64,000 nucleotides of DNA, taken from the NCBI RefSeq assembly GCF_010993775.1, contig NZ_WOTO01000029.1, forward strand, positions 1 to 64,000, in the 5' to 3' direction. This document shows positions 1 through 64,000 of this stretch, piece after piece (the first letter of the stretch is position 1; every line of letters begins with the position of its first letter). Under the pieces are notes generated by a model that saw only the letters and a list, made by a program, of their open reading frames with translations, did not search any database and was not told the origin of the DNA. The DNA is from Fodinicola feengrottensis (GTDB lineage Bacteria; Actinomycetota; Actinomycetes; Mycobacteriales; HKI-0501). Both the position numbers and the translations under genes were made by a program.

Positions 1-372
1 GCGAAAGCATCGTGGCCTCTGGTTGCGATAATATGGCACGCAGATCTCCGCCCTCACGTGCTAGCATCATTAAGGAGTTACCAGGATGCGGGCGCACCTG
101 CGTAGCTGGACCTGGCAGCGATGACCAACCGGTGTCGATTGACACTAGTTTCGTGGCTATCAGTCGCATGTGGAATTGCTCCGGGTTTTCCCGTCTAACC
201 TCAAAATTCACGATAGGGCTTTGTGTTCCCGTGATTTGTCTGTCCATTGTGGACATCGTTTGCGGGATGGGGGTGATGGGCTTTTTGTGGTTTGGGTGTG
301 CCGGGGCGGAGCCGTTGTCGCTGGCCGGACACCGAAACCTACTAACCGAACACGCCAGAAACACCGTTCGTG
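1..372. other. No supported gene
   Basis: Open frames here have no recognisable domain, no convincing ribosome binding site and no actinobacterial codon pattern. The stretch lies downstream of the minus-strand amidohydrolase that ends at 373. It may be the 3' flank of a neighbour outside the window. Confidence 0.5.
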
Positions 373-1710
373 TTAGGGACCCCTCCTGGCAGGAGGGAAT
401 GACCTGGGCAGGATGGTCCGGATCGCCGCTGAACCCGTCGAACGGTTACTGAACGCTCCCGCCGGACCTGGCGAAGTCTTCGAGGTCGAGATCCTCTGCA
501 TCCAAGAACCGCGAGTGGATTCTTCGGCCGGGCAACGGTGGGCGACATGGTCGGACCGGCTGCGATGCGAGTGCGAGTTGGCGCCGTCAGTGTCCGTCCG
601 GTCGTTCTGCGCCACCACGTCAACAGCGCGACCGGCCGTCCAGACACTTCGAATCTGACGGGCCGCAGAGACGTCGGACACCGGGTCGCCGGTGACCAGA
701 AGCAGGTCGGCGCGCAGGCCGGGGCGGATGCGGCCGCGGTCATGGAGGGCGAACGCGGTGGCGGGAACGCTAGTCGCGGACCGCAGTGCCTGACGTGGGC
801 TCAGACCGGCTTCCACCAGCAGGTCCAGTTCGTCGTGCAGGCTGCTGCCATGAGGTACCGCAGCGGGAACTCCGGGAGCGTTGTTGGCGTCCGTGCCAGC
901 GATGATGGTGGCACCGGCCCGGTGCAGCGCTGTGACCGTGTTGCGCGCGTGATCGTAGGACAGGGCTGGGTTGCCGAGGTTGTGGGCGCTGCCGCGCATC
1001 ATGATCAGTGTGGGCACCACGATGAGCTCCGTGTCGGTGATTGCCCGTACGAGATCCTCGTGGAGGACGGCGTCGAGTGGGGCGTGGGTGAGGACGTCGA
1101 CTCCAGCCTGGAGGCCAAGGGCCACGGCGCCGGTGTGGCTGGCATGCGCCACTACCCGCAGCCCGGCCGCGTGGGCCGCCTCGACGCGCAGCGGTCGCGG
1201 TGTCCAGGCGGGGGGGCCTCCCGCCCCGGGCCGCTCGAGAACCAGCTTGCTGTAGTCGACTCCTTCGGCGGCTTGCTGGGCGACGCAGCGGCGGGCCTGT
1301 TCCGGGGTCGCGACCAGGTTCTCGGCGGGAAAGCCCGGGATCCGAGAGTGTGGGCCGCCCACACCGGCCAGCGGTGCGCCGCTGCTGCGAATGTCGGTGC
1401 CTTGTCCGGCTGTGCGCAGGGTGGCGACGAGGGTCGGGGGCCAGGTGCCCATGTCCAGAGCTGTAGTCACGCCGAATCGAGCGAGCGTTGAGAGCTCATC
1501 GGGGCCGCTGAAGTGCACGTGGGCGTCGAGCAGGCCGGGCAGCAGGGTCGCCCCGGCACCGTCGACGGTCGGTCCGGGGGGCGGGGCTGTGTCCGCCGGG
1601 CTGATGGCGGTGATCGTGGACTCTCCGATGGAGACGTTGTAGCGACCGTCGAGCAGGTCTGTCCCGTTGAAGACGGCGACGTCGGTCACCGTGGTGCCTG
1701 TCGTGACCAT
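373..1710 (-). CDS. Metal-dependent amidohydrolase (imidazolonepropionase-like)
   Basis: Cytosolic hydrolase of cyclic amide or ester-type bonds; substrate unknown. About 445 aa. The N-terminal beta-sandwich strand leads into LLDAHVHF, the HxH metal motif of the amidohydrolase superfamily. Further family motifs are VVAHASHTGA (metal His), GVDVLTHAPLD, and AGTDANNAPGV (catalytic Asp), then the closing signature GRIRPGLRADLLLV. The ATG at 1710 is chosen because GGGGGA precedes it by 8 nt; the frame is open further upstream but without family similarity. The last ~70 residues are Ser/Arg-rich and unlike the family, so an indel near 600 is possible. It is divergent from a ruined LysR gene that may once have controlled it. 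Confidence 0.8.
   Translation of the reverse strand: MVTTGTTVTDVAVFNGTDLLDGRYNVSIGESTITAISPADTAPPPGPTVDGAGATLLPGLLDAHVHFSGPDELSTLARFGVTTALDMGTWPPTLVATLRTAGQGTDIRSSGAPLAGVGGPHSRIPGFPAENLVATPEQARRCVAQQAAEGVDYSKLVLERPGAGGPPAWTPRPLRVEAAHAAGLRVVAHASHTGAVALGLQAGVDVLTHAPLDAVLHEDLVRAITDTELIVVPTLIMMRGSAHNLGNPALSYDHARNTVTALHRAGATIIAGTDANNAPGVPAAVPHGSSLHDELDLLVEAGLSPRQALRSATSVPATAFALHDRGRIRPGLRADLLLVTGDPVSDVSAARQIRSVWTAGRAVDVVAQNDRTDTDGANSHSHRSRSDHVAHRCPAEESTRGSWMQRISTSKTSPGPAGAFSNRSTGSAAIRTILPRSFPPARRGP
381..397 (-). terminator. Short hairpin at the amidohydrolase 3' end
   Basis: Perfect 7-bp stem CCCTCCT/AGGAGGG with loop GGC, without a U-tract, as is common for actinobacterial terminators. It overlaps the last codons of the annotated reading frame, whose final ~70 residues look non-family, so the true stop may lie upstream and the hairpin may be the terminator. 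Confidence 0.3.
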
Positions 1711-1751
1711 CACGCTTCCCCCTTTCGCAGCAGCCAATCCGTCGCTGATTG

Positions 1752-2442
1752 TTTGATGTCGCGCTCCAGTTCGCTGCCTTTGGTCGCGAAGGTGCGCTGG
1801 ACCGGGAAATCGCTCACCTCCAACAGGTATCAGTGGCGAGATCGGCGCGGTACGAATCGGGTTCTCCGGTGTCACTGTCCTGCAGGGCGTCCTGACCGCG
1901 GACTTGCACCGTGTCCACCGGGCCCATCCACGCGTGGAACTGAACCTGGTCGAGCTTGCCCCAGCCGCGCAGCTCCAAGGCGTCCGCGAGGGCGCACTCG
2001 ACGACATCGGCTACAGCCTCGACCTTGGCCTTGACCACACTGGCGACCTCGTGGTCACCTGTCGCGCGAGGACGACGCTGTCGATCGCCATGCGACCTGA
2101 CCATGAGCTGGCCACCGGCGCGTCGGTGACCGTCGCCGACCTGGTCGACAGGAACCTCATTGTGTTCGCGTCCCGCGAGGACGACGAGACCGTACTCACC
2201 CGGCTCGGACCAGGCCTCCATGCGCACCGCTCTCGCGTCCACCTGGTGAGTGGCACCCTCGGCGTCCTCGCGCTCGCCTCGGCCGGAGTGGGCGTGGCCA
2301 TCGTCCCCACCGCCACAGAACGCATCACCCTGCCCGACATCACTTACCGGCCCTGCGCGACAGCGCCACGGGGCCGAACGTGGTGACCATCAGCAGACCC
2401 GACGAACTGTCAGGACCCGTCCGCGCGTTCACCTCGCAGTGA
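1752..2442 (+). pseudogene. LysR-family regulator remnant (substrate-binding domain only)
   Basis: The helix-turn-helix domain is missing. A linker-helix-like segment is read from 1752 in one frame. The effector domain continues in a second frame from about 1826 (EIGAVRIGFSG, RVELNLVELAPAAQLQGVREG, ASAGVGVAIVPTATERI). Near 2352 the frame shifts again, and the tail SATGPNVVTISRPDELSG to the stop at 2440-2442 has the usual LysR C-terminal shape. Two frameshifts plus the lost DNA-binding domain make it non-functional. It faces away from the amidohydrolase, the classic LysR-target arrangement. Confidence 0.6.
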
Positions 2443-2566
2443 ACGCAGAAAATCGACAGCGACAAGACCATGCCTTCTATTACAGGTGCGCGAAACAGCG
2501 ATGATGTCGTGGTGAACAACACAGGCTAGTACCAGGAGGTCTCACTTTGGCGGCTACCGGATCTAT

Positions 2567-3977
2567 TCATGATTTGGTGACGACTTCCGCGAGGCGGCAC
2601 GCACTTTCGGCGAGGTCGGCTTCGTCAGTGGCGGCGCCGAAGCCGATCCGAAGATACGCGGCGCTCGGTTCAGCAGGGAAGTAGCGAGTTCCAGCGCTGA
2701 CGCCGACTCGCTGGCGACGGGCGACGGCCGTGATGTCAATGTCGCTGAGGCCAGCCGGTAGCTGGACCCAGAGGTGGAGTCCTCCGCCGGGAACATGGCG
2801 GACCGTCCACGTTGGCAGCTCAGTACGCAATGCCGTCACGAGCGCGGTGCATCGGTTGCGAAGCTGGGCGGACAGTGTCTTGAGGTGTCGTTCCCAGCCG
2901 GCCGAGCTCATCAGCTCCAGCGCCGCTTCCTGTAGCGGGCGGCTGACGAAGAAATCACTGACCCGACGCGTCGCTCGCAGCCGTTCCATCACAGGACCGC
3001 GCGCGACCATGGCAGCGATTCGGAAGCTCGGCGCGGCCGGTTTCGTCAATGAGGTGATGTAGACGACCGTGCCGTGGCGGTCATCATGGATCAACGGCGG
3101 CGGAACCGTCGGGGTGTGGCCGAGGAACCTAGCGAAGTCGTCCTCGATGACGAAAGCGCCGGCCGTACGGGCTATTTCAAGCACCCGTTGGCGGCGTTCG
3201 GATGACAATACGGCACCAGTCGGGTTGTGATAGGTGGGCTGGCAGTAAAGCAGCCGAGCGCCACTAAGCGCGAACGCCTCCTCGAGGAATTCCGGCGTCA
3301 GGCCATCATCATCGAGTGGCACCGGGACGGGGCGAAGACCGGCACTACGGATCGCGGCCAACGCGCCGTGATAGGTAGGAGACTCGACCAGTACGGCACT
3401 GCCCGGTACCGCTATCGCCCGGAATGCGATCGACAGGGCGTCCTGTCCGCCGGCAGTGATCAGCACATCGTCGGCTGACGCGCCCGTCAATGTCGCGAAA
3501 ACCGAAACGCAATGCGGCGAGCCCGTTGATGGGTGCGCGATCCCAGGAACCTGGGCGACGTGCCGCCCGTACGAGTGCACCGGTGAGAAGGCTGGTCGGC
3601 TGCAACGCGGGGTGTAGGTAACCGCCGTCCAGCATGATCGTTCCATCCGTGGGCGGACCCAACTGGTCTGACAGTGAACGCGTGTCGACGACTCGATCCG
3701 CCAACGCCATGGCCTGCCAGCCGGTGTCGATGGGCCGATTCGGGGTGGCCTTGGTCGCCGACACGAAGGTCCCGCTGCCGGGCCGCGTAGTCAGCACGCC
3801 TTCCAGGGCCAATATGCCAATGGCGCGGCTCACCGTCCCGGGGCCGACATGGTGCTGTTCCATCAGCTCGCGGCTGGTCGGCAACTGATCACCAGGCGCG
3901 AGACCCGCAATCAATTGCCGCAGGTCCCGCGTAAGCCGCGATACGGCAGTGTTATTCCCACTCACGGTGTCTAACAA
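2567..3977 (-). CDS. MocR-type regulator: GntR HTH fused to class I aminotransferase (frameshifted)
   Basis: PLP-binding transcription factor, about 470 aa. Residues 1-75 form a winged helix (QLPTSRELMEQHHVGPGTVSRAIGIL, then RPGSGTFV). The rest is an aminotransferase fold type I domain (ITAGGQDALSIAFRAIAVPG, CQPTYHNPTG, IEDDFARFL, YITSLTKPAAPSFRIA with the PLP lysine). The frame breaks near 3500: dropping one G restores ALRFVFATLTG. Downstream of the class V aminotransferase and co-oriented, so control of an amino-acid or amine pathway is likely. MocR proteins usually need PLP plus a ligand; the ligand here is unknown. Confidence 0.75.
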
Positions 3978-4077
3978 TAGCGCTACCAGCTGCCCGTGGG
4001 CGTGAGACGGGAACGCCGAGCCCTTGGCCTGGGCTCAGACTGGTCTTGCGACCGATGTCGACCAATGGGGCCGATTC

Positions 4078-4224
4078 CTACCCGCACGTACCGCCGCAGT
4101 CAGCCTGTTCGACCGACTCAAACCGTTCAGGTCCGCGCGCTAGGTCAATGTCAACCGCGTAGGTGATCTGGTCAAGCAATTGGCGGCGTCGCCGTGCCTC
4201 TTCGTGCGTTAGGTCTCCTGCCAT
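4078..4224 (-). pseudogene. Aminopeptidase N (PepN, M1) N-terminal scrap
   Basis: The 48-residue frame begins MAGDLTHEEARRRRQLLDQ and continues YAVDIDLARGPERFES. This matches the start of actinobacterial M1 aminopeptidase N proteins (LTREEAxxRAxLL...YxVDLDLTxGxxxF). It ends after about 40 family residues with an unrelated Cys-containing tail. The ~800 residues with the gluzincin HExxH site are absent. Position directly after the aminotransferase stop suggests a recombination junction. The assignment rests on a short match. Confidence 0.45.
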
Positions 4225-4234
4225 TATCTGCTTC

Positions 4235-5477
4235 TCAGTCCGACACCGGACTCGGGGCGAGATCCTCGACGAACCCGACGACCATGTCAACCTCTTCCTC
4301 GGTGTTGTAGTAGTGCGGGGACAGGCGCAGGCACCAGTCGACGTTCTTGTCGCCGAAGTCGTACTGCGCCAGGCCGCGGAAGCTGAGTGCGGAGTTCACT
4401 TTGCGCTCGTCCATGGCTCGTTTGAACGACTGTGGTCCCCACCCGGCAACGTCGAATGTGACCAGGGCCGCTGGGGTCGGACCGCGGTCGAGGGTGCGTA
4501 CGCCGGGTATCGAGGCCAGTTGGTCACGTAGGTAGGCACCAAGCACCGGTGTGCGCGCCGCGATGCTGTCCAATCCCACGTGCAGCGCGTAGCGCGCGCG
4601 CGGCCGCGCACCCCAGGACCACCGAGTACGGGAACTCCCATTCTTCGAATCGCTGTGCGCTATTCACTGGCCGATATTGCCCGGGCGCCACCCAGCGCGC
4701 GCCGTACATGTCAATGAACAGCGGCTCGTAGCCATCGTTCAGGACGCGGTCGGACACATACAGGAAACCCGAGCCGCGCGGTCCGCGGAGAAACTTGCGG
4801 CAAGTCGCTGTCAGCAGGTCGCAGCCGATCTGGTGCACGTCAATCGGATACTGGCCTACCGACTGGCACGCGTCGACCAGGTAGAGCAGATCCAACTCGC
4901 GGACGTGTCGACCGATAGCCTCAACAGGTTGAACCAGACCTGAGTTAGTGGGTACATGGGTCACCGCGACCAGCCGCGGGCGCAGCTCTCGCATCAGTTT
5001 CACCATCGCTGCTACGTCGACACCACTGCCGTCGGGATGATCAGGCGCGTGCACGACATCCACGCCGAACCGTTTCCGCAGTGACAGGAACGCGATCTGG
5101 TTCGAGATGAAGTCGTTACGAGTGGTGAGGATGACATCCCCGCGCTGAAATGGAATCGCGGACAACGCGTTAGTGTACGCCTGGGTAGCGCTTCCGGCGA
5201 ACGCGATGTTCCGAGCGTGGCAACCGATCAGCTCGGCGATCGACGCATGAAAGTCGCTAACGCGTTCCGCCTGTGCTGCGGCGGCTTCGTAACCGCCTAT
5301 CCGCGACTCAAGGACGAGATGGTCAATCATAGCCTTGAGGACTGGACGTGCGAGCAGCCCGCACCCCGAGTTGTTGAAGTGGATCACCGATTCGCAGCCG
5401 GGAGTGTCCGCCCGCAACGCATTGACGTCCAGAAGTGCTTCCGACATTTGGTTGGTAGCGCTATTCAATGTATTCAC
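4235..5477 (-). CDS. Class V aminotransferase / cysteine-desulfurase-like PLP enzyme (frameshifted)
   Basis: About 413 aa, fold type I PLP enzyme. Seen: HFNNSGCGLLARPVLKAMIDH near the N-terminus, AFAGSATQAYTNALSAI (phosphate loop), VTHVPTNSGLVQPVEAIG, YLVDACQSVGQYPIDV (PLP-N1 Asp), and TATCRKFLRGPRGSGFLYV with the Schiff-base Lys. The C-terminal domain (RTLDRGPTPAALVTFDV, LRLSPHYYNTEEEVD) is in another frame; the break is in a CG-dinucleotide run near 4595. The family includes isopenicillin-N-epimerase-like and EgtE-like C-S lyases, so the reaction cannot be fixed. Upstream of and co-directional with the MocR regulator. Confidence 0.75.
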
Positions 5478-5835
5478 GTTTCACAGTATCAGTTTCTAGG
5501 CGCCAGGAAAGCGTTCTGCATATTGTCGAGCGCCGCGAGAGGCTGGTAGAGCGCGGCGTAATGATGAACGTTATCCAGTAGGTGTGCAGTGTGGGCCACG
5601 AGAATGCCGCCAGGGTGGTTCCGGCGAGTTCGCCGACCACCGTGCTGGTCTGGCTCAGCGAGTTGGCCCGCCCCTGGTCCTTGGCATGCACGATCACCTG
5701 CAGCAGCGCCATGCCCGCCGGCTCGAAGAACGTGCCCACGGCCGCCTTGGGCAACGCGACGACGTAGATCACGGCTCGCGCGGTCGGATGCGCGGCGACG
5801 ACGACCAGCGCGAGCAGCAACGCTCGCCATCGCAC
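5461..5835 (-). pseudogene. MFS transporter fragment
   Basis: A short stretch carries a major-facilitator signature: LPKAAVGTFFEPAGMALLQ and GRANSLSQTSTVVGELAGTTL, typical of the TM3-TM5 region of actinobacterial MFS exporters (FFxPAxxALLxxxV, QGRANSL). The flanking transmembrane helices are missing, and after GTTLAAF the frame scrambles. About 60-80 family residues of ~400 remain. It is wedged between the aminotransferase and the sulfur-transport operon. Confidence 0.5.
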
Positions 5836-6007
5836 AGTCGCCGGTGCCCCCGCCGCTGGTGCCGGCGCCGGCCAGCCACCCTGTCGCGTTCAGGCCACGC
5901 GCCGCGTTGTCGGCGGTCGGGTCACTCCGGCTGTCGACCGCCGGCTGTCGGCCGACGGTCGCGCTCGTCAAGCGGCGGGCATCATGATTACCGGACTGCG
6001 TAGATTC

Positions 6008-6507
6008 TCAACGAGTCGGGGTGAATTTTGCGTAGCAGATAGCGACCGGGTTTTCTGCCGTCGACGTCTTGGACACCGCCACCTTTCCGTCGACCGTGAC
6101 CGTGCATGTAGCCGCTTTTGTGCTCTGGACCAGCAACTGGACGACCTGCAGGGGCTGGTTGGCCGGCCACCTGTACTCGTCGTGCCAAGGTAGCGCGATG
6201 CTGTTTTCGCGGCGTACCAAGCCTGTTCCGGTGGTGTCGTACGCGATGGACACCGGGCCGCTGCCGGTCACGGTCAGCTGGATGTGCCGGGTCGGTGTCG
6301 ACTTTGCCGCCGGCTGGCCACCTTTGGCCGCGGCGTGTCCGGCCTGCCCTTGCTGTTGTTCTGGATTTGCCGGCGCCTGTGCGGCAGCTGGGGAGTTGAT
6401 CCACCGTGGGCGGTGGTGCCGAGCCATCCGGCGACTCCAGCGACGACCACTACTACTGCAGCGCCAGCCGCGATCAGAACCTTGTGCCGTTTAGTCAGGG
6501 TTGTCAT
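6008..6507 (-). CDS. MmpS-like membrane-anchored exported protein (frameshifted)
   Basis: About 165 aa. The N-terminus (MTTLTKRHKVLIAAGAAVVV...) gives one membrane anchor. A Gln/Pro/Ala linker follows. The C-terminal domain (VTGSGPVSIAYDTTGTG, NSIALPWHDEY, AATCTVTVDGKVAVSKTS) matches the MmpS beta-sandwich pattern: V-x-Y-x-x-x-G, LPW, C-x-I/V-x-V-D-G. The frame breaks near 6400; one more C in a CCCC run joins the parts. It is the last gene of the operon, 4 bp after the YeeE stop. MmpS proteins usually partner RND exporters in mycobacteria, but no MmpL is present, so its role here is open. Confidence 0.6.
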
Positions 6508-6511
6508 GACC

Positions 6512-7776
6512 TCAGCAGACCGAGTCGGTGGGTTTTGGGTTGGTCAGGCCGAAAAGCGGCCGCAGTCGGAGGCCGGCGTAGGTGCCGGCGATGGCCAGCA
6601 CACCCCAGAGCCAGCCGTGCAGGCTGAAAGATGCGATGCCAGAGAAGTACGCCCCGATGTTGCAGCCGCCCGCCAGCCTGGCGCCGTAGCCCATCAGAAT
6701 CCCGCCGAGCACCGCGCCGAGCGCGAGTTTCCACGGGATCCGCCGGTGCAGGACAAAAGCGCCGGCAGCCGCGGACGCGATCAGGGCGCCGAGAATGATA
6801 CCGAAATCCATCACGGAGGTTTTGTCCAGCAACACCGAGGAGTCCAGGGCTGCGGCGTTTTTCGGGACCATCCAGTATGCCCAGTGCGCCACATCGACGC
6901 CGAAGAGCTGCAGGATTTTTGAGCCCCACAAGGCGAAGGCGAAGGTGATTCCCCACGGGCTGCCGGAGAAGAACAGGGTGGCGCCGTTGAGTACGGCCAG
7001 CCCGATGGCGCCGACCCACAGTGGCCACGCGCCGCGGATCGCCCGGAGCAGGCCGTGGGTGGTGGGCGGTTCCTCGATGGCCGGCGGCTTCCGGCGCCGC
7101 TCGACCCGGAACGACACGGCGACAATCGCGGCCATCACTACCAGCGAAATGACCAGCGCGCCGGGATAGCCCAGTGGCGTCTTGGCCAGCGAAACGATCG
7201 GGCCGGGTGGGACTGTCTTGGTCCAGAAGGTAAAGTTCGCCGCGCCGAGCACCGAGCCGGCGACAAATCCGGTGAGCGTGATGAGGATCGCGCTCTGCCC
7301 GCTGCCGATCGCGAAACAACGTGCCGGACGCGCAGGAGCCACCAAGTTGCATGCCGACGCCGAAAAGAAAGGCGCCGACCACCACACCGGCGCCGACCGG
7401 CTGCAGCAGCGGCTGTGGGGTCACGCCGAACCCGATGCCGCCGCCGAGCAGGATCGCGAACAGCAGGCAGGCAATGGCCAGCATCAACATGTGCGCGCCA
7501 AAAAGCCCGCGGTTGACCGACCGCCACCAACTGCCGCCAGGCCGAGGTGAAACCGAAACGCGAATGGAAGAGTACGACGCCGAGCAGCAGCCCGAGAGCG
7601 TACAGAATCACCGTCTTCACGCCGCCAACCTGCGAAATCCAGGCGCCCAATGCGACCGTGAGGACGGCGCCGATCGCGACCACCGTCCATTTCACCGGTG
7701 GTGCCTGCGCGGCGGGCCTGGCCGCGCGGCTGGGCAACGTCGGTGCGGCGGGAAGTCCTTCGTCCGCGACCGCCAT
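6512..7776 (-). CDS. YeeE/YedE (TsuA-type) sulfur-compound transporter (two frameshifts)
   Basis: Polytopic inner-membrane protein, about 421 aa, of the family that imports thiosulfate or other reduced sulfur. Seen in order: VALGAWISQVGG, LFHSRFGFTSAWRQL, QLGGSCASGTLF and ARLAGGCNIGAYFSGIAS, the two Cys-containing Gly-rich motifs of the family. The frame changes near 7515 (TTTTT) and 7315 (TTT); removing one T at each restores a continuous protein. The ATG at 7776 has GGAGG 5 nt upstream. It is the third gene of the operon with the SBP56-like protein, implying that sulfur released outside is taken up here. Confidence 0.8.
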
Positions 7777-7801
7777 GGAAACCTCCGAAAGTAGGAAATG
7801 C

Positions 7802-9568
7802 TCAGGATTTTGCCGGCCCGGCGAGCGGGCCGCTGATCGGGACGACGGTGCCGTTCGGCAGCCAGCCGAGTGCCTGGCCGGCCATGTGCATGTCAAACTC
7901 CGCAGGTAAAAACGCCACCGGCGCGGCTGCGTAGAGTTGGGTCGGGTCGGTGTCCGTGCCGGTCTTGCCGGGCTGGCCACCGGCGGCCAGCCAGCTGAGA
8001 TAGCCAGCAGTGGTAGGAAAGTCAGTGTTGAAGCCGTGCGCAAGCGCGGTGGCGTAACGTTCCGGCAGAGATTCGTGTGGGTTGAAGCGCAGCGGCAGGA
8101 TCGAGCCGGCGTTCATGCTCAGGACCGGCGCTTCCAACAGCCACGGCGCCAGCCAGACGCCGGCCGTGTACGCCGTCGACCCCGCTTTTCCGGTGCCGGT
8201 CACCCGAAGTTTCTGGGCGGCCGGTGACCATCCGGATACGACAACCAGTGCGCCCGGCAGGTTTCCGGGCTTTTCCGGCGCAACAGGCAGTTGCAGAGCC
8301 GCGGCCGCCGATCGTACGAGCGATGAAGCGGCCGCCGCTCGTACCGAAGTGTCTGCGACTATCGTGATGGCTGGTACGTGCCGACTTGCCAGGAACGTCA
8401 CCATCGATCGCAGGGAATCCGCGTCCGTGCTGGAAAGCTGGTTGGTTGGGCAAGCCGCGAGCGGCAAGTTTTTCGGCCGGTCATCAGGGTTCCCAGTGCC
8501 GCGCTAGCGCATTCGGCCGCGTCCGGACCGACCGAGCCGGCGATCGTGCGCTGGGAGAAGCCTGCGTCCGCTCGTACCGACGCCTGTTGGGTTTGGTACG
8601 AGAGTGTGACAGTGCTCCGGCCGGCGGGGAGTGTCAGGACCGCCCAGCCGCCAGCGGCACCCGGCTCAGCCTTTGCGTGTACTGGCGAGGAACCGTTCAC
8701 CGCCACCGAAATCTGACCGGCGTGTTCGCCTCCCACGTGGACTATGTTCTTTCCCGGCAATCCAGGGGTTACCAGTACCGGCGTTGCGGAGCCTGCGAGA
8801 TTTACCTCCCTGAGCAAGGGGGTTCCGGGAGTCGGCAACGGATCGGGCGCGGGCAAAGCCGCCAGGCTCGCCCAGGCCGCGATCGCCACAGCCAGGCCGA
8901 TCGCCTGGTATTTCGCTAATTTTTCCGTTTGGAATTGCGCTGCCGTCCCGGCGACAACCAAGACGGTCTCGATGGTGATCGCCCAGCCGTACGATGTCCG
9001 TACCATTCGCTCGTCGAGGCCCAAACCGTTCAATACGGCCAAAGCCAGCGCGCTGACCAGCACGACGGCGGCCGCCACGGTGGACAAGACACTGGTCCGG
9101 GCGGCCACCTCCCGACGATCCGCGGCGGTGGCCGTAGCGGTCGCCGTGCCGAGCCACACCGCCAGCGCGGCGACGTGGGCAAATCCGACCCCACACCACC
9201 GCACCGCCGGCGTCGGCAACCGCCTCCCAAGCGATGACGGCGGCCAGTGCGGCACCGCCGAAAACGCTCCACCTTGACAGGTTTTCAATCGTGGGCAAGG
9301 AAGCGATCACCAGGGTGAAAGCAACCTGCGCCATCGCGATCGGCATGGCGGTGCCATCGCCAACCGAGGTGAGGCAGGCCAGCGCAGCCACTGCGGCCGC
9401 TGCCCATCCGATCCGTCGAGCCACCGGCGACGGTGGGCCGGCCAGTGGACGCACCAGTGCGCCACCGGCCACCGCTGCGGTGCCAAGGACAAGCAGCATC
9501 CGAGCGATAGCGGCCAAAGTGAACTCGCCGGCGCCGGTTGCGCCGGCGTGCGCCATTTCAGTGATCAT
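7802..9568 (-). CDS. CopD-like polytopic membrane protein with large extracytoplasmic C-domain (two frameshifts)
   Basis: About 588 aa. Eight hydrophobic helices occupy roughly residues 15-250, including FAHVAALAVWLGTATA, which resembles the H-x-x-A-x-x-x-W-x-G motif of CopD/PcoD copper-import proteins. A ~330-residue non-membrane part follows (PGKNIVHVGGEHAGQISVAV, YDS-poor, ending HMAGQALGWLPNGTVVPISG) and is unassigned. The frame shifts near 9195 (GGGG, remove G) and 8467 (AAAAA, add A). It begins 3 nt after the stop of the SBP56-like gene, so co-translation is likely. Copper delivery to that protein is an inference from context. Confidence 0.6.
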
Positions 9569-9571
9569 CGG

Positions 9572-11407
9572 CTATTTCAGATCCGCATCCGCGACGACAA
9601 AGAGCTCCGAGTGCGGTTTTGCGTTGCCCAGCTTGCCGTGTGGCCACGACACTCGGTTGAAGTCGACGCAGGGCGTACCTTCGTTCTCGTCCCGGAAACT
9701 GGCGTCCAATGAGAGCGAGCCGGTCTTCGGGTTGGAGTTGACGATGCAGACCTTGTGGTTGCCGTCGATTCCGGTACGGGCCACAAAATAGTTCGACGTG
9801 GCGATCCGGGTGGTCTGGTCGGTCTCGTGGTAGTAACCGTCGCTGCCCAGTGTGAAGTTGTCGAGTGTGCCCCAGTGCGGCCCGCCGTCGATCTTCTGGA
9901 TCCCGGCGATCGTGGGTGCGTCCGACTCGTTCCCGCCGCCGGTGATCTCGTCCGCGGTGTCGATGCTGACCTTCGGGTTGTTGCCAGAAGCCAGCAGCTT
10001 TTCGATGTTGAGCGAAACGACGTAACCGGGAGAGCCAGGATCGCTGGCGCCGTAGATCCCGGCCGGCCGGCCGATCACCGCGTGATACAGGTATTTGTCG
10101 TCGAGACTCGTCTGCACCCAGCCGCCGCCGTCGTTGCCGGCCGGGAACTGGGAAGATCCCAGTGCGGCCGCCGCCGTGGTGTCGTCGAAGACCTCGCGCC
10201 ATTTCGGTTGCGGCGCGGTGATGTCCGGCGTATAGAAAATCGCGCCACCGGACATGGTCTCGGCAAAAGCTCCCTTGTGGTTCGGGAGATTGGTCACGGT
10301 CGTCTCCATGACCGCCCGGTTTTCGTTGCGCAGCGGGTCATCCGGATTGGACCGCGGTCCCTTGGGCAGGTAGTCCACGGATGTGACCCTCGGATGGTTG
10401 CGGTCACTGATGTCCCAGATGCGTACGGTCGGCCGGCGCAGGAACGGCGACGGCGCTTTCACCGGATCCAGAATGATGTTCCGAGGTTCGGCGTAGTCAC
10501 TGGTGACCATCCGGTTCAGGTCCTCGCGTACCTGGATGCCGTGCGGATTGGCGCAGGTGGTGGTCACCGTGGTCGGCAGATCGAGGCACTGGCTGGCATC
10601 CTCGGACTGCCCGGTCGCGGCCGGCGCCTGGGTGAGCACCTTGCCCTGCTGGTCGAAATGCACGACCTCACCGGGGGAGCCGGCGAATCCGTTGCCTATC
10701 GCCGTTTTCCCGTTCGGATAGATGTACGGGCCAGGAACCACCGGCCCGCCCATGTAGGTCCCGTACGCCGTACCGTCCTTCAGCACCCAATAGGCGTCCG
10801 GCACCGAGCCACCCAGCGTCTGGGTCGGCAGGCTGATGCCACTGATGCTGACTTCCGGCAGCTTCTTCACGTCAAAAACATAGGTCGCCGCACTGAAAAG
10901 GCCGCCGGCGTAGATCTTGTCGCCCTTGTGCCAGATGTACTGCATGTGGTGCGGCTCGTTCTCCACCAGCGGCCCGACTGTCACCGTGTTGACCACCTTG
11001 CCGTAGCTTGGCGAGCCCTTGGTGGCGTCGATGACAGCCAGGAAATCCGGACCTGGCAAGGCATCCGTGACCGTCTTGCCGAGGCCGCCGAGGTCAACGG
11101 AAAGCCCGCCGGGGAGGCCTTTCACGGTTTTCACCGCGGTGTCAGCGATATTCTCGTCGCCGGCCCAGACCAGCAGCCATTCCTTGCGTTTGGCACCGCT
11201 GGTCGCGGTGTTCGCCAGCTGGCGGTCCAGATGGTTGGTGACCGAATAGGTCTTGCCGTCCGCGCCCGTCAGGCTCGAGACGAGTTGGTCGATACCGGCA
11301 CCGGAAGCCGCCTGGGTGGCGGGAACAACCAGTGCCGCGACCGACAATCCGAGGACTGCCGCAAAAACAGCAGGCCTTCGTTGTCGGAGGCGAAAAGGTA
11401 GGGGCAT
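9572..11407 (-). CDS. Secreted SBP56 / methanethiol-oxidase-like protein
   Basis: 611 aa and unbroken. The start has Arg-rich n-region, hydrophobic core (AVFAAVLGLSVAALVVPA) and ATQAAS cleavage site, so it is exported by Sec. The selenium-binding-protein-56 family pattern follows: PDFLAVIDATKGSPSYGKVV, ENEPHHMQYIWHKGD, CANPHGIQVREDLNRMVTSDY, RIWDISDRNHP, and HAVIGRPAGIYG. Known bacterial members (MtoX) are periplasmic copper enzymes that turn methanethiol plus O2 into formaldehyde, H2S and H2O2. This copy is longer than the usual ~430-460 aa, so a divergent activity is possible. The start at 11407 has GAGGAG 7 nt upstream. First gene of the operon. Confidence 0.7.
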   Translation of the reverse strand: MPLPFRLRQRRPAVFAAVLGLSVAALVVPATQAASGAGIDQLVSSLTGADGKTYSVTNHLDRQLANTATSGAKRKEWLLVWAGDENIADTAVKTVKGLPGGLSVDLGGLGKTVTDALPGPDFLAVIDATKGSPSYGKVVNTVTVGPLVENEPHHMQYIWHKGDKIYAGGLFSAATYVFDVKKLPEVSISGISLPTQTLGGSVPDAYWVLKDGTAYGTYMGGPVVPGPYIYPNGKTAIGNGFAGSPGEVVHFDQQGKVLTQAPAATGQSEDASQCLDLPTTVTTTCANPHGIQVREDLNRMVTSDYAEPRNIILDPVKAPSPFLRRPTVRIWDISDRNHPRVTSVDYLPKGPRSNPDDPLRNENRAVMETTVTNLPNHKGAFAETMSGGAIFYTPDITAPQPKWREVFDDTTAAAALGSSQFPAGNDGGGWVQTSLDDKYLYHAVIGRPAGIYGASDPGSPGYVVSLNIEKLLASGNNPKVSIDTADEITGGGNESDAPTIAGIQKIDGGPHWGTLDNFTLGSDGYYHETDQTTRIATSNYFVARTGIDGNHKVCIVNSNPKTGSLSLDASFRDENEGTPCVDFNRVSWPHGKLGNAKPHSELFVVADADLK

Positions 11408-11572
11408 GCCAGCTCCTCATGAGGGGAGAAAAGAAAAGGGGGCGTGGAAAGAAGCGCATTCGCAGCGCTGGCCCAAGCTGGTCCAGTCGAGGGCATGGCG
11501 AAGCCAAGGGTGGCTGCGACGCCGATGCACACGCGCGCCGGAAAGGACACGAGTTGGCACTCGGAAAGGAGG

Positions 11573-11588
11573 CCGTCCGTACGGACGG
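11573..11588. promoter_or_regulatory. 16-bp perfect palindrome, operator candidate
   Basis: CCGTCCGTACGGACGG is fully self-complementary and lies 165 bp upstream of the SBP56-like start. It would suit a dimeric regulator or form part of the leader RNA structure. No regulator gene is adjacent. Confidence 0.4.
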
Positions 11589-11677
11589 AGTCAGAAAATG
11601 ACCGCCAGATTACCGGGGGTCAGAAAAGAAGGGTCAGCGCCGTCAACGCGCTCTACGAGCCCGGACAGACACTGCTG

Positions 11678-11709
11678 GCCTGCCGTACGAGATCGACGTA
11701 TCGGCAGGC
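11678..11709 (-). promoter_or_regulatory. Strong hairpin in the SBP56 operon leader
   Basis: Arms GCCTGCCG/CGGCAGGC (8 bp) continue as TACG/CGTA with one bulged T and a 7-nt loop, 12 bp in total. It lies in the putative transcribed leader ~270 nt before the start codon. It could be an attenuator or part of an RNA switch; no known riboswitch consensus was recognised. Confidence 0.4.
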
Positions 11710-11741
11710 GACCAAGAGTAGGCGCCGTTCCACGGATAGGA

Positions 11742-11770
11742 GTATTCAGACGCGGACAAGTCTATGTCAA
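11742..11770 (-). promoter_or_regulatory. Housekeeping-like promoter candidate for the SBP56 operon
   Basis: On the minus strand TTGACA (11770-11765) is followed after exactly 17 nt by GAATAC (11747-11742). The -35 is consensus; the -10 is weak. It is the best sigma-70-like match in the 725-bp region. Confidence 0.4.
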
Positions 11771-12133
11771 GTCAAGTCCGACCAAAACGCTCACTATGCG
11801 GGAACTTTTTCCATGTCACTTTCGATCAGGGCTCACACCGGGCTTGACCGGCCGCGGGAATGTTGTGAGAGTGCCGCACGGGTACGTCCGCGCGCAAGGA
11901 GAATGGCGATGCGGATCGGTGCTGCTCAGAGGTGGGTTTTCGGTAAGATGACAGTAGTCTGGTGATGCTTGCCGGCAACGTGCCCGGAACGGCCGCGATA
12001 CGGCTCGATGCGACATGAATTTCGCAAGTTCCGAAGACTGAGCCGACTACTGGAAGACGAGTCGACCTCCTTGAGTACGTCGAGGCAGTCGAGACTGGTT
12101 CTTCTGGCATTCTGTCGCACTGAGGCGGCACGA

Positions 12134-14694
12134 TCAGCCGAGGGTCACCGTCCACATTCCTCGCCCGTGGGTGGCTGCCAGCACGGCGTTACCGCCAGGC
12201 TGGGTCCGTACGTTGGTCACGGCGACGTTGGGCAGCACGCCAAGCCGGGACCAGCGGGTGGGCGATCGTCGGTCGGCGGTGAACAGGCCGATGTCGGTGC
12301 CAAGGACAAGTTTCCCGCCGGCGATCGCGAGGCCGTCGCCGGGGGCGTCTGGCAGGTTTGCGGTGATGTTGCGCCAGGTCGAGCCGCCGTCGACGGATTC
12401 GAACAGGACACCGATGCCGCCGCCGGGGATCCATCGGCGGGAGTAGCCGTTGTAGACGGCGTAAACGTGGGCGGGGTTGGCGGGGTCGACGGTGAGGCCG
12501 GCTGTAGCGGTTGGGAAGTACGGGTGAGCTGATCCGGTGCCAGCTGCCGCCGTAGTTGGTGTCGATTCCACTGGCGAACGACGGTGAGGGGTTGGCGCCG
12601 CTGTCGACCCATGCCGCGTACGTCACGACACCGCTGACGGCGACCGCGGTGCCGATGTTGTAGCCGCCGGCCGCGTCGGTGCCGAAACTGTGCACGGGGG
12701 TCCAGTCGCAGTTGGTCGCGCAGACTGTATTCCAGCCCTTGACCGTGTCCCAGACCTTGTTGCCCGCCGCCACCCAGTGATTGGCGTTGTGGATATCGGC
12801 TTGGAACGGCGCGATGAACCGGGCGGATGGGTCGCATGCGGTCGCATCTGTGTAGTAGCCGCATTCGGGGCTGATGGTGGTGAACGTGTGGCCGCCGTCG
12901 CTGGTGCGGTACATCGCCAGGTTGGTGTACTCGCCGACTGCCTGCTGACCGTTGGCGGGATTCACCAGGACCATCCCACCGTCCCCGTCCCCGCCCGCAG
13001 GCTCGATGTTCTTGGCGTTACCGGGGAAAAGGGCCGAGGTGCCGTTGTCCTGCAGGCCGCCCCAGTACGCCGTCCCGTGGCCGGATCGCCCGGCGGCGGC
13101 GTCGTAGTATTGCAGCGTCCGTACGGTGTCGTTCAGATCCACCCAGCTGCCGTATCCGGTCACCGACATCGGGCGCCGATAGGTGCCGCCGTCGTTGCCG
13201 ATCACCACCTGCCGGTCGGCGGTCAGCGCCAGCGCGCGTGCTGGGTGGGGGGGGTGGGTGGCCGGCGGGCACGCTGCGGTGCCGCAGGTCAGGCCGTAGT
13301 TCCAGTATTGGCTGGCGGTCTGGAATGTGCTGCCGCCGTCGTTGGTCTGGAAGACCTCCTCCAGGCTGACGTAGGCGTGCATCGGGGTTTTTGGGGTCCA
13401 CCGCGAGAACCTGGTTGTACCAGGACTGAATCCCGACGTGGTAGCCCGCCAGGTTCTGCAGTGCGGAGCCGGACGCCCCGAGTGAGTCCGAGTCGGCGAT
13501 CCGGGTGTACGGACCCGCCGGATTTCCTGACGCGGAAGCGAAAACGCCTTGCAGGTTGGTGTCGTCGTTAGCCAGGAGCTTCTTTGGGGACTGGACGATC
13601 GCGTAAAGCCGCGACCCGTCCGCCGCGTACGCCAAGGTCGTACGACCGATGTCGGTGGCGTCAATGTCCCCGGCTGGGGTGACGCGCTGGAAGGACCCCG
13701 GTCCGCCGCCGGTGGTGGACAGGTAGAACCCGTTGTACGCGGTGCCGTTGCGCCACCCCAGCACGGCCAGTACGGACTGGCCGCCGGTTCCCGGCCGGAT
13801 GGCCACGTCGGAAATGAACGAGGTGTCGTACGGGGAACCCGTCGGGTTCGGATCCGGCTTGAGCACTAGCGTCCAGCCACCGTTGCTGGTGTGGAGCGAA
13901 TGCCGGTACAAGCCCTGATTGGTGGCCGCGTACACCTGCCCCTGACCATCGGCGACGAGCCGGAACGTCTGGTGATCCAGCAACTCGTCGCCGCCGACGC
14001 GGGTGAAACTGCTGCGGCCTCCGTTGGTTGAGCGGTACACACCCGTTCCGAGGTACGAGTCGCTGCTGGTGTTCGACTCGCCGGTTCCCACCCAGAGCGA
14101 ATGATCCGGGCCGACCAGCAGCGCGCCGATCGACAGTGTGTTCTGGCCGTCCCAGATGGAATGCCAGGTCTGGCCGCGGTCGGTCGACTTCCACACGCCA
14201 CCGTCAGCTGCGCCCTGGTAGTAGGTGTTCCCATCGACCGCAAGAGCTGTCGTACGTCCAGCGACCGTACGAAAACCCGCGCCGTCGTTGGACCAGGTGG
14301 GATCGGTGTATCCGGCCGGCTCAGCATCCAGCGGCTGCCCGGTGACCTCGCTCGCACGGCCACGTGCCAGCGGAAGTGCCGCCGCCTGACCGCGCGCGGC
14401 GACCAGCGCAGCTGCCGACACCGAGTCACCCGGAGCGCTGCGCTGACCGGCGTACTGCTCCGCCTGATCGGCAACCTCCAGAGCGTCGCCCTCGCCCTCA
14501 CCGCGCTCCAGCGGTCTCAGCCCCGACGACCGAGCGTGCTGCTGCACCTGGATTTTCGCCACCCCACGCAACGGATCCGGGTGGGGAGGCGCCGCCGAGG
14601 CAGGTGTGGTGAGCGCCACGGTGGTCACCGCCACCACTGCCAGGGCCACTGCCGGGCGAGTGAAGATCGACTTGTTGGATAACGCGAACAACAT
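12134..14694 (-). CDS. Secreted BNR/Asp-box beta-propeller protein, sortilin/VPS10-like (two frameshifts)
   Basis: About 853 aa. Signal peptide at the start (PAVALAVVAVTTVALTTPASA, cut before AAPP). Repeated Asp-boxes mark propeller blades: KSTDRGQTWHS, STNGGRSSF, QTNDGGSTFQ, RTSDGGHTFT, ESVDGGSTWRN; the end is ATHGRGMWTVTLG, typical of sialidase-like/VPS10-like propellers. Catalytic residues of a sialidase are not evident, so a binding or glycan-related role outside the cell is likely. Frame breaks at ~13390 (run CCCC) and ~12530 (run CCC); removing one C at each restores the family reading. ATG 14694 has AAGGGA upstream. Confidence 0.7.
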
Positions 14695-14915
14695 CGCCGC
14701 ACCGATCCCTTCGCACCGCACCTCGGCGCAGCCGAATGCTGGCACAGCACCGCACAGCCGTCCACGGTTTGCCAATAAAAAAAAAACGGGAAAGGTCCGT
14801 CGCAATCGAACAAACAGCCAAATCGATCACAAAACGCCTTATGGCGAGGTTAAATCCTTGCATTGCTAACGAACCGGTGACGACGATCGCGGTGACGCCC
14901 GCGCGCTGACGCCGA

Positions 14916-15604
14916 TCACGTTGCGGCCGGTACGCGCCGGCCCCTGATCATCGCGACAGCGGCGGGCACACTGCCGATCACCACCAACCCCAAGGCGACG
15001 GCACCAACGACCAGCCGGTAAGGGAAAACGAACGCGGTCAGGGTCAACGGGCTGCTCGCAGCCAGCATCCAGGTGGCCCACCACGAGATGATCCGACCGC
15101 GGCCCAAAGCGATGCCGAACAGGACGTACGACGTCAAGTGACCGACGACGTAAACAACAAGATACGAAAGCATCACCGGATCATTGGTGAAATGATCCCA
15201 AAAACCTCCGTACGAGGCGCTGTCCGGAAGCTGCGCCAGGGCATTGGTGACATCGTCCTGCGCTGTCAGTGCGGAGAACGGGAGCCAGCCGATCACCGCC
15301 AGCAGGCCTGCGATGGAGGCCAGCCACGGCGTCCGCGGATAGGCCAGCCACGCCAACCCGATCGCGCCGAATGGCAGGAGGTAGGAAGCCACCACAAACG
15401 CGACCAGATGAATCGCATTGGTGACCGGGCTCGCGTGAGCATTATGTGTGAGGCTCAGGACACCAGACTCATGAATGGAAGGGTTGAAAACTCCGCCGAT
15501 CAGAAATGCAGCAGCGGTCCGCCAACGATCCCCACCGCCAACACCCACCGCAGGAGTCGTTCGGACGGCGCAGCCGCGGCGGACGAGGTATCCGACTCGG
15601 ACAT
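14916..15604 (-). CDS. Polytopic membrane protein of unknown function (frameshifted)
   Basis: About 229 aa with five or six hydrophobic helices (e.g. LRWVLAVGIVGGPLLHFLIGG, AIHLVAFVVASYLLPFGAIGLAW, WLASIAGLLAVIGWLP, VMLSYLVVYVVGHLTSYVLFG, LVVGAVALGLVVIGSVPAAVA). ATG 15604 is preceded by AAGGAGG at 8 nt, a strong site. The frame stops early at ~15510; one more T in the TTT of the CATTTCTG context joins it to the rest. Divergent from the BNR_4-type gene. No family assigned. Confidence 0.6.
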
Positions 15605-15691
15605 GGGACTCGCCTCCTTGGATTTTCTTCTCAGGTGCAGCATTCCAGCCAGACTCCGGCCCGTCGCCCGCGGCCAGGAGATACCGTAGAG

Positions 15692-17081
15692 ATGCCCATG
15701 AAAAGAGAAAACGTTGCCGGCGAACCACGGACCTTCGGTGACGCCGTACGGCCGCACCACGGTCGACACACAGGCGCTGTTTTTCGTCTCGTACGACGGC
15801 CTGGTCAACAACAACTCGTTCCAGAAGAACGGGCTGCTGACCTACCGGAGCTACCAGTACGCGGTCTGGTACGCCGCTGACCGCAACGCCGTGGTTGGCC
15901 GTCGGGCGCTCGGCGAGAGCAGTTGGGCGACCGTCAAGGTTGGCCACACACTCAAAAGCGACGACTCCCACAACGTGATGTCCATGGGCGTCTCCACAAT
16001 CGACGGCCGGTTGCACCTCAACATGGACTCGCACAGCGACAGTTTCACGTACGTCAGGTCGGTGTCGGGCCTGCTCGACAACCCCAGCGGCCTGAGTTGG
16101 ACCGCAAACCGCTTCGGCGCCGCGCAGCCGACCCTTGACGGACTCGCGTTGACCACGCTGTTCACGTATCCCCAGTTCATCTCGACGCCTGAGGGCAACC
16201 TTCAGCTCAGCTACCGGGCAGGGATCTCCGGTAACGGGCGAAACGCTCTCGCCGAATACGACGGCACCTCATGGACCAACCTGGGTGAGTGGACCAGCTC
16301 AACCGGCGTATACCGCAGCGAGCACGGCTCGAGCGCGGCGCGCAACATGTACCTGCACGGCATCGACTACGACCTCGACGGCCGAGTGCACTCCTTTTTC
16401 ACCTGGCGCGAGCAAAACGGCGCCGTGATGGGCGCCAGCGGCGGCATCGCCAATCACGACACCGGCTACGTCTACTCGACCGACCGCGGCCGCACCTGGC
16501 GCAACGACGCGGGAATCGTCGTCGGCGCCACTGGCAGCACCTCCGGCTGCCCGGGCCCGATCGCCGTCACCGACAGCGGGCTCGTCATCGATTCGCTCGA
16601 CGCCGACCACTCGCTCATGAACCAGGAGAGCCAGGCAGTGGACTCCACTGGCCTGCCGCATGCGATCGTCAGCTACGTACCCGGTCGCTTCGGCCAATGC
16701 ACCACGAACTATGTCGCGGACCGCACCAACCACGGCCGTGCCTTCCACCTCCGCAAGAACTCGTCGGGCACTTGGACCAAGACCGAGATACCGATCGCGC
16801 TCCGTTCCAGCCAACGCACCAGGCTGGTCCTGGACAAGTACGACAATGCGTACGCGGTGCTGCCGAGAGGGCGGATCGCCGGCGCCTCGAAATCCTCCGG
16901 ATACCGGGACTGGACGCTACTGTATTCCGGGAGCGGTCTGAACGCCTTCGGCGGCGAGGTCGTGATCGACGAGACGCGGATCAGGCAGGACAACGTCCTG
17001 TCCGTGCTGTACCAGGAGAAATCAACCGGCACCACGACCCCATCGGCACTGCACGTCATGGACTTCGCACTGCCATCGTGA
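15692..17081 (+). CDS. BNR_4-type beta-propeller protein (polysaccharide lyase/hydrolase-like), apparently leaderless
   Basis: About 460 aa. The body matches BNR repeat-containing family members: VSYDGLVNNNSF, YQYAVWYAADRNAVVGRRAL, DDSHNVMSMGVSTIDGRLHLNMDSHSD, TYPQFISTPEGNLQLSYRAGISG, YVYSTDRGRTWRNDAG, QESQAVDSTGLPHAIVSYV. The DSHN...G-x-LH-x-x-x-D-x-H pattern is diagnostic of the family, several members of which act on plant or algal polysaccharides. ATG 15692 has AGGAGAT before it but needs a frameshift near 15745; the uninterrupted frame can only start at TTG 15714. No signal peptide is visible, although relatives are secreted, so the 5' end may be truncated. Confidence 0.65.
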
Positions 17082-17118
17082 CCGGATCCGCTTGCTTCGG
17101 TGCTTTCTTATGGTGGAT

Positions 17119-18033
17119 CTACTTGTACGCGACGGCGACGATGTTGGCCTGCACCGAGTTTTCGGTGGTGGTCGACGGATAGCCGGAAGTCATCACGCCT
17201 TCGTAGAAGGTGCCCGCGGAACTCTTGCCGTTGCCGGTGTCGTTGTTGCTCGTTTCGGCGTTTCCGTAGTCGAAGCAGCAGCCGCCGTTGTCATGCGTAC
17301 CGTCCAGAATCGCGTACATCCCCTCTGGTTGGTCACCGGTCGCGATGCCAGCGGTGTTGTCGTTGCGATAGCCGGTGCCGGGTGCCACGTAGACGCCGTA
17401 CACCTTGTGGCCGTTGACTGTGGTCGGTGCCGCGGTCGCGTTCGCGAGGTTGTCAGGGCCGCCGGCCGCGCCGCCACCCCCGGGCTTGGGTGAGATCGTT
17501 GTGGGCGGGCTGGTCTGGTCGTAGATCCTGGTGATCACGCAGCTGGTGCGCGCGCAGAACGAATCCTGGGTGGCCGCGTTGGCGTAGCCGCCTGCGGCAA
17601 GCGGGGCGATGCTCTTGTACGTGTTGTCCGATGAGCGTCGCACCTGATACAGCGGCCCGTTGTACGACGCCCACACCGTCGGGTCACTTGCCACCGAACC
17701 GAACAACGCAGGCTGGGCCCGCACCACCGCCAGATCAGCCACACAGTCACCACCCAACGCGACCGCGGTCGCGATATCACCCACGATCTTCCCCGGATCA
17801 TGACTGGCCCGACGCCACCGACACGCCCGCCTGACCCCGCACAACCCGATCGTCTGGCCCAACAACAACCCACCAGCCCAGGAGACCAACGACTCGCGAC
17901 CAGGATCCAAAACCAACCCGCCAACCCTGTTACCCTTCACCTCCGGAGTGCCTTCCTGACGCAGTGACTTGAGACATCGCAATCCCAAGTTTCCCGCACC
18001 GGATAGGCACTTCCGTGCATTTGACCGTGTCAC
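17119..18033 (-). pseudogene. Chimeric ORF: IS1380 transposase N-terminus fused to deleted GH54 alpha-L-arabinofuranosidase
   Basis: 304 codons without a stop. Residues ~33-120 are IS1380-type transposase (GNRVGGLVLDPGRESLVSWAGG, ALGGDCVADLAVVRAQPALF, FGSVASDPTV). From residue 121 it is GH54 AbfB catalytic sequence (YNGPLYQVRRSSD, LAAGGYANAATQDSFC, APGTGYRNDNTAGIATGDQ, GGCCFDYGNAETSNNDTGNG with the vicinal Cys pair). It then jumps to the GH54 end (SAGTFYEGVMTSGYPS). About 150 GH54 residues between NDTGNG and AGTFYEG are gone; by family knowledge they carry the nucleophile Glu and acid/base Asp. The 5' GH54 part and any CBM42 domain are also missing. Not expected to be active. Confidence 0.7.
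17675..18030 (-). mobile_element. IS1380-family insertion sequence fragment (left end)
   Basis: Encodes only the first ~90 residues of the transposase, with the family motif D-P-G-K-I-x-x-D-x-A-x-A-x-x-x-GG-x-x-x-x-D and ending in VASDPT. A possible terminal repeat beginning CCTATCCGGTGCGGGAAA lies at the outer end (~18008 downwards, minus strand). The catalytic DDE part and right end are absent; position 17674 is the junction with GH54 DNA. Confidence 0.6.
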
Positions 18034-18086
18034 TCGCCAACAGATGAAATCCCGAGGCTAGGCGAATGATTCCTGTCCTATCGTGT

Positions 18087-18272
18087 TCAGGAGACGAAAT
18101 ATACGACCGCGAGTACGATCCCGATGACGACGGAGGCGGCGAGCACCACCAGTGAGAGCACCCAGGCGGCGCGCATCAGGAGACCAGGTTTATTCGTTCT
18201 GTTGTTCATAACGCCCACCACGAGCAGGGCCGTACACACGATGCCGAGGACGATCCAGGGAGTCCAGGACAT
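18087..18272 (-). CDS. Small two-helix membrane protein
   Basis: 61 aa: helix 1 WTPWIVLGIVCTALLVVGVM, short loop NNRTNKPG, helix 2 WVLSLVVLAASVVIGIVLAVVYFV. ATG 18272 is preferred to one 21 nt upstream because GGAGGA precedes it by 7 nt. No family recognised. Confidence 0.6.
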   Translation of the reverse strand: MSWTPWIVLGIVCTALLVVGVMNNRTNKPGLLMRAAWVLSLVVLAASVVIGIVLAVVYFVS

Positions 18273-18350
18273 TGCTATTCCTCCGAGCGGCATTAGCGTT
18301 GATCGCTGATTCAGCTCAGTGACAGATTACTTCGCCAGTTTGCTGGATCA

Positions 18351-18806
18351 TTATCCCGTGTAGGTGTCGCCACAGAATCGGTCGCCAGTGACCAGGCATA
18401 CCTGCGTACGCCAGCCGGGGCCGTTCCAGTAGAAGCCAGTTTGATATCGGTCGGTCGCTTCCATCGTCCTGGAGATGTCAAAGCTCTTTCGCCACTTTCC
18501 CTGCAGGTAGTGCCACCGTAGGTAGTGCACGGTACATAGTGCATGGCCCCAGGTTTCGAATTCGGCTTGCGTGTATTGGTAGTGTCCGCCGGACGCGTTG
18601 GTCCAGTCAGTGCCATTCATCCACACCTTGCATTCGCCCGCCGACGCGCTGTAGGCGTTGCCCAGATAATTACCGACGGCGCCGGCCGGTTGGCCGGGAT
18701 CAGTGCTCGAGGCCACGGCCGGACTCGCCGGGCCGACCGTCGCTGTGAGTACGGCTGCCACGCCAACGACAGTGACCACCGCCGTGTTCAGTCGTGCTTT
18801 CATCAT
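18351..18806 (-). CDS. Small secreted Cys-containing protein, unknown function
   Basis: 151 aa. Signal peptide (VVTVVGVAAVLTATVGPASPAVAS) with cleavage near VASS. The mature part is aromatic-rich (WMNGTDWTNASGGHYQYTQ, WGHALCTVHYLRWHYLQGKW) with four Cys, probably two disulfides. It resembles an extracellular domain but matches no family I know. Sits beside the AfsR-like regulator and other exported small proteins. Confidence 0.6.
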   Translation of the reverse strand: MMKARLNTAVVTVVGVAAVLTATVGPASPAVASSTDPGQPAGAVGNYLGNAYSASAGECKVWMNGTDWTNASGGHYQYTQAEFETWGHALCTVHYLRWHYLQGKWRKSFDISRTMEATDRYQTGFYWNGPGWRTQVCLVTGDRFCGDTYTG

Positions 18807-18941
18807 GGGCTATCTCTTTCTTTGAGTTCACATTTCGGCGATTTCCACCCATCCGACGTGCCAGGACCACCTTGATTGAGGGGTCTTAACGAAATCTTGT
18901 CGCCCCCGGCTGGATCAATGAAGATGGCGGTGAGTCACGAG

Positions 18942-21751
18942 TCAGCGCATCGTGACGATGCCGCAACGGGACAACGGCCTGGCGAGATACTGCTGCTGCG
19001 CTTGGGCGGTGCCGGCACTGTCGCCGGCCTCGTCGAAGATGTCCACCGCTTCCTTCCAACAGGTCCGGGCGGCGGTGAGTTGTCCTTTGTGTTGTAGGGC
19101 ATTTCCGAGTTCGGTGAGAGTTGTCGCGGTGCCCCAACGGTCGCCGAGTGAGCGCCGGATGGTGAGAGAGCTGCGATGGAGGTCGATGGCTCGGTCGTAC
19201 TGACGCAGGCCTTGGTAGACCCGGCCGAGGCTGTCCAGAGTGAGTCGTTGGCTGTGGTGGTCGTCGGTACGTTGCTGGATGTCCAGCGCTCGCCGCAAAT
19301 GCTGGTCGGCTGGGCCGAAAATGCCTTGCCTGCGGCAGGCATCGCCAAGGCTGTTGAGCACCAGGCCTTCACCTCGCAGGTTGCCAAGGCCGCGGTAGGT
19401 CTTCAGTGCCTTCCGGTAGCAGTCGGTGGCTTCGGCATACTGCCGCCGGTCGGCGTACGCAGCGCCGAGTACGTTGAGGGTGACCGCCTGCCCTCGTCGA
19501 TCGCCAGTTCGTCGGCGGATCGCCAACGACTGTCGGCAACAGTCGATTGCCTGCCGGAACCTGCGCTGGTCCGTGTAGGCGATGCCCAGGACATTGAGGG
19601 TCAGCGCCTCGCCGGCCTGGTCACCGTCCAGGCGAGCGGCCTCGAGAGCGATTTGATGCGTGCTGATCCAGTCGTCCCAGTGCTTGCGCAGGTGGAAGAA
19701 TCCCCACATCGTCGCGGGCAACTGCCATGCCACGGTGTGCAGGCCGTGGTCGGCGGCCACACCGGTGGCGGCCACCAGGTTCGCGTGTTCGCGATCGAAC
19801 CAGTCCAGGGCCGCTTGGTGGGTGCGGAACTCCGTTTCTCGCGCTGCCGCTGGCCGGTTGAGCGAAAGGTGTTCACCGAGCGGGAAGACCGCGCGGTTCG
19901 CGGCCTGTGCACTGTGCAAATACCAGGTCATCAGACGTTCGACAGCGGCGGTTCGCTGCTGCGCCGGGTGGCTGGTGTCTGTGCACTCGGCGGCGTAGAC
20001 CCGCAACAGGTCGTGCAGCTGGTAACGGCCCGGGCTGGGCGACCGCAGCAGGTCCGTGTCGACGAGCGTCTCCAGCCCTCGTTCGGTGCGGTCCGTCGGT
20101 TTGTCGAGCAGCGCTGCCAGCGCCGGCAAGCTCGCATCCCGGCCGCCGTGCAGGCTGAGCAGGGGGAAGAACCGAGCCGGATCCCCGGTCGGCGGCAGGC
20201 CTGTGTATGTCACCTGGAACCTGGCCCGGACCGCCAGATCACCGCTGACCAGCTCGTCCAGGCGGTGGTGCTCGTCAGTCAGCCGGTCGGCGAGCGTCCG
20301 CATACTCCACGCCGGCCGTCCAGCCAGTCGCGAGCCGGCGATCCTGACCGCGAGCGGCAGACCACCGCAGGCGGCAATCACCTCAGCGCTCGCGGCCGGC
20401 TCGGCCCGTACTCGCTCGGTGCCAGCGAGCCGGCCGAGCAGGGTGAGCGCGTCGGCTTCACCGAACAAGCCCAGGTGCACCGGACTCGCGCCTTCCAATC
20501 CGACCAGCCGAGCGCGCGGTTGGTGACCAGCACTCGGCAGCCTCCGCTGCCCGGCAACAGCGGCCGTACCTGTGCCGCGTCGCGGGCGTTGTCCAGCAGG
20601 ATCAGCATTCGGCGACCAGCCAGCAGGCTGCGATAACGGCAGCCGAGTTCCGGGGCGGCGGCCGGGACGTACGCATCCTCGCCTGCGCACGCTCGAAGAA
20701 AGCCAGCGAGGATGTCGTACGCGCAAGCCGGCGTCGGGTCGGTGCCTCGCAGGTCCGCATAGAGCTGCCCGTCCGGAAACTCGTCCTTGAGCTGGTGCGA
20801 CAGCCGTGCCGCCAGCGCGGTCTTACCGAGGCCACCCATGCCGCTGACGGTGACGATTCGTACGCCGTCGCTGTCCGCACCATCGATGAGCAACCTGGTG
20901 AGCAGGGCGAGTTCGGTCGTACGCCCAGTGAAGTCGGACAGGCTGGCAGGCAACTGCGCGGGTGGGCGGCTCACGGTCGGCTGCCTAGGTGTGGTCGCCG
21001 ACGGCACGCCACGCAGCAGCGTCGCCTGATAGAGCTCCTGCAGTGCGGGGGATGGGTCGACGCCCAGCTCGTCGGCCAGGCGGTGCCGGGTCACCGCATA
21101 ACACTGGATCGCCTCGGACCCACGACCAGCCGCGAGCAACGCCCGGAACAGCGTGAGCGCGATCTTCTCATCAAGCGGGTGTTCGTCGGCCAACGGCCGA
21201 ACGCGGCGCAGTGCCGCAGCGGCGTCGCCCAGCGCCAACTGCGCGTTCACCCAGTCCAGCACCGCCTCGACGTGCTGCTCGCGGCAGTGTTGTCGAACCG
21301 TACCGACCCAGTCGCCGGTGAGGCTGGCCAGCGGCTCGCCCTGCCAGAGTTCGAGTGCTTCGGTGAGCAGCGTCGCGCGTTGTTCGTCGCCGCATTCCGG
21401 TCGCCTCGACCGCTCGGCGAGCCGCTGGAAGCGGTGGAAATCGACATCGTCCGGGTCCACGGTGAGTTGATACCCGCCACCGGTCCGTTCCAGCCGCGCG
21501 ACCGGGCCGTCGCATGCCGCGGCTTCGGCCAGCACCCGCCGGATCCGCGTGATGTGGACGTACAAAGCGTTCCGTGGTTGTCCCGGCGGCCGCTGATCCC
21601 AGACCCGGTCCACCAATGTGTCGATCGTGACCGTACGCCCGGCGTCGACCAGCAGGGCCACCAACACAGCCCGTTGCTTGGGTGGCCCGAGGTCCAGCAC
21701 CCGCCCGCCGGTCGATAACCGCACAGGGCCGAGCATCCGGATGTAGGCCAT
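18942..21751 (-). CDS. AfsR/SARP-like transcriptional regulator: OmpR HTH-BTAD-NB-ARC-TPR (frameshifted)
   Basis: About 936 aa. In order: winged-helix DNA-binding domain (MLGPVRLSTGGRVLDLGPPKQRAVL, ALYVHITRIRRVL), bacterial activation domain to ~residue 245, NTPase with Walker A GMGGLGKTALA and Walker B RRMLILLDNA, GLPLA-type motif ACGGLPLAVRIAG, then at least five TPRs (LNVLGIAYTDQRRFRQAIDC, LGAAYADRRQYAEATDCYRKAL, LGRVYQGLRQYDRAIDLHRSSL). The break is near 20525 in a CGCG run. Such proteins activate secondary-metabolite or developmental genes. Neighbours are small secreted proteins rather than a biosynthetic cluster. It runs toward the 151-aa secreted protein gene. Confidence 0.85.
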
Positions 21752-22220
21752 TTTCTCCCCAAGCTACCGAATAACCGGCAGGACACATACACCAAACCAC
21801 ACCCACACAAGGCAGACGTGCGATCGGCCGTATCGGTCGGCAAGACATCGGCAAGGTTTTCCACCAAACCGCGGTGCCAGTGTGCTGTCCAAGCGAAGGC
21901 CGGAGCGGACATCCAAGCACCAGCACCGGAAAACAGTGAAAAACGCCCTCGGCGGGCTTCGTCTTCCCATCGCCCGGACACAGGAGATGCCATTGTTCGG
22001 CAACGAATTCCTCAAGATTCACCCACGACGATCAAGGGAGCCGTGACCGTAGCGCGTTACCCCTAACTACCGCACGGGGTTGCATAGCCGAGCGGCAGCG
22101 AGGCGTTGTGGCCGTACCAGAGCCGGACCTCGCCCGCCCAGCGATCTGGTGATTACGCCGTCAACATGGGCGAAGCGCCATCCCCTTGAAAGCTATACAG
22201 GTTAACAAAAGGAGACTGTG
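21752..22220. other. Divergent intergenic region
   Basis: About 470 bp between the AfsR-like gene and the plus-strand secreted protein, so it must hold both promoters. No consensus promoter or repeat stands out. AAAGGAGA at 22208-22215 is the ribosome binding site of the next gene. Confidence 0.5.
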
Positions 22221-22907
22221 ATGCACCAGCTCAATCGAACGACGACCAAAATCGGACTTGCCGTAGCGGTCACACTCGCACTCCTCGCCGTTGCCGCGCC
22301 TTCCTCGGCTGCTCCCGCGGCCCGGACCGAAAAGGTGTCGAATCCACCACTCTCGATCAGCCCGCAATCAGCCTCCGGCTGCCACGACGGCAACGTCACG
22401 CAGACCTGTATCGACATCGAGGGCAAAGGGCTCTACACGAGGTCAATCGAGGGATATGTAGCCTCGCTAAACGGAAGCAAATACGACTTCTACCTGAGCG
22501 TATACGGACCGTGGGGGCACTGGTTCAACTCGGCCGCCGCACGTGGCACGTACCTCGATCACCATTGGACGATTGACAAGAACTTGCCGGCAGGAAATTA
22601 CTGCGTGTTCGGCTACGTATATACTACGGCGACGCTTGGCACCACGACGCCACCGCATGCAAAAACGTTCACAAATAGCTCACGCCAAACGACCCCGCGC
22701 TGGGCTTGGAGCTGCTGCCCATTCTGGATCTGTGAGATCTCATCCCATGCAAACGGGACCCTCTACGGCGACTGGGTACTTCGGCTGTGGGCAAGCAATT
22801 TCGGTTCAGGCCGAAAACTCTTGACCGATGCGTTCAGTGCCGCAAGCATCCTCATGAGAGCACGGTCTGGGGCAAGGACGGCTTGTGACCTTGTTCTAGC
22901 CATGTAG
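22221..22907 (+). CDS. Secreted protein of unknown function
   Basis: 228 aa. Signal peptide (KIGLAVAVTLALLAVAAPSSAAPAA). The mature part has SGCHDGNVTQTCIDIEGKG, SLNGSKYDFYLSVYGPWGHWF, a W-rich region and several Cys; a beta-rich extracellular domain is likely. ATG 22221 is chosen over the GTG just before it because of the AAAGGAGA spacing. The last ~60 residues (from TFTNSSRQ) look less ordered and may follow an undetected indel. Confidence 0.55.
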   Translation: MHQLNRTTTKIGLAVAVTLALLAVAAPSSAAPAARTEKVSNPPLSISPQSASGCHDGNVTQTCIDIEGKGLYTRSIEGYVASLNGSKYDFYLSVYGPWGHWFNSAAARGTYLDHHWTIDKNLPAGNYCVFGYVYTTATLGTTTPPHAKTFTNSSRQTTPRWAWSCCPFWICEISSHANGTLYGDWVLRLWASNFGSGRKLLTDAFSAASILMRARSGARTACDLVLAM

Positions 22908-22966
22908 GGCAGGCTCCCTTCCTACTTGGCGTCTCACGCTATTCTTCTATCGCGGAAGGGCTCATC

Positions 22967-23428
22967 ATGTCTCGTTGTCGCGGGGTCAGTCGGCTGCTTG
23001 CCGTTATTGGAGCGGCTGTGATGGCACTTGGAACAGGTGTTGTCTTGCCGCAATCGGCAAGTGCGACCACAATCGGCTATTCCTGTCTGAAATACCAGGG
23101 CGAGGCGCATAACTACTGCGGCGGTTATTACAAATTGCTGCCGACGCAAAGCCTCGATGCGGGCGGCGGATACAGCCTCCGCATGGACCCCCACGGGTAT
23201 TTACTGCTGCTCCACAACGGGTCGGCGCACTGCTGGCAGTCGGGGGGCAACGTTGCAGGTTCGTACGCCGTCTATCAGGGCGACTTCAACTTTGTGATAT
23301 ACCCGGACGGCAGCAATCATGCAACTTGGGCCTCGGGTAAACATTCGGGCCAGACCGTAAATATCAACAGCAGCGGCCAGCTCTATGTTGGAACGTACGA
23401 ATATTTTTCAAATCCGCACAACTGTTAA
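22967..23428 (+). CDS. Secreted single-domain bulb-type (GNA-like) lectin
   Basis: 153 aa. Signal peptide (LLAVIGAAVMALGTGVVLPQSASA). The mature part has the B-lectin beta-prism pattern: GGYSLRMDPHGYLLLLHNG, WQSGGNVAGSYAVYQGDFNFVIYPDG, ATWASGKHSGQTVNINSSGQLYVG. YQGDFNFVIY corresponds to the mannose-binding Q-x-D-x-N-x-V-x-Y motif with Gly after Gln. Likely binds glycans outside the cell. A hairpin follows the stop codon. Confidence 0.65.
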   Translation: MSRCRGVSRLLAVIGAAVMALGTGVVLPQSASATTIGYSCLKYQGEAHNYCGGYYKLLPTQSLDAGGGYSLRMDPHGYLLLLHNGSAHCWQSGGNVAGSYAVYQGDFNFVIYPDGSNHATWASGKHSGQTVNINSSGQLYVGTYEYFSNPHNC

Positions 23429-23437
23429 CTCGTCTCT

Positions 23438-23467
23438 GAGAGGAGGTGTTGCCAGACCTCTCCTCTC
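23438..23467 (+). terminator. Hairpin after the lectin gene
   Basis: GAGAGGAGGT pairs imperfectly with ACCTCTCCTCTC, loop about 8 nt, starting 9 nt after the lectin stop codon. No U-tract. Confidence 0.5.
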
Positions 23468-23557
23468 CTCACATCAGGTGATCTGCTGTCATGGGTCGGA
23501 TGCTTTTGCTAACTCTGGTGAACGACGACGCAAGACTATGAATGTAGGACGCGCGAA

Positions 23558-23607
23558 GTGACGGATCGTCGATCGCCCGTTGACACGGGCGATCGACGAT
23601 CCGTCAC
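23558..23607. terminator. Perfect 22-bp hairpin between convergent genes
   Basis: Arms at 23558-23579 and 23586-23607 are exact inverse complements over 22 bp, loop TTGACA (6 nt). The lectin gene ends upstream and the minus-strand gene ends at 23604, so it is best read as a bidirectional terminator. The stem is unusually long and mismatch-free. Confidence 0.6.
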
Positions 23608-23923
23608 CCGCTTCTTGTTGACCATTTCGTAGCCGGCTGCCACGATTTGGTGCCGTCGGTGCAGAGCGACTGCGCCGCGTAGTGTCCTCCACCGACACGT
23701 CCCGACCGAAACCGATCCCAACGGTGGACACGTACCCGGAGTCGAAATACCCGGCCGGCAGCGCGAGCAGGTGGCCGTTGGTGTCGAAAATATCGTTGAC
23801 CACCGCAGTGGCGGGGTCGCCGACGAACACGCATGACACCAGGCCCTTGCGGACCAGCCGTTCGTCCCAGTTCTTCAGGTCTCCCAATTCTCGCCGGAGT
23901 TTCCGGCCTTTCATGATCAACAT
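23604..23923 (-). CDS. Short protein of unknown family (frameshifted)
   Basis: About 106 aa. Charged start (KGRKLRRELGDLKNWDERLVRKG), then VSCVFVGDPATAVVNDIFDTNG and FDSGYVSTVGIGFGRDVSVE. The plausible continuation HYAAQSLCTDGTKSWQPATKW is in the neighbouring frame, reached near 23692 by dropping one G. Its stop falls in the outer end of the 22-bp hairpin. No signal peptide and no recognised family. Confidence 0.4.
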
Positions 23924-24107
23924 CGACGAATCCGCTGGTCAATGGGCATGACTCGGACGCCCCGTCGTATTACCCAAGTCGCCAGATTCTCGTCATGACG
24001 TACCTGCAGGGCCTGCACCATGGACGCGATGTTGCGCAGGCCCAGTTCGTTGGATGGTGCGGCCGGAGAACCCGGGAGGTGGTCCGGCCGGGCGAGGCTC
24101 GAGAGCT

Positions 24108-24300
24108 CCTACGTCGTTCCTCCATCGGGTGACTGCAGCATGACGATCTCGGTCGCCGCGCCGGTCATAACGATCACCGTGTCCAGGAACTCGCCGTCCA
24201 CCCTCATTTTCTGGCCGGCCTCCAAGCCGATGCTCACGAAGTGAGCCGTTACAGCGTCAAGATCGGCAACGGTGATGCCGACGTGCCGGACCGGCCGATG
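24108..24300 (-). pseudogene. VOC (glyoxalase-fold) protein fragment
   Basis: About 60 residues: RHVGITVADLDAVTAHFVSIGLE, then VDGEFLDTVIVMTGAATEIVMLQSPDGG and a stop. This is the first beta-alpha-beta-beta-beta module of a vicinal-oxygen-chelate protein, with the metal His in HVGITV. There is no start codon and the second module is missing. The upstream edge coincides with that of the TetR fragment on the other strand. Confidence 0.55.
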
Positions 24301-24758
24301 CCGCCGACACCCGCCAATACCTCGAGCGACTCGGGCATCGTCTGCTCACCGGCCTGCTGGAACCGGAGGTGCTCCGGTTGCGCCGGCTCATCATCGGCGA
24401 GTCCAGCAGATTCCCCGACCTCGGCCGGCTCTACTGGGAGCAAGGTTTCACCAAAGGACTCACCACCCTGGCAAACGCAGTGCGAGACCTCTCAAAAGCG
24501 GGGCACCTGACAGTCGCGGACACCGATCAGGCCGCCAGCCAGTTCGCCGCCCTCATTCTCAGGATACCCGTCAACCAAGCACTCCTGCGCGGCCACGACA
24601 CGATCACCGACACCGAAATCGCCGGCCATATCCAACGCGGCACCGACGCGTTCCTCACCCTCTACCACCGCAACACAAACAGATCGCCTGGCACACACCA
24701 GCATCCGTCCACTTCGGCACCGCCGACGCCATCGACCAAAACCGTCAGAACCCCCTGA
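24297..24758 (+). pseudogene. TetR-family C-terminal (ligand-binding) domain fragment
   Basis: Reads ADTRQYLERLGHRLLTGLL, EPEVLRLRRLIIGESSRFPDLGRLYW, LTVADTDQAASQFAALILRIPVNQALL. This is the C-terminal domain pattern of AefR-like TetR proteins (VLRLRRLVIGEAxRFPELxRxYY). The helix-turn-helix half is absent, and the frame opens without a start codon directly at the VOC fragment. The tail after ~24690 is low-complexity Pro/Thr. Confidence 0.6.
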
Positions 24759-24867
24759 ACGCCGCCGACCACGCCCACCAGTCATGCCCAACCAAACCTG
24801 GATCAACCAACCAACACCCGAACCCAAACTAACTCTTTTTCCTGCCTGGGTGACTAACTGAGTGACT

Positions 24868-25230
24868 ATGCAGCGTCGCCACCCTCGCGGACCGACCGCC
24901 AGACGTAGATGCCGAAGCGTTCGTGACTCCAGCCGATCTCCGTCACCGGAGCCATGCTTTGCCTTTTCGCCGTACGCCACGACGTGCGTCCACTCAAGGG
25001 CGCGCAGCTCCTCCGTACGAGCGCCGGTCAGCAGCGACAGCACGACGTACGCGTGCAGCCTGGACCATTCCGCCGCGACGAGGACGCCTTCCGCCTGGTC
25101 GAGGATGAGTGACTTGGATGGCCGACCGTCTTGGCCGGTCGGGATCTCCGCCAGCTCCCCAAGCCGCCGAGGGATAAATGGCACTGTCAGGTATTCCAAC
25201 TGTCGGAATAGGTCGCCTATCCGAACGCTC
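24868..25230 (-). pseudogene. Tyrosine recombinase (integrase) fragment
   Basis: Carries GRPSKSLILDQAEGVLVAAEWSRLHAYVVLSLLTGARTEELRALEW, the start of the integrase catalytic domain with its first catalytic Arg (TGARTEELRAL). A piece of the following segment (YVWRSVREGGD) is in another frame before a stop near 24870. The H-x-x-R and Tyr parts and the N-terminal SAM-like domain are lost. A relic of an integrated element; no att site or tRNA was found nearby. Confidence 0.6.
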
Positions 25231-25250
25231 GGGCGGGCGGGCGGGCGGGC
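25231..25250. repeat. Tandem GGGC repeat, five units
   Basis: Five exact copies of GGGC, about 40 bp upstream of the S9 peptidase start. A slippage-prone tract near the promoter; it could alter expression by unit number, but nothing here shows that it does. Confidence 0.8.
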
Positions 25251-25291
25251 GACGGTGGACGGTTGACGGTTGATGTTGGCAAGCTGACGGC

Positions 25292-27216
25292 ATGACAGGT
25301 TTGATCGCCGAACTCGTGGTCGATGGTCGCATCCCGCAGACCCCAGCTCTTGCTCCGAACGGGCATCTGCTCTGTTACGTTCTCGCCCCCACCAGCCAAA
25401 TCGGTGATCACCTGGACACCGCACTCTGGCTCGCCGACATCAAAGGCGACGGTGTGTGGCGCCGGGCGACCGCCGACACCGCGACGGAGTCCCGGCCTCG
25501 CTGGTCCGCGGACTCTCGCACGCTGTGCTTCCTGTCCGACCGCGCCGAGCGTGGTACCGCGCAGCTGCAGCGGCTTACTCGCACGAATCACGTGGTGATC
25601 GCGTTGACCAGCTGGCGTGCTGGCATCATCGATCACCTGCCGCTCGCCGATCCCAACCTGGTTGCTTTGCTGGCCGAGGACGAGCCCACCGAGCAGGACA
25701 CGCGCCGCGTCCAGGACCGCGACGACGCCATTGTCGTCGGTGAGCGCGAACCCGGTGCCCGGTTGCGCCTGCTCGACCTGCGCACCGGCCACGTCACCAC
25801 CCCGAACGTGTTCGGGGACCGGCACGTCGTGGAACTGCGGCAACGACCTGACGGCGGCCCGCTCGCCGTACTCACCCAAGCCAGCGCCGACCCTGACTAT
25901 GGCCCCCGCACCGGCCAACTGCACCTGTTCGACCCCACAACGGGGACCGCGGAGGACCTCGGACCGGTCGAGGCCGACGCACACTCTCTGGCCTGGTGGC
26001 CGGGCGAGGACGGTTGGCACCTCGGTTACATCGCACTCACCCCGCCGGTCCTGCAAGCCGGTACGGCCGTGTTCGACCTGGCTATGGACAGCTGCGTCCG
26101 CCGCAACCGCACCGCCGACCTTCCCATGTGCCCCACCGAACTGTGCCAAACCGGCGCCGCACCGCTGGTGGTGTTTGCCGACGGCCTGAACGCGACCCTG
26201 GCCCGGCTCGACCCCGACGGTCCCACGCCGCTGTCGCAGCACCCCGGCCATCTCGACGACCTCACCGCCCACCCCCGCCGGCACCGCGATCGCGGCAGTG
26301 ACCGGCACCCGCTACCAACCCGCAAACGTTCACGTAGGGCCGCCCACCGGGCCACTGCGCAAGGTCACGGACACCCGTCCGGAACTGAACGGCGTCACCT
26401 TCGGCACCCAGCGACCGCTGGCCTACCGTGCCGCCGACGGCCTCGATCTGGATGGCCTGCTCGTACTGCCGGTCGGGAAATCCGTGTCGGACGGCCCGTC
26501 CCCGCTCGTCACGATCGTGCACGGAGGCCCCTACGGCCGGTACGCCGATTGCCTGCAGCTGTTCTGGCACCCCAGCGCGCAGTGGCTGGCCGCTGCTGGA
26601 TACGCGGTGTTCCTGCCCAATCCGCGCGGCGGCCAGGGCCACGGTCACGAGTTCGCGGCCAGCGTCGCTGGCCGGGTCGGTCAGCAGGAGTGGACCGACA
26701 TCCTGACCGGCATCGACCTGCTCATCGCGGAGGGCGTCGCTGACCCCGATCGGCTGGGCATCGCCGGCGGGAGCCACGGCGGGTTCATGGCCGCCTGGGC
26801 CGTCGGGCAGACCGATCGGTTTCGCGCGGCGTTGGTCAGCGCCGGTGTCACCGACTGGGGAATGCTCGCCGCGACCGGGGAGAACGGCCAGTTCGAGGCC
26901 GCGCTCGGCGGGCAGCACCGGGTGGGAGGGAATCGGCCCACACCCACACGATGCGGTCAGCCCGGTCTCCTTCGCCGGCCGCGTCCGCACCCCGGTGCTC
27001 ATCCTGCATGGCGCCGAGGACACCAACGTTCCTCTCGGGCAGGCCGTGTACTTCCACCGGGCACTGCGCCACTTCGGCGCCGAGCACGAGTTCGTGATCT
27101 ACCCCAGAGAGGGCCACTCGATCCAGGAACGCAACCACCAACTCGACTTCCTGCGCCGCACCCGCTCCTGGTTCGACCGCTGGCTCCGACCGGCGGACGA
27201 CGGTGCAGATAACTGA
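25292..27216 (+). CDS. S9-family prolyl-oligopeptidase-like serine peptidase (two frameshifts)
   Basis: About 640 aa, cytosolic. The N-terminal beta-propeller (SPRWSADSRTLCFLSDRAERG, GARLRLLDLRTG) is followed by the alpha/beta-hydrolase domain: VTIVHGGPYGRY (oxyanion region), LPNPRGGQGHG, GIAGGSHGGFMAAW (nucleophile Ser), ILHGAEDTNVP (Asp) and YPREGHSI (His). All three catalytic residues are present. Frame breaks at ~26275 (CCCCC, remove C) and ~26925 (GGG, remove G). Acts on short peptides or acylated amino acids by family analogy. No strong ribosome binding site at ATG 25292. Confidence 0.8.
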
Positions 27217-27831
27217 GCAGAAGCGGACACGGCGCCGCTTGCCCCTTCGTCGCACCCTCCCTCTGAAGAAGACCAACTTGCGAAGCTGATGAGCAAATCG
27301 GTCAGCAAAATCCGCTACTCCGACACCAGGATCGCGTACCGACCACCGCGGCCATCTTCGTTTCCGCGTTTCTCGCGGCGGCGACTGGTATCACCGCGAT
27401 CGCCGTCTGGTCGTTCGATCGTACGGACAGCTTCAGGGCATCAGCGGGCTGCACTCTGACGCAGTGGCCGAAGACGTGAACAACTCGGCCCGCACTGTAG
27501 ATGTCATGGTGGTCGTGTGGCGCCGCTTTCATCCGTCGGGGATGGGAGCGTGCTGGGCGGCTCGTACGATTCGCGCCGCGTCGGGCGGCAACAAGACCCC
27601 AGTGGTCACGTCAAGCTGTTGGATTCAGGCATAGAGACGCTCGTGCCGCTAAAGACCTCCGCCCGGCAGTCGATCGGCAGTTTGGGGGTGCGGCCGGCTT
27701 GCCGTACATGATCGCGACGAACGGCGGAGGCCCTGTCGACACGTGGCGCCAAGACTTTCGGCCGTCCTCTACATCCCGCCATCGTTATATGCTGGACGGA
27801 GTATATTGATGGCGACGAAGGGATCAGGTGG
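27217..27831. other. No recognised gene
   Basis: Short frames on both strands have no family signature and no ribosome binding site. One plus-strand stretch (27340-27420) has a hydrophobic segment (FVSAFLAAATGITAIAVW) without a start codon, perhaps a scrap of a membrane protein. Confidence 0.4.
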
Positions 27832-28365
27832 ATGAACGAGGGTGTTGTCGAAGAGCGGGACGGCATGGTGACCTTCCGGTACGAGCGCCGGTTGCGCAAG
27901 CCGACCGAGGTGGTCTGGAAGGCGATCACCGATCCGGACGAGGTAGGGAAGTGGGCCGGGTCTCGACCGGATATCGACCTGCGGCCGGGTGGCGAGTACG
28001 TCTCGTATCATGGCGAGGGCATCGATCCGGTGGTCGACCGGATCGTACGCGTGGAGCCGCCGCGACTCTTCGAGCACACCTTCTGGGTGCACATCAATCC
28101 GTCCGCGCTGGTGGCCTGGGAGCTGACGTCCACCGAGGCCGGCTGCGAGTTGGTGCTGACGCACACGATCTCAGTGGCTGACCTGCGCGCGGCCTCGGAG
28201 ACGCTCGCGGCTGGCGACTCGATCGCGGTGATCATGTCCCGCAACGGCGCCGGTTGGCACCACCTCCTGGACCTGTTGGAGGCGAGTTTCGACGGCAGTG
28301 CCGTGGCGTGGAGTCCGGAGATGCGCAAGGACCTGCAGGATGCGTACGCCGCGATGTTGTCCTAG
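27832..28365 (+). CDS. SRPBCC / AHSA1-type START-like domain protein
   Basis: 177 aa, single domain. Signature: FRYERRLRKPTEVVWKAITDPDEVGKWAG, then DLRPGGEYVSY, RIVRVEPPRLFEHTFW, AWELTSTEAGCELVLTHTI, GAGWHHLLDLLEA. This is the Aha1-like helix-grip fold that binds hydrophobic ligands; many actinobacterial members sit beside ArsR or AraC regulators and are uncharacterised. It lies ahead of the AraC and RibD-like genes on the same strand. Confidence 0.8.
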   Translation: MNEGVVEERDGMVTFRYERRLRKPTEVVWKAITDPDEVGKWAGSRPDIDLRPGGEYVSYHGEGIDPVVDRIVRVEPPRLFEHTFWVHINPSALVAWELTSTEAGCELVLTHTISVADLRAASETLAAGDSIAVIMSRNGAGWHHLLDLLEASFDGSAVAWSPEMRKDLQDAYAAMLS

Positions 28366-28546
28366 GTCCCGCAGCGGTCGGTCAGATCTCCGCCGGGCAT
28401 CGGCGCATCACTGTCGAGAAGCAGTCCGCCGTGGCCCCGTCGTCGGTGGCACGGGCGTCACTGTGGCGCTGGACCGCGAGGACCCGAGCGGCAGCGCGGG
28501 CTGGACCATGCCCGGCTCGCGCTGGCGGCTGCGCGTCGGCGATGCT

Positions 28547-29393
28547 GTGGACGTGGAGTACGTGTCCCAGAGTGCCGCGATCGCCGCTGGACGGGCTGAT
28601 CGACGACCTTTACTACCTGGAGGGTGCGTCGCCGTACGCCCGGTTGACGCTGCCGCCGATGCCGGGGGCGTTCCTCATCATCAACCTCGGGGCGCCGTTC
28701 CGCATCCGCGCCGGCACCGACATCGAGACGGCCGAGTACGCAGACGGCTGCGTGGTCACCACGCCCACTCGCGCGTTGGAGTTCGGCTACCCACGCTGGA
28801 CCCGGTCCGTCGGCGTGCACTTCAAGCCGTGGGGACCGGCGCCCTTCCTGCCGATGCCCGCGGCCGAGCTGTGCGACCGGCCGGTCACGGTAGAGCAGGT
28901 TTGGGGTCGGCCTGCCGTTGCTGAGCTGCGAGACCGGCTGGCCACGGCGGACGGACCGCACGAGATGCTGACGCTGCTCGAGGAGGAGCTGATGCGACGG
29001 CTGCGCGAGACCGCCGGCCTGGGGCTGGTCCGCCATACGAGCAGCGTCCTCGCGGCGACCAGCGGCGCGGTGGCGATCGGCGACCTGAGCGTGACAGCCG
29101 GTGTCAGCAGCACTCATCTGGCACAGCGGTTCAAGGAACTCATCGGCGTCACACCGAAGCGACTGGCCCGTACCTACCGCTTCGCCGCCACCGTGTTCGC
29201 GATCGACCCCACCAGACCGGTCGACTGGGCCGACCTCGCCGGTGGCGCAGGCTACTTCGACCAGGCCCACTTCGGTCACGAGTTCCGGGCGTTCACCGGG
29301 CTCACGCCGACCCGGTACGTCGAAGTCCGGCGGCAGTTCCTGCGTGAACATCCCGGCCACGCACTGGACAGCTGGCCCCTGCCGACCGATTGA
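28547..29393 (+). CDS. AraC-family transcriptional regulator (frameshifted)
   Basis: About 281 aa. The N-terminal sensor (LDGLIDDLYYLEGASPYARL, PPMPGAFLIINLGAPFRI, RALEFGYPRWTRSVGVHFKPWG) is typical of AraC proteins with a DUF6597-like domain. The C-terminal double HTH has GVSSTHLAQRFKELIGVTPKRLARTYRF and DQAHFGHEFRAFTGLTPTRY. Removing one C from CCC near 28567 gives the common start YVSRVPRSPLDG. Start taken at GTG 28547; GTG 28553 is equally possible. Confidence 0.75.
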
Positions 29394-29458
29394 TTTCTTA
29401 CAAGAGCGACAGCTCACGACACGCTATTTTGGAGGCACCCAAAGCAAAGGAGAGCCTC

Positions 29459-30042
29459 GTGGGCAAGGTGGTCATGTACAGCTCGGTGTCAGTGGACGGC
29501 TTCGTCGCGGACGAGAATGACCAACCCGGACCGCTGTTCGACTGGCTGTCCACCGGTGACGTCCCGTTGGACGAGAGCGGCGCCTTGAAGGTGTCGCAGA
29601 CCTCCTACGACTACACCCGGCCGTACTGGGACCAGATCGGGACGACACTCGTCGGCCGCCACGTCTTCGACATCACGGACGGCTGGGACGGGAAGCCTCC
29701 GGGCGGGATCGACCACGTAGTCGTCGTGACGCACCGGCCGCACCCCGAGGGCTGGGACCCCGAGGCACCGTTTTTCACTTCGTCGACGGCGTCGAGGCAG
29801 CCATGGCCAAGGCACAGGAGCTCGCAGGTGACCGCATGGTCGAGGTCGCCGCTGGCGACGTCGGTGGCCAAGTGCTTGCCGCGGGCTTGATCGACGAGGT
29901 ACGCATGGACGTAGTACCCGTCGTGTTCGGGTCCGGCAAGCGCTACTTCGGATCGGTCCACGCGCAGCACCTGTTGGAGGATCCTGACGTGGCGATTCGC
30001 GGCAACCGAGTGCTTCACCTGCGCTATCAGGTGCGCCGTTGA
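29459..30042 (+). CDS. RibD C-terminal / dihydrofolate-reductase-fold protein (frameshifted)
   Basis: About 194 aa. Family signature: KVVMYSSVSVDGFVADEND, LVGRHVFDITDGWDGKPP, HVVVVTHRPHPEGW, VEVAAGDVGGQVLAAGLIDEVRMDVVPVVFGSGKRYF. The NADPH-binding RibD/DHFR fold is clear; the substrate of this subfamily is unknown. The frame shifts near 29775; one more T in TTTTT gives APFFHFVDGVEAAM. GTG 29459 follows AAAGGAG by 7 nt. Confidence 0.75.
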
Positions 30043-30432
30043 CCGATCTGAGCGGGCACGCGAAGAAATCCACCGCGAACGGTGACACAAGACCCTGGAC
30101 GGGCAATGTGGCGTCAAGACCTCGACACGCTAACTTGACAGGGAACAGCATCGCCTCGACCACGGCGTCCATACAGGTCAATCAGCGCGTCTAGAACAAA
30201 GTCGAGTAGTAGGTTCTAACTGCGCTCTTCGCCAGGCAATCAGCATTTTCACGCCCACCTGATGCAATTCCCGAGTGTTGTCGTACCTCCCTGCCACGCG
30301 CAGACAGAGGTCACCGGCAGTCCAGAATGCGAGACATCCGCGGCCAATATCCCCGGAATGCGTACGTACCCCGCACCCGGCCACCAACACACCTGAACCG
30401 TCCTGCGGACAGCACGGTCTTGGCTGTCTCCG
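30043..30432. other. No recognised gene
   Basis: Space between a plus-strand and a minus-strand gene end. Frames of 60-110 codons on both strands lack signatures. No clear terminator hairpin seen. Confidence 0.5.
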
Positions 30433-31434
30433 CTATTTTCGGCGGGCCAGGGCAACGGCGATAATGATGATGACGCCGCGGATGATTTGTTGTTGGGCTG
30501 TGTCGAGGCCGGCGAGGATGAGTGCGTTGTTGATCAGCCCAATCAGCAGGGCGCCGAAGAGCGAGCCGACGATTTTGCCGCTGCCACCGAAAAGGCTGGT
30601 TCCGCCGAGGATGACCGCGGCGATCACGGAGAGCTCGTCGCCGGTTCCCCATTGAAACCGGCCGGACTGCAGACGGCCGGCGTAGAGCATACCGGCCACA
30701 CTCGCGACCAAGGACATGAGGACCATGACGGTGAACTTGACGCGGCGGGTGTTGACGCCGCTAAAACGGGCGGCGACCGGATTTCCGCCGGTGGCGAGGA
30801 CTTGGCGGCCGAATCGTGTCTTGGCCATCACCACGGCGCCGACAACGACGGCGATCACGGCCCACAGGAGCAGGCCCGGGATGGGCCCGAGGTCGCCGGA
30901 GCCGAAAATGGTGTTGAAGGTGTCGTTGAGGATCGGCTGCGGCGCGGACGAGGTGATCCATTGCGCCACGCCGACGGCGATTCCGAGCATCCCGAGTGTC
31001 ACCAGGAACGAGGGAATGTTCAAGAGGGTCACCAATCCTCCGTTGATCACACCGACGAGCAGCCCAACGCCGAGACCGGCCGCGATGCCGGCGAACAGTC
31101 CGCCGTGGGTGACGGACATCGCGGCGACCACGCTGGCCAGGCCCGCGACTGAGCCGACGGACAGGTCGATTTCGGCGGACGCGATCACAAAGGTCATCGC
31201 GACGGCCATCACCGAGATGGTGGCCGTCTGCCGAAAGATGTTGAGCAGGTTGTTGCTGCTCAGAAAGCCACTGCCGTGCAGCAGAATGGCGAACAGCAGA
31301 AAGATGACGACGAAACCGACATAGATGACGTACGAATGCCAGTCTTCGCGGACTCTCGCCCATGCCCGCAGGTACGCCGGTTGGGATCTTGTCTCCCCGG
31401 CCAGATCCGATGGCAGGCCACGGGTGGTGGTCAT
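30433..31434 (-). CDS. Sugar/polyol ABC transporter permease, RbsC family
   Basis: 333 aa, unbroken, eight to ten hydrophobic helices. Family signatures: FRQTATISVMAVAMTFVIASAEIDLSVGSV, NIPSFLVTLGMLGIAVGVA, FGRQVLATGGNPVAARFSGVN, AAVILGGTSLFGGSGKIVGSLFGALLIG. Forms the membrane channel with the RbsA-type ATPase; its start overlaps that gene's stop by 4 bp (ATGA), so the two are translationally coupled. Last gene of the catabolic operon. Confidence 0.9.
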   Translation of the reverse strand: MTTTRGLPSDLAGETRSQPAYLRAWARVREDWHSYVIYVGFVVIFLLFAILLHGSGFLSSNNLLNIFRQTATISVMAVAMTFVIASAEIDLSVGSVAGLASVVAAMSVTHGGLFAGIAAGLGVGLLVGVINGGLVTLLNIPSFLVTLGMLGIAVGVAQWITSSAPQPILNDTFNTIFGSGDLGPIPGLLLWAVIAVVVGAVVMAKTRFGRQVLATGGNPVAARFSGVNTRRVKFTVMVLMSLVASVAGMLYAGRLQSGRFQWGTGDELSVIAAVILGGTSLFGGSGKIVGSLFGALLIGLINNALILAGLDTAQQQIIRGVIIIIAVALARRK

Positions 31435-32954
31435 GGCTGGTCGACTCCTTGGACGGCGGCTTGGAGGGTTTCTTCGCTCGAGATGTCCTCGCGCGGCAGG
31501 AGGATGCGTTCGACCGTTCCATCGCGCAGAATCAGGACGCGGTCACTAATCGCGAGTAGTTCGGGGAGTTCTGAGGAGATGACGATCACACCGAGTCCCT
31601 CGTCGGCGGCTTGGCGAATCATGGCGATGATGTCGGTTTTCGTGCCGATATCCACGCCGGCAGTGGGTTCGTCCATGATCAGCACAGCCGGTTTGGTCGC
31701 GAGCCACTTGGCGATGACCACTTTCTGCTGGTTGCCGCCGGACAGCAGTTTCACCGGACTGGTGGATGAGTTGAGCCGGACCTGCAGATCCTGGATGAGG
31801 TCGCCAGCGATTTTCCTGCCCTTGCGGTCATCGATCAGCGGACCGCGGTTCAACCGCGGCAGCAACGGCAACAGCAGGTTGTCCCGGACCGAGTGTTCGA
31901 GTACGAGTCCCTGTGCGCGCCTGTCCTCGGGGATAAGGGCGAGACCCGCTGAGATGGCCGCGCGCGGACTGGTCAGTTTGACTCGTTGACCGCGCAGGAA
32001 GACGTCGCCCTTGGTCGCTCTGTCTATACCGAACAGGCAACGGGCGAGTTCGGTGCGTCCGCTGCCCATCAATCCGGCGAGGCCGACGATTTCGCCGGGC
32101 GCCAGCGTGAATGTGACGTCACGTACGCGCGGGCCCGCGGTGAGGTTCCGCACTTCCAGCAGCGGCGCGGCGGCGTGATCGATCTTGCGTGGTCGCCACA
32201 CCAGCGCGCCGTCGAGGCGCCGCCCGACGATGTGTTCGACGAGTTCGGCCGCGGTCAGCTCGCCGCAGGTGGCCGTGATTACGTTGCGTCCATCGCGAAG
32301 CACGGTCACCCGATCGGCGATCCGGTAGATCTCGTTCATCCGGTGGCTGATGTAGATGACCGAGATGCCGCGCGCCTTCAGCCGCTCGAGCAAGGCGAAC
32401 AGCGCGTCTGCCTCGGTTTTCGCGAGGCTCGCGGTCGGCTCGTCCATGATCAGTACACGCGCCTTCTGGGCCAGCGCCTTCGCGATTTCGGTGAGCTGCC
32501 AGTACGCCGTACCAACGGAACCGAGCATGGCGTTCGGGTCGAGATCCACTCCCATGTCGGCGAACAGTTCCCGCGTTCGGCGAACAGACTCCCGGTCGCG
32601 CAGCAGCCCGAACCGATCGCGCGGCTCGCGGTTGAGGAAGATGTTCCGAGCCACGCTGAGCGTCGGGATCAGACTGAACTCCTGAAAAACCATCCCGATC
32701 CCGGCGGCCCGCGCGTCCTGCGTCGACCGGAGCCGGACTGTCTTCCCGTCGATTCGAATGTCCCCGGACTCGAGTTGATAGACCCCCTGAAGGATCTTCA
32801 TCAACGTCGACTTGCCGGCACCGTTCTCACCGACCAGAGCGTGCGTTTCCCCGTGCCGCAAAGCGAAGTCGACACCAGCGAGGACCGGTACGCCGTTGAA
32901 CGCCTTGCGAACACCGCGCATCTCGACCGCGAAGCGCGCCGCATTGTCGTTCAT
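31431..32954 (-). CDS. Sugar/polyol ABC transporter ATP-binding protein, RbsA family
   Basis: 507 aa, two ABC domains. First: Walker A GENGAGKSTLMK, Q-loop FQEFSLIPTLS, Walker B VLIMDEPTASL. Second: degenerate Walker A GLMGSGRTELAR, signature LLSGGNQQKVVIAKWL, Walker B VLIMDEPTAGVD. The pattern of a canonical first and degenerate second site is normal for the RbsA/XylG/AraG group. Six bp separate it from the upstream dehydrogenase. Confidence 0.9.
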   Translation of the reverse strand: MNDNAARFAVEMRGVRKAFNGVPVLAGVDFALRHGETHALVGENGAGKSTLMKILQGVYQLESGDIRIDGKTVRLRSTQDARAAGIGMVFQEFSLIPTLSVARNIFLNREPRDRFGLLRDRESVRRTRELFADMGVDLDPNAMLGSVGTAYWQLTEIAKALAQKARVLIMDEPTASLAKTEADALFALLERLKARGISVIYISHRMNEIYRIADRVTVLRDGRNVITATCGELTAAELVEHIVGRRLDGALVWRPRKIDHAAAPLLEVRNLTAGPRVRDVTFTLAPGEIVGLAGLMGSGRTELARCLFGIDRATKGDVFLRGQRVKLTSPRAAISAGLALIPEDRRAQGLVLEHSVRDNLLLPLLPRLNRGPLIDDRKGRKIAGDLIQDLQVRLNSSTSPVKLLSGGNQQKVVIAKWLATKPAVLIMDEPTAGVDIGTKTDIIAMIRQAADEGLGVIVISSELPELLAISDRVLILRDGTVERILLPREDISSEETLQAAVQGVDQP

Positions 32955-32960
32955 GCGGGA

Positions 32961-34160
32961 TCAGCGCGCATGTGCCGCGGCCCGACTACGGTCCAGCATC
33001 GGCACGTCAACCCAGGCATCGGATTCCGCCGACGCGACGATCGCGTCGGAAATCAACGCGACCTGATAGCCATCTCCGAAGTCCGGGCTTACCGGTGTAC
33101 CATCCACAATCGCCCGGAAAAGGTCGTTGGCCTCGATGATTTTCGTGTCGCCGTAGCCGATACCCAGCGCGGGGATGGGCCATAAGGCATCTCCGTACGG
33201 GTGCGCGGGTCCTGTGTGGACGGTGCGAAAACCTCGGCGATCATCCGGGTCGTCGGCGAAACACACCTGAAGTTCGTCACGCCGCTCGTAGTTGAACACG
33301 ATCGAACCCTCAGTGCCATGCAGCTCAAATGTGAGGAAGTTGTTACGCCCGTACGCGTTGCGGGTGGCCTCGATGGATCCCACCGCGCCATTGCCGAAGC
33401 GAAGCAACGTCGACACCTCATCATCGACATCGACGATGCCCCAGGGCGTACCTGCCAGTCGACCGGCGCCCAGCCTGTCGAGACCTCCCGCGCCGGTCGG
33501 CCGTTTGGGAATGTACGTCCGCAGCATCGAGTTGACGGACGCGACTTCGCCGACCAGATAGCGAGCGAGGTCAAGCACGTGCGTGCCGATGTCGCCGAGC
33601 GCGCCCGATCCGGCAATCGACTTCTGGAATCGCCATGACAAGGGCGACTCTGGATCGGCCGACCAGTCCTGCAGGTAGGTGCCGCGAAAGTTCAGCACTT
33701 GCCCGATCGCACCTTCGTCGATATAGCGTTTAGCCAGGGCCACGGCCGGCGTACGCCGGTAGTTGAACGCCACCATGTTGACGATGCCGGCGGCACATCC
33801 GGCTTCGTACATTCCGCGTGCCTCCTCGCCAGTGCGGGCAAGCGGTTTCTCGCAGATGATGTGCTTACCCACGGTGGGCCGCCGCAACAGCAATCTCGGC
33901 GTGCAGGTCGTTCGGGGTGGCGATGTCGATGACGTCAATGTTCGGGTCATCGACAACACGCCGCCAGTCGCCAGTTGATCGCTCGTAGCCGTATCGAACG
34001 GCGGCCTCCGCCGCCAGTTCCGCGTTGACATCCGCGATCACGGATCGTATCGGCATCGCCGGGGGCGGCCAGAAGTACATTGGCAGGGCGGCGTACGCCA
34101 GCGAATGTGCCTTGCCCATGAATCCGGCGCCGATCAGCCCGATTCTGAGTGTGTTTTCAC
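32961..34160 (-). CDS. Gfo/Idh/MocA-family NAD(P)-dependent dehydrogenase (frameshifted)
   Basis: About 399 aa. Rossmann start TLRIGLIGAGFMGKAHSLAYA, then VIDIATPNDLHAEIAVAAA, GKHIICEKPLA (catalytic-region EKP) and the C-terminal half AFNYRRTPAVALAKRYIDEGAIGQV, GDIGTHVLDLARYLVGE with the G-D-x-x-x-H motif. Frame restored by one G less in GGG near 33870. GTG 34160 follows AAGGAA by 8 nt but needs one AC unit less in ACACAC. Oxidises a sugar or cyclitol by family analogy; encoded between the binding protein and the ATPase. Confidence 0.8.
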
Positions 34161-34169
34161 AGCGGTTCC

Positions 34170-35338
34170 TTACTTCTTGTAGGAGTTGGCGATCGCCGCC
34201 GGAGGCGGTGCGTGATAGACCTGCCCCCAGGCCTGAAGTACGTTCGTGTGGTCGACGGGCAGTGCATTGAGCGCCACGTACGGCGGCGCCGTCTTGCCGA
34301 GCAGCCCGTACGCGGCCAGTTTGGCTTCCACCGTCCCCTGGTCGAAGGGGCGCTGCGCGCCAAGCCCGGCGATCAGCGAGTCCTTTGCCAGCGCGATTGC
34401 CACATTGGTGCCCAGATCCTCGGTCGCGATAACAAGGTCGTTGCGGCCGTTCGCGCGCGCGGCGGCCATCACGCCTTCTGCCGGCACATCCCATACCGCC
34501 CAGAGATCCCGGTCAGGTCCGGATGTTTGGTGAGCATCGCATCGGCGGCTTTCTGCGCGTCGCCAGCGAAGTCCGGTCCAGCGATCCCGGTTGACTCGAC
34601 GATCTGCAGATTCGGGTAGTCGTTCTTGAGTGTGGTCCTGAAACCGTCGTACCGCTGCTGGGTGACGAAGAAGTCCGCATTGTGGAAGACGACACCGATC
34701 TTGCCTTTGCCGCCGACGGCCTTCGCGAGCTCGTGTGCGGACACCACTCCATTGCCGTAGTTGTCCGCCGAGACCACACTGACGTAGCCGTGTCCCGCGG
34801 TCATCCCTTTGGGGACGTTGTCCATGAAAACAAGCTTGATGCCGGCGTCGGCGACTTTTTGGTACTGGGCCGCGGTCGCGACCGGATCGGTGGGAATCGA
34901 GACAATGACTTTGGGACGTAGCGCCATCACGGTCTCAAGATCAGAGACCTGTTTGCCGGGATCGAAGTTCGCGTCCGTAACGGCAAGGACCTTGATGCCG
35001 AGCTGGGCGAACTCGTTCTTCAGTCCGGCGATCTGGGCCACCGCCCAGTCGTTGCCCCCATAGTGCATCACGATCGCGGCGGTCGCGTGCATGGCCTTGA
35101 CCCGCGCTATTTCCTGCGCGGTCAACGTCACCACACTCGCCGGGGAGGCCGTTTCTGCGTTCGGTCCCTTGCTGAGCACCGCGCCAGAGGCAATCTTGCG
35201 CAGCGCGGCGTCCGCTTGAGCGGTGATCGTGGAGTTCGTTCGACCGCCGTCGCCAGCCGACGATGAGGAACAGGCACTGGTGAACAGAACCAATGTCGCT
35301 GCCGCGGCGGCCAGCAAGCGCAGTGTTGACTGCTTCAT
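34170..35338 (-). CDS. Sugar/polyol ABC transporter substrate-binding lipoprotein (frameshifted)
   Basis: About 389 aa, Peripla_BP_4 type. Lipoprotein signal with lipobox FTSAC at residue ~23. Then AAIVMHYGGNDWAVAQIAGLKNEF, KVIVSIPTDPVATAAQYQKVADAG, KLVFMDNVPKGM, GKIGVVFHNADFFVTQQRY and IVESTGIAGPDFAGDAQKAA. A break near 34490 (one TC unit too many) rejoins to VWDVPAEGVMAAARANGRNDLVIATEDLG. ATG overlaps the upstream isomerase stop by 4 bp. Ligand unknown; operon partners suggest a sugar, sugar acid or inositol. Confidence 0.8.
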
Positions 35339-36186
35339 GGCCGTTCTCCCTGGTTTGGAGGCCGAACATAGGAAAGTTCGTCGAGGTAGGTCTTGCTGAA
35401 CTCCGCCGCTATCCGCGGATCCCCGTCGTAGTCATCCAGTTCAACCATCAGCCAACCGTCATAGGCTGCCTCCGTAATCGCCGTCATGATGGCGGGGAAG
35501 TCAAAGATCGCCGTCACCGAGTGGAAGGAACTGATGTGTGGCGAGCCGTACGTCCTTGAGATGGATGTGGCTGATCCGATCCGCATAGCGGCGGATGAGC
35601 GCAGCCGGATCCCCGCCTCCAGCGGCAAGATGTGCGGTATCTGGACAGAACCCGATCCTGGTGTCCTTCAACAGACGTTCGATGTCCTGCGGTCCTTCGA
35701 CGATCGTCGACAGGTGAGGGTGGTAGGTGGCGGCGAGTCCCACGGACTCGGCAATGTCCACGACTCTGTCCAGAGCATCGGCGAGCCGGCCGTAGTCCTG
35801 GTCCGTCGTACCACTCGCCCGTTTTGCCCCCCGCCGCCAACGACAAATTGCTCAGCACCGAAAGTGGCGGCCAGTTCAGCGGCGCACTGCAACCGATAAA
35901 GCTCGTCGGGCAGGATGTCGTTGTAGATGAAATTCGCGCCGCTGTAGACACTGACCAGGCTTACGTTGGCACCGGCGAGCAGCTCGTGCAGCACTTCCGG
36001 TTTGTCCGCGTAGGCCGCGACATTACCGTCGAACATCTCCGTTCCCGCATATCCGGCCGCGGCAATGTCCCGCACCGCCTGCTCCGTCGAGCCGTTGGCG
36101 CGGTAGTAAAGATCCTTCACGCTGGTGACGCCGACCGGATGGCCGACAACCCCGCCCCACGTGATCGAGTGGTAACCGAGACGCAT
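35335..36186 (-). CDS. Sugar phosphate isomerase/epimerase-type TIM barrel protein (two frameshifts)
   Basis: About 283 aa, AP_endonuc_2 / xylose-isomerase-like fold. Seen: MRLGYHSITWGGVVGHP, YAGTEMFDGNVAAYADKPEVLHELL, AAELAATFGAEQFVVGGG, LAATYHPHLSTIVEGPQDIERLL, FCPDTAHLAAGGGDPAALIRRYADRISHIHLKD, VELDDYDGDP. These hold the metal-binding Glu/Asp/His set of the IolE/hydroxypyruvate-isomerase-like group. Breaks at ~35830 (GGGGGG, add G) and ~35508 (TTT, remove T). First gene of the operon. Confidence 0.75.
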
Positions 36187-36226
36187 TTTCCAGGCCCTTC
36201 GGTGAGAATTCGATATCAGGCGACAA

Positions 36227-36451
36227 TCAGCGGTCGCAAATCTCTGGTAAACCACCCGCAGGCCAGTTCTTCCGCCCGGCCCACCCCTGGCTGATCACCA
36301 CCGTGCCGAGCGCACCGCGGGCCGTCCCGAAAAGCACCGTCGCGGCGTTCTCTATCGGGCCGTGACCAGCCACCTGCCGCGACGACTGCACGGGCGGCAC
36401 CTCATGGATGGCACCGACACCGGCAATGCCGACACGCAATCTGTCTGTCAT
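36227..36451 (-). pseudogene. Gfo/Idh/MocA dehydrogenase remnant with internal deletion
   Basis: 74 codons: MTDRLRVGIAGVGAIHEVP is a Rossmann start, but the frame then jumps to ENAATVLFGTARGALGTVVISQ, which belongs to the beta-sheet half about 180 residues later in such enzymes. The rest of both domains is gone. Probably a former first gene of the operon. Confidence 0.55.
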
Positions 36452-36573
36452 AAGAGTTCCTCGGACCGTCGTTGAGCGGTCATTCGGCTGGGCAGTCTGC
36501 CCGACAGGGCCGCAGCAGCTGCGGCCGGATGTGATCTAGGTTGCTCACGGTTACGCTAATGCTTGTGGTAAAC

Positions 36574-36602
36574 AGAAGTCAACACGTTAGACTTCTAAGT
36601 CT
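36574..36602. promoter_or_regulatory. Overlapping palindromes, ROK-regulator operator candidate
   Basis: AGAAGTC (36574-36580) and GACTTCT (36590-36596) are exact inverted repeats with a 9-nt spacer. Overlapping them, AGACTT-CT-AAGTCT (36589-36602) is another perfect inverted repeat. They lie between the divergent ROK regulator and the catabolic operon, 18 bp before the ROK start. Confidence 0.5.
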
Positions 36603-36619
36603 GGCTACTGGAGGTCTAA

Positions 36620-37927
36620 ATGGGGGCACTGATGGCAGAACCGGATGGCCAACCGCTGCTGGCCGAACAACTGGACACGCTGGTCACGGTGCTCGACCTG
36701 GCACGGTCAGGGACTGCGCGGACCCGCCCGGAGATCATCCGCCATTCCGGACTGGGACGTACCGTTGTCACCCAGCGCGTTGCGCACCTGATCGACGCGG
36801 GCCTGCTCGAAGAGGGAACACTCGGCCCTTCCAACGGCGGGCGGGCGCCACGACAGCTTCACTTTCGCGCCAACGCCGGACATCTGCTGGTCGCCGAGCT
36901 CGGCGCTACCAGCATCAGCGTCGGCATCGCCGACCTGGCCGGTCAACTTGTCGCCCAACAGGAAGAACCGTGGACCATAGCGAGCGGCGCAGAAGCGACG
37001 CTGATGAGGTCGGTCGAGCGAATGTTCGACACCATGCTCGACACCAGAAACCCTAACGATCCGCAGATCTGGGGCATCGGCGTCGGCGTACCCGGCCCGG
37101 TCGAGTTTGCCACCGGACGCCCGGTCGCGCCGCCGATCATGCCGGGTTGGGACGGCTATCAGGTACGCGATCGACTCGCTGAGCGCTACGACGTACCTGT
37201 CTGGGTCGACAACGAGGTCAACCTGATGGCGCTGGGCGAGTTCCGTGGCGGATTGGCGCGCGGCGAACGAGACCTGGTCTACCTGAAGATTGGTACGGGC
37301 ATTGGAGCAGGCCTCATTTCCGCGGGACAACTTCACCGCGGCAACAAAGGATGCGCCGGCGATGTCGGCCACGTCGCCATCCTCGACGACGCCTCGGTGA
37401 TCTGCCGCTGCGGCAACATTGGCTGCCTGGAAGCCTTCGCCGGCGGTGCCGCCCTGGCCCGGGACGGCTTGGCGGCAGCCACCGACGGTCGCAGCCCGTA
37501 TTTAGCCAGATTATTATTAACGAAAGGCCATTCCATCGAGGCCCGCGACGTTGCGAAAGCAGCGACCCACGGCGACCTGGCCAGCGTCGAGCTGCTCACC
37601 CGATCCGGTCGGCTGGTCGGCGAGATGCTCGCCACCCTGGTGAACTTCTTCAACCCCTCACTCGTCCTGGTCGGGGGGGGCGGCGTCGCCGGCGCCGGCG
37701 ATCTTCTGCTCGCCACCATCAAACAAACCGTCTACCGCAGATCCTTGCCATTGGCCACCAGAGACCTCCGCATCGCCCGCTCCCCGCTGGACGACCGGGC
37801 AGGGCTCATGGGCGCCGCATTCATGGTCATCGACGAACTCATGTCCCGCGAACGACTCACCGCGTGGATCGGACACAAATCACCGATAGGACGCTCGGAT
37901 GTCGTACACCCGGTGCCCGTCCAATAG
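36620..37927 (+). CDS. ROK-family transcriptional repressor
   Basis: 435 aa, unbroken. N-terminal winged helix (TRPEIIRHSGLGRTVVTQRVAHLIDAGLL, GGRAPRQLHF). ROK fold: ADLGA-like VAELGATSISVGIADLAG, GVGVPGPVEFATG, WVDNEVNLMALGEF, YLKIGTGIGAGLI, and the zinc motif GHVAILDDASVICRCGNIGCLE. Likely binds a sugar ligand and represses the divergent operon. TGGAGG lies 5-6 nt before ATG 36620. Confidence 0.9.
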   Translation: MGALMAEPDGQPLLAEQLDTLVTVLDLARSGTARTRPEIIRHSGLGRTVVTQRVAHLIDAGLLEEGTLGPSNGGRAPRQLHFRANAGHLLVAELGATSISVGIADLAGQLVAQQEEPWTIASGAEATLMRSVERMFDTMLDTRNPNDPQIWGIGVGVPGPVEFATGRPVAPPIMPGWDGYQVRDRLAERYDVPVWVDNEVNLMALGEFRGGLARGERDLVYLKIGTGIGAGLISAGQLHRGNKGCAGDVGHVAILDDASVICRCGNIGCLEAFAGGAALARDGLAAATDGRSPYLARLLLTKGHSIEARDVAKAATHGDLASVELLTRSGRLVGEMLATLVNFFNPSLVLVGGGGVAGAGDLLLATIKQTVYRRSLPLATRDLRIARSPLDDRAGLMGAAFMVIDELMSRERLTAWIGHKSPIGRSDVVHPVPVQ

Positions 37928-37962
37928 GATTCATCACCGACAGATCAGACACACACCCACAA

Positions 37963-38006
37963 CGTCGCCCCAAAACGACGAATACCCAGCACCGCCGTTT
38001 CAGGCT
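37963..38006 (+). pseudogene. Possible DUF222/HNH gene tail remnant
   Basis: About 44 bp resemble the 3' end of the HNH gene at 56056-56101: both have AACGACGAATACCC followed by a CACC/CACCG run and the CCGTT end. No other part of such a gene is present. Likely a leftover of another 13E12-type copy, or chance in a low-complexity stretch. Confidence 0.35.
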
Positions 38007-38068
38007 CGTACGGCCAACGGCCCACGGGTTTATGCAGCATTGAAAAGAGGCGGTCGGCGACCAGCCGA

Positions 38069-39001
38069 TCACTCATGAACCCGCAATACGGCCGGGAACT
38101 CACTCGTGTCGAGTTGTTTGGTACGCATAGCAAACATCTTCAACATTGCGGCGACCGGTGGGGTTTGGAACGGTTGCGCGACTGCGGCGGCATAGAGCGT
38201 CCGCGTTGGCAGTTCCGGGTGGGTACGGCGTACCGCCACGTCGGTGCGGATCGCCATCATCGCCGAAGCTGCGACGAGCGCAATGCCTACGCCGGCAGCG
38301 ACCAACGCCTGTTTGCTGTTCCAGTCGTCACAGACGAAACCAATCTGCGGCGCGGATCCCAAGCCGTCGGCAAGTTGCGGCGCCGGGCCCAGGCAGTCCG
38401 GATGACCGCCCTCGATCCACGTTTCATCGCGTAGATCCCGCAGCCGCACGCGCTTCCGACCGGCCAGACGGTGCCCTACCGGCAACGCCACCAGCAACTC
38501 ATCGTCGAGCAGTCTGTGCAGCTCAATGCCGTCGACGGGCGCAGCCAAATCCCAGGCTGTGAGCAGGGCGATGTCGGTACGACCGGCGCGTACCGCGGCA
38601 AGCGGTCCGGCTGGGTCGGGATGCGTGAGGCTGACCGATACGCCCGGATAGGCCGCGCGGAAACGACGGATCGCCGCGGGCACAAACGACGAGTTCACGC
38701 TCGGAAAGGCGGTCAGTCTGAGCTGCCCGGTGTCGAGCGTCGCGTACGCCGTCAGGTGAACTTCCATGGCTTTCAACCGCGCCAAAATCTCGTCGGCGAG
38801 GTCCACCGCCGCGGCGCCGGCGGCGGTGCTGCGTACGCCGCGCGGCACTCTTTGGAACAGGCTTACGCCGACGCGTTTCTCCAGGCCCGCGATCTGCCGG
38901 GAGACCGCCGGCTGCGTCATTGACAGGGCCCGCGCGGCCGCCGAGAAGGACCCCCGCCGAGCCACTTCGACCAGTACGCGCAGTGTCCACGGATCAAGCA
39001 T
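38069..39001 (-). CDS. LysR-family transcriptional regulator
   Basis: 310 aa from ATG 39001 (MLDPWTLRVLVEVARRGSFSAAARALSMTQPAVSRQIAGLEKRVG-type winged HTH), intact effector domain (QLRLTAFPSVNSSFVPAAIRRFRAAYPGV, LVAAGVGIALVAASAM). The longer frame to 39025 adds eight residues without support. Divergent from the methyltransferase 72 bp away, its probable target. Confidence 0.85.
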   Translation of the reverse strand: MLDPWTLRVLVEVARRGSFSAAARALSMTQPAVSRQIAGLEKRVGVSLFQRVPRGVRSTAAGAAAVDLADEILARLKAMEVHLTAYATLDTGQLRLTAFPSVNSSFVPAAIRRFRAAYPGVSVSLTHPDPAGPLAAVRAGRTDIALLTAWDLAAPVDGIELHRLLDDELLVALPVGHRLAGRKRVRLRDLRDETWIEGGHPDCLGPAPQLADGLGSAPQIGFVCDDWNSKQALVAAGVGIALVAASAMMAIRTDVAVRRTHPELPTRTLYAAAVAQPFQTPPVAAMLKMFAMRTKQLDTSEFPAVLRVHE

Positions 39002-39072
39002 GCATCGAGCGTATGTCAGACCCAAGCAACCTGCAGTTGTCCTGAAAGCCTGATCGGCAAACAGTAGACGGC

Positions 39073-39780
39073 ATGATCCAGACGCAGATCGCGTACGTGA
39101 CCGAACATCTCCCGGAGCCGGTACGGCTGCTTGACGCCGGCTGCGGCTCAGGCGACCTCGCCGCCGCGTTGACGGCCCGTGGCTACGACGTCACGGCCAT
39201 CGACATCGATCCGAACGCAGTCGCGTCCGCGCGCAGCAAGGGGGTCGCCGCATTCGTTGCCGACATTGCCGACTATGACAACCAACCGTTTGATGCCGTG
39301 CTGTTTTCCTTTTCCCTGCATCATGTCGATCGCCTTGACGCCGCCATTGAACGAACCCGGGACCTGCTCAAAGCCGGCGGCACTCTGCTCGCCGACGAAT
39401 TCGCCTGGGAACGCGCTGACGCCAAGACCGCCGGCTGGTTTTACGACATCCGTGTCCTGCTGGGAAAGGCGGGCGCGCTGGAAGGGCATCAGGACGAAGA
39501 TCCAGTGGTGGAGCCACTGCGCAAATGGCAGCATCGACACGGCGTCGAGGATCCGATGCATCCGGGCGAACAGCTGGTCAAGGCGATCCGACGTCACTTC
39601 GACCTCGTCGAGTCAAGCCCAGCGCCCTACCTGCACCGCTACATTAACCCCACCGACCAAAGCGTATTTGCCGCTCTCAAGGAGATCGAACATCACCAGG
39701 TGAGCACCGGCGCGATTGCCGAGGTCGGCCTTCGACTCCGCGCCCTGCCAGCGTCACCGCTCACGGGACAAAGCAGCTGA
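39073..39780 (+). CDS. Class I SAM-dependent methyltransferase
   Basis: 235 aa. Motif I VRLLDAGCGSGDLAAAL, acidic residue in VTAIDIDPNAV, motif post-I GVAAFVADIADY, motif IV FDAVLFSFSLHHVDRLDAA, then LLKAGGTLLADEFAWERAD. The acceptor is unknown; small-molecule methylation is most likely. Divergent from the LysR regulator. Confidence 0.85.
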   Translation: MIQTQIAYVTEHLPEPVRLLDAGCGSGDLAAALTARGYDVTAIDIDPNAVASARSKGVAAFVADIADYDNQPFDAVLFSFSLHHVDRLDAAIERTRDLLKAGGTLLADEFAWERADAKTAGWFYDIRVLLGKAGALEGHQDEDPVVEPLRKWQHRHGVEDPMHPGEQLVKAIRRHFDLVESSPAPYLHRYINPTDQSVFAALKEIEHHQVSTGAIAEVGLRLRALPASPLTGQSS

Positions 39781-40047
39781 GGCAGCGATCGGAGGCGGCC
39801 AACATTGGCTGCGCTGAACACGAAGACCATATCCCGCCACAGAGCACAGCGACGATCCCGACGTCGGCCAGCGTGATCTGACCATGCCCGCGGCCATTCA
39901 CGGTCGCACCACCATCGCAGCAACCAGGATCCAGCATGAACCCGCCACAACCGCGAGACTAAACGGCACAATGCGGTTCTCCCGGAATCGTGGAGGACTT
40001 CCCATGCGCGGCTTCTGGGGGAACCGCAGGAGGCTGGTGTGTCTTGG
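39781..40047. other. Convergent intergenic region
   Basis: Between the plus-strand methyltransferase and the minus-strand TetR gene. No gene, repeat or clear terminator seen. Confidence 0.5.
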
Positions 40048-40657
40048 TCAGGTCGCGGCGATCCATCCGCGTACGGCGGCGGCAGCGATTGCTTTGGCGG
40101 CGGCGGCGGCTGGGCAGGTGGGCGGGGTCGATGGCGGCTTCCATGGCTGCGCCGTTGATCAGGGCGATGATGCTGAAGGTGATGTGGCGAACTGACAGGT
40201 CCGGCTGTGGTGTGCAGGATCTGAGCAGCCTGGTGAGGTGTTCGCGCCACACGTCGAGGGCTTGTCTGTGGTCGTCCATGCCGGCGCCGTGGTCGCGGAT
40301 GTGTGGGGCGACCACGGCGCCAACGACGACGACAAGGGCGCGCAGAGACGGGTCGGTACGGAGTTTGACAAGATAGTTGGCGATGAAGTTGGTCAGTCGT
40401 TGCTGTGGTGTGTGGCTGTCGTCCAGAAGTGGCGCCAGTAGTCGGTCCGACTGCTCGGCCCAGCCTTCGACCAGGGTGGCTCGTAGCAGGGAGCTTTTGT
40501 CACCGAAGTGGTGGACCACGGCTCCCCGGGTGAGGCCGACCCGTTGCGCGATTCCTTCGATGGTGGAGGAATCCCAGCCGTTCTCGGCGAAAGAGTCGAG
40601 GGCTGCTGCCAATACGGCCGCGCGGGTCCGCGCGGCCTCTTCCGCGGTCTTTCTCAT
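40048..40657 (-). CDS. TetR-family transcriptional regulator (frameshifted at the C-terminus)
   Basis: About 203 aa. HTH: RTRAAVLAAALDSFAENGWDSSTIEGIAQRVGLTRGAVVHHFGDKSSLL. C-domain with TNFIANYLVKLRTDPSLRALVVV and HITFSIIALINGAAMEAAI. Near 40110 the frame should step (CCC) to the Ala-rich end that terminates at 40048. Starts 7 bp after the amidohydrolase stop, so it is the third gene of the esterase operon and probably its own repressor. Confidence 0.8.
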
Positions 40658-40664
40658 GCGTGGA

Positions 40665-42376
40665 TTATGTCGTGTGCCAGTGCGGCGGAGTGCTGGCTCC
40701 GCGGGTGTCGTGTACGACAGTTCCGCCGATGGCAGTGAGTACGACCTCGGTATCGCGGATCTCATCGATGGGGCAGGTGAGGATGTCGTGGTCCAGAGCC
40801 ACGAAATCAGCGAGCTTGCCGGCTTCGACGGAGCCGAGCCGATCTTCCCACTGGACGAGTGCGGCGCCGTTGATGGTATGGATTTGGATGGCTTCCGCGC
40901 GGGTGATCTTCTTCGATGGTGTCATCATGTCGCGGCCAGTCTCGCCGTCCACTCGGCGAAGTGAGGCCCAGATCTGGAACATCGGCTCCGGGTGGGCACC
41001 GTCGCAGCTTGCGCTATCGGTACGCCCGCGTCGATCCACCACCGCAGGGGGACCACGTTCTGCCAGCGATCGCCAGTCAACCGGTTGACATAGAGGCGTA
41101 CGCCTTTGGTGAAGTCGGTGCTTGAGCAGGTTTGGGCGAGAATTCCCATGTCCTTGAGCTGGCCGAGTTGTTCCCGAGTCGGGTAGAGGGCATGTTGCAG
41201 AATCCAGCCGCGGCCGGCGATCGGTGTCGATGCGTTGATGATCGCGAGTGCCTCGGTGGCCATGGCGCACGCTCGGTCGCCGCCGGCGAGGATGTTGAGC
41301 CGCAGGTGGTGTTTGTGGGCGAGGTGGCCGATTTCCACGAGTTGGTCCGTCGACACGGTCGGTTCGCCGTTGCAGGGCTGGTCGTACATGTCAAGGTACG
41401 GCTCGAACATCACCAGGCCACCGAAGGCAGGGCCGCCTGAATCGACGGACAGCGTTGCGCCGACGACTTTGAAGTGATCGTCGCCGGTGCCGGCGCCTAG
41501 CGCGTCGGTACGGCTGGCCATCCAGGCGTCGAGCTCGTCGATCGACCGGGTGTTGGGGAATTCGTACGCGCTGACGACACGATTCGCGAGTCGTGCCTCG
41601 GCGTGTAGTTGGCGCAACTCTGGAATGAAGAAATTGCTGTGTGCCTCGTAAATGGTCGTGACGCCGAAGGTGAGGTTTTCGCGGACCGCGACTTCGATGG
41701 CGTCCCGCCGTGTGTGCGGTGACATTTGGGGTAACAGGGACTGAAGTCGGGTGTTGAGCGCGCTGCTGGTGAAGATGGTGAGGCCGTAGATCAGGCCGGT
41801 GGCCTCGCCGTCATCATCTCTGGCGATGTGCATCATGCCTTCATCCGGCGTGTTCCGGTCGACGCCGAGCAGCCGCAGGGCGACGCTGTTGAAAATCGCC
41901 GGGTGCGGCCAGAACGCCGAGGTGCAGATGTAGACCGGATGCTCGGGCGCCGCGGCGTCCAGGTCCTCGCGAGTGGGCCAGCGGTGCTCGGTCAGCGCCT
42001 CGGGGAGACCGAAATAGTCTGGAGGCTCGCCGATCGGGGTGGTGGCGATCCATTGCCCTGGCGGGACTTTCGCCGCTTCCTTGGCAATGGTCGCGGCGAT
42101 CTCGGCGACGGAACGAAGGCCGACGAGCGACGGCTCGATTGTGTTCCATAGTCCGCGCAGGATGGTATGGGGGTGACCGTCGACGAATCCAGGCAGAACC
42201 ATTCGCCCCTCGAGATCGACGACGGTGGCACCAGTACGCCGGGCGTACTCTCGCAGCCGCCGGTTCGTGCCGACCTTGACAAACCGTCCGTCTTGGACGG
42301 CAAACGCCTCGGCGATACTGAATTTTTTGTCGACGGTGACGACTTTGGCGTTGACATAAACAGTGGGCTTTTCCAT
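40665..42376 (-). CDS. YtcJ-type amidohydrolase, Amidohydro_3 family (frameshifted)
   Basis: About 570 aa. Seen: VVTVDKKFSIAEAFAVQDGRFVKVG, GRMVLPGFVDGHPHTILRG with the H-x-H metal motif, GEATGLIYG, FGVTTIYEAHSN, LNILAGGDRACAMATEALA (metal His region), and the closing GSVEAGKLADFVALDHDIL. Large YtcJ-like enzymes hydrolyse N-acyl or cyclic amides of unknown nature. The break is near 41005 (CAAG, add A). It follows the carboxylesterase by 25 bp. Confidence 0.8.
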
Positions 42377-42401
42377 GGTGATCCTTTGTGGATAGCGCGG
42401 G

Positions 42402-43866
42402 TCAGCGTTCGTATGAGACAGCCGTCGAATGGGCGAAATGCATAATTGCTTTTCCGATCCCGTCGTACGATGGCCAATCGGGTATGCCGTCGTGAGTCGG
42501 ATTTCCGTTACGGGTGAAGGCGATCCAGGCGCCTTGCACGGAATCGACGAGGGGGGAGAGTACGTCCGCGGCCAGGCCGCCGAGCATCGGCGCGTCCGCC
42601 CAGGCCGCCAGGTTGCCGAACACGAACGGCAGCTCCAGGCAGTGACAGGCCCCGAACGGGCTGCCCGCCGGACTCCAGTCGAACTGGTAGACCCAGGCCG
42701 GGTTTCCGTGTGCGGCCAGTGATTCGGCGAGGCGGATGCTGCCGGACCGGTACATGTGCTCGGTGTTCAGGTCGATCGCCAGTTCCGCCGGCGTACGGCT
42801 GTCGCCCGAAGGGACGAGCGACCTGTTGCCGAGCCACCGCGCGGCTGCTTCTTCCAGCCCGGGCCGGGTCAGCCCGTGGACCTGTTCGTCGAAAACATAC
42901 ATGGCGGCGGCTTCGTCGCGGTTGGTGCCGATCATGACCTGGACGCCGCCGGCTGCGCGGGTGCCAACGGTTCCCACCGAATCGGCGGCCACCAGGCCAT
43001 CGGCCGCGACGAGCTGGAACAGCCGGGTCCGATCCAGGAAATGACTCGGCCGGCTGCGAAGAAGCTGGACTTGCGCGGTCATGATGTCGGCTGCGGAGCG
43101 GGCGCGCAGTTCGCTTGCCTGAGCCGGGGAAAGGTCGAGAGCATTGAGGAAACGGACCGCGATCTCCGTCGCTTCCGCTGGGCGCTGGGGCAGCATTCCG
43201 GCCGGCGCACTTTGCAGGATGGCCCGCCGGAACAGCCCGGTCGCCGCCGAACCAGACAGCAGGCCGATGATGGAGATGGCCCCGCCGGACTGACCCGCTA
43301 CCGTCACCGCGTCTGGATCACCGCCGAACGCGGCGATGTTCTCCTTTACCCAACGCAGAGCCTGCGCCTGGTCCAGCAGACCGAAGTTGCCGGCGCCGAC
43401 ATCCGGGTCGAGGTCCGCGAGGAAAAGATAGCCCAGCGCACCTAACCGGAAATTGGCAGTGACAACAACGATGTCCCCACGTCGGGCAAGCTCGGCGCCG
43501 TCGTACCAGTCCAGCCCACCGGAGCCGCTGACCATGCCACCGCCGTGCAGGAACACCAAAACCGGCCGGGCGGACTCGGCCGGTTTCGGCGCCCATACGT
43601 TCAGAAACAGGCAGTCCTCGGACTGCCGCATTTCGCGGGCTCCCAAAGCCCAGCCCATCACCGCCGGTGGTTGAGGCGCAGCTGCCCCCGGTTCGTACGC
43701 GTCGAGGACACCGGCCCACCGCGGTGGTGGTTGTGGTGGCCCAAACCGGTTGGCGCCAACCGCGCGCCCCCGCGTACGGAATTCCGCGAAACGCAGACAC
43801 CCCTCCAACTCGCTGCCCGTGGACTCGGCCCTGCGCGATCACTACCTCTGATATGGCTTTCCGCAT
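42402..43866 (-). CDS. Type-B carboxylesterase (frameshifted)
   Basis: About 488 aa, alpha/beta hydrolase. Start MRKAISEVVIAQGRVHGQRV, GVSAFRGIPYAG, then EDCLFLNVWAP, VLVFLHGGGMVSGSG (oxyanion hole), FGGDPDAVTVAGQSGGAISI with the nucleophile Ser, MIGTNRDEAAAM, and SPFGACHCLELPFVFGN with the catalytic His. Removing one G in GGGGG near 43780 joins the N-terminus. No signal peptide. First gene of an operon with the amidohydrolase and TetR, suggesting sequential ester and amide cleavage of one compound. Confidence 0.8.
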
Positions 43867-43892
43867 TTCTGGCGCCTCCTTCTAGAGTCAAC

Positions 43893-43918
43893 ATACATAC
43901 ATGATGTCACGTATGTAT
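43893..43918. promoter_or_regulatory. Inverted repeat, TetR operator candidate
   Basis: ATACATAC and GTATGTAT are exact inverse complements with a 10-nt spacer, 27 bp upstream of the esterase start. Size and symmetry fit a TetR operator; the TetR protein at the end of the operon is the natural candidate. The site overlaps the end of the DUF427 gene. Confidence 0.5.
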
Positions 43919-44803
43919 AGAGGCTGGGGCGCAGATCTGCGTAACGCCAACGTTCAGCGGGGCTGCGGGTCGAGGCGATCCTGCTTCGGATCCTGTGTTC
44001 GTCAAGTCGATGGGCTTGCCGTCGACCCAGGTCTGAACTCCATCGGCAAGGAAACAGAGGTAGCCAGCAATTTGCAGCGCATCTGGCAAAGGCCGCGGGT
44101 AGTACCAGACCGCGTCCGGAATAACTCGGTCGCCGACCCGAAGGTTTCGGTACGATGCGTTTCCCTTGTACGCGCAGGTCGTGTGCGTGGCGCTGGGGCT
44201 CAGGAGTTCTCTGTGGACGGCGTCTGCCGGCAAGTAAAACCGGTTGGGCAGACCGGTCTCGGAAACCAGCAACGCCTGGTCACTTTCGGCGATTTCAGTA
44301 CCGGCCGCGACGACGCGTACGTGCCGGCTGGTACGACGGACATCCACTCGATGGTACGGGTCACGGAAGGATCCGAAGATTTCCTCATCCTCGTCGAACC
44401 AGGCATCCATCGCGTCCCACCGGATGGTGACGTGTCCGGCGAGCCAGCGGGCCGAGGGGTCAGGTTCGGGACAGCCTTGAACAGCGTTCTCGACAACCCG
44501 TTCGCCGATCCGAAGCGACTCATAGACAGCGTCGCCCTTGTACGGCAGTGGTGCCCGATGAGCGCTCGGCACGATCAAGTCTGCCCGAACATCGGTCCGT
44601 GGAACGTACAGCTGGGGACCAGCGTGTGACTCGTGCAGGAGTTTCGCGTCAACACTGTCCAGAATCACCTGGTCGCCAAGGATCGCTCGGACCCGCCGCG
44701 GGAAGCGCTGCCAGAACAGGCGGTGCACCGGACCATCGATCCGGTAGTTGACGCTCTCCGGAGCGTCTAGTGACAGTGGTCCACCACCAAAGGTCAGGGT
44801 CAT
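43907..44803 (-). CDS. Double-DUF427 protein
   Basis: 298 aa, unbroken. Two DUF427 modules: residues ~25-130 (VRAILGDQVILDSVDAKLLHE, LYVPRTDVRADLI, APLPYKGDAVYESLRIGERVVENAVQ) and ~150-265 (RTSRHVRVVAAGTEIAESDQALLVSETGLPNRFYLPADAV, THTTCAYKGNASYRNLRVG, AVWYYPRP). The P-Y-K-G and Y-C/A-Y-K-G turns are typical. Biochemical function unknown. It overlaps the peroxiredoxin stop by 4 bp, so it is co-translated with it. Confidence 0.85.
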   Translation of the reverse strand: MTLTFGGGPLSLDAPESVNYRIDGPVHRLFWQRFPRRVRAILGDQVILDSVDAKLLHESHAGPQLYVPRTDVRADLIVPSAHRAPLPYKGDAVYESLRIGERVVENAVQGCPEPDPSARWLAGHVTIRWDAMDAWFDEDEEIFGSFRDPYHRVDVRRTSRHVRVVAAGTEIAESDQALLVSETGLPNRFYLPADAVHRELLSPSATHTTCAYKGNASYRNLRVGDRVIPDAVWYYPRPLPDALQIAGYLCFLADGVQTWVDGKPIDLTNTGSEAGSPRPAAPLNVGVTQICAPASIHT

Positions 44804-45468
44804 GACTTGTCACCGGCCGAGGAATCCAGAGCGGCCAGAATCCGGGCCGGTTCGGTACGCGTCGTATAGTCGGGATGCACATCGATGAACTGGATCTTTT
44901 TGTGCCTGTCAATGATCAGCACCGTCGGATGCGGAAGCTCCCATTCGCCCGTACCGTTGACCGCGCCGACATCGATTCCGAACCTTCTCGACAGGGTCTG
45001 AGCGCCGCTGCCCATGGTGAACACAATTCCCAGCGAGCGGGCGACGCGATTGCTCACATCGGACAGCACCGTGAACTCCAATGCATTGGATTCCTGAGAT
45101 GACAGCGATCCATCCGGTAGTTGGGGGCTGATGGCAACCAGCCCAATACCGCGCTCCTTCAGCTGAGGGAAAAGCTCCTGCTGGTACGTCCGCAGCGTCA
45201 GATTGCAGAATGGGCACCATGCGCCGCGATAGAACACAATGACCGCGGGCCCTTCGGCGATCACGTCGTCGAGCGACACATAGTCGCCTTTGGCGTCGGG
45301 CAGTTTGAAGTCCTCGATCCTGGAACCGGCCGCGGCCGGGTTGGCCTGGTCGGCCTGATGGACGATACGAGTGACTTCCGAAGTGACGATGTCACTGACC
45401 TCTGTTGGTGCTTGCGCCAGGAAGTTGGTTCGGATCGCGTCAAGTCCCTCATGGAGAGTTTTAGGCAC
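44800..45468 (-). CDS. Peroxiredoxin-like protein (AhpC/TSA, thioredoxin fold)
   Basis: 222 aa. Helical N-terminal ~65 residues, then FKLPDAKGDYVSLDDVI, VIVFYRGAWCPFCNLTLRTY with a CPFC pair in the peroxidatic position, LVAISPQLPDGSLSSQE and VLIIDRHKKIQFIDV. The C-x-x-C arrangement resembles the PRX-like2/alkyl-hydroperoxide-type subgroup that reduces peroxides or disulfides. Middle gene of an NmrA - Prx - DUF427 unit. A paralog lies at 61916-62620. Confidence 0.85.
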   Translation of the reverse strand: MPKTLHEGLDAIRTNFLAQAPTEVSDIVTSEVTRIVHQADQANPAAAGSRIEDFKLPDAKGDYVSLDDVIAEGPAVIVFYRGAWCPFCNLTLRTYQQELFPQLKERGIGLVAISPQLPDGSLSSQESNALEFTVLSDVSNRVARSLGIVFTMGSGAQTLSRRFGIDVGAVNGTGEWELPHPTVLIIDRHKKIQFIDVHPDYTTRTEPARILAALDSSAGDKS

Positions 45469-45500
45469 AATATCCCTTTCATTGCAATGGTTGTGGCCTG

Positions 45501-46348
45501 TTACAACAGCTCTTGGATGAATTCGGTAAAGGAGCGCGCTGGGCTTCCGGTGACCTTCTCGATATCATCTGAGACCTGCGCGCAGTTGCCGGCGCGCACG
45601 TGACGGTAGAAATCCAGCAACGCATCGGCAACCAGCGCCGGTGTGCCGCTGGCGAGTATGGATTCCCTGGCCGCTTCCTCGGGCAAGTCGACGTAGCTGA
45701 CGACTCGTCCGAGCAGAGCGCTAAGCTGGGCGGCCTGTTCGCGGAAGGTCAGCGCTTTCGGACCGGTCAACAGATACGCCCTGTGCTCATGCTGGGGATC
45801 AGTCAGAGCACTCGCCGCGACCGCGGCGATATCGCCAGGATGTACGACCGAAACCCGGCCTTCTCCGGCCGGCAGCGCCAACGTCTCCTCCTGGCGGGTC
45901 AGGCCGGACGGGCCAACGATGTTGGACATGAATCCGTTGGGCCGCAGAAAGGTCCAGGACATCGGGGTACGCGCCAACGCCCGTTCGGTTCGACCATGCC
46001 AGCGAGCGAAGACCGTGTCACCGACATCCGCGCCGGCGACCGACAGATACACCACATGCGAGACTCCGGCATCTGCGGCGGCCTCGATCACATTACTCTC
46101 GGCCTCAAATTTCTCCTCACCCGGGAGATCCGGGGAAAGCAGGAATAGCCGGGTCGCACCCTTGAGCGCGCACGACCGAGAGTCGCGGGCCTGGCCATAT
46201 CTCCCGGGATGATATCCAGGCCCAACTGCCGCAGTGGCTGCGCTCTGCCGAGATCTCTGACGATCGCTCGCGCTGGGTGGCCACGTTCGGCGAGCTTCAC
46301 GGCCAGGTAACCGCCGACCGTTCCGGTTGCTCCCGTAAGGACGATCAC
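45501..46348 (-). CDS. NmrA-like NAD(P)-binding protein (frameshifted)
   Basis: About 282 aa, atypical SDR. Start IVLTGATGTVGGYLAVKLAERGH carries G-x-x-G-x-x-G, then ARAIVRDLGRAQPL, and in the other frame GATRLFLLSPDLPGEEKFEAE, VSHVVYLSVAGADVG, TFLRPNGFMSNIV, VVHPGDIAAVAASALTDP. Catalytic Tyr-x-x-x-Lys is absent, as usual for NmrA/HSCARG redox sensors and quinone-reductase-like members. The break is near 46180, one GC unit too many in GCGCGC. Upstream of the peroxiredoxin. Confidence 0.75.
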
Positions 46349-46548
46349 TGGATTCTCCCTCAGCTGTTTCAGTGGAATCGATCGGCAACAACGATATGCC
46401 GCGCCAGATGTCGGGCATGGTCCAATTTACGGTGGGATTCGCGTACCAATTCGACGTCATTCTTCGGTAAGAAATCACAGTCATTCGCCGCGCTCCCGCT
46501 GACTATCCTGGAGGTCGCTCCGACCGAGACCAATCCCAGGAGGACTTA

Positions 46549-47351
46549 ATGTCCCTCACCATTGCCCACGGCCCGCTGGCATGGAATCCGAGTGCTAGCA
46601 ACTACCAGCTTGATGGACCCGAGAACCGGTTGTTCGGACACCCGTTTTTCCGCGTCGCGTTCGAGCTCTCTTCGCCGGCCTGGTCGTGGTCGATTCCATT
46701 GCGGCCAAGCTCCTGCACGAATCCGAAAGGCTACCGCAACTGTTCATACCTCGTACCGATATCCGCGCGGATCTGCTCCGAAGCAGTCCTCGTCGGGAGC
46801 ATGATCCATTCAAAGGCGATGCGGGATTCGAGTCAGTCAAAGTGGGGGACCGGGTCGCCGAGGACGCGGTGTGGTCCTACCGGCGCCTGAACGAGCAGGT
46901 TGGCTGGCTCTCTGGGCATGTCGGCGTTTCGTGGTCCGCGATGGACTCCTGGTTCGATGAGGACGAGGAGGTTTTCGGCGAGATTCGCGATCCCTATCAC
47001 CGGGTGGATATCCGCCACACCAGCCGGCACGTTTGCGTCACGGCCGCGGGCGTGGAGATCGCTGAGACCCGTCGTGCGTTGTTGGTCTCGGAGACCGGTC
47101 TTCCGAATCGTTTCTACATTCCCGCGGACGACGTACGAAGCGACATTCTTCGGCCCAGCGCGACCCACACCATCTGCCCGTACAAAGGCACCGCGTCATA
47201 CCGAACGTTGCAGCTTTCGGACAAGGTCGTCGAGGATGCTGCCTGGTTCTACGACGACCCGCTTCCCGAGACCCGGCAAATCGCGGGCTACCTGTGCTTT
47301 CTCGGCGATGAGATGCGGACCAGCGTCGATGGAGCGGTCATAGATAGTTAA
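46549..47351 (+). CDS. Double-DUF427 protein, second copy (frameshifted)
   Basis: About 267 aa, clearly paralogous to the protein at 43907-44803 (shared SIAAKLLHESERLPQLFIPRTDIRADLL, SGHVGVSWSAMDSWFDEDEEVFG, LLVSETGLPNRFYIPADDV, THTICPYKGTASYRTLQ). The break is near 46650; one more T in TTTTT gives PFFPRRVRALFAGLVVVDS, which aligns with the first copy. Divergent from the NmrA-Prx-DUF427 unit across a 200-bp gap, so one regulator may control both. Confidence 0.75.
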
Positions 47352-47453
47352 TAGCGCCTCGCCGGTCCGATACCGCCGGACCTGGACGAATTCGCGCCAA
47401 GGCCGCTCATCGCCGATGACGTACGGGACAATCCAGCACAGGTGCGCCGCGTC

Positions 47454-48991
47454 TCAGGGACGCGTTACCGGGCCTCGACGATAGATGGGAACTTCGCGCC
47501 AGTCGATGGACTGCCGCAGCTGCGACTTGACGATCTTGCCGGCCGAGTTGCGAGGCAGCGGTTCGGTCATCGCGATGACGAGTTCGGGGATCTTGTAGCC
47601 GAGCAGGTGGTGCTGCGCGTGCTCGATGACGGCGGCGGTGTCCAGTGCCGTGCCCGGCTCGGCCACGATAAGCGCACCCACTCGTTCGCCGAGTTCGTCG
47701 TCCGGAACGCCGACGACGGCGACCTCCCATACGCCTGGCGCCGCGGCGAGCACGTCCTCGACCTCGCCGGAGAACACCTTCTCGCCGCCGCGGCTGATCA
47801 TGTCCTTGATGCGGTCGACGACGTAGACGAACCCGTCGCCGTCGATCCGGCCGAGATCGCCCATCCGAAGCCAGCCATCCACGGTGAACGCGTCGCGGGT
47901 GGCGTCCGGGCGGTTCCAGTAGCCGGTGGTCACGTTTGGGGGGCCGCGGACGACGAGCTCGCCGACGCCGTGGACGTCCGGGTCATCGACCTTGATGTCG
48001 CAGACGGCATGGCGATGCCCACGCTGCTGCTGTGCGACAGCGCGTACTCGTTCGGCAGGGCGGTGTGCAGCCCGGTGCATTCGGTCGACCCGAAGCCGTT
48101 CTGCAGGGCGGCCTCCCCGAACGCGGCGCGGATGTCCTCGACCAGCCGCGGCGGGGTAGGGGCGCCGCCGTACGAGATGCTCTTGACGTGGGCGAGTGCC
48201 GCTGGTGAGAACGCGGGATCGCGGATGATGCGCCAGTACATCGTCGGTACGCCCACCAGCGCGGTGGCTCGGTGCTCGACGGCGGCCTCAATGAAGGACT
48301 CGACGGTGAAGCCGGAACGGATGATGGACGTGCCGCCGTAGTTCACGGTCGACAACATCAGCGAGTTGCAACCGGTGATGTGCGAAAGAGGCACGGCGAT
48401 GATCGAACGGAGTGGGCTGTCGCCGAGCGCGGCGGCGTACATTCGGCGCTGGTTCTCCGCGTTCTGGATCGCGTTGCGGTGCCTGATGATCACGCCCTTC
48501 GGGCGGCCGGTCGTGCCACTGGTGTAGAAGATCGACGCGATGCTGTCCTCGCCCTGGCCCTCGATCACGAACGGCGCGCCCTCGGTCAGCCGGCCCGGAT
48601 CGTCGAGCACGACCTTCACTTCGCAGTCGGCCACGATGTGGTCGACCTCCGGTGGTGTCGACCGCGAGCTCAGGGTGACCACGACGCCACCGGCCAAGTG
48701 GATTGCCCAGTACGCGACCACCCAGTTGACGCAGTTCGGCAGCTGCAGACCCACCCGATCACCGCGACTGACGCCGGCGCCTCTGAGACCGCCCGCCACC
48801 CGCGCCGCACGCTCGAAAAGCTGGGCGTAGGTGACGATCTCGTCGTCCGACCCGACCAGAACTGGGGCAGAACTGAATTCTCGGCAACGCGCCACGAGGA
48901 GGTCGACAAGAGACGGGGCCAAACCCCGATAGTGGCGGCGCCCGTCGCTGTCGGTTTCGACGTTCGCGGTTCCGTACGGGCTGAAAATCAT
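47454..48991 (-). CDS. AMP-forming acyl-CoA synthetase / fatty-acid-CoA ligase (frameshifted)
   Basis: About 512 aa, ANL superfamily. Seen: SLVDLLVARCREFSSAPVLV, GVSRGDRVGLQLPNCVNWVVAYWA, ASIFYTSGTTGRPKGVIIRH (P-loop), YGGAPTPPRLVEDIRAAF, QNGFGSTECTG, GWLRMGDLGRIDGDGFVYVVDRIKDMI, and PLPRNSAGKIVKSQL with the catalytic Lys. The break is near 48015 (CC, add C). Start at 48991 with GGGAAG upstream. Divergent from the TetR that begins the acyl-CoA degradation genes; it probably activates their substrate. Confidence 0.85.
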
Positions 48992-49094
48992 GGACTTCCC
49001 GCCGTTCCGAGCAAGGTGAAGAGCGCCGACGACTCCTGGGAGGCTAGGCCCGCCGAGTAACGTCGGAGCCGACCCGATGGATCGCGTCGCCAAG

Positions 49095-49111
49095 CTAGAT
49101 GCGCGTTCTAG
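49095..49111. promoter_or_regulatory. Inverted repeat, operator candidate of the acyl-CoA gene set
   Basis: CTAGA-N7-TCTAG lies between the divergent ligase and TetR genes, with internal GAAC-like half-sites on the minus strand. The composition recalls KstR-type sites but does not meet their consensus exactly. Confidence 0.35.
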
Positions 49112-49241
49112 ATTTGTCAATTGACCGCGGCTCGTCGAGCGAGAACGGTGTGTCGAGCCGCGGTTCGCCCTTGGTCGCTCGTACGCCGTGCAGAATGTGC
49201 GTGCAGTCCGGACCACGCGGGCCGAGGTGAGAGGGGTCGGC

Positions 49242-49913
49242 ATGTTCAGAGGACTCGTGAGCCCGGACGAGATGACCACCTCTCAACGCGACAAGCGTGA
49301 GCGCGTACTCGAAGCGGCGGTTCGCCTGCTGGTCGACGAGACACCCGACCGGGTGAGTGTCAAGGCGGTCTCGGTCGAGTCGGGTGTCGCCCTCGCGACC
49401 ATCTATCGGTTCTTCGCGTCGAAGGACCATCTGCTGGCAGCTGCCCTGCTGCACTGGGAGGCGCCGCTGGAGCAGGCGGCGGCCGCACTGGCCGACGCCG
49501 ACCTCAGCCCGGTCGACCGGCTGGTCGCGATCGTTCGCCGAGGCACCCGCTCGTATTTGCGCATCCCGAACATGCTCGCCTGCATGGTCTATGCGGCGAC
49601 CTCGACGGACCCGCAGGTCCGCGAGATCATGGTCGAGCTGCGACTGAGCACCGAACGCGCGCTGCGCTCGCAGATGATCGACGTGCCGGCCGATCAGCAG
49701 CACTTGCTCAGCGAGATCATCCAGGCGTTGTGGTGGGATCTGCTCGTCGCGTGGCACGGCGGTCGGCAGACGCTGACGCAGGGCCTCGATCAGGTCAATC
49801 AGGCGATTCACCTCGTCTTCGCCGGACTTGTCGCGCCCCGCTCGACGCCTCCGGCTGGCGACAGCCGACCCCATCGAGCGCGGGGACGTCGGGCGCCATC
49901 GGTTCCGGACTGA
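49242..49913 (+). CDS. TetR-family regulator, KstR/FadR-like
   Basis: 223 aa from ATG 49242, which follows GAGAGGGG; earlier and later ATGs exist. HTH: RDKRERVLEAAVRLLVDETPDRVSVKAVSVESGVALATIYRFFASKDHLL. C-domain HWEAPLEQAAAALADA, LVAIVRRGTRSYLRIPNMLACMVYAATS. Similar to actinobacterial TetR proteins governing steroid and fatty-acid degradation. The last ~25 residues are Arg/Pro-rich. Likely represses both the ligase and the downstream set, released by an acyl-CoA. Confidence 0.8.
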   Translation: MFRGLVSPDEMTTSQRDKRERVLEAAVRLLVDETPDRVSVKAVSVESGVALATIYRFFASKDHLLAAALLHWEAPLEQAAAALADADLSPVDRLVAIVRRGTRSYLRIPNMLACMVYAATSTDPQVREIMVELRLSTERALRSQMIDVPADQQHLLSEIIQALWWDLLVAWHGGRQTLTQGLDQVNQAIHLVFAGLVAPRSTPPAGDSRPHRARGRRAPSVPD

Positions 49914-50024
49914 ATCCGCATTCTAGGATCTTAATCGACTCTATCGTCGGCGCCCTTACGTATTAGTTGACGAAACTGAAATACGGTTCTACCGTTCGCT
50001 GCATCCAATGGCGAGGTAGGGGCG

Positions 50025-50924
50025 ATGACGCGAAGCAGCGGTAACTACCAGACCGTCGTCCTCGACCGCGTCGGTACGGACGCCCGAGTCGGCCGGATCA
50101 CCCTGGATCGGCCGGAGCGGTTGAACGCGCTGTCCGGTGAGATGCTCGACGAGTTGTGGGCGTCGTTGCACGAGTTCGAGGCCGACGAATCGGTTCGGGT
50201 GATCATCCTGCGCGGCAACGGCCGGGCCTTCTGCGCCGGCTACGACCTCTCGGATCCGCATCTGACGAAGACGCCCGGCTATCCGGACGTACCGTTGCGT
50301 ACGAGCACTGACGACGATCAGCCGCTCGCGATGAACTTCGCCAGCAATCTGAAGCGCGGGGCCGAGCTGCAGCTGCACTTCTGGAACATGCCCAAGGTGA
50401 CCCTCGCCGAGGTCCACGGCTATTGCATCGCCGGCGGCATGGAGTTCGCGATGATGGCCGACCTCGTCGTCGCCGCCTCGGACGCCGTCATCGGCCATCC
50501 TGGTAGTCGTGGAGTAGGCGTCGCCCGCAACGCGGCCATGCTGCCTGTCGTCACCAACATGCGTAAGGCGAAGGAGCTGCTGTACACCGGCGGCGCCGTC
50601 ACCGGGACCCAGGCCGAACAGTTGGGGATGATCAACTACGCCGTCGATCTGGAGACCCTGTCCGAGCGCGCGATCGCCCTGGCCGACCGGGTCGCGAACC
50701 TGTCGGCGGATCACCTCGCGGTGCTCAAAGCCGCGGCCAATCGGTTCTACGAAAACGCAGGCATCTACTCCTCCATCCGCTCGGTGACCGAGCTCGACGC
50801 CATCGCGCAGAACACTGAGTCCGCACACACCTGGCGCCGCGTGGTCCAGGAGCAGGGCTTCAGGGCGGCGGTGGAATGGCGCGACAAGCCCTATGGCGAC
50901 TACGGCTTCGCCGAGCGCGGCTGA
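50025..50924 (+). CDS. Enoyl-CoA hydratase/isomerase (crotonase family)
   Basis: 299 aa, unbroken. GRITLDRPERLNALSGEMLDEL, VIILRGNGRAFCAGYDLSD (oxyanion hole and CoA site), LAEVHGYCIAGGMEFAMMADLVVAA, SDAVIGHPGSRGVG, KAKELLYTGGAVTGTQAEQLGMIN. Glu residues of a hydratase are not clearly placed, so isomerase or hydrolase activity is possible. Two bp before the first acyl-CoA dehydrogenase. Confidence 0.85.
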   Translation: MTRSSGNYQTVVLDRVGTDARVGRITLDRPERLNALSGEMLDELWASLHEFEADESVRVIILRGNGRAFCAGYDLSDPHLTKTPGYPDVPLRTSTDDDQPLAMNFASNLKRGAELQLHFWNMPKVTLAEVHGYCIAGGMEFAMMADLVVAASDAVIGHPGSRGVGVARNAAMLPVVTNMRKAKELLYTGGAVTGTQAEQLGMINYAVDLETLSERAIALADRVANLSADHLAVLKAAANRFYENAGIYSSIRSVTELDAIAQNTESAHTWRRVVQEQGFRAAVEWRDKPYGDYGFAERG

Positions 50925-50926
50925 CG

Positions 50927-52104
50927 ATGGACTTCACCGAGCTGGCGGATGAGAGCGCGTTCCGGCACCGCGTACGCGCCTGGTTGGCCGAGCACATCCC
51001 CGTTGCCTGGCGCGGGCGGCCAGGTCCGTACGCCGACCCGATGTCGCTCGACGAGCGCCGCGCCTGGAGCAAGCAGCTCTACGCGGCCGGCTTTGTCGGG
51101 TTGACCTGGCCTACGCCGTACGGCGGCCAGGGCAAGCCGATCACCTTTCAGAACATCGTCCTGGAGGAGCTGGCCCGCGCCGACGCACCCCAGCACGTCA
51201 ACGCGTCGATCGGCCTGGCGTTCGCCGGGCCGACCATCTTGCACTGGGGCAGCGAGGAGCAGAAAGCGAGGCTCATCCCGGCGCTGCTGCGCGGCGACGA
51301 GATCTGGTGTCAGGGATTCTCCGAGCCGGAGGCGGGATCGGATCTGGCCAACGTACGCACGGCCGCCGTCCTCGACGGCGACACCTGGACGGTCAACGGC
51401 AGCAAGATCTGGTCGTCGTTCGCGCACCTGGCCGACCGCTGCATCCTGCTGGCCCGTACCGAGCCCGACGCGCCCAAGCACCGAGGCCTGTCGTTCCTGC
51501 TCGCAGACAGACATGCACGCCCCTGGCGTACGGGTCGTGCCGCTGACCCAGATCACCGGCCAGCCCGAGTTCAACGAGATGTTCTTCAGCGACGTCGCTG
51601 TTCCGGCCACGAGCATGCTCGGTGAGCGCGGCGACGGCTGGAAGGTCGCGATGACCGTGCTGCGCCACGAGCGCGGCACCTCGGCGATGGGCATGGCGGC
51701 CGCCTTGGAGAAGCAGGTCCGCACCTTCGCGCGATTCGTTCGGGGACACCGGGCTGGGCGAGGATCCGCGCGCGCAGGAAGGCCTCCGGTCGGCCTGGAT
51801 CAGCCTGCAAGCGCTGCGCTACACCAACTACCGCCTGCTCTCGGCCGTTAGCAGGAAGGCCGAGCCCGGTCCGGAGAGCGCGGTCGCCAAACTGGCCTGG
51901 TCCGAGGCGAACCAGCAGCTGACGAGACTGGCGCTGGACCTGCTCGGTCCGTACGTGGCGTACGCGAGCTCGCAGTCGGACTGGAGCGCGTTGTGGCGCT
52001 GCGAGGCGCTGCGGGCCCGGGGCAACAGCATCGAGGGCGGCACGTCCGAGATCCTCAAGAACGTGGTGGCCGAGCGCGTCCTCGGCCTGCCGAAGGGGCG
52101 GTAA
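50927..52104 (+). CDS. Acyl-CoA dehydrogenase, larger partner (two frameshifts)
   Basis: About 391 aa. FRHRVRAWLAEHIP, GLTWPTPYGGQGKPITFQNIVLEE, WCQGFSEPEAGSDLANVRTAA (FAD/substrate motif), WTVNGSKIWSSFAHLADRCILLAR, QPEFNEMFFSDVAVP, and the ending GNSIEGGTSEILKNVVAERVLGLP. The first break at ~51510 is a 4-bp duplication (GACAGAC for GAC); the second at ~51738 is an extra G in GGGG. The close pairing with a second, shorter dehydrogenase resembles the heterotetrameric FadE pairs of steroid side-chain catabolism. Confidence 0.85.
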
Positions 52105-52111
52105 CAGCGCG

Positions 52112-53157
52112 ATGGACTTCTCTTTCAGCCCCGAGCAGGACGGTCTGCGCAGCGTCGCGCGCGACTTCCTGTCCGACACTCTGCCGGCGCACCGGATGGC
52201 CGAACTCGCCAACAGCGCGCCGGGTTGGGACCCGACCAGCTGGCCCCGGCTGGTCGGCTTGGGGTGGCTCGACGCCGACCTGACCTTCCTCGACCGGGTC
52301 GTGCTCGCCGAGGAATCCGGAGCGGCCTTGCTCGCTGCGCCGTGGCTCGGCACCGTCACCTTGGCACGTGACCTGCTACCGGAGGGGAACGCGGTCCGCG
52401 ACGCCATTGCCGAGGGCGGTGTGCGACTGGCCGCCGGGGGGCGACCGACGTGGCGCTCGACGTCGACGACGGAACGGGTACGGCCAGCGCCACGATCGTC
52501 GGCATCCCCGATCTGCGCTGGGCGACCCACGCGGTGTTGCCCCTGGCTGGCAGCGACCGCGTGGCCGTCATCGACCTCGACGATGACCGCGCGAGCGCGG
52601 TGGCGCTGGACAGCCTCGACGCCACCCGGCCGGTCGGCACCCTGCGGTTGGATCGCTGCCCGGTCGAGCTGGTGGTGAACCCGGCGCGGGCGTCGGCGGT
52701 GATGAGTTATCTCGCGGCGTTGGCCTGCGAGGCGCTCGGAGTCGGGCGTACAGCGTTGGCACTCGGTGTCGAGCACGCCGGCACCCGCGTCCAGTTCGGT
52801 AAGCCGCTCGGCGTCTATCAGGGCGTTTCGCATCGCTTGGCGCACACCTTCCAGAATCTCGAACTCGCGAGGTCGCTGAGCTATCGCGCCGCCTGGTCGG
52901 TCGATGCGCACCCGACCCTGTCCGCCGTCGACCGCGCCCTCATCGCCGGCGCGGCGCTACGGGCCGGTGCGATGGCGGTCGAGGCGTGCGAAGACACCTT
53001 GCAGGTGCTGCTCGGCGGCATCGGCATGACCTGGGACCACCCTTTGCACCGCTGGTACAAGCGCGCGGTCAGCTCGTACGGCGTCGCGGCACAACTGGTC
53101 AATGACAGCAAGGCATTGGACGGGCTCGGCGACGGGACCATTCCCATCGCAGCGTGA
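52112..53157 (+). CDS. Acyl-CoA dehydrogenase, smaller partner (frameshifted)
   Basis: About 348 aa. MDFSFSPEQDGLRSVARDFLS, LGLGWLDADL-type N-domain, then YLAALACEALGVGRTALALGVEHAGTRVQFGKPLGVYQGVSHRLAHTF and QVLLGGIGMTWDHPLHRWYKRA. The substrate-motif region of active dehydrogenases is reduced, as in non-catalytic subunits of alpha2-beta2 FadE enzymes. One more G in GGGGGG near 52440 joins the frames. Seven bp after the larger partner. Confidence 0.8.
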
Positions 53158-53198
53158 TCGTGTGCGCCGACAGCTCACCCAGGCAGGAAAGGAAGGTC

Positions 53199-54161
53199 AT
53201 GACGCAGATTCCCACGCTGACCGGAGTCGTCGAGTCGAGCGACCTGGGCCGGGTTCTGGTGCACGAACACGTCTTCGTGATCTCCAGTCACGAGTACGTG
53301 AAGAACTACCGCGACGACGTCGACGAGGAAGCACTGATCACCCAGGCGGTGCGGGAGCTGACCGAACTCAAGGCCGCCGGTATCGACACGATCATGGACC
53401 CGACTGTGTGGGGCCTCGGCCGCTACATCCCGCTGACCCGGCGGGTCGCCGAACAAGTGCCGATCAACATCATCGCGGCCACCGGCCTGTACACGTACGG
53501 CGACGTGCCGTTCCCGATGCTGCACGTCGGGCCCGGCGAGATGTTCGATCAGCCCGACCCGTTGCCCGAACTGTTCGTCCGCGACCTGACCGTCGGGATT
53601 GCCGATACCGGGATTCGCGCGGCTTTCCTGAAATGCGCAATCGACACGAAGGGCCTCACCCCGGGGGTGGAACGGGTGATGCGGGCCGTCGGGCAGGCGA
53701 GCGTACGCACCGGCGCGCCGATCACCGTGCACACCGACTCGGCGTCGCGGTCCGGTTTGGTCGCGCAACGGGTGCTCGGGGGAGAGGGAGTCGACCTGCG
53801 CAAGGTCGTGATCGGCCATTCCGGGGATACCACCGACCTCGGCTATCTGACGGCGGTGGCTGACCAGGGCTCGCTGCTGGGCATGGATCGGTTCGGCCTC
53901 GACGCGGTGCTCCCGCTTGCCGACCGGGTCGCCACGATCGCTGAACTCGTCCGGCGCGGCTACACCGAGCAGATCGTGTTGTCGCACGACGCGTTCTGCT
54001 TCGCCGACTTCTTTCCACCGTACGAACCGCGCACCAGCATGCCCGAATGGAATTACGTCTACATCTCCCACAAGGTGCTGCCGGCGTTGCTTGAGGCCGG
54101 AGTCTCGCAAGCCGATATCGACACGATGCTCGTACACAATCCACGCCGCTATTTCGAGTAG
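53199..54161 (+). CDS. Phosphotriesterase-family (amidohydrolase) hydrolase, lactonase-like
   Basis: 320 aa, unbroken. Binuclear metal site complete: LVHEHVF (H-x-H), AFLKCAID (carbamylated Lys), ITVHTDS, VVIGHSGDT (His ligands) and VLSHDAFC (Asp). In related actinobacterial clusters PTE-like proteins are lactonases or esterases rather than organophosphate hydrolases. AAAGGAAGG precedes ATG 53199. Last gene of the set; perhaps opens a lactone or removes an ester from the substrate. Confidence 0.85.
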   Translation: MTQIPTLTGVVESSDLGRVLVHEHVFVISSHEYVKNYRDDVDEEALITQAVRELTELKAAGIDTIMDPTVWGLGRYIPLTRRVAEQVPINIIAATGLYTYGDVPFPMLHVGPGEMFDQPDPLPELFVRDLTVGIADTGIRAAFLKCAIDTKGLTPGVERVMRAVGQASVRTGAPITVHTDSASRSGLVAQRVLGGEGVDLRKVVIGHSGDTTDLGYLTAVADQGSLLGMDRFGLDAVLPLADRVATIAELVRRGYTEQIVLSHDAFCFADFFPPYEPRTSMPEWNYVYISHKVLPALLEAGVSQADIDTMLVHNPRRYFE

Positions 54162-54838
54162 GTCGCATCCATCGCCGACCGAATCACGCGCCGTCAAGAT
54201 GGCGGCAGTGCTGAATCTGGATCCACGTGCCTGCCGTTGCTCGGTAAACGAGGATCTGCGGCGGCCGGCGAGACGCTGGTCGCGATGACTCTCGGGTTGG
54301 CGGCGTGTTCGTCGAGTGGTGGCCGCATTGTGCCGGAATTCCAGTTCGGGATGAGCCGGAGAGCATGCAGGCGGTTCGTGGGCGATATTTTCGGCGCTCC
54401 GCTGACAATCGAGGGGCTGCTGGCCTGGGCATGGGTGTTGTAGTGGACTTTCCCGGGCGTCGCTGATGGGCTTGTGATGGGGCTGGTCAAGTGCTAGTCG
54501 GACGGTGGGCAAGATGGGCCTGTCGCCGGGGCGACCGTTTGTGGCGTGCAGAGCTGGAAGAGCGACGAATATTCCGCTTTCTTCGCGGCCGCGAAGAAGA
54601 CCGGTGCGGTGGTGTACGTCGCCCGGCGAGGCCCTGGATCAGGTCCGATTTTCACAGTGGCCCACGTGGGGACGAATGGGCGTCATTACCGCTTCGTTGG
54701 AAACAAGCGGTCGAGTATCGGGCGCCAGAGCGTGCTCTGAAACAAGGGTTTTCCACAGGGGGTTAAGTGGTCCGTTTCTTATCCACAGAAACGAAAACTG
54801 GCACCCCGACTGTCGGTGGCAGCCGGTAAAATTGGGTC
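54162..54838. other. No recognised gene
   Basis: Several 60-100-codon frames on both strands (e.g. 54237-54443 plus, 54546-54740 plus, 54194-54490 minus). The 64-codon frame at 54546 (KSDEYSAFFAAAKKTGAVVYVARR) reads like protein but has no ribosome binding site or family. Probably decayed DNA. Confidence 0.4.
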
Positions 54839-56101
54839 ATGAGCAGAAAAAACGACGGCGACCGGAATTCACCGACCCAAACATGCAACCGTGGCGGACC
54901 ATGCCACCCAGCTGGGTTCCTCTGCAGATGCTGGAGGAACTCGACCGGTACGGCCGAGCCGACGCGGACACCGCGCTGGCCGCGATCGAAACCTTGGATA
55001 AGGTGATTTCTTATGCGCAGGCGATGCAGATGCGGTTCATGGACCGCTTCACCAACGCCCGCCCAGCCGTTGGCGCACCGTTCTCCAAATACGCGGCCGG
55101 TGAAATCGCCGCAATGCTGACCTGGAGCGTGTCAGCGGCCCAGAAGCGGCTGAATTTGGCGTACCAACTGGTCCATGAGCTGCCGGGCACGATGGCGGGG
55201 ATGTCTCACGGCGCCCTTGACTTGCGTAAGGCGTTCACGTTCGCGGACCAGGTCGGCCACCTCTCACCCGAGGACGCCCGGAGAGTCGAGGAGAAGGTGC
55301 TACCCGGCGCCGACTCGAAAACGCCTCGATCGATCCGGGACAGGGCCCGCCGGGAGGTCATCAAAATCGACCCAGCCGCTGCCGAAGCCCGCCGCAAGAA
55401 ACTGGTCTCCGAGAGGCGAGTCGAAAAACAACCCTGCGAAGACGGCATGGCTCTACTGGGCGCTCTCCTGCCCGCCGAATCAGCGGAGGCGATCTACCGT
55501 CGCATCGACGCGATCGCTCGCAGCCTTAAAGCCAAAGACGAGTCCCGCACCATGGACGCACTACGCGCCGACGCCCTCACCGACCTCTGCCTCGGCGTGC
55601 CCAGCAACGTACGCACCAAAATCGAACTCCGCGTCGACGCCACCACGTTGATGGGCCTGGACGACAACCCAGCGATCCTGAGTGGATACGGGCCGATGAC
55701 CGCGCAACGCGCACGAGAACTCGCCGGCGACGAAAACAGCGAATGGTACCGAATCCTCACCGACCCAGTCAGCGGTGTAGTGATCGACCACGGGCGTACG
55801 CGCTACCGCCCGACCAGGGCGCTGCGGGACTTGGTGAACGCACGCGACCAGCGATGCTGCGGCCCCGCCTGCAACCGGCCGGCGGCGACCTGCGAGTTCG
55901 ACCACACCATTCCCTTTCGCGATCCGGAAGGGAAGACCGCGTATGACAGTGCCGGATCGGCCTGCAAATTCCACAACGACATCAAAGAACACGGCTGGAC
56001 CCGTCACCCAACCGACGCCGGGCCGATTCCTGTGGACCAGCCCCACCGGTCGTACGTACGACGTCACCCCCAACGACGAATACCCACCACCACCGTTCTA
56101 G
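54839..56101 (+). CDS. DUF222/13E12-type HNH endonuclease-like protein (frameshifted at both ends)
   Basis: About 420 aa. DUF222 region: LDKVISYAQAMQMRFMDRF, EIAAMLTWSVSAAQKRLNLAYQL, HGALDLRKAFTFADQVGHLS, LLPAESAEAIYRRIDAIARSL. HNH part: LRDLVNARDQRCCGPACNRPAATCEFDHTIPF, then CKFHNDIKEHGWTRHP with the H-N-H triad and Cys zinc pair. ATG 54839 needs one A less in AAAAAA; otherwise ATG 54883 is the start. Near 56030 one C less gives the usual end WTSPTGRTYDVTPNDEYPPPPF with stop at 56101. Typically repeated and mobile in actinobacterial genomes. Confidence 0.8.
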
Positions 56102-56229
56102 CGGTAGGAAGGGCACCGGTGATCCCGGGTTCACCACGGCCAGCGAGAGTCGCTGGGTCAAGCACGTCTACTACCAAGACGGGGATGTCATAGTGAGCTT
56201 TCCGATGGTGTGACGGAACGGACTTGGTT

Positions 56230-56396
56230 TATGGCTGGTCAACGGCTGAGTCGGAAGCGGAGTCTGCGGGCGCAGGCTTTTGCGGATGTTCGAAGCGGGC
56301 GTCGATCCCGAGACGATTCAGGTAGCACTGGACGCTGGCCTGTCGACGGTCTACAAGTGGTACGCGATCTGGGCCCCGACACGCCAGACCCGGTGA
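56230..56396 (+). pseudogene. Helix-turn-helix fragment, possibly from a transposase
   Basis: With one T less in TTTT at ~56280 it reads RKRSLRAQALRMFEAGVDPETIQ and VALDAGLSTVYKWYAIW, an HTH with the look of transposase N-termini. It ends after ~55 residues. Too short to assign a family. Confidence 0.35.
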
Positions 56397-56770
56397 TGGA
56401 GAAGCCAGGTCAAGCAACCTCCCACACCATCAAGATGCTCTTCCGCCATCCACCCTGCGCCACGTCTCAAATGTCCCTTAACTCACTACCGGCTTGGTAG
56501 CAGCGGATTGAGCGTGAGTCCCCACGCCACGGTGCGACCCTGGTCGTCGTACTCGATGTCACCCCCAGCGGGCACCACGGCAAGGTCCGGTTCGGCGACA
56601 CTTGCTGCCGCGGCGAGCTGATAGACCGCGATCGGTTGGGCCAGCGTAGGAGCGGGTTAGCGTCGATTTGCTTTCGGATCACCACGACCGCGTGGTGTGA
56701 GAGTTGACATTCCCCCCGGGGGTAGGACGTAGCGTCGGCCGCGCATCCAATCGACGGACGGAGAATAATA
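56397..56770. other. Intergenic, one short coding-like fragment
   Basis: On the minus strand about 56500-56650 reads AQPIAVYQLAAAASVAEPDLAV then GGDIEYDDQGRTVAWGLTLN and a stop, which looks like the C-terminus of a protein, but an in-frame stop lies just upstream. Origin unknown. The remainder holds the promoter of the PhyH gene. Confidence 0.35.
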
Positions 56771-57551
56771 ATGACCATCGCCATCCCGGGGGTAGATTCC
56801 GAAGCGTTTCAGAACGAGGGCTTCGCCGTTGTCCCCGAGCTGTTCACTCGTGACGAGGTGGACAGATTCCGGCGAGCAGCCGAACGCGAGTTAGATCCTG
56901 GCAATCACAACGCAAAGGTCGGCCTGGTTACCACGACCGACGCCTGGGAGCACAACGAGGCGCTGCGTGCGCTCGCGTTGCACCCGCGTCTGGGGGCTGT
57001 GGGCCGAGCGGCTCGCCGGCCGTCGGCTGCGGATCTGGGGCGGCGAGGTGCTCGCCAAGCAGCCCCACGAACGGACGCCCAGCTATCTGCACGACGACCA
57101 GGTCTCCAGCCTGCTCGACTCGCCGATAACCTTCAACGCCTGGATCGCACTCGTGGACGTTCCGGTAGCCCGCGGCGCGATGTCGTTCCTCCCCGGGTCA
57201 CACCGCCGCCCCGGCCCGGATCGCGTCACGGTGGCCGACCTGCCCAACGACGCGTTCGCCAGCTATTTGCTCGACACCTGGCCCGACCTGCAGTGGAAGC
57301 GGCGCATGACGATCCCGCTGCGCGCTGGAGGAGCGACCTTCCACCATGACCGAACGGCGCATGAAGCCGGGCCAAACACGACCGATCAGATCCGGCTGGC
57401 CTTCGTGGTGACCTTCACGGCCGCCGAGGCCAGGTATCGGCCCCAGAAAGGACGTGACCCACTGGCGATGACTGCCGGGCAACCCATCGATCCCGACCGC
57501 TACCGCTGGCCGGCACCGCCGAGGCCGTTTCATGAACCGACCAGACCGTGA
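56771..57551 (+). CDS. Phytanoyl-CoA dioxygenase (PhyH)-family Fe(II)/2-oxoglutarate oxygenase (frameshifted)
   Basis: About 260 aa. FQNEGFAVVPELFTRDEVDRFRRAA at the start, then LRIWGGEVLAKQP, YLHDDQVSSLLDSPITFNAWIAL with the H-x-D iron motif, GAMSFLPGSHRRPGP, and GATFHHDRTAHEAGPN with the distal His and Arg for 2-oxoglutarate. The break is near 56995 (GGGG, remove G). The substrate is unknown; members hydroxylate lipids or natural products. Confidence 0.8.
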
Positions 57552-57792
57552 GCGGTACGATCGCCTGACTTCGGTTTGGTGGTAGGGCTGTCGAGCTATT
57601 GGCCCGACCGAAAGGAAACAGCGCGACGTTGCCGCCTGTGATCCCGATCCCGTCGCGGGGTTACAACCGTGTTGGCGATAGGTTGCGCGCATCCGGCATG
57701 ATCGCCAGGCAGGGTGATGCGGGATAGTGTATTCGGTAAAGCGTCGGCGAAAGGTCGGTCGCCTCCACAACCACGAGCAGCTGATGCAACGG

Positions 57793-58212
57793 TTAACCTG
57801 TCCGCTCGGTCTCTCCTCGTCGTGCTGTTTCGAAGGTGTCGATGCGGTCGAGGATTTGTTGCGCGACGGCGATCCGTTGCTGTAGTCGTTGCCGGGAATG
57901 CCGCAGTAGTTCGGCCAGGTGGGAGCCCACGGTGTCGTTGTCACCGGTGGTGAAATTGGTGGCTAGACGGCGGATTTCCGCGATGGTCAACCCGAGTCCG
58001 CGCATCTCGCCGATGAATCGCACGCACCACAGAGCGTCGTCGGTGTAGAGCCGGTATCCGGCGGCGCTGCGGCCCGGAGTGCGGATCAATCCGAGGTCGG
58101 TGTACTCGCGCAGGGCCTTCACAGGTACGCCGGTCCGTGCCGACAGTTCCCCGATCGTCGCCAGGCGTGTTTTGGTGTTTTTCGGGTCCATGGGTGCCTT
58201 TCTCTCATTCAC
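57793..58212 (-). CDS. MerR-family transcriptional regulator
   Basis: 139 aa (or 132 from ATG 58191). LATIGELSARTGVPVKALREYTDLGLIRTPGRSAAGYRLYTDDALWCVRFIGEMRGLGLTIAEIRRL is the MerR winged helix. It has a coiled-coil dimer helix (LRHSRQRLQQRIAVAQQILDRI) and no C-terminal Cys-rich metal loop, unlike classical MerR. Divergent from the ArsR gene. Confidence 0.85.
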   Translation of the reverse strand: MNERKAPMDPKNTKTRLATIGELSARTGVPVKALREYTDLGLIRTPGRSAAGYRLYTDDALWCVRFIGEMRGLGLTIAEIRRLATNFTTGDNDTVGSHLAELLRHSRQRLQQRIAVAQQILDRIDTFETARRGETERTG

Positions 58213-58281
58213 CGGTGTTGAGCTCGGGTTGTTCAGCCGGCGCAGCAGGACAGCTCAATGACATCGGTGGTGAAAGAGGTC

Positions 58282-58331
58282 TATTCGCATTGACGAATAT
58301 CTACGCGAACCATACTATGCGTCTACGCGAA
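58282..58331. promoter_or_regulatory. Operator candidates between MerR and ArsR genes
   Basis: TATTCG-N6-CGAATA (58282-58299) is a perfect inverted repeat of ArsR-operator size. Directly after it TCTACGCGAA occurs twice, at 58300-58309 and 58322-58331, 22 bp apart, that is two helical turns. These sit in the 146-bp divergent region. Confidence 0.45.
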
Positions 58332-58358
58332 TAATTCAAGTCCCATGGAGGCGCCAGA

Positions 58359-58738
58359 ATGACCCGGTCCGGCAGCGGCACCATCGTGTCGGGCGATCCG
58401 GCCTGTACACACGTCGATACGACGGCGAGATTTTTTTTCGCGCGCTGTCGGATCCGACCCGGCTGGCGCTGCTGGAGTTCATCGTTGCCGGTGAACGAAC
58501 ATCCGCCGACTGCGTGCGGTACGCCGGAATTTCCCAGCCTCGGGTCTCGGTGCACCTGTCCTGCCTCGCCGACTGCGGATATGTCGTCGCTCGCCGTGAC
58601 GGCAGAAAGCTGCGCTACTCGATCGGGGATCCGCGGGTGCCCGACCTGCTGACTCTGGCACGGGCACTGGCGGTCGAGAACGCCGTCGCTCTGGATTGCT
58701 GTACCCGCATCCCCGCCGCCGTGGACGGCAGTCGATGA
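58359..58738 (+). CDS. ArsR-family metal-type regulator (frameshifted)
   Basis: About 126 aa. With one more T in the run of eight T at ~58428 it reads RFFFRALSDPTRLALLEFIVAGERTSADC, then AGISQPRVSVHLSCLADCGYVVARRDGRKLRYSI and ALDCCTRIPAA. Several Cys (DPACTHVD, SADC, SCLADC, LDCC) suggest a metal or mercury sensor of the actinobacterial ArsR type. GGAGG lies 7 nt before ATG 58359. Confidence 0.75.
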
Positions 58739-58872
58739 ACGCGCTGAGGAATTCGGGCGGTCACACCGGCCCCGCTCGTGGTGACATTTCGCCATGGTGG
58801 AGTCCGGTTCCAGGACCTTCGGAAGTCGACCGAACTGCCGTGGGACGCGATTCTACTGGATGGGAATAAAAC

Positions 58873-58903
58873 GGGCGCGCCGTACGGGTGTCGCGGCGCG
58901 CCC
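58873..58903. terminator. GC-rich hairpin between ArsR and DsbA-like genes
   Basis: GGGCGCGCCG (58873-58882) pairs perfectly with CGGCGCGCCC (58894-58903), loop 11 nt. It separates the convergent ends of two genes, so a bidirectional terminator is likely. Confidence 0.55.
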
Positions 58904-58924
58904 GCCCCCCTTACGCGAGCTGGC

Positions 58925-59632
58925 CTATCGACCTACCAGCTCCGCGGCTCGTTTCAGCAACCTGGTGATCGCGGCCGGATCGTCATCGTTAATCGCGGGA
59001 AAAGCCGCGCCGAAGCCACCGTTCAACCATGACACCCGCACTCCAGGGTTCGGTACGTTGGTGCCATCGGCGAGAAATACATGCGGACTGCAGTTCACTC
59101 GCCCGCCTCCTGCTTGGTCGAACTGATCGATCACCGATGAGCGGAAGGTTCCGTGGTCGAGGGCCTGCTGAAGTTTGATTTCGTCAACACCGTCGGTCTC
59201 GGCTGCGATGTCCAAGATCACGTGCCTGAGTGAGATACACCGGTGGTCAGACCAGAAGGCGATCCGCAGTGCCCGGTCGAGCTGCTCGCTGGCCGTCCAG
59301 CCCTGCGCCTTGCATGCCTGAACTGCTTCCAGCGCGGGCAGGGTCGTCACCGGATACGTCCAGTCTGGACCCGGCCGCAGGCGCCATCCGGCCTCCGGCT
59401 CGAGGGCGCCGACGACCGCGGCCTCCGAATCGACGCCCGGCCGGGAATTGACTGACCGGGTTGAACAACTCGAGGGGAAAGGCCGGTGATCAAACCAGAG
59501 CCGACCGTCGAGTCCGAGTCGGCTTCTCTCGCGATGTAGTCGATACACCGCCAGATGAGCGAATGAGCAGTTCAGGTCGGAATAAATGGCAAGGACGGCC
59601 GGCGAGCTCGGCAACAGTGGATTCTCGGACAC
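58925..59632 (-). CDS. DsbA-family thioredoxin-fold protein without CXXC
   Basis: 235 aa. VLAIYSDLNCSFAHLAVYRLHRERSRL is the DsbA/FrnE start, but only one Cys (NCSFAH) stands where CXXC would be. Further YPVTTLPALEAVQACKAQG, DRALRIAFWSDHRCISLRHVILDIAAE, GGRVNCSPHVFLADGTNVPNPG (cis-Pro region). Between residues ~50 and ~70 the sequence (SSCSTRSVNSR) is out of register; the other frame reads FPLELFN, so two compensating indels are present. Probably an isomerase or GST-kappa-like member rather than a disulfide oxidase. Divergent from the MocR gene. Confidence 0.7.
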   Translation of the reverse strand: MSENPLLPSSPAVLAIYSDLNCSFAHLAVYRLHRERSRLGLDGRLWFDHRPFPSSCSTRSVNSRPGVDSEAAVVGALEPEAGWRLRPGPDWTYPVTTLPALEAVQACKAQGWTASEQLDRALRIAFWSDHRCISLRHVILDIAAETDGVDEIKLQQALDHGTFRSSVIDQFDQAGGGRVNCSPHVFLADGTNVPNPGVRVSWLNGGFGAAFPAINDDDPAAITRLLKRAAELVGR

Positions 59633-59743
59633 TTAGTGATCCTTTTGGATGTCAGCCCCACGATGGTCGCGGATGCAGGTGACAGTAGTAATGCGGCCCG
59701 GCGAGAGCAAGCCTGAGGTTATTACGAGAAAATGACCTGGAAA

Positions 59744-59774
59744 TGGTCCACTAAATGGACGCGTAATTGGACCA
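59744..59774. promoter_or_regulatory. Three 12-nt-spaced direct repeats, MocR operator candidate
   Basis: TGGTCCACTAAA, TGGACGCGTAAT and TGGACCA begin at 59744, 59756 and 59768, exactly 12 nt apart. Direct repeats with TGGTC/TGGAC cores are typical of MocR/PdxR-type operators. They lie 45 bp upstream of the MocR start and within the divergent region to the DsbA-like gene. Confidence 0.55.
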
Positions 59775-59818
59775 GCGTGGGCAGCCTTTGCGTCATTCGA
59801 CAGGTATAGTTCGCAGAC

Positions 59819-61242
59819 ATGGCACAGCCTTGGACTGCGTTCGGATTAGAACTTCCGCTGCTGCTGAAAAGGACTGGACAAGGCCGGGTCGCGGGGCAAC
59901 TGGAGACCGCCTTACGGTCAGCGATAAACTCGGGCCGCCTTGGCAAAGGCACGAGGTTGCCGTCCACGCGTACGCTCGCGTTCGATCTTGGTCTGTCCCG
60001 CGGCACCGTGGTCGAGGTATACAGCCAACTGGTCGCCGAGGGTTATCTCATCGCTCGCCAAGGATCGGGCACCGAGGTGGCAGTGGGCGCGCGGCCGCTC
60101 GCGCTGGCCCGAACCGGCTCGGCGCGGCCTGGTCCCAGAGCTCGGTGGGATTTCCGTCCGTCGCTACCTGATTTGTCGCTCTTCCCGCGCCCGGCGTGGC
60201 GGCGCGCCCTGACCTGGGCACTGGATAATATGGCAGACGAGGCGCTGGGCTACGGCGATCCGCGCGGCGTGGAAAGCCTGCGCACCGAACTGGCCCAATA
60301 CTTGCGCCGGGTTCGTAACGTTCACGCCGATCCTGAACACATCGTCATCTGCAGTGGCGTCACCCAGGCGCTGACACTGATCTGCCGGGTACTGTCCGAC
60401 CATCCGGACGTGGCCGTCGAGGATCCAGGATCACCCGCATTGTGCGCGCGAATCTCGACGGCTGGCCTGCTGCCGGTCTCGATCCCGGTCGACGCCGAAG
60501 GGCTCCGTGTCGACCTGCTTCGCTCGAGCCCAGCAAAAGCGGCGCTGGTTACCCCGGCACATCAGTTTCCCACGGGCGTGGTGCTTTCCGCTCGGCGACG
60601 AGCCGATCTGCTGCGTTGGGCAGCAGAGGGCGGCCTGGTCATTGAGGACGATTACGACGCTGAGTTTCGGTATGACCATCGTCCGACCGAGGCTTTGCAG
60701 TCCGCCAGTCCGGACCGTGTGTTGTACGCCGGGTCGGCCAGCAAGGCGCTGGCTCCGGCGTTGCGGCTGGGATGGCTGGTGTTGCCGGCCCACCTTGTCG
60801 ACTCGATCGCCGACGCCAAACAAACCGATGACTTGGGTTCACCCGCTGTGGAACAGTACGCGTTCACCCACCTGCTGGCCACCGGCGCGTATGACCGCCA
60901 TCTCCGGCACGCACGCACGATCTACCAGAGCAAACGAGACGCACTCATGAAGGCAATTCAGCGGCATCTACCGATCGCCGATATTCATGGCATCTCCGCC
61001 GTCTGCTGCAGACCATGATCAGCCTGCCGTCCGCTGTTGACGAACATCAGTTGGTCAAGACCGCCCGCCGAGTCGGCGTCGGCATCTATCCGCTTGGCGA
61101 CTACGGCTCCGGCAGCCGACGGATCGGCCCTGGCCTGGTCCTCGGATTTGCCTCGCTTGGTCCTTCGGAGATCGCCAGCGGTATTGAGTGCCTTGGGCAA
61201 TGCATCACTCAACTACTCTCCGTTGACCATGAACGGCGATGA
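59819..61242 (+). CDS. MocR/PdxR-type regulator: GntR HTH fused to aminotransferase (frameshifted)
   Basis: About 474 aa. HTH: QLETALRSAINSGRLGKGTRLPSTRTLAFDLGLSRGTVVEVYSQLVAEGYL, RQGSGTEV. Aminotransferase domain: LGYGDPRGVESLRTELAQYL, ICSGVTQALTLICRVL, VIEDDYDAEFRYD and YAGSASKALAPALRLGW with the PLP Lys. Near 61005 one extra base is needed to reach LLQTMISLPSAVDEHQLVKTARRVGVGIYPL. Might regulate pyridoxine or amine genes; the adjacent divergent gene is the DsbA-like protein. Confidence 0.85.
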
Positions 61243-61915
61243 CGTTTCTGCTGCGGACCAGGAAACCTGACCAAACTGATGCCTTTATTTCCTCCCTCTT
61301 GCTGCGGGTTCTTGTAGTACGCCAGCGCTGCCGGGCCTAGCTCGACAACCGCCGGATGAACCTTCGTGCCTTGGTTGGCAGCCGAAACGCGGACTTTTTA
61401 CTGTTGTCAAAGGATCGTTGGACCGATTGCTCGGGCTGATGTGGAGGGTTGACCTGTGCGACACGGTCCTGGTCGCACGTCGAAGTGGCCACCGGATGCC
61501 GATGGCGGCCGTGGTAGTGGGCAGGCCGTGCGGCGTCGGCGTACCGCTGCGTCGCCTCGGCGCAAAAAGGTGTAACACGGTTGGTACGAACAGTGATATC
61601 CGTTTTCCCCCCATCATCAATCATGCCCGATGAACGCGACGGACTTGATCGTCATTCCCGATTCGGCAGCCTTTTTGGCTAATTTCTGCCGCTCGCCGGC
61701 ACAAATTACTCTCAGGCTGCGGCAGCCTACGGAAGGTCGATTTTCGAACGTTTTCATCGCAACGCCGGGGTCTGGAATATCCGAACTGGCACAGAAACCC
61801 CTTCAAGAATCGGACCAAAGCCGCTGCCCCTGCGACGGTATCGTCGAAGCCCGGACTCCGGAAATACCCGCCGGATCTGAGCCATGATCCCAGACAAGCC
61901 CGAGAGAAGAACGTC
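61243..61915. other. No recognised gene
   Basis: 670 bp between the MocR gene and the peroxiredoxin. Frames of 65-110 codons occur on both strands without family signature or ribosome binding site. No strong hairpin or repeat seen apart from short GC palindromes. Confidence 0.45.
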
Positions 61916-62620
61916 GTGACATCTCCTCAACAGCCATCCCCGAACGACAGCCGAGCACTGCCGGACCTCACCGGCCAACTGGCCGGACGAGCCGCGCAAC
62001 TTGCCACCGAACTGCCACCCGAGGTGCTCAGCGTGTTCTTCGGACAGGCAGCAATGCTTGGCGAAAGCGACCTGGAAAGCAAAGTGCTCGCCGCAGGCTC
62101 GCGGGCACCCGACTTTTCTCTGCCGGACCCGCAAGGTGACGTCGTTGACTTGGCGGCGATGCTGGCCCGCGGACCCGTGGTTCTGACCTTCTACCGAGGA
62201 GCCTGGTGTCCCATGTGCAACCTGCAGTTACCGGCACTGCGGGACAGCCTGCCGGCGTTCACCGCCGCGGGAGCTTCACTCGTTGCGGTGAGCCCGCAAC
62301 TGCCAGATGGCTCGCTGACCATGGCTGAGCGACACGCGCTGACATTCCCGGTGCTGTCGGACCTCCGCAACGTCACCGCCCGCCAGTACGGACTGGTGTT
62401 CACGATGTCCGCCGAGGTAGTCGACACCGCCCGCGCGATCGGTGTCGATTTCGTTGCGGTCAATGGCAACGACACCTGGGAACTGCCTATTCCGGCGACC
62501 TTCGTCATCGATCGCCAAGGAGTCATACGCTGGGTGCAGGCACACGCCGACTGGCGTCAACGACCGCAGCCACAGGCCATTCTCGATGCGCTCACCGCTT
62601 TGGCCGATGAACCGGAGTGA
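61916..62620 (+). CDS. Peroxiredoxin-like protein, second copy
   Basis: 234 aa, unbroken, start GTG 61916 after GAGAGAAG. Paralog of the protein at 44800-45468: PDFSLPDPQGDVVDLAAML, FYRGAWCPMCNLQLPAL with a C-P-M-C pair, LVAVSPQLPDGSLTMAE, FPVLSDLRN, GLVFTMSAEVV, FVIDRQGVIRWVQAHADW. Same N-terminal helical extension. Followed by a small muconolactone-isomerase-like gene that could be its partner. Confidence 0.85.
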   Translation: MTSPQQPSPNDSRALPDLTGQLAGRAAQLATELPPEVLSVFFGQAAMLGESDLESKVLAAGSRAPDFSLPDPQGDVVDLAAMLARGPVVLTFYRGAWCPMCNLQLPALRDSLPAFTAAGASLVAVSPQLPDGSLTMAERHALTFPVLSDLRNVTARQYGLVFTMSAEVVDTARAIGVDFVAVNGNDTWELPIPATFVIDRQGVIRWVQAHADWRQRPQPQAILDALTALADEPE

Positions 62621-62761
62621 GCATGCTGTCCGGTGTAGCGCGGGCGACCCAGTTTGTCATATCCCAGCCTGCCGCACGTCTTCTTGCTGCGATCGGACCC
62701 GATCGAGCCGTTCTGTCAATGTGACCCAACCATTCCGCTGTTGATTAACACCAGGGAGCAA

Positions 62762-63103
62762 ATGATGCAGTTTCTCGTCCTGAGCCACACCAAACCAGGC
62801 GCCACCGACGCCCAGGTAGGTGAGCACATCGCGGCCGAGATCGAGCGGGCGTGGAGTTACTACCTCACCGGAATCATCCGGCAGATATTCGCGCGTACGG
62901 CACCCGCCGCGCCTGGAGCCGTCCTGGTGATCGAGGCGGAACAGCTCACCCAAGCGCAGGAGCTGATGGATCAGATGCCACTGGCGCGAGCCGGCCTCGC
63001 CACTTTCGAAGTCATCCCGATCGGACCGTTCGCGCCATGGAATGTGCTGATGTCAAAGATCGACACCGTAGTGGGCGACGCCAAAGCAGATGCGTCGGCC
63101 TGA
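62762..63103 (+). CDS. Small alpha+beta-barrel protein, muconolactone-isomerase/YCII-like
   Basis: 113 aa. MMQFLVLSHTKPGATDAQVGEHIAAE then EIERAWSYYLTGIIRQIFARTAPAAPGAVLVIEA, LMDQMPLARAGLATFEVIPIGPFAPWNVL. Length and the ferredoxin-like pattern fit the dimeric alpha+beta-barrel superfamily. GGGAGC precedes ATG 62762. The catalytic role is unknown. Confidence 0.65.
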   Translation: MMQFLVLSHTKPGATDAQVGEHIAAEIERAWSYYLTGIIRQIFARTAPAAPGAVLVIEAEQLTQAQELMDQMPLARAGLATFEVIPIGPFAPWNVLMSKIDTVVGDAKADASA

Positions 63104-63380
63104 GCCTGGAATCGCTGCTCGTTCGCTGGGAGCGTTTCTCCAAACGCGTACGTGCCTATCTCGCTGGGCATTGGATGGTCGACAGGAAAGGCTCTACTTC
63201 CGTGGGCTAATATTCGGTGCGGGGCAATTATGACAAACCTCATGGGGGCGAGTCGTGTTGATTACAACTGCCCCGCCAGCGCCGGGTAGCGAACAATGGA
63301 CGAGTACTCGGGTTTCGGGCCCGCACCGACCACGGAGGCAGTCCCTTGTCTATTCACGAATCGCCGCGGCCAGGTTCAGC

Positions 63381-63813
63381 ATGAGCGCGCAAACGCAGGA
63401 GTCGTCCAGGTTCGGACGCAACATACGTTTCCGAAAAGAGTTCCGCGGCACCACCAGGCTCTCCGGTTTCTACCTTTTCCTCAGCCTGGCCACCCTGGTC
63501 GGCGTGTGTTCTTCCTGCGCGACAACGCGACAATGGTCACGCCAGCGGTGTGGATTCGATGCTCCATCGTGGCTGCGACCTCCATATTGCTGGTCTTGCT
63601 CACCGCCGCCGCCGCGCGCGCGGATCAGCAGGGGGATACATGCGACTGCGTATCTCCTCTGCGATCCTGCTGGTGGCGGTGATCGTCATTCTCGTTCTGC
63701 CGGGCGACTTCCCGCTGTGGATCAAAGCCGAGCAAGCTGGGTGCGGGTTGTTGCTGGCGGGAGTGGTCTACAACGTCAACCGAGCCAAGGTCCGCAGCCT
63801 GTTCGTGAGCTGA
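63381..63813 (+). CDS. Small four-helix membrane protein (two frameshifts)
   Basis: About 144 aa if frames are joined: one GT unit less near 63508 and one G more in GGGGG near 63635. Helices: FYLFLSLATLVGVFFL, IVAATSILLVLLTAAAARA, ISSAILLVAVIVILVLPGD, CGLLLAGVVYNVN. Without the corrections the 3' part is a separate 57-codon frame starting ATG 63640. No family recognised. Confidence 0.45.
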
Positions 63814-64000
63814 CTCTGGCATTTGGTCCACGACCGCGGCTACTTCTATCGGCAGGGTCGCAGACCCGACTGGGCGATACTCCGCAGATATTTGTCAGCG
63901 ACCACCAAGGAATGACAACTGTCATCAGCTAGTCCCAGTGGAAGCATTTCCACCGAGAGAAAATGGGGTGTCAAAGTGCGTTGGACAAAAGTCACCGCGG
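63814..64000. other. Trailing region; possible start of the next gene
   Basis: A GTG at 63976 opens a frame that runs off the window (VRWTKVTA...). Too short to judge. Confidence 0.2.

Follow-up and report, generated by a model that had tools for sequence, protein, structure and literature searches.

An exported SBP56-superfamily protein and its CopC-CopD-related partner form a conserved gene pair in sulfur-linked actinobacterial loci

In the window, a stretch of 64,000 nucleotides of Fodinicola feengrottensis DNA, a minus-strand operon encodes an exported protein of the SBP56 fold superfamily (SBP56L) together with a membrane partner that appears to be of CopC-CopD origin, a YeeE/YedE sulfur transporter and an MmpS-like protein. 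We put it at roughly even chances that SBP56L is an extracytoplasmic, probably copper-dependent oxidase that acts on a small thiol and frees its sulfur for assimilation. More tentative is the proposal that it represents a new type of copper-dependent SBP56 enzyme, in which a rearranged histidine site and a CopC-CopD-type/solute-receptor membrane protein couple capture, metallation and sulfur release. The grouping of copper and sulfur functions around an exported SBP56 protein is now better supported than it was from the window sequence alone, and the overall reading is partly supported. The SBP56L/partner module has apparently not been described before, as open-access titles and abstracts on SBP56 with CopC/CopD, methanethiol oxidase with YeeE, and actinobacterial SBP thiol oxidases contained no description of it.

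The operon consists of the following genes:
9572..11407, minus strand: SBP56L, SBP56-superfamily exported protein; 611 aa, intact ORF, signal peptide at about residues 1-36
7802..9568, minus strand: partner protein with eight TM helices (probably CopD-derived), a beta-sandwich and a PBP-I-like domain; two frameshifts
6512..7776, minus strand: YeeE/YedE sulfur transporter with a PF04143 match; two frameshifts
6008..6507, minus strand: small MmpS-like protein, exported or anchored; frameshift at ~6350-6430

Same-strand gaps of 3 bp (9571-9569), 25 bp (7801-7777) and 4 bp (6511-6508) separate these genes, as the preliminary description had it. The three downstream genes are real, being matched in successive frames by proteins from a congener (G001), but of the four only SBP56L is an intact ORF in the window. 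Specifically, tblastn of the congener's proteins against the window placed frame switches at ~9200 and ~8470 in the partner gene and at ~7490 and ~7315 in the YeeE gene; of the MmpS-like protein just the last two thirds aligned (6352-6011), its start lying in another frame. Because the congener's copies of the three frameshifted genes are open and the window assembly is 74.6% complete by marker genes, assembly or sequencing indels are likelier than decay as their cause. Between the window and the congener, SBP56L shows a dN of 0.067 and a dS of 0.666 (dN/dS ~0.10), and it is therefore under purifying selection. The three frameshifted genes would also fit a decaying operon of which SBP56L is the sole survivor; that gene, however, is intact and constrained, the congener's locus is intact, and the low completeness is what indels spread through the assembly would produce, so that decay seems very improbable. 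A BNR/Asp-box-like repeat protein at 12137-14805 (minus strand) seems to be broken into two reading frames, which again points to assembly indels. Directly downstream of the operon, at 4524-5477 (minus strand), lies a class V aminotransferase gene (110.7 bits), a family that includes cysteine desulfurases too.

SBP56L carries an export signal, and its AlphaFold2 model (mean pLDDT 84) found Sulfolobus SBP56 (2ECE) as its best PDB match in Foldseek, with an E-value of 4.4e-17 that was some five orders of magnitude better than that of the next propeller. The two structures superposed with a VIA Z of 30.1 over 373 residues (2.8 A, 21% identity), a Z similar to that reached by other propellers. In addition, 2ECE was recovered by a sequence profile of the SBP56L family, and hhalign with an SBP56L profile that included diverse members gave 93.3% (E 2.7e-7), as compared with 80.5% for a less diverse alignment; plain phmmer of SBP56L against PDB sequences gave no match. 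The Foldseek margin, the profile match to 2ECE and the hhalign E-value together place the modelled protein in the SBP56 fold superfamily, so that its earlier description as an exported SBP56-type protein holds. Its 611-aa length, which had been called unusual, is the norm of the SBP56L family.

Within the superfamily, SBP56L stands well apart from the canonical members. It scored 24.5 bits against Pfam SBP56 (PF05694) over residues 118-156 only, and its relatives scored 16.4, 19.0 and 21.8 bits, all below the cut-off of 34. Against the MtoX model NF052453 it reached 27.6 bits, far below the equivalog cut-off of 650; given this score and a PHxxH motif that reads PDAYW, orthology to MtoX was rejected, and SBP56L should not be filed under that name. 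In a tree, a long branch with full support separated the family from three canonical SBP56 proteins, and one genome (G156) has both kinds. Species-representative genomes contain no fewer than 169 SBP56L loci, with three copies each in G458, G477, G492 and G519 that differ in partner architecture. NCBI annotates the Streptomyces plasmid copies as 'hypothetical protein', and a search for phage homologues found none.

A comparison of 20 diverse homologues pointed to the following conserved histidines, of which His289, His511 and His599 were matched to canonical positions by eye:
10946..10951, minus strand: His153-His154 in NEPHH, invariant; counterpart of the HH motif of SBP56/MtoX
10541..10543, minus strand: His289 in CANPHG, nearly invariant
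9875..9877, minus strand: His511 in GGPHW, invariant; canonical SBP56 reads GGPQM in the by-eye alignment
9611..9613, minus strand: His599 in AKPHS, invariant

NEPHH aligns to DELHH, and SBP56L thus carries the ELHH motif of the superfamily. The canonical YDFW region sits near His289, the register being approximate in that stretch, and by-eye alignment suggests that His599 is the likely counterpart of MtoX His412 (RAHEMRYPGGD). At the PHxxH position, PHTVH is aligned to PDAYW, so that HxxH is gone, and P203 and D204 are kept across the close clade. The copper of MtoX has been ascribed to H89, H90, H140 and H412 (PMC5739008), and SELENBP1 requires H73, H74, H137, H140, D189 and E252 (PMC10362175); MtoX His140 probably has no counterpart in SBP56L. 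Judged from these alignments, the conserved histidine-rich set of SBP56L differs from the canonical one, and it may bind copper. Because the HxxH motif is required for copper binding and activity in SELENBP1 (PMC10362175), its loss counts against SBP56L being a copper thiol oxidase. Methanethiol oxidation, as first proposed for this operon, is not supported, given the missing HxxH and the failed match to the MtoX model.

MtoX of Hyphomicrobium sp. VS, a periplasmic copper enzyme (PMC5739008), resembles SBP56L in its export, SBP56 propeller, HH motif, C-terminal histidine and copper-linked neighbours. It differs in having 435 rather than 611 aa, in retaining HxxH and in lacking the additional conserved His289 and His511; moreover, its clusters contain SCO1 and MauG, whereas SBP56L has a CopC-CopD-related partner with a PBP-I domain. 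Human SELENBP1, a copper thiol oxidase (PMC10362175), shares with SBP56L the superfamily, the HH pair (73/74) and probably Glu252 (E368 in SBP56L). Unlike SELENBP1, SBP56L has no counterparts of H137/H140 and does not conserve D189 as such, and the human protein is eukaryotic and belongs to no operon. The Sulfolobus tokodaii SBP56 (2ECE), the best solved structural match, shares the beta-propeller, yet it is ~150 residues shorter and has the HxxH motif.

The partner gene directly follows SBP56L in 81 of the 86 loci of the first collections, a count in which a few loci stem from one genome represented twice. Of the five exceptions, four have a contig end no more than 1,015 bp away, which leaves L082 as the single genuine one; four further SBP56L copies (family f99) have no partner. 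Because 81 of 86 loci keep the pair, the pairing is not due to chance. The preliminary description had named conserved neighbourhoods as a check on its proposal: the partner bears this out, and YeeE, discussed below, does so in part.

The model of the congener's partner protein (pLDDT 90.8) comprises eight TM helices, a beta-sandwich at ~251-334 and a C-terminal domain at residues 341-573 that matches type-I periplasmic binding proteins (Z ~15). CydB- and PsrC-type bundles ranked first in a fold comparison of the TM region, but a function of that type was set aside, such bundles matching broadly. Pfam CopD found no match in the window or in the intact close homologues of the partner, the latter giving no Pfam match at all. 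Among other partners, CopD (PF05425) scored 27.9 bits in G002, 21.9 in L144 and 42.0 (over the cut-off) in L158. This last, deep-branch partner also matched CopC (62.9 bits) and Peripla_BP_6 (56.0 bits), all three above their cut-offs, and a second one (L159) matched CopC above (61.6 bits) and CopD just below the cut-off (29.1 bits). The AHP and DDGH motifs of the CopC copper site were seen in four partners. Those of L099 and L100 have an AHP start and a DDGH motif, which we take to be the CopC copper ligands.

In Streptomyces and Nocardioides-type hosts, the partner keeps its soluble part but has one or two TM segments in place of the eight-TM bundle, while the CopC domain is missing from the partners of the window clade. 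On the tree, these states need 8 changes, as compared with 19.7 for shuffled labels; which state is ancestral is uncertain, as the root is, and any choice is a reading of the sequences rather than proof. At first the lack of a Pfam match, the PBP-I domain and the absence of a TM bundle in Streptomyces favoured the view that 'CopD-like' was a misreading, a view dropped once the deep-branch partners proved to be CopC-CopD-Peripla_BP_6 proteins. Because these partners are such fusions, the copper link of the partner appears real in origin. 'CopD-like' therefore seems apt for the eight helices and their ancestry, but is incomplete for a protein with a beta-sandwich and a PBP-I domain as well. Compared with CopC-CopD/YcnJ copper proteins, the deep-branch partners share the Pfam CopC and CopD domains, and the partner differs in its fusion to a type-I periplasmic-binding-protein domain, in the absence of CopC from the window clade and in the absence of the CopD bundle from Streptomyces and Nocardioides. 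With the bundle missing in some hosts and CopC in others, copper delivery by the partner would not be general; the supply of copper through the CopD-like protein, as originally suggested, is not supported for the window clade, whose CopD-like domain is eroded. The copper theme as such is borne out by the deep-branch fusions. A multicopper oxidase gene comes after a partnerless SBP56L paralogue (L150:11071-12570), with a related arrangement in L151, and in Sciscionella marina a stand-alone CopC gene (L044:5053-5568) lies ~1.2 kb upstream of SBP56L.

The YeeE/YedE identity was confirmed by PF04143, which scored 38 bits in the fragment of the window and 236.5 bits in the congener's intact copy. 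Like YeeE/TsuA and SoxT (PMC11073785, PMC11582611), the window protein belongs to PF04143 and has the GGSC and GGCN cysteines. Unlike them, it has two of the three TsuA-type cysteines, the first being replaced by SRFG (as in 47/47 YeeE copies), and a motif search found no TusA/YeeD-like ORF near YeeE. A C-terminal cysteine and the missing first cysteine were considered as operon-specific features and rejected, many unlinked actinobacterial YeeE proteins sharing both. Across actinobacterial YeeE (47 copies, and L185-L196), a terminal cysteine (often TDSVC) is conserved, and of the three TsuA cysteines the first is missing in most, whether linked to SBP56L or not. The 'MmpS-like' label is marginal, with 20.4 bits against MmpS (PF05423) in the window and 19.1 in the congener for a cut-off of 21, and the gene is confined to the window genus and relatives of the Amycolatopsis type.

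In Pseudonocardiales and Nocardioidaceae-type genera, ~45 separate loci have YeeE beside the SBP56L/partner pair. Among 21 relatives, the YeeE family occurs in three genomes only, all of them SBP56L carriers and all at the SBP56L locus. Among 395 genomes of the class, YeeE exceeded the cut-off in 5/15 SBP56L carriers versus 35/380 others, and all five carrier copies lie within 3 kb of SBP56L. The association is frequent, not universal, with several Amycolatopsis loci lacking YeeE. On three of five Streptomyces plasmids, the pair is located between genes for cysC, cysD, a GTP-binding (CysN-like) protein, PAPS reductase, an ABC transporter (annotated as aliphatic sulfonate in two of the three) and sulfite reductase; on a fourth, cysD adjoins the pair, and the fifth has no sulfur genes. 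MBL-rhodanese genes are found upstream of the pair in three lineages (Nocardioides iriomotensis, G630 and G507). Since the gene content around the pair differs between Streptomyces, Nocardioidaceae and Pseudonocardiales, we argue for more than one sulfur link, although these neighbourhoods are largely those of related actinobacteria and partly reflect one inheritance. The sulfur theme, too, thus gains from the recurrence of sulfur genes beside the pair in different backgrounds. No SCO1/SenC or MauG was seen in the SBP56L neighbour clusters or annotated plasmid loci, with HMM scans covering part of the neighbours.

We propose that SBP56L, once exported, would act on the outer side of the cytoplasmic membrane as an SBP56-superfamily oxidase that probably depends on copper. 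It would oxidise and split a small organic thiol, either methanethiol or another volatile thiol like it, to yield sulfane sulfur or sulfide. The CopC-CopD-related partner, with its fused type-I solute-binding domain, may hold SBP56L at the membrane and help to metallate it and/or present its substrate. The released sulfur would then be taken up via YeeE in most Pseudonocardiales-type hosts, pass to MBL-rhodanese enzymes in Nocardioides-type hosts and enter the assimilatory pathway in Streptomyces. Here we infer the copper content, substrate and chemistry of SBP56L, its contact with the partner and import by YeeE. Characterised MTOs reportedly release sulfane sulfur (PMC10936201), which would make rhodanese-type enzymes and YeeE-type importers sensible downstream partners. 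Besides the loss of HxxH, several points speak against this proposal: the MtoX and SBP56 scores far below cut-off, the lack of SCO1/MauG in the loci seen, the patchy presence of CopC and the eight-TM bundle in the partner, the Streptomyces plasmid devoid of sulfur genes and the YeeE-less Amycolatopsis loci.

Some of this evidence can be read differently. The extracellular substrate might instead be a reduced inorganic form of sulfur (sulfide, persulfide or polysulfide), which the module would convert to thiosulfate or sulfane sulfur for import by YeeE without cutting a C-S bond. Thiosulfate import by E. coli YeeE (PMC11073785), sulfur import by SoxT systems (PMC11582611), the upstream MBL-rhodanese genes in three lineages and the absence of the HxxH of thiol-cleaving SBP56 proteins would all agree with this. 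However, the closest characterised enzymes cleave thiols, and the aliphatic-sulfonate ABC transporter and cys genes of Streptomyces fit assimilation rather than sulfide detoxification, leaving chemistry of this kind unlikely, if the strongest competitor to thiol oxidation. Somewhat less likely still, SBP56L could be an extracytoplasmic metal chaperone or store instead of an enzyme, with the partner as a copper importer and the sulfur genes detoxifying copper as sulfide or thiolate. The CopC-CopD kinship of the partner, the zinc-chaperone propeller AztD (6n01) among the Foldseek matches and the multicopper oxidase gene after one SBP56L paralogue point that way, but such a role is hard to square with the YeeE pairing and the Streptomyces sulfate-assimilation genes, and SBP56L persists in several lineages without the CopD bundle.

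The YeeE/YedE family includes selenium-linked members. That the module handles selenium instead of sulfur is nevertheless very improbable, the least favoured of the readings considered: it draws on family names only (selenium binding by SBP56 is discussed in PMC10362175), whereas the recurrent SBP56L neighbours included no recognisable selenium-metabolism gene, and those in Streptomyces are sulfate-assimilation genes.

Actinobacteria dominate many soils. Their use of volatile thiols is little known, and the module bears on it; if SBP56L is a thiol oxidase, current mtoX probes miss part of the methanethiol consumption in soil. Moreover, the loss of HxxH beside other conserved histidines amounts to a natural experiment on the ligands required for SBP56 copper chemistry, and the partner suggests a second maturation route for SBP56 enzymes, besides SCO1/MauG.

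Two kinds of small peptide were also observed near the pair. An exported peptide of ~75 aa with the motif VVDEPDTSxLNNxWTFAPLGVPVxGLxQS occurs at 39 loci in 8 genera (for example L057:10985-11230 and L050:10861-11133), and a second kind (WLLPGLDLGxLLGPTVxxPT) at 22 loci in 4 genera. None of these small secreted peptides of the relatives turned up in G001 or in the window's first 20 kb. In several Amycolatopsis-type genomes (L011, L036, L057), the locus lies between rpoC-like and rpsL-like genes, as assigned from the printed sequence.
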